Shown here: positions 1-12,791 of the stretch, piece after piece | Layout: the number at the start of each line of letters is the position of its first letter | How positions within the stretch are numbered: the stretch's first letter is position 1 | Source of the DNA: Candidatus Woesearchaeota archaeon | GTDB taxonomy: Archaea; Nanobdellota; Nanobdellia; SCGC-AAA011-G17; UBA489 | Length of the DNA stretch: 12,791 bases | Assembly (NCBI GenBank): GCA_030679025.1 | Contig: JAUXTV010000111.1 | Span: 1 to 12,791, forward strand | Direction of reading: 5' to 3' | Program-made: the position numbers and the translations under genes | The notes under the pieces: generated by a model | What the model was told of the DNA's origin: nothing | The model's input: the letters and a program-made list of their open reading frames with translations, nothing else | Database searches by the model: none

Positions 1-210
1 ATAAGTGATTTTCAAAAGCAAACAGAAGATGCATTAGGCTCATTCTCTTCTCAAGTTGACCTCAACATCGTGTCAGAAGAAAGCTGTTATGAAATGCTCA
101 ATAAGCAAAATCAATTGAATGTTATGAATGAACTCCTGAAAAATCATCTGGTCTTGGTTGGCACAGAAAGTTTTTATAAAATTCTGCAGAGGTGGAAACT
201 TGGTTCATGA
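1..210 (+). CDS. Nucleotidyltransferase-like protein, C-terminal part (5' end outside window)
   Basis: The frame is open from the first base and ends at TGA 208-210, giving 69 residues of a C-terminus. The visible part has VDLNIVSEESCYEMLNK followed by NHLVLVGTESFYKILQRW. This resembles the end of minimal nucleotidyltransferase (MNT, polymerase-beta fold) proteins of archaea, in which a 'DLHIIS' strand is followed by a helix and a 'xxLYGxExFxxLL' tail. The catalytic GS and DxD motifs would lie before base 1, so the call rests on the tail pattern only. MNT proteins are often paired with HEPN partners as toxin-antitoxin systems, but no intact partner follows here. Family assignment is inference and only moderately sure. 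Confidence 0.55.
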   Translation: MSDFQKQTEDALGSFSSQVDLNIVSEESCYEMLNKQNQLNVMNELLKNHLVLVGTESFYKILQRWKLGS

Positions 211-372
211 CACAGAAATCGCATTGATAGAGGAAAATATACATATAAATTAGGCGAAACAGCAGAATTAACATCAGCACAAACAGCAATAAGAAGAGCT
301 GACGCTTTTGATATTTTAGCTGTTAAACTGATGACAGACCATGTGCAAACCAAAACTAATATTAAGTCTTAA
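211..372 (+). pseudogene. In-frame coding remnant after the TGA stop of the preceding gene
   Basis: The same frame as the preceding gene stays open for 53 more codons after TGA 208-210 and ends at TAA 370-372. The segment has no ATG, GTG or TTG codon in frame near its beginning, so it could not be translated alone from a normal start. It reads as a plausible soluble peptide (GETAELTSAQTAIRRADAFD in the middle). It may be a decayed fused domain, a partner gene that lost its start, or chance. I do not recognise the peptide. Confidence 0.3.
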
Positions 373-396
373 ATCATAAAGATCTTCTACACAAAG

Positions 397-409
397 GTTT
401 TTAAAGAAT
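397..409 (+). promoter_or_regulatory. TATA box of tRNA-Ser
   Basis: The sequence GTTTTTAAAGAAT is centred about 27 bases before the first base of the tRNA, the usual archaeal TATA spacing to a transcription start. Confidence 0.55.
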
Positions 410-430
410 TTTTAGCGTTGTTTCTTCTAT

Positions 431-528
431 GCCCAGGTCGCATAACCTGGTATTGCGCAGGATTGCTATAGTCTCTGTAAAGATCCTGTGTCCGTAAGGA
501 TGTGCAGGTTCAAATCCTGCCCTGGGCG
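431..528 (+). tRNA. tRNA-Ser(GCT) with a 14-base intron
   Basis: The acceptor stem GCCCAGG (431-437) pairs fully with CCTGGGC (521-527), with discriminator G528 as in archaeal serine tRNAs. The D arm spans 440-456, with GG at 449-450 (positions 18-19). The anticodon stem is CAGGA (458-462) with TCCTG (484-488), and anticodon GCT is at 465-467. A long variable arm (489-503) contains a TCC/GGA stem with a GTAA loop, which makes this a class II tRNA. The T arm is GCAGG (504-508), loop TTCAAAT, CCTGC (516-520). CCA is not encoded. The intron lies between positions 37 and 38. Removing it leaves 84 bases. The long variable arm and GCT anticodon together fix the serine identity. Confidence 0.93.
469..482 (+). 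other. tRNA-Ser intron at canonical position 37/38
   Basis: The 14-base intron fits a bulge-helix-bulge. The anticodon stem is the outer helix. Exon TTGC (463-466) pairs with intron GTAA (477-480), with one G-U pair. The bulges are TA^T at the 5' site and AG^A at the 3' site. The inner helix is only two pairs (AG/CT) around a three-base loop. Confidence 0.85.
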
Positions 529-541
529 TTTATCCTTTTCT
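529..541 (+). terminator. T-rich terminator after tRNA-Ser
   Basis: A pyrimidine-rich run directly follows the discriminator base (TTTATCCTTTTCT), as expected for archaeal termination. It also lies close to the 3' end of the convergent gene at 548. Confidence 0.4.
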
Positions 542-547
542 TAGATC

Positions 548-811
548 TCAACATCCAGCTACAGACATAAAACTATCTTTTGGAGCATATTGTCCCGTTG
601 GTCTTGGTGGCTCATATTTACCAGCTTCGGCAATATAAATTTTTAAAAGAGGCGCATTATCTTTTGTTAAGGTTATTTCTCTGTCTCCAACTTGTACAGA
701 ATTACTAGCAGCTCCTGTTGCATTAAATACTTCTACTTTAGCTGCAAGGTCTACAAGCATCCCTGATGTCAAAGACTCAACTACTGATCTTAGTGTTTCT
801 TGTTGTTGCAT
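548..811 (-). CDS. Small hypothetical protein, 87 residues
   Basis: I do not recognise this protein. It has a helical N-terminus (residues 1-30, amphipathic), a beta-like middle with VQVGDREITLTKDN, and a Pro/Gly-rich C-terminus ending in Cys. No signal peptide or membrane segment is visible, so it is probably cytosolic. The start ATG (809-811) has a GGGGGAAG stretch about ten bases upstream and a TATA-like box at 850-860, giving a short leader. The gene lies between two tRNA genes and is transcribed against both. The product is a plausible real protein because frame, ribosome site and promoter agree, but the function is unknown. Confidence 0.6.
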   Translation of the reverse strand: MQQQETLRSVVESLTSGMLVDLAAKVEVFNATGAASNSVQVGDREITLTKDNAPLLKIYIAEAGKYEPPRPTGQYAPKDSFMSVAGC

Positions 812-849
812 TATTCATCTTCCCCCAAGTTTTAGCATTTTTTAGTCGC

Positions 850-860
850 ATATATATTTT
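850..860 (-). promoter_or_regulatory. TATA box of the 548-811 gene
   Basis: On the reverse strand the sequence reads AAAATATATATGC, about 44 bases before the ATG. This predicts a leader of roughly 18 bases that contains the GGGGGAAG site (821-826). Confidence 0.45.
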
Positions 861-878
861 TCCTTTCTTTTAGGAAAC

Positions 879-888
879 CTTTAAAAAC
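879..888 (+). promoter_or_regulatory. TATA box of initiator tRNA-Met
   Basis: The sequence CTTTAAAAAC is centred about 26 bases before the first tRNA base at 910. Confidence 0.55.
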
Positions 889-924
889 GACACTAAACTC
901 AGTCTGTTTAGCGCGGTAGGACAG

Positions 925-953
925 AACTTAGGGTTATACATCCTGGTGTCCAA
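925..953 (+). other. tRNA-Met intron 1 (D loop, 15/16), 29 bases
   Basis: Exon GGAC (919-922) pairs with intron GTCC (948-951) to form the central four-pair helix. The bulges are AG^A (923-925) and AA^T (952-954). The inner helix is imperfect (AC/GT, then TAGG/CCTG with one bulged T and a G-U pair). The outer helix is weak, so this is a relaxed motif. Splicing here joins a complete D loop with GG at 957-958. Confidence 0.82.
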
Positions 954-969
954 TCAGGAGTGTCCGTCG

Positions 970-993
970 AGTCATGTAAAAAATGGCGCGGAA
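970..993 (+). other. tRNA-Met intron 2 (anticodon stem, 29/30), 24 bases
   Basis: Exon CCGT (964-967) pairs with intron GCGG (988-991). The bulges are CG^A (968-970) and AA^G (992-994). The inner helix GTCAT (971-975)/ATGGC (983-987) has five pairs and a seven-base loop. Removal restores the five-pair anticodon stem TCGGG/CCCGA. Confidence 0.87.
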
Positions 994-1017
994 GGCTCAT
1001 AACCCGAAGGTCGGTGG

Positions 1018-1046
1018 AAACAGTTGAGAGATTGGCTGTTGCCGAA
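1018..1046 (+). other. tRNA-Met intron 3 (T arm, 53/54), 29 bases
   Basis: Exon CGGT (1012-1015) pairs with intron GCCG (1041-1044). The bulges are GG^A (1016-1018) and AA^T (1045-1047). The inner helix is AACAG (1019-1023)/CTGTT (1036-1040). Removal places GGTGG directly before TTCAAAT and CCACC, a perfect T arm. Confidence 0.88.
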
Positions 1047-1067
1047 TTCAAATCCACCCCGCGCTAC

Positions 1068-1078
1068 TTTTTTCTTTT
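1068..1078 (+). terminator. T-run after initiator tRNA-Met
   Basis: The run CTTTTTTCTTT starts two bases after the discriminator. Its end touches the stop codon (1077-1079) of the convergent gene. Confidence 0.5.
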
Positions 1079-1397
1079 AATTATATCTACCACTTCTTGG
1101 AAACATTATTGGTTGTTGTCTCTTAAAACAAACATGGGTTATAGGAAGTGTACAAATATCAGCTATAGCAACTCCATGAGGGGTATCCACTACTGCATAA
1201 ATTCTTTGTGTTTCATAATTGACTTCCAAAACTCTTATTGTATCTTGAAATATTTCTCTTAGCGCTTGTGTATGTGCTTTTCTCCACTCTGGATCATCAG
1301 TAAAGAAGATAGCATCTGCTAAATCTGTCAGACATATTCTTGCCGGAGTACATTCATCTGTAAACAAATCTGTAACGTCGAATCTTTCCATTTGCAT
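1077..1397 (-). CDS. Hypothetical protein, 106 residues
   Basis: I do not recognise this protein. It is acidic to neutral, with a helical middle (DPEWRKAHTQALREIFQDTI) followed by two or three strands (IRVLEVNYE, RIYAVVDTPHGVAIADI) and a basic tail with Cys and Pro. An upstream ATG at 1502 would extend it by 35 residues, but I chose the ATG at 1395-1397. A TATA-like box (1419-1429) stands 27 bases before it, which implies a leaderless message. The longer form would also run across the promoter of the divergent gene. The gene is convergent with tRNA-Met, with only about ten bases between them. It is probably cytosolic, with no known role. Confidence 0.65.
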   Translation of the reverse strand: MQMERFDVTDLFTDECTPARICLTDLADAIFFTDDPEWRKAHTQALREIFQDTIRVLEVNYETQRIYAVVDTPHGVAIADICTLPITHVCFKRQQPIMFPRSGRYN

Positions 1398-1418
1398 GCT
1401 TTTGAACTTTTTATTGAT

Positions 1419-1429
1419 CTTTAAAACGT
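1419..1429 (-). promoter_or_regulatory. TATA box of the 1077-1397 gene
   Basis: The reverse strand reads ACGTTTTAAAGA, centred about 27 bases before the ATG at 1397. It supports the shorter start and a leaderless transcript. Confidence 0.5.
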
Positions 1430-1446
1430 TTTTGGCTGATAGAAAA

Positions 1447-1481
1447 CTATAAAAGAGTAGAGACTTTGTTGGACCTTGAGG
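1447..1481 (+). promoter_or_regulatory. TATA box and ribosome site of the TIM-barrel gene
   Basis: CTATAAAAGAG (1447-1457) predicts transcription from about 1477. GAGG at 1478-1481 lies seven bases before ATG 1489. The two divergent promoters sit within about 90 bases. Confidence 0.55.
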
Positions 1482-1488
1482 AAAAGAG

Positions 1489-3300
1489 ATGGAAACTAGC
1501 AACTATTGGCATTCCCTGGATAGAAGACCTATTAAGGAAGGTGACTTTGCTTTAGATCCTTTAAAATTAGGTATTTCTCATGGTGGTCAAGTTGATGAAG
1601 GACTTAAAGTTAATATTTTTCGTGGTGCGAAGAGTGTTGAGTTAGCATTTTTTGGTACAGGTAAGGGTCAACGAGGACAAGGTGGAACTCCAGAAAGTTA
1701 TGGACATAATGAAAGAGAAGAAATGCGTCAATTGGCAAGGCTTAACGAAGTGGAAATATCAACACATGCTGCTCCAGATTTAGGACCACTCTCTGGATTT
1801 ACAGGACAAGGATTTAGCAGAGAACAAAAAGAACAATCCATGCATGAAATAAGAAGAGCGACAGAATTTGGTGCAGAAGCAGCTGGCGGTGGTGCAGTAG
1901 TAGTACATATTGGTTCCAGACATGGAGAACTACCTAGAGCGCTTGTTGAAGCAGATGACAAGTTCTTAATGTACTCCAAAGAAAAAGAGAGAATGCCAAT
2001 TCAGCTAGTAAATGAAAAAACTGGACAACTAATTAATATTCCTTTAGACCACTCTTTTATCGAATCTTTTGTTAATGACAAAGGCGAGCTTGATAGAAAA
2101 ACTAGAACTTTCAAAGATCTGCTGGAAGATGAAAAAGAACGGGCAAGAAAAGTAAGTCCTACAGAACCTATCAAACTAGCAAATGTTTATGGCTCGTATA
2201 CTAAACATCAGGAAGAACTTATGGAAGGAGAGCGCGATCGATTTTATATTCTAGCAAAAGAAGAAAGAAAACAATTTGAAAAACTTAAAGAGATGACAGA
2301 AGAGTTTGAAGAGATACAAAAAAAAGGACAAAATGTAGATTTCGCGCGAAAGATGCTTAGAAAAGAATTACAAGATAGAGGTATGCTGCCTGGACAAGAA
2401 AGAGGTAAACTCTATGAAGAAGAGGAAGTTAAAGAATATCTAGAAAAACCTGAAACTTTTCTGCAACGCTTAAAAGAAGAAAGAGGGAAAAACTTGAGAG
2501 CTCATGAAGAAATTGCTATCTCCCGTGATCGTGAATTATACCAACTTAAACAACAGACCAGTGAATTGCGGCCTGCACAAGAATATGTTCTAGACGAAAT
2601 CAAAGATAGTTTGGCGAGATCTGCCCTGCATGCCTATGACCTAGAGAAGCAACAGCACTTGGAAAGACCCTTATTCATTTCTCCTGAAAATTGGAGTCCT
2701 GAAAGTTATGGTAGCCATCCCAAAGAGTATAAAGAAATTATTCAACAATCACGAGAAGAAATGGCCAAACGCCTTGTTGAACAAAGAGGCATGAAGCAAG
2801 CAGAAGCGAGAAAAATTGCAGAAGATCATATTCAAGGTACTTTTGATGTTGGCCACTTAAACTTCTGGAAGAAATATTTCACAGGCAGTGATGAACAGTT
2901 CAAAGAATGGATGAGCAAGCAGTTTAGCGAATTATCAAAAAATAACATTATTGGTAATGTGCATATTCATGACAACTTCGGGTACCATGATGAACACTTG
3001 TCTCCTGGTGAAGGTAATGTTCCTATAGAAGAATTTGTACAGAAATTAGAAAAATCTGGTTATACAGGAAAATATATCGCGGAAGTTGGCGGACAAAAAG
3101 AAGGATTTCATCATACTTCCTGGACTGGCGCTATGAATGTACTTAATTCTCCAGTTTATAGAGTTGATAACCAGTATGCACGTTGGAGTGACATTGAAAG
3201 ATCTTACTTCGGCAGTGTACCGCAATCACCTGGATTTTTAGTGGGAGACATGGTTCCTTCCAAAGACTGGACTTTATGGTCTGAAGTTGGCTTAGAGTAG
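1489..3300 (+). CDS. AP endonuclease family 2-like TIM-barrel protein with a large charged insertion
   Basis: The protein has 603 residues and resembles the endonuclease IV / xylose-isomerase-like TIM barrel (AP2Ec) superfamily. The putative metal ligands can be followed in order: H93 (STHAAP), H140 (VVVHIGSRH), E400 (ISPENW), D453 and H456 (FDVGHLNFW), H492/H494 (VHIHDN), D501 and H503 (DEHLSPGEG) and E532 (IAEVGG). This matches the His/Asp/Glu set of the trinuclear zinc site of endonuclease IV. The usual length is about 280 residues. Here residues about 150-390, between the strand ending at H140 and the one carrying E400, form an extra, very charged Glu/Lys/Arg-rich, probably coiled-coil segment. 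About 65 further residues follow the last barrel motif. The pilin-like gene starts seven bases after the stop, suggesting an operon. DNA repair is possible, but a sugar or other phosphoester substrate cannot be excluded. Confidence 0.8.
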   Translation: METSNYWHSLDRRPIKEGDFALDPLKLGISHGGQVDEGLKVNIFRGAKSVELAFFGTGKGQRGQGGTPESYGHNEREEMRQLARLNEVEISTHAAPDLGPLSGFTGQGFSREQKEQSMHEIRRATEFGAEAAGGGAVVVHIGSRHGELPRALVEADDKFLMYSKEKERMPIQLVNEKTGQLINIPLDHSFIESFVNDKGELDRKTRTFKDLLEDEKERARKVSPTEPIKLANVYGSYTKHQEELMEGERDRFYILAKEERKQFEKLKEMTEEFEEIQKKGQNVDFARKMLRKELQDRGMLPGQERGKLYEEEEVKEYLEKPETFLQRLKEERGKNLRAHEEIAISRDRELYQLKQQTSELRPAQEYVLDEIKDSLARSALHAYDLEKQQHLERPLFISPENWSPESYGSHPKEYKEIIQQSREEMAKRLVEQRGMKQAEARKIAEDHIQGTFDVGHLNFWKKYFTGSDEQFKEWMSKQFSELSKNNIIGNVHIHDNFGYHDEHLSPGEGNVPIEEFVQKLEKSGYTGKYIAEVGGQKEGFHHTSWTGAMNVLNSPVYRVDNQYARWSDIERSYFGSVPQSPGFLVGDMVPSKDWTLWSEVGLE

Positions 3301-3307
3301 ATGAGTC

Positions 3308-4042
3308 ATGAAGAAAGGACAACTCAGCACAGAACTCTTGTTTCTTATTGGAGGATTAGTGATTATCTCTCTGGTGCTTTTCTATTATGCCGCAAAACAA
3401 ATCAGTGAGACCCATAAGATCGCGAAAGCAGAAGACGCTGTCAGCCACTTAGTTGAGAAAGTCAATGAATTAGCAAGTTTGAATACAGGCACTAAAGACA
3501 GCATCTGGATTGATATTCCTTCCAAAGTATTAGAAGTCCGCTTATCTGGCAAATATATTTCACTAGTATTATTATTAGGCAATGGAGAACAATATATTAT
3601 GACTAAAGAAACTTTGACTACAGTTGTTGGCACTGTCAATTTTTCCATGGGTCTTCAACAACTCTATGCCACTAAAATTAATGAGACCACTATTAAAATA
3701 GGCACTGAACCCATGCTCTTAGAGATTGTTCCTCCATGTGTATCGGAGAGCGACGCAACAAACAACCCTCCTTTAGTTACTGTTCTTGGCGCTGATTTAA
3801 CTCCTAATTCTGTACCTTTTGCACTTGGTTCTCCTCTCCTTGAATATAGTTATGAAACTGTTGCTACACTTTTTATTCCCTCAGAAAGCATCTACTTAAC
3901 CATAGGAACTTCTCCTGCTGAAATCTCTGTAAGCACACCACCTAATCTTCAAAGCAATAGTCTTTGCTTCCATATTTATCCTGATGCTGAATCTTGCAGC
4001 TGCTTAGGCGGTGAAGAAGGTTCTTCTGGAGATGATAGTTAG
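3308..4042 (+). CDS. Class III signal peptide (type IV pilin-like) protein
   Basis: The N-terminus is MKKGQLSTE followed by a hydrophobic helix (residues about 10-28). This is the archaeal class III signal peptide: a prepilin-type peptidase of the EppA/FlaK group would cut between G4 and Q5, and the helix would then pack in a filament core or anchor the protein. Residues 30-130 are soluble, with alternating strands. The C-terminal part has four cysteines (C179, C216, C228 and C230), which could form disulfides outside the cell, and ends in an acidic Gly/Ser tail. It is probably a surface adhesion or pilus-like subunit. The ATG at 3308 was chosen because it begins exactly at the KKGQ motif. 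A nearby ATG at 3301 is in another frame. Confidence 0.82.
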   Translation: MKKGQLSTELLFLIGGLVIISLVLFYYAAKQISETHKIAKAEDAVSHLVEKVNELASLNTGTKDSIWIDIPSKVLEVRLSGKYISLVLLLGNGEQYIMTKETLTTVVGTVNFSMGLQQLYATKINETTIKIGTEPMLLEIVPPCVSESDATNNPPLVTVLGADLTPNSVPFALGSPLLEYSYETVATLFIPSESIYLTIGTSPAEISVSTPPNLQSNSLCFHIYPDAESCSCLGGEEGSSGDDS

Positions 4043-4053
4043 CTCGACCACAA

Positions 4054-4098
4054 AGTATTTAATAGCTCAACTTCTCCTTATTCTTTAATAGAGGTGAT
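4054..4098 (+). promoter_or_regulatory. TATA box and strong Shine-Dalgarno site for the GTG-started gene
   Basis: AGTATTTAATAGC (4054-4066) is a TATA-like box about 45 bases before the start. GAGGTGAT (4091-4098) matches the archaeal 16S 3' end and stands six bases before GTG 4105, which decides this non-ATG start. Confidence 0.7.
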
Positions 4099-4104
4099 TA
4101 TTTC

Positions 4105-4920
4105 GTGAAGTTTGATGTGCAGAAAAATCCACAGAAGAATGTTTCTCTTTATTTGCAAGAAGATATTACTGTAGCGCGTGATTTTGCGAAAATTATGTAC
4201 AGAGAATTTGGGAAATTTTTATCAGGCATAGTTCTTTTTGGCTCTGCAACTTCCAACAACTCTTCACCAAAGCGAGATATTGATATTTTAATTATCTTAG
4301 ATGATATTCGCATTAGATTTACAGAAGAATTAGTTGAAACTTATCGTATCTTGACTGAAAGAGCCATAGCACAAGTAGATCCCAAAAGATTACATATCCA
4401 ATCTATGCGCTTAACTGCTTTTTGGGAATATGTGCGCGCAGGAGACCCAGTCGCGATTAACATTTTACGCTCTGGTGTAGCATTAGTAGATACTGGATTT
4501 TTTGATCCTTTACAAACTCTCTTAGACCAAGGAAGAATACGACCAAGTGATGAAGCTATCTGGACTTATTTTACTTTAGCACCTGCTTCCTTACATCGCG
4601 CTGATCAGCATTTATTGACGGCTATGGTTGATCTTTATTGGGCTGCTGTTGACTCTGCACATGCTGCTTTAATGACTGTCGGGGAAATTCCGCCTTCACC
4701 AGATCATGTAGCTGACATGCTGGACAAAAAACTCTATGCAGAAAGACATATTCGTCATCGTGCTGCCAAGACTATGCGCCATTTGTATACTATCTTCAAG
4801 AAAATTGTGCACAGAGACATTAAGTCTGTATCTGGCAAGGATTTTGACCATTATAGAAAAGAAGCACAAGCTTTTGTAGATGAGATGAAACTTTTTATTG
4901 AGCAAAGAAAACTCAATTAA
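4105..4920 (+). CDS. Nucleotidyltransferase (MNT) fused to a HEPN-like domain
   Basis: The protein has 271 residues and starts at GTG. The N-terminal half carries the polymerase-beta type motif GIVLFGSATSNNSSPKRDIDILII. It has G46-S47 and the two metal-binding aspartates D58 and D60, so the active site looks intact. Residues about 150-265 are all-helical with AMVDLYWAAVDSAHAAL, the pattern of a HEPN/KNTase C-terminal domain. I see no convincing R-x4-6-H RNase motif in it. Fused MNT-HEPN proteins occur widely in archaea, and some related pairs are toxin-antitoxin systems in which the MNT partner modifies the HEPN toxin. Whether this fused form is a toxin, a regulator or a small-molecule nucleotidyltransferase is open. 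Its stop codon overlaps that of the convergent NADH dehydrogenase gene in the palindrome TTAA. Confidence 0.8.
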   Translation: MKFDVQKNPQKNVSLYLQEDITVARDFAKIMYREFGKFLSGIVLFGSATSNNSSPKRDIDILIILDDIRIRFTEELVETYRILTERAIAQVDPKRLHIQSMRLTAFWEYVRAGDPVAINILRSGVALVDTGFFDPLQTLLDQGRIRPSDEAIWTYFTLAPASLHRADQHLLTAMVDLYWAAVDSAHAALMTVGEIPPSPDHVADMLDKKLYAERHIRHRAAKTMRHLYTIFKKIVHRDIKSVSGKDFDHYRKEAQAFVDEMKLFIEQRKLN

Positions 4921-6152
4921 ATTTGTGTAGTGTCTCTTGGGAAGAAGAGATTTAATGTCCAATCATAAGCTACTTGCAATTTATTTCTCAAGCCTACTAA
5001 TTTTGTGAGGTAAATAGTTCTCCAAAGCCACCAGGCAAAAAATCCCTTGAACCTTACTCCGTGAATATCAGCAACTGCGAAGCGCTTTCCCACAGATACT
5101 AAAGTTCCTGAAGATTTGAAAGAGAATACTTGCAGAGGTTGATTGTTTATTTCAGAGATGATATTCTTTGCTACTATTCTTGCTTCTTTTACTGCTACTT
5201 GTGCTAATGCAGGCACTTGTTTTCTATCATGAGGATTAATTAGATAAGCACAATCACCTAGGGCATAGATATTCTTCTGATTCTGCACACGAAGATGTTT
5301 ATCGACTACGAAAAAACCCTTCTCATTAGTAATCTTCGGTTTTGTTTGTATACTGGTTGGCTTAACACCTGATGTCCAGATGACAGTATTTGTTTTGAGT
5401 TTCTGCTTTTTATTTATTTCAATTCCTTCTGTTGTTACTTTCGTGACAAGAGCATTGGTTATTACCTTGACTCTTTCTTTTGCCAATTTTTTTAAGGTTT
5501 GCTGCCGTGAATGTGGATGCATGAAAGGAATAATTTCTGGATTGCTTTGCACTAAGTAAATTTTTCTTTCATATCTCTTTAACTGAGGATAGTTTTTTTG
5601 TAAGTTTTGATCTATAAACTCTGCTAATTCTCCTGCCAGCTCTACACCTGTAGGACCTGCACCAACGATAACAAAAGTCAGATTTGGCTCATTTGCATGC
5701 AAAGTGTGCATTGCGCTTGAGGATTCTAATCTATCGAGAATATGGTTTCGAATTTTCACTGCATCGTCTAAATCTTTCAGAGGAAGTGCATATTCTTTTG
5801 CACCTGGAACATTGTAAAAATTATTTTCAGCACCTAGAGCTATAACTAAAGTATCATAGTTTATTATCTTTTTATCTGTAATAATAGTTTTTTTCTCTAC
5901 TTGAATTTCCTTGACTGTACAACGTAGGAAAGTAAATCTGGGATGACGAATAATTTCTCGAATAGGCTGAACAATATTACTTCTATTTAGACCTCCAGTA
6001 GCAACTTCATGCAACATGGGAGCAAATAAGAAATAATTAGTTTTACTGATCAGCATAATTTCTAGAGGATCGCTGTTTTTTTTTTTCTTAAGAAGATTAA
6101 TCGCAGTGTACACACAAGCAAATCCAGCACCAAGAATAACTATGCGTTTCAT
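4917..6152 (-). CDS. ndh: Type II NADH dehydrogenase (NDH-2) family flavoprotein
   Basis: The protein has 411 residues, normal for NDH-2. The first dinucleotide-binding motif is VILGAGFA (residues 5-12, FAD) and the second is VIVGAGPTGVELAGELAE (161-178, NAD(P)H). IYALGDCA (295-302) is the second FAD contact, followed by PALAQVAVKEAR (314-325), which corresponds to the AQxAxQ quinone-site motif with E in place of the last Q. The C-terminus has the WWLWRTIYLTKLVGLRN pattern and a hydrophobic LNLFF patch that fits membrane-surface attachment. The enzyme would transfer electrons from NADH to a quinone or other acceptor without pumping protons. It follows an unknown helical gene by three bases and shares that promoter. 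A weak AGGT lies just before ATG. The natural acceptor in this organism is unknown. Confidence 0.88.
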   Translation of the reverse strand: MKRIVILGAGFACVYTAINLLKKKKNSDPLEIMLISKTNYFLFAPMLHEVATGGLNRSNIVQPIREIIRHPRFTFLRCTVKEIQVEKKTIITDKKIINYDTLVIALGAENNFYNVPGAKEYALPLKDLDDAVKIRNHILDRLESSSAMHTLHANEPNLTFVIVGAGPTGVELAGELAEFIDQNLQKNYPQLKRYERKIYLVQSNPEIIPFMHPHSRQQTLKKLAKERVKVITNALVTKVTTEGIEINKKQKLKTNTVIWTSGVKPTSIQTKPKITNEKGFFVVDKHLRVQNQKNIYALGDCAYLINPHDRKQVPALAQVAVKEARIVAKNIISEINNQPLQVFSFKSSGTLVSVGKRFAVADIHGVRFKGFFAWWLWRTIYLTKLVGLRNKLQVAYDWTLNLFFPRDTTQI

Positions 6153-6155
6153 TGT

Positions 6156-6560
6156 TTATACCTGAGTTGCAAAGAAAATTTCTAACGTTGCTGCCTGTAA
6201 GAGACGTTCTTCAATGTCTACTAACTGCAATGCTGCTGTTTTTCCCATATCTACTTCTGCATATGCTACTTGTACGACTCTTTCATAACCATTACAAGAT
6301 ATAACGGGATTACCTTGGATGAATTTAGCAACTATTCTAGACACATAAGCTACATTAGCTGCGCCCCTATCTTGACAATGTTTAGTTGCAAGTCTAATAT
6401 ACAATGCCTTGAGATGGGTGATTTCTGCACTTACCTCTGCTTTAGAAGCATCCTGTGTTAACAATTGTCTAATTTTTTGTACTTGTGGAATAACTTCTTG
6501 TTCGAAGAAAACACTTGCTGCGGGATATAACTGTCTAACCACCCCTTCTAAAGAATCCAT
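6156..6560 (-). CDS. Hypothetical helical protein, first gene of the NDH-2 operon
   Basis: I do not recognise this 134-residue protein. It appears all-helical, with four to five helices (about 2-35, 42-62, 68-82, 90-132), has cysteines in KHCQDRG and VISCNGY, and has no membrane segment or signal peptide. Its ATG (6558-6560) lies about 26 bases from a TATA box, so the transcript is probably leaderless. Its stop lies three bases before the NDH-2 start, so the two genes are cotranscribed. Co-expression suggests a link to the flavoprotein, but no function can be read from the sequence. Confidence 0.7.
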   Translation of the reverse strand: MDSLEGVVRQLYPAASVFFEQEVIPQVQKIRQLLTQDASKAEVSAEITHLKALYIRLATKHCQDRGAANVAYVSRIVAKFIQGNPVISCNGYERVVQVAYAEVDMGKTAALQLVDIEERLLQAATLEIFFATQV

Positions 6561-6580
6561 GTAAAAAAAAGAGCATACTT

Positions 6581-6590
6581 TCTATATAAG
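6581..6590 (-). promoter_or_regulatory. TATA box of the NDH-2 operon
   Basis: The reverse strand reads CTTATATAGA, centred about 26 bases before ATG 6560, which implies a leaderless message. Confidence 0.6.
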
Positions 6591-6600
6591 TATTATTGTG

Positions 6601-6640
6601 ATAAAAAATAAAGAAGAAAAAAGAGAAAAAAAGAAAAAAT
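6601..6640 (-). terminator. Long T-rich terminator after the 6645-7142 gene
   Basis: On the reverse strand this stretch is a series of T-runs broken by single C or A bases, starting just after the stop codon at 6645. Poly-T tracts of this kind end archaeal transcripts. The next promoter (6581-6590) begins right after it. Confidence 0.6.
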
Positions 6641-6644
6641 AAGC

Positions 6645-7142
6645 TTAAGGTGTAGCTGGAGCTGGCGTTGGTGCAGCAGGAGCGTTAATAATTGCTCTTA
6701 CAGCTTCCATGCCTTTACTTAATCTGTATTGATCGAGTGTTACACTAGAAGGGCATGTGTTTTCGTCTTTAGCTACTATATCTATAAGGTACTGGTGTAC
6801 TATAGCTCCACGAATCTTTTGAGCAGTATCTGCAACTAGCGAATCACGTACTTCTGGATCCATGTTTTCTCCATCTGCTTCTAATTTATTAACTAATTGA
6901 TCAATTCCCTGGAAAAAACTACGGAATAATCTACCAGCATAAGGTTGGTTAGTAACTCCGCCAAGACCAGCAGTGATAGCTTTGCTAGCTTCAGTTTTAT
7001 AAGCAGTAGCACCATCAATTGGTTTGCCAGTTTCAGCAGCTGTACGTAGTGCTGTATAAGCGCTGTCCATGTTTCTAGTCATAGCTGCAGCAGTTGTATA
7101 ATCAATGCCAGTTGGTGCTGGGGGTGTAGTTGTACTTGTCAT
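6645..7142 (-). CDS. Ala/Thr/Pro-rich hypothetical protein, 165 residues
   Basis: I do not recognise this protein. Residues 1-13 are Thr/Pro-rich and 153-165 are a Pro/Ala tail (APAAPTPAPATP), probably disordered. The part between looks helical (residues 16-37, 50-60, 70-90, 97-125, 135-152), with one cysteine, C130. No signal peptide or membrane helix is seen. The ATG is preceded by a very strong AAGGAGG site (7154-7160). The message probably starts with a 40-base hairpin, and the gene ends at a long T-rich terminator. These signals suggest an independently transcribed, well-translated protein. The function is unknown. Confidence 0.7.
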   Translation of the reverse strand: MTSTTTPPAPTGIDYTTAAAMTRNMDSAYTALRTAAETGKPIDGATAYKTEASKAITAGLGGVTNQPYAGRLFRSFFQGIDQLVNKLEADGENMDPEVRDSLVADTAQKIRGAIVHQYLIDIVAKDENTCPSSVTLDQYRLSKGMEAVRAIINAPAAPTPAPATP

Positions 7143-7172
7143 TGTTGTTATTTCCTCCTTAAATGAATATAA

Positions 7173-7212
7173 GTTAAAGTGCCTTTATCCTAAGATAAAT
7201 GCTCGCTTTAAC
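7173..7212 (-). promoter_or_regulatory. Hairpin/inverted repeat in the leader of the Ala/Thr/Pro-rich gene
   Basis: GTTAAAG (7173-7179) and CTTTAAC (7206-7212) form the outer arms, and TTTATC (7184-7189) and GATAAA (7194-7199) the inner arms, around a four-base loop. Two further G-C pairs can form between them. The TATA box at 7233-7244 would start transcription near 7212, so the RNA would begin with this hairpin. It could be an mRNA stabiliser, a translation control element or a regulator-binding palindrome. Confidence 0.6.
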
Positions 7213-7232
7213 ACTATATACACAGCAGTTCT

Positions 7233-7244
7233 CCTATATAAATG
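7233..7244 (-). promoter_or_regulatory. TATA box of the Ala/Thr/Pro-rich gene (second candidate at 7213-7222)
   Basis: The reverse strand reads CATTTATATAGG here and TGTATATAGT at 7213-7222. The upstream box would start RNA at about 7212, the downstream one near 7191 inside the inverted repeat. Apart from these promoters, the hairpin and the promoter at 7391, I see nothing in the stretch 7143-7423. Confidence 0.5.
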
Positions 7245-7390
7245 TTTCGTTTTGTATTAACTACCTAGTAACAACATATTATCCTAGAAAGCAGTATTTT
7301 CTCTTTACTGGATCTTCTTCTTAAGCATTGCAACAAACACTACTTTTTATGACCTTTGATTGGTTTAATGGTTTCCGAACAGAAACGTAA

Positions 7391-7402
7391 GTTATTTATA
7401 GG
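7391..7402 (+). promoter_or_regulatory. TATA box of the Met-rich membrane protein gene
   Basis: GTTATTTATAGG is centred about 27 bases before ATG 7424. No ribosome site is visible, so the message is probably leaderless. Confidence 0.55.
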
Positions 7403-7423
7403 CATCTTTTCAAAATTTATTTT

Positions 7424-8107
7424 ATGAGCTTCAACCATTTCATAAAAGAGTTAAATGGCAATCGTGTGGAAGGAGAACTTCTCAAATCAGTTTTCTACTC
7501 TTTACTTACTTCTTTCGCTATTTTGGCCCTACTTTATTTTTTTAAATTCAGATTTATTGAAAATTTTACAGAAACTTATGGACTTTACTTGTTTTTAGCA
7601 GCTCTTAGTTATGCATTATTAACACCTTTGATGCATCAAGTCCATGCATATAAACAATTTTCCTGCATGTCAGGGATGATGATAGGCATGACTGCGGGTA
7701 TGATTGCTGGATTTTTAGCTAGTTTCTATGTGGGAGCAACCAATGGCATGTTTTACGGCAGTGTCTTTGGTATGATTATAGGCATATCTTTGGGAATTTG
7801 GATGGGCTCCTGTTGCGGAGTCATGGGTTTTTTAGAAGGCATTATGGCTGGATTTATGGGAGGCCTCATGGGTGGCATGACTGCAATTATGTTACTCAAT
7901 GACCATCTTCAGACAATGGCTATTATTGTATTTCTTGTTGGTGGAGCCATATTAGTAGCGCTAAATTATATGATTTATTATGAAATGAAAGAAGCTGAAC
8001 GACAAAGACAAGGACAACATCTGTTGATTATTACAATTACTGCAGCATTGACTTTGGCAACGACATGGCTCATGATCTTTGGACCGAGAAGTGCACTCTT
8101 CAGTTAA
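7424..8107 (+). CDS. Met/Gly-rich polytopic membrane protein, probably metal-related
   Basis: The protein has 227 residues and about seven predicted membrane segments (about 22-41, 53-73, 80-103, 106-130, 131-156, 163-185, 200-219). Residues 80-156 are remarkable: GxxxG-spaced glycines alternate with methionines (CMSGMMIGMTAGMIAG, then GIMAGFMGGLMGGMTAIM), with a Cys pair at C130-C131 and C81 at the start. From memory this resembles proteins found beside cupredoxins in Firmicute copper loci, but I cannot verify that. Thioether and thiol side chains inside membrane helices suit Cu(I) or Ag(I). The cupredoxin-like gene follows after 37 bases and the CPLC membrane gene after that. Export, uptake or sensing cannot be separated from sequence alone. 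Confidence 0.7.
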   Translation: MSFNHFIKELNGNRVEGELLKSVFYSLLTSFAILALLYFFKFRFIENFTETYGLYLFLAALSYALLTPLMHQVHAYKQFSCMSGMMIGMTAGMIAGFLASFYVGATNGMFYGSVFGMIIGISLGIWMGSCCGVMGFLEGIMAGFMGGLMGGMTAIMLLNDHLQTMAIIVFLVGGAILVALNYMIYYEMKEAERQRQGQHLLIITITAALTLATTWLMIFGPRSALFS

Positions 8108-8114
8108 TGAGAAA

Positions 8115-8125
8115 CTTTATATAGC
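8115..8125 (+). promoter_or_regulatory. TATA box of the cupredoxin-like gene
   Basis: CTTTATATAGC is centred about 25 bases before ATG 8145. This supports that start over an earlier one at 8079, and implies an additional, leaderless transcript. Confidence 0.6.
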
Positions 8126-8144
8126 ACAAAAAAAAATAACTCTT

Positions 8145-8516
8145 ATGAAAAACACAACCATTGTTGCATTAATAGGTATTCTTGTTATAGGCGGATCATT
8201 GTTTTTGTATATGAGCAATACAGCAGCGCAGACAAACACTGTTGTTGGCAGCGGCGATGTACAAAGAATTACTCTCAGCGAGAAGAACGCTAATTATTTT
8301 CCGCAAGTCTTGAATGTCAAAGCAGGACAACCTGTTGAACTTACCTTAGACTCTAGCGTTAGTGGATGCTATAGATCTTTTACTATCAGACAACTAGGTG
8401 TTTCTCAATATGCGCGAACGCCAAAAGAGACTATTAAGTTCACTGTTCCACAACCTGGCAGCTATAGATTCTCCTGCAGTATGGGCATGGGCACTGGAAC
8501 ACTTATAGCTACATGA
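8145..8516 (+). CDS. Membrane-anchored cupredoxin-like protein with a Cys/Met site
   Basis: The protein has 123 residues. An N-terminal hydrophobic segment (residues about 5-23) is a signal anchor, and the rest would face outside. The core has the cupredoxin layout: FPQVLNVKAGQPVELTLDS, then GCYRSFTIRQLG, then PGSYRFSCSMGMGTGTLIAT. Candidate copper ligands are C75, C111, M113 and M115. The usual first His is replaced by Cys, as in the cupredoxin family tied to copper resistance. The upstream ATG at 8079 was rejected because a TATA box lies inside that extension and the residues before M23 do not look like a signal peptide. The stop overlaps the next ATG (ATGA at 8513-8516), so translation is coupled. 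Confidence 0.82.
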   Translation: MKNTTIVALIGILVIGGSLFLYMSNTAAQTNTVVGSGDVQRITLSEKNANYFPQVLNVKAGQPVELTLDSSVSGCYRSFTIRQLGVSQYARTPKETIKFTVPQPGSYRFSCSMGMGTGTLIAT

Positions 8517-8971
8517 AACTCAATGATGTTTTTCAGAAGCCTTATAGGCTCTGGTTTTTTTGTATATTCTTTCTTTATCTTCTCTTGAATGTTCTCTTTA
8601 GCGGATTTTACAACACGATTCCCTTGATTATTCAATATGCTGCTACTGTGGATTGGTTTTCCTTAACACTCTCAGTCTTATTCGCACTTGCCATTGGTTT
8701 CTTTATAGCAGTCAATAGCATCTTACTTTTTATTCGCTATAAGCAACGAAAGAACTGTAGCAAGGCTGGCACTTTGACTGGTGTGGGCACTGTTGGCGGA
8801 TTTATTACTGGAGTCTGTCCTTTATGTATTTCTGGATTATTTCCTTTACTGTTTAGTTTTTTTGGCATCTCTCTTTCTTTAGGGAACTTGCCTTTCAAAG
8901 GGATTGAAGTACAGATACTTACTCTCTTGGTTCTTGTGTTGAGTTTCTTTTTACTTACGCGTAGAACTTGA
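8513..8971 (+). CDS. Small membrane protein with CPLC motif
   Basis: The protein has 152 residues and about four membrane segments (about 13-30, 50-75, 90-122, 130-148). The third contains GTVGGFITGVCPLCISGLFPLLFSFFG, with C102 and C105 in a CxxC motif inside or at the edge of the membrane. A short basic loop (RYKQRKNCSK) precedes it. A four-base overlap with the cupredoxin-like gene points to a joint function. The CxxC pair could bind a soft metal or take part in thiol exchange with the cupredoxin site. I do not know a named family for it. Confidence 0.72.
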   Translation: MKLNDVFQKPYRLWFFCIFFLYLLLNVLFSGFYNTIPLIIQYAATVDWFSLTLSVLFALAIGFFIAVNSILLFIRYKQRKNCSKAGTLTGVGTVGGFITGVCPLCISGLFPLLFSFFGISLSLGNLPFKGIEVQILTLLVLVLSFFLLTRRT

Positions 8972-9006
8972 GTATTGTTATTAGCATCGAGAATTCAAAA
9001 TTCAAT

Positions 9007-9219
9007 TTATAGCAAATTATATGCTTGATTACACTCATCTATCGTGCGGTATTTGTATGGGTCTCTTATATTATCACTTTCTTCTCTTTCACAACTAGAT
9101 GTATTTTCATTATATACATAGCCTACATAACGTCTTCCATCATTGATAAATTTCTCAGTTGTACATCCTACAAGAAGTAAGGCTAGAATGACTATTACCA
9201 CAATTACCACCTCTTTCAT
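9007..9219 (-). CDS. Small lipoprotein-like secreted protein, 70 residues
   Basis: The N-terminus is a short charged start followed by a hydrophobic stretch and LLVGC (C19), which fits a lipobox cut before Cys. The remaining 51 residues are polar, with two more cysteines (C43 and C63) that could form one disulfide, and the pattern YVYNENTSSCE...YRTIDECNQAY. A TATA box lies about 27 bases before the ATG, so the gene is probably expressed without a leader. It is transcribed opposite to its neighbours. The function is unknown, and small size keeps the confidence moderate. Confidence 0.6.
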   Translation of the reverse strand: MKEVVIVVIVILALLLVGCTTEKFINDGRRYVGYVYNENTSSCEREESDNIRDPYKYRTIDECNQAYNLL

Positions 9220-9240
9220 AGTTGAATAATTAATTAAGGT

Positions 9241-9252
9241 TATATATAAATT
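9241..9252 (-). promoter_or_regulatory. TATA box of the lipoprotein-like gene
   Basis: The reverse strand reads AATTTATATATA, centred about 27 bases before ATG 9219. Confidence 0.55.
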
Positions 9253-9316
9253 TCGTTATAATTCCATTCTCTTCCTCTCTCTTTGTCAGGATTTAAGTAG
9301 AATAGTATAGCTGCAA

Positions 9317-9356
9317 GTTTTATATACCTCTTCTTTCGCTTTCTTATTAAGGTGAT
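9317..9356 (+). promoter_or_regulatory. TATA box and Shine-Dalgarno site of the nickel transporter gene
   Basis: GTTTTATATACC (9317-9328) predicts a start of transcription near 9347, and AAGGTGAT (9349-9356) lies just before ATG 9360. The leader would be very short, about 13 bases. Confidence 0.6.
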
Positions 9357-9359
9357 TGC

Positions 9360-10055
9360 ATGACTTTCTTTTCCTGGGAATTGATTACTGCTTTAAGCCT
9401 TGGATTTATTCTGGGATTGAAACATGCCTTAGATGCAGATCATGTCCTTGCTGTGACAGCCATCACCAGTAAAACAAAAAATATCAAAACTTCTTCCTTG
9501 ATCGGATCTTACTGGGGCTTTGGCCATGCACTTACTCTTCTTCTTGTTGGTATTATCTTACTTGCTTTCAAAATATCCTTGTCTCAACGTGTAGCTCTTT
9601 TTTTTGAATTTCTTGTGGGCATTTTTTTAGTCTTTTTAGGTGTTAAAGTTCTTTGGGATCTTTTTCATGACAAGCTTCATGCACATCAACACACTCATAA
9701 TTCTGTACCTCATACACATTTTCATACGCATGACCATTCTCTTGCTCACAAACATTATCATACTTCTTTTTTTATGGGCATGATTCATGGTCTAGCAGGC
9801 AGCGCTGCATTGACTCTGCTGGTGCTTGCATCCACTCCGACATTTTTTCAAGGCATTTCCTTTATTTTTGTCTTTGGCAGCGGAGCAATTCTAGGTATGC
9901 TGCTTCTTAGTATGGTTCTTGCCTTGCCTTTTCTCTTTGTCCAGCGTTTTACCAGACTCTTAAAAGGATTACAATTTTTAGCAGGAAGCCTTAGCATTCT
10001 TTTAGGCATCTCTATAATCTACAGCTTTTATTATCTACAAAAGTTCTTCTTGTAG
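9360..10055 (+). CDS. Nickel/cobalt transporter, UreH/NiCoT type
   Basis: The protein has 231 residues and about six membrane segments. The signature GLKHALDADHV (residues 19-29) contains the HAxDADH metal-selectivity motif of Ni2+/Co2+ permeases, and GMIHGLAGSAAL (140-151) is the second conserved helix of the UreH-like branch. Between them, residues 103-134 form a loop with 13 histidines, which could bind metal and concentrate it at the pore. The gene lies 50 bases before the hydrogenase small subunit, whose enzyme needs nickel, so Ni2+ uptake for hydrogenase is the simplest role. The hydrogenase genes have their own TATA box. Cobalt, or a broader metal range, remains possible. Confidence 0.87.
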   Translation: MTFFSWELITALSLGFILGLKHALDADHVLAVTAITSKTKNIKTSSLIGSYWGFGHALTLLLVGIILLAFKISLSQRVALFFEFLVGIFLVFLGVKVLWDLFHDKLHAHQHTHNSVPHTHFHTHDHSLAHKHYHTSFFMGMIHGLAGSAALTLLVLASTPTFFQGISFIFVFGSGAILGMLLLSMVLALPFLFVQRFTRLLKGLQFLAGSLSILLGISIIYSFYYLQKFFL

Positions 10056-10075
10056 TATCCAAAAGTAAACGTATT

Positions 10076-10087
10076 CTTTATATACTT
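10076..10087 (+). promoter_or_regulatory. TATA box of the hydrogenase genes
   Basis: CTTTATATACTT is centred about 25 bases before ATG 10106. No ribosome site is present (the start follows a T-run), so a leaderless message is likely. Confidence 0.6.
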
Positions 10088-10105
10088 CCAGATTTTTTAT
10101 TTTTT

Positions 10106-10597
10106 ATGCAGAAAAAGAGGCAGAAGCAATTAAATATAGGCTGGTTTTCCTTTACTTGCTGTGAAGATAGCACTATTATGTTTACTGAACTTCTGAATGA
10201 TCATTACCAAGAATGGTTTAAGCTTCTTAAGTTTAAACATGCAAAAATTCTCCAGAGCAAAAACACTCTCAAAGGCATAGATGTAGCATTTGTTGAGGGA
10301 GCAATCACTTCAACAGCCATGAAGAAAGAACTCTTAGAGATCAGAAAGAACTGCAAGAAGCTAGTCGCCATAGGAAGCTGCGCTGTTCAAGGCATGCCTT
10401 CCGCGCAAAGAAATTATTTCGATGAGAAAACCAAGCAGGAAATTCAATTTCTCATAGACCGCTTCAAGCAATGCAAAAAAGTTTCTAATCTTAAAGAATT
10501 AGTAAAAGTAGACTATGAGGTGCCTGGATGTCCTATGGATGAAAAGATATTCCTAGATATTGTGAACAAATGCCTCAAGGAGTTTAAAGTTGCATAA
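10106..10597 (+). CDS. [NiFe]-hydrogenase small subunit, short form with NuoB-like adjacent cysteines
   Basis: The protein has 163 residues. It carries the proximal cluster region of [NiFe]-hydrogenase small subunits: FSFTCCEDS (C18, C19), IDVAFVEGAI, GSCAVQG (C92) and VDYEVPGCP (C142). In group 3 hydrogenases the first pair is CxxC. Here the two cysteines are adjacent, as in complex I subunit NuoB, and position 21 is Asp. Cysteines 18, 19, 92 and 142 make a complete set for one [4Fe-4S] cluster. The C-terminal part that holds further clusters in many small subunits (about 260 residues total) is absent. A Tat signal is also missing, so the enzyme is cytosolic. The last bases overlap the large subunit gene by eight. 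Confidence 0.85.
   Translation: MQKKRQKQLNIGWFSFTCCEDSTIMFTELLNDHYQEWFKLLKFKHAKILQSKNTLKGIDVAFVEGAITSTAMKKELLEIRKNCKKLVAIGSCAVQGMPSAQRNYFDEKTKQEIQFLIDRFKQCKKVSNLKELVKVDYEVPGCPMDEKIFLDIVNKCLKEFKVA
10577..10592 (+). promoter_or_regulatory. Ribosome site that fixes a TTG start for the large subunit
   Basis: AAGGAG (10577-10582) lies seven bases before TTG 10590-10592. The site is inside the small subunit gene, so translation of the two subunits is probably coupled. No ATG lies near the conserved N-terminus in this frame. Confidence 0.7.
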
Positions 10598-11864
10598 ATC
10601 AGACATCACGATTAAAAATCTGACTAAATTAGAAGGTCATGCAGATCTAGAAATCAAAATCAGAAACAATAAAGTCAAGGATGTCAAGTTCAAGATTACA
10701 GAAAATAAACGCTTCTTCACACAGGCTATCAGAGGAAAACCTGTTGTTGGATTACCTCAGCATGTCTCAAGAATTTGCGGGACTTGCAGCATAGCACATT
10801 TGATCTGTTGTATTGAAGCCATAGAAAAGACCTTAGGCATACGACCAACGGCACAGACCATCATGCTTAGAAAACTAGCGATGTATGGCTTAATGATTAG
10901 AGATCATGCTTTGCACCTCTATATTTTTGCACTTCCTGATGAACTTGGCAAAGACTCTATTTTAGAACTCAATGAGTCACATCACGACCTTATTCATGAC
11001 GCTTTTCATGTCAAGGCTGTCGGCAATCATCTTTCTATTTTAGTCGCTGGCAGATCAGTGCATGCACCTTATCCTGTTGTTGGAGGATTTACTCATTTTC
11101 CAGAACGTGTAGAGATAGATAAGGTCATAACAGAACTCAAAGAGATAAGACCCATCATCCTGCGTTTAATAGATCTTTTTTCCAAGACTAAATTCAAATT
11201 TATTCGAAAAACTAATTTTGTCGCGCTTGCTGCTGAGGAGTTTGGATTTCTAGAAGGATGCATCAAAAGCACACAAGGTTATTGCATAGAGGAAGAAGAT
11301 TATTTCAAACATCTCAAGCAAGTAGTTATTCCTTACTCAGAGGCTATTGGCTATAGATTTCATGAAGGAGATTATATGGTTGGGGCCTTAGCAAGAATAA
11401 ATCTCAGCAAAGACTTACTGCATGAGCATACAAAACGAGACGCAGCGAACTACCTTAAAATCTTTCCTTCCTACAATGTCTTCCATAATAATCTAGCACA
11501 AGCAATTGAAATTTTACACAGTCTAGATCACGCTTTAGAACTTCTTGACAAATATACTTTTCACAAGGAAGATCCAGAACCTATTCCAGCTAGAGCAGGA
11601 GAAGGCGTTGGCGTAGTTGAAGCACCCAGAGGAACACTCTACTACAGGCTTAAGATTGACAAGAACAGCATTGTGAAAAATGGCACGATCATAGTTCCTA
11701 CGCAACAGAATCAGATCAACATGCGCAACGATATCTTTGATTTAGTACAGCAAAATATCAACAAACCAAGACATTGGATAGAACATACTTGTGAAACTCT
11801 AATCAGAGCTTATGATCCCTGCATGAGCTGCGCAACTCACTTCTTAAGAGTCAAGTGGACATAG
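10590..11864 (+). CDS. [NiFe]-hydrogenase large (catalytic) subunit
   Basis: The protein has 424 residues and starts at TTG. It carries the whole nickel site: RICGTCSIAH (C63, C66, H70) and DPCMSCATH (C411, C414, H417). KLEGHADLEI (13-22) is the conserved REGH-like N-terminus with E15 near the active site, and GEGVGVVEAPRG is the conserved stretch before the C-terminal half. It matches cytosolic group 3-type subunits in length and motif wording (RICGTCSxAH, DPCxSCATH), so reversible H2 oxidation or proton reduction with a soluble carrier is likely. After H417 only seven residues (FLRVKWT) remain. These would be removed by the maturation protease encoded on the opposite strand, whose gene overlaps this tail by 28 bases. 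The exact subgroup cannot be fixed by eye. Confidence 0.9.
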   Translation: MHKSDITIKNLTKLEGHADLEIKIRNNKVKDVKFKITENKRFFTQAIRGKPVVGLPQHVSRICGTCSIAHLICCIEAIEKTLGIRPTAQTIMLRKLAMYGLMIRDHALHLYIFALPDELGKDSILELNESHHDLIHDAFHVKAVGNHLSILVAGRSVHAPYPVVGGFTHFPERVEIDKVITELKEIRPIILRLIDLFSKTKFKFIRKTNFVALAAEEFGFLEGCIKSTQGYCIEEEDYFKHLKQVVIPYSEAIGYRFHEGDYMVGALARINLSKDLLHEHTKRDAANYLKIFPSYNVFHNNLAQAIEILHSLDHALELLDKYTFHKEDPEPIPARAGEGVGVVEAPRGTLYYRLKIDKNSIVKNGTIIVPTQQNQINMRNDIFDLVQQNINKPRHWIEHTCETLIRAYDPCMSCATHFLRVKWT

Positions 11865-12241
11865 GGCTCTACTTCTTTACATGCTTTTTCCAGACTATAC
11901 TTCATAGGAATAGCAATGATCTTTACTTTTTGGATTGACCCAATCTTCTTTAACAATTTCAACGCGAAGGTGACATCAAAGTCATGGAGAGAAACTCTTG
12001 GACCAAGCTCCAACTGATCTATATTCTCAATGAGAGTCACTTTCTCAATGTTCTGCGCGACGTCAAGGATAATTATTTCCTGCTCTTGGATTTCTTCTTC
12101 AGTAGGATCTATGTGCTTAAATTCTATCTCAGGAAATTTCTTCTGCAATTGTTTCCCCACTAGGACGGCTAAAGTATCTTCTTCGACTAAAGGATTTCCA
12201 AAGATGTAGATTTTATGGAGCGACTTTTTTACCTTTGGCAT
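11837..12241 (-). CDS. [NiFe]-hydrogenase maturation protease (M52 family, HycI/HybD-like)
   Basis: The protein has 134 residues, a little short for the family (about 150). The N-terminal strand IYIFGNPLVEEDTLAVLVG (residues 11-29) carries the GNxLxxxD motif with D22. D60 (IIILDVAQ) and H86 (SLHDFDV) fit the other nickel-sensing ligands, which correspond to E16, D62 and H93 of E. coli HybD. The enzyme would cut the large subunit after H417 once nickel is in place. ATG 12239-12241 is the only plausible start before the first strand, and gives a 29-base overlap with the ferredoxin gene. The stop lies inside the large subunit gene on the other strand. Its position in an operon with redox carriers ties these to the hydrogenase. 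Confidence 0.82.
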   Translation of the reverse strand: MPKVKKSLHKIYIFGNPLVEEDTLAVLVGKQLQKKFPEIEFKHIDPTEEEIQEQEIIILDVAQNIEKVTLIENIDQLELGPRVSLHDFDVTFALKLLKKIGSIQKVKIIAIPMKYSLEKACKEVEPYVHLTLKK

Positions 12242-12437
12242 CGTAAATCTCTATGGCTAGTGTTGGACAGGACTTTGCTGCCGCGATATTCTTTTTCAAT
12301 TCTTTATCAGTTATAGTCTTTGTTTTTACTATGGCTTTATTGTCGCTTCCCAAGCTATAATTTTCAGGACATGCCGCCACACAAGAACCTGCACCAATGC
12401 ATGCACCGCTATTATATTTGATTGTATAATTTGCCAT
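12213..12437 (-). CDS. Small ferredoxin with an altered cluster motif, probably [3Fe-4S]
   Basis: The protein has 74 residues from ATG 12437. The cysteine pattern is CIGAGSCVAACP followed by SCPTLAI. Counted from the GTG at 12446, C16, C22, C26 and C60 are present, and Ala stands where [4Fe-4S] ferredoxins have the second ligand (Cys, or Asp in Pyrococcus furiosus). With C16, C22 and C60 as ligands, a [3Fe-4S] cluster is likely; C26 may be free or disulfide-bonded. The GTG frame at 12446 adds three residues, but it lies inside the AGGTGACT ribosome site, so ATG 12437 is preferred. The gene overlaps the end of the flavoprotein and the start of the protease, so all three are one operon. It is a candidate electron carrier for the hydrogenase. 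Confidence 0.82.
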   Translation of the reverse strand: MANYTIKYNSGACIGAGSCVAACPENYSLGSDNKAIVKTKTITDKELKKNIAAAKSCPTLAIEIYDAKGKKVAP

Positions 12438-12442
12438 TCTAG

Positions 12443-12452
12443 TCACCTCTCC
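12443..12452 (-). promoter_or_regulatory. Ribosome site deciding the ferredoxin start
   Basis: The reverse strand reads GGAGAGGTGA, five bases before ATG 12437. It includes the flavoprotein stop codon TGA (12443-12445) and the unused in-frame GTG 12446. Confidence 0.65.
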
Positions 12453-12791
12453 TTGCTTGCTGCGTAATCCTGATAGACTTCTTTGTTGCGCACATATCGA
12501 ATAGCTGACAATGCTGCATTACATCCGTCACCGACAGACTTCGCGACTTGCCTGCACTTTGAAATACAGTTACCAGCTGCGAAAATGCCCTTCACACTAG
12601 TCATTCCATTTTTGTCCACCACTAAAGAATCATTCTCAATAGTTAAAGCGAGTTTTGCTGAAAAGTCAAAAGCAGAGAGCTCTCCACAACCCATGAAGAT
12701 ACCATCAAACTTCATTTTTTCACCGCCCATGAGAGTTATACCTTCCACTTTCTTCTCTCCGTCGAAAGACTTTACTGATTTTATCATCATA
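12443..12791 (-). CDS. Thioredoxin-reductase-like FAD/NAD(P) oxidoreductase, C-terminal part
   Basis: The gene enters from beyond the right edge, so only 115-116 C-terminal residues are seen. They show the end of a TrxB-type flavoprotein: a strand-rich part (VEGITLMGGEKMKFDGIFM), then NGMTSVKGIFAAGNCISKCRQVAKSVGDGCNAALSAIRYV. The last is the FAD-binding C-terminal motif, normally GxFAAGDC; here Asp is replaced by Asn. The K-x-R-Q-V-A-x-S-x-G-x-G motif is typical of the thioredoxin reductase family. The redox-active CxxC of true thioredoxin reductases would lie outside the window, so substrate is undecided. The gene is first of a visible three-gene operon with the ferredoxin and hydrogenase protease, and could pass electrons between ferredoxin, NAD(P)H and a disulfide. 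Confidence 0.8.
   Translation of the reverse strand, partial: MMIKSVKSFDGEKKVEGITLMGGEKMKFDGIFMGCGELSAFDFSAKLALTIENDSLVVDKNGMTSVKGIFAAGNCISKCRQVAKSVGDGCNAALSAIRYVRNKEVYQDYAASKER

Follow-up and report, generated by a model that had tools for sequence, protein, structure and literature searches.

Non-canonical bulge-helix-bulge (BHB) introns in the tRNAs of Thermoproteales have reportedly been described by Sugahara 2008 and Fujishima 2010. The initiator tRNA gene considered here, which lies in a 12,791-nucleotide stretch of DNA (the window), and its counterparts across an order of DPANN archaea carry introns that resemble these in being short, in having 3-nt bulges and a 4-bp central helix, in occurring outside position 37/38 and several to a gene, and apparently in their rapid gain, as far as the available text of the sources describes the Thermoproteales case (PMC8450103, PMC4090602, PMC4033280). 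They differ in their DPANN host, in reaching up to five per gene, and in occurring repeatedly in the initiator; moreover, the Thermoproteales splicing endonuclease (EndA) is an (alpha beta)2 enzyme with a Crenarchaea-specific loop in the accessible accounts, whereas here the enzyme is seemingly a lone alpha subunit without that loop. Known non-canonical sites listed in the available part of PMC4090602 include 29/30 and 53/54, and 15/16 goes unnamed in a list that ends in "etc."; a preliminary description of this DNA had regarded 53/54 as rare, which the published list contradicts. The maximum for a Thermoproteales tRNA is given as three introns in the accessible text of PMC4033280, and "two or three" per tRNA gene are mentioned in that of PMC6379350.

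Other described systems share some of these features, again judged from partly available sources. Nanoarchaeum equitans is a DPANN archaeon with an interrupted initiator tRNA and the nearest EndA catalytic subunit (PMC3218864, PMC3655853), but its initiator is put together in trans at 37/38 from two separate genes and its EndA is (alpha beta)2, whereas the window gene has cis introns elsewhere and no beta subunit is seen. The initiator of Thermofilum pendens likewise has multiple interruptions (at 59/60 and 37/38; PMC3218864), but that gene is permuted, whereas the order of parts here is linear and the introns are removable. The ARMAN archaea, which have the epsilon2 EndA, are likewise ultrasmall, and their introns are not limited to the strict BHB (PMC12397907, PMC6379350); their enzyme is one protein of ~390 aa with three units and an ASL, in contrast to the ~190-aa single unit found here. 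In Caldiarchaeum tRNA-Thr, intron number at one locus varies among close relatives (PMC3293823), with one versus two introns within a population and a mobile element proposed as the cause; here all five sites differ between two species while the mature tRNA is identical. Judged against the literature available in part, several non-canonical BHB introns in one gene are already known, while the lineage, the number, the turnover, and the pairing with this enzyme look new. The open-access literature, as far as it was covered, described no multi-intron tRNAs in Woesearchaeota and no archaeal tRNA gene with more than three introns.

The initiator tRNA gene and its sister locus

The initiator tRNA-Met(CAU) gene, read directly from the window, spans positions 910-1066 of the + strand and is 157 nt long before splicing. 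Its parts and immediate surroundings are given below, with reference to the sister species G002.

431..528, + strand: tRNA-Ser(GCU) with an intron at the canonical position, upstream of the initiator (ARAGORN; kept in G002)
873..890, + strand: putative archaeal promoter GGAAACCTTTAAAAACGA, presumably a BRE/TATA-like motif (read directly; conserved in G002)
910..924, + strand: exon 1, tRNA positions 1-15 (acceptor 5' strand, 8-9, D-stem 5' strand, A14 and G15)
925..953, + strand: intron 1, site 15/16, 29 nt (no counterpart at the G002 junction)
954..969, + strand: exon 2, positions 16-29
970..993, + strand: intron 2, site 29/30, 24 nt (no counterpart in G002)
994..1017, + strand: exon 3, positions 30-53, with the CAU anticodon at 998-1000
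1018..1046, + strand: intron 3, site 53/54, 29 nt (no counterpart in G002)
1047..1066, + strand: exon 4 (T-loop, T-stem 3' strand, acceptor 3' strand, discriminator A73)
1068..1078, + strand: T-rich stretch TTTTTTCTTTT, a likely transcription terminator (read directly; conserved in G002)

The TATA-like part of the putative promoter is ~26 nt upstream of the presumably transcribed gene. Splicing out the three introns yields a 75-mer in which all 21 cloverleaf pairs form. ARAGORN names this 75-mer tRNA-Met(cat) and calls nothing on the unspliced gene (910-1066). Archaeal initiator tRNA-Met is marked by a CAU anticodon, an A1:U72 pair, and three G:C pairs that end the anticodon stem. The 75-mer has the acceptor stem AGCGCGG/CCGCGCU, with A1:U72, and the anticodon stem UCGGG/CCCGA around CAU, and is thus identified as the initiator; the elongator tRNA-Met of the genome is encoded elsewhere (L006). 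With a profile caller, the three introns are placed at a score of 94.8; it leaves all three boundaries unchanged, at 83.6, when its BHB term is switched off. Sliding any of the boundaries by one base gives a different product.

The boundaries are also fixed to the nucleotide, with no need for a motif, by G002, a species of the same genus with 96% protein identity and 94.2% DNA identity in the downstream gene. Its initiator gene, at the same locus on contig JAGVZA010000014.1 (Candidatus Woesearchaeota RIFCSPHIGHO2_02_FULL_36_21), encodes an identical mature 75-mer and lacks all three window introns exactly at these junctions. The preliminary description thus proved accurate in its coordinates, sites, and lengths, in naming an initiator that becomes a perfect 75-base tRNA on intron removal, and in suspecting a DPANN-like host. 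In place of the window introns, G002 has a 23-nt intron at 37/38 and a 24-nt intron at 43/44 (the latter placed one base earlier when BHB information is withheld), so that five sites differ between the two species. The flanking TTTAAAAA box and T run are conserved. This difference at five sites around the same mature tRNA points to fast gain and loss of introns in an essential gene: the pair offers a clean picture of a long-standing question, and the group, if our reading is true, a natural system for watching tRNA introns come and go.

An assembly or binning artefact, or a chance resemblance, might be suspected in a MAG of short contigs (233 contigs, 83% complete, 3.9% contamination). However, 7.9 kb of the window (1436-9315) aligns at 87% to JAGVZA010000014.1, as does the tRNA stretch; the best caller score among 25 dinucleotide shuffles of the 270-base locus is -16.5, against 94.8 for the locus itself; and the same intron sites recur in other families. 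We rejected this explanation on the G002 locus and the shuffles, and give it almost no weight.

The two species also differ right beside their conserved tRNA genes. Window positions 544-868, between the two tRNA genes, have no alignment with G002, and on the downstream side of the initiator G002 is longer by ~420 bases (at window ~1453; L103 5529-5947). G002 retains the intron of the neighboring tRNA-Ser(GCU), in contrast to the initiator introns.

Initiator introns across the order

Our census sampled 80 order-level genomes, including that of the window. The DNA pattern AGGAGTNNNCGN{5,35}CYCATA, whose gap limit works against intron-rich genes, had matches in 50 of the 80; those in G011, G063, and G071 were dropped as false (caller score below -19, 8-12 pairs), and initiators in G008, G014, and G027 were added from other searches. 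Initiators were thereby located in 50 genomes, with none located in 30, and the mature forms of all 50 have 20 or 21 pairs. Intron calling in relatives covered initiator genes only. Although the preliminary description had considered three introns in an initiator beside DPANN-like genes unusual, introns in this gene are common among the relatives located, being present in 35 of the 50 (71 introns called, 52 of them non-canonical). The number per gene is none in 15, one in 16, two in nine, three in five, four in three (G020, G058, and G062), and five in two: G068, at 15/16, 29/30, 37/38, 44/45, and 59/60, and G073, at 7/8, 29/30, 37/38, 43/44, and 59/60. If these introns are removed as proposed below, we would know of no single tRNA gene more interrupted. 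No protein can be started in the absence of an initiator tRNA, and still these relatives carry up to five introns in its gene.

Introns occur at 37/38 in 19 genes, 53/54 in 14, 29/30 in 11, 15/16 in 10, and 43/44 in seven, and more rarely at 59/60 (four genes), 4/5 and 7/8 (two each), and 28/29 and 44/45 (one each). The window's own sites are accordingly shared, with 15/16 also occupied in nine relatives (including G005, of the same family), 29/30 in 10, and 53/54 in 13. Site sets vary within genera g1, g2, g7, g24, and g26. Compared by eye, the 15/16 introns of G000 and G005 seem to agree only at the ends where pairing forces them to, and so may be independent gains. Calling without BHB information gives the same boundaries for 62 of the 71 introns; the other nine shift or fuse with a neighbor (one each in G002, G009, G049, and G062, two in G026, and three in G073).

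These numbers bear on whether the finding is wholly ordinary, that is, whether these are Thermoproteales-like introns merely uncatalogued in a DPANN group, with nothing unusual about their number or enzyme. Sites 29/30 and 53/54 and up to three introns per gene are already known from the accessible parts of PMC4090602 and PMC4033280, and ARAGORN reports an intron in 11 of the 23 other tRNA matches of the window genome. Against this stand the five introns called in two relatives (five in G068 and four in G073 without BHB information) and four in three others, which exceed the maximum of three in the available text of PMC4033280, as well as a single-gene EndA without the crenarchaeal loop. We consider so ordinary an explanation possible, but somewhat unlikely.

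A different alternative is that the window gene is a decaying pseudogene with accumulated insertions, the initiator being supplied by another gene. With a genome that is 83% complete and in 233 contigs, a second initiator could sit in the missing part. The preliminary description had named a second, intact copy as the observation that would count against it, and there is none among the 23 Rfam tRNA matches of the genome. With an initiator covariance model, by which intact initiators score 94-107 bits, none of the 35 intron-bearing genomes has an intact second copy: 18 have one match each, the intron-bearing gene itself, at no more than 90 bits, and 17 have no match at E<=1e-14. Of the 35, 17 are rated 94-99% complete. 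In the window itself, the four exons are intact, all 21 pairs form, and the flanks are conserved, and G002 keeps an identical mature sequence though its insertions sit elsewhere. The copy searches and the G002 locus led us to reject the pseudogene reading, which we regard as very improbable. A bare anticodon-loop scan of the genome was uninformative (165 matches, versus 195 for the reversed pattern).

Such genes are readily overlooked. At its gathering threshold, Rfam reports only the neighbor at 431-528 in the window; on a 221-base stretch with E up to 10, its tRNA model is silent, and three matches to other families fall far below their cut-offs, so a covariance match cannot serve as proof of this gene. 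When five sequences, either spliced or intron-less, are used to build an initiator model, the window yields only a broken partial match of 23.9 bits, and the order-specific model at E<=1e-14, a threshold that excludes elongators, misses 17 of the 35 intron-bearing genes. Genomes of this kind can thus seem to have no initiator tRNA.

Several cases in the survey stand apart. The initiator of G013:C6 (L229) has a single 98-nt insertion at 37/38, ~4x the mean length of the others. G007 has two initiators of equal score (G007:C5:32-106 and G007:C8:26822-26896), both near contig ends and possibly one locus assembled twice; their downstream flanks are slightly different. A tRNA-Ala(GGC) gene of the window genome (L016 1501-1590; G000:C137:5471-5560) has by eye an apparent insertion in the variable region, perhaps a further non-canonical intron.

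Structure and proposed removal of the introns

All three window introns have a central helix of 4 pairs with inner pairing. At 15/16, the central helix is GGAC/GUCC, with bulges AG^A and AA^U, three inner pairs, and no outer pair; at 29/30, it is CCGU/GCGG, with bulges CG^A and AA^G, five inner pairs, and two outer pairs; and at 53/54, CGGU/GCCG, with bulges GG^A and AA^U, nine inner pairs, and no outer pair. The four-pair helix and the inner pairing therefore agree with the preliminary description, but of the two bulges it assigned to every site, the second is unclosed at 15/16 and 53/54, and the lack of an outer helix there makes these relaxed motifs. In a free-energy model, the 29/30 core is within the minimum-energy structure, while the cores at 15/16 and 53/54 form only as minor conformers, with central pair probabilities of 0.03 and 0.04, each ~2 kcal/mol above the minimum, and all three together are at 5.1. 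This folding result counts against our reading.

Comparison across the order supports the same cores. Outside 37/38, 33 of 55 introns with boundaries placed without BHB information show a full BHB core, defined as 4 central pairs plus 3 or more inner pairs, versus 0-2 of 55 after both ends are moved by 1-4 bases. All 4 inner-helix pairs form in 13 of 14 introns at 53/54, versus 25% when the helix halves are paired with those of other genomes; the corresponding values are 8 of 11 versus 8% at 29/30 and 6 of 10 versus 4% at 15/16, and at 43/44 the helix is complete in 3 of 5 versus 10%. By this sequence comparison, the inner helix is covarying at 53/54, 29/30, and 15/16. An outer helix of at least 2 pairs is found at 37/38 in 19 of 19 introns and at 29/30 in 11 of 11, at 53/54 in 0 of 14 and at 43/44 in 0 of 7, and at 15/16 in 7 of 10, the window's own intron being one of those without. 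In a fixed register, all four central pairs form in only 6 of the 19 introns at 37/38.

We consider it likely that this is a working gene, and probably the only initiator of its Woesearchaeota host, whose precursor would fold into three BHB introns to be cut by a single-gene alpha-type EndA and ligated. The last nucleotides of each intron (GUCC, GCGG, and GCCG) would take the place of a tRNA stem strand by pairing with the 5' exon, and a hairpin within the intron would stack on the resulting 4-bp central helix. In EndA cleavage, the cut follows the second base of the bulge, and the single-gene alpha-type enzyme would make such cuts here, after which a ligase would join the four exons into a standard initiator. 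Because each central helix draws on its own exon stretch (10-13, 24-27, and 48-51), no fixed order of intron removal would be needed. If the enzyme reads the central helix and bulges and not the tRNA body, many positions in the gene could host introns, and with one promiscuous enzyme introns might come and go at little cost.

The splicing endonuclease

The EndA of the window genome is an alpha-type protein of 195 aa (~190) with N and C domains. Its invariant Y131, H141, and K172 align with the known catalytic residues, and a C-terminal Trp192, present in every one of 11 relatives, aligns with Trp in the N. equitans, Aeropyrum pernix, and Methanopyrus kandleri enzymes, whereas Methanocaldococcus jannaschii has Tyr. 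The nearest solved sequence is 3iey_A, the catalytic subunit of the N. equitans heterotetramer (E 4.4e-35), and the model fits 1a79 over 171 residues. One EndA gene is found in 20 of 21 genomes, with none in G049, and no paralog that could be a beta subunit appears at E<=10 in the 21. One gene, a two-domain subunit of ~180 aa, and Tyr/His/Lys together form the alpha4-type gene pattern of M. jannaschii, which the window EndA shares, and the enzyme may be a homotetramer with no partner.

The preliminary description had called for an endonuclease that accepts relaxed motifs and suggested an epsilon2 or heterotetrameric one. The search returned neither the epsilon2 enzyme, a ~390-aa fusion of three units, nor a beta subunit like that of N. 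equitans: the open frame is 200 aa in the window genome, 171-241 aa in the 38 further matches listed, and 101 aa in a broken G002 copy. The Crenarchaea-specific loop, named with Lys44 of the alpha subunit in the available text of PMC6379350, is absent as well, since A. pernix residues 41-50 (including K44) face a 10-residue gap.

In the accessible part of PMC6379350, alpha4 EndA is narrow in specificity, and efficient removal of relaxed introns is confined to the (alpha beta)2 and epsilon2 types. A lone alpha subunit is therefore a poor fit with relaxed sites, which in turn argue against a narrow, strict-BHB specificity of the window EndA. The introns may be real and spliced while EndA is partnered by a diverged beta subunit that the profiles missed. 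The two would then form a heterotetramer of the usual broad specificity, like those of Nanoarchaeum and Crenarchaeota. The relationship to 3iey_A and the shared Trp192 fit such a partner. The profile does detect NEQ261 at 2e-16, but not the partner chains of the A. pernix and Pyrobaculum aerophilum entries, so a crenarchaeal-type beta would be missed; a beta gene could also sit in the missing part of the 83% complete window genome. We judge this a serious possibility, though not a probable one.

Alternatively, with no outer helix at 15/16 and 53/54, a lone-alpha EndA may handle relaxed motifs, against the published rule. We regard it as evenly poised whether this order breaks the match of intron type to enzyme type, with a loop-less single-gene alpha EndA removing relaxed introns at many sites and a sole, essential initiator carrying as many as five introns, which turn over within a genus around an identical mature tRNA. 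Such an EndA would combine an N. equitans-like catalytic domain and C-terminal Trp with M. jannaschii-like architecture, and its apparent pairing with these introns makes the proposed co-evolution of enzyme and intron directly testable in vitro.

EndA was not found in G011 (100% complete), G033 (92%), or G049 (89%); the initiators of G033 and G049 have two introns each. The G002 copy (G002:C13:58959-59413) is broken into two pieces that overlap but are read in different frames, with one internal TGA, owing to a frameshift or an error of assembly, though the G002 initiator carries introns. Elsewhere in the window, genes like those for the small and large subunits of NiFe-hydrogenase (9360-11864) lie next to a nickel transporter gene (NicO), and a type II NADH dehydrogenase gene is at 4917-6152, a respiratory-looking set for a DPANN archaeon.
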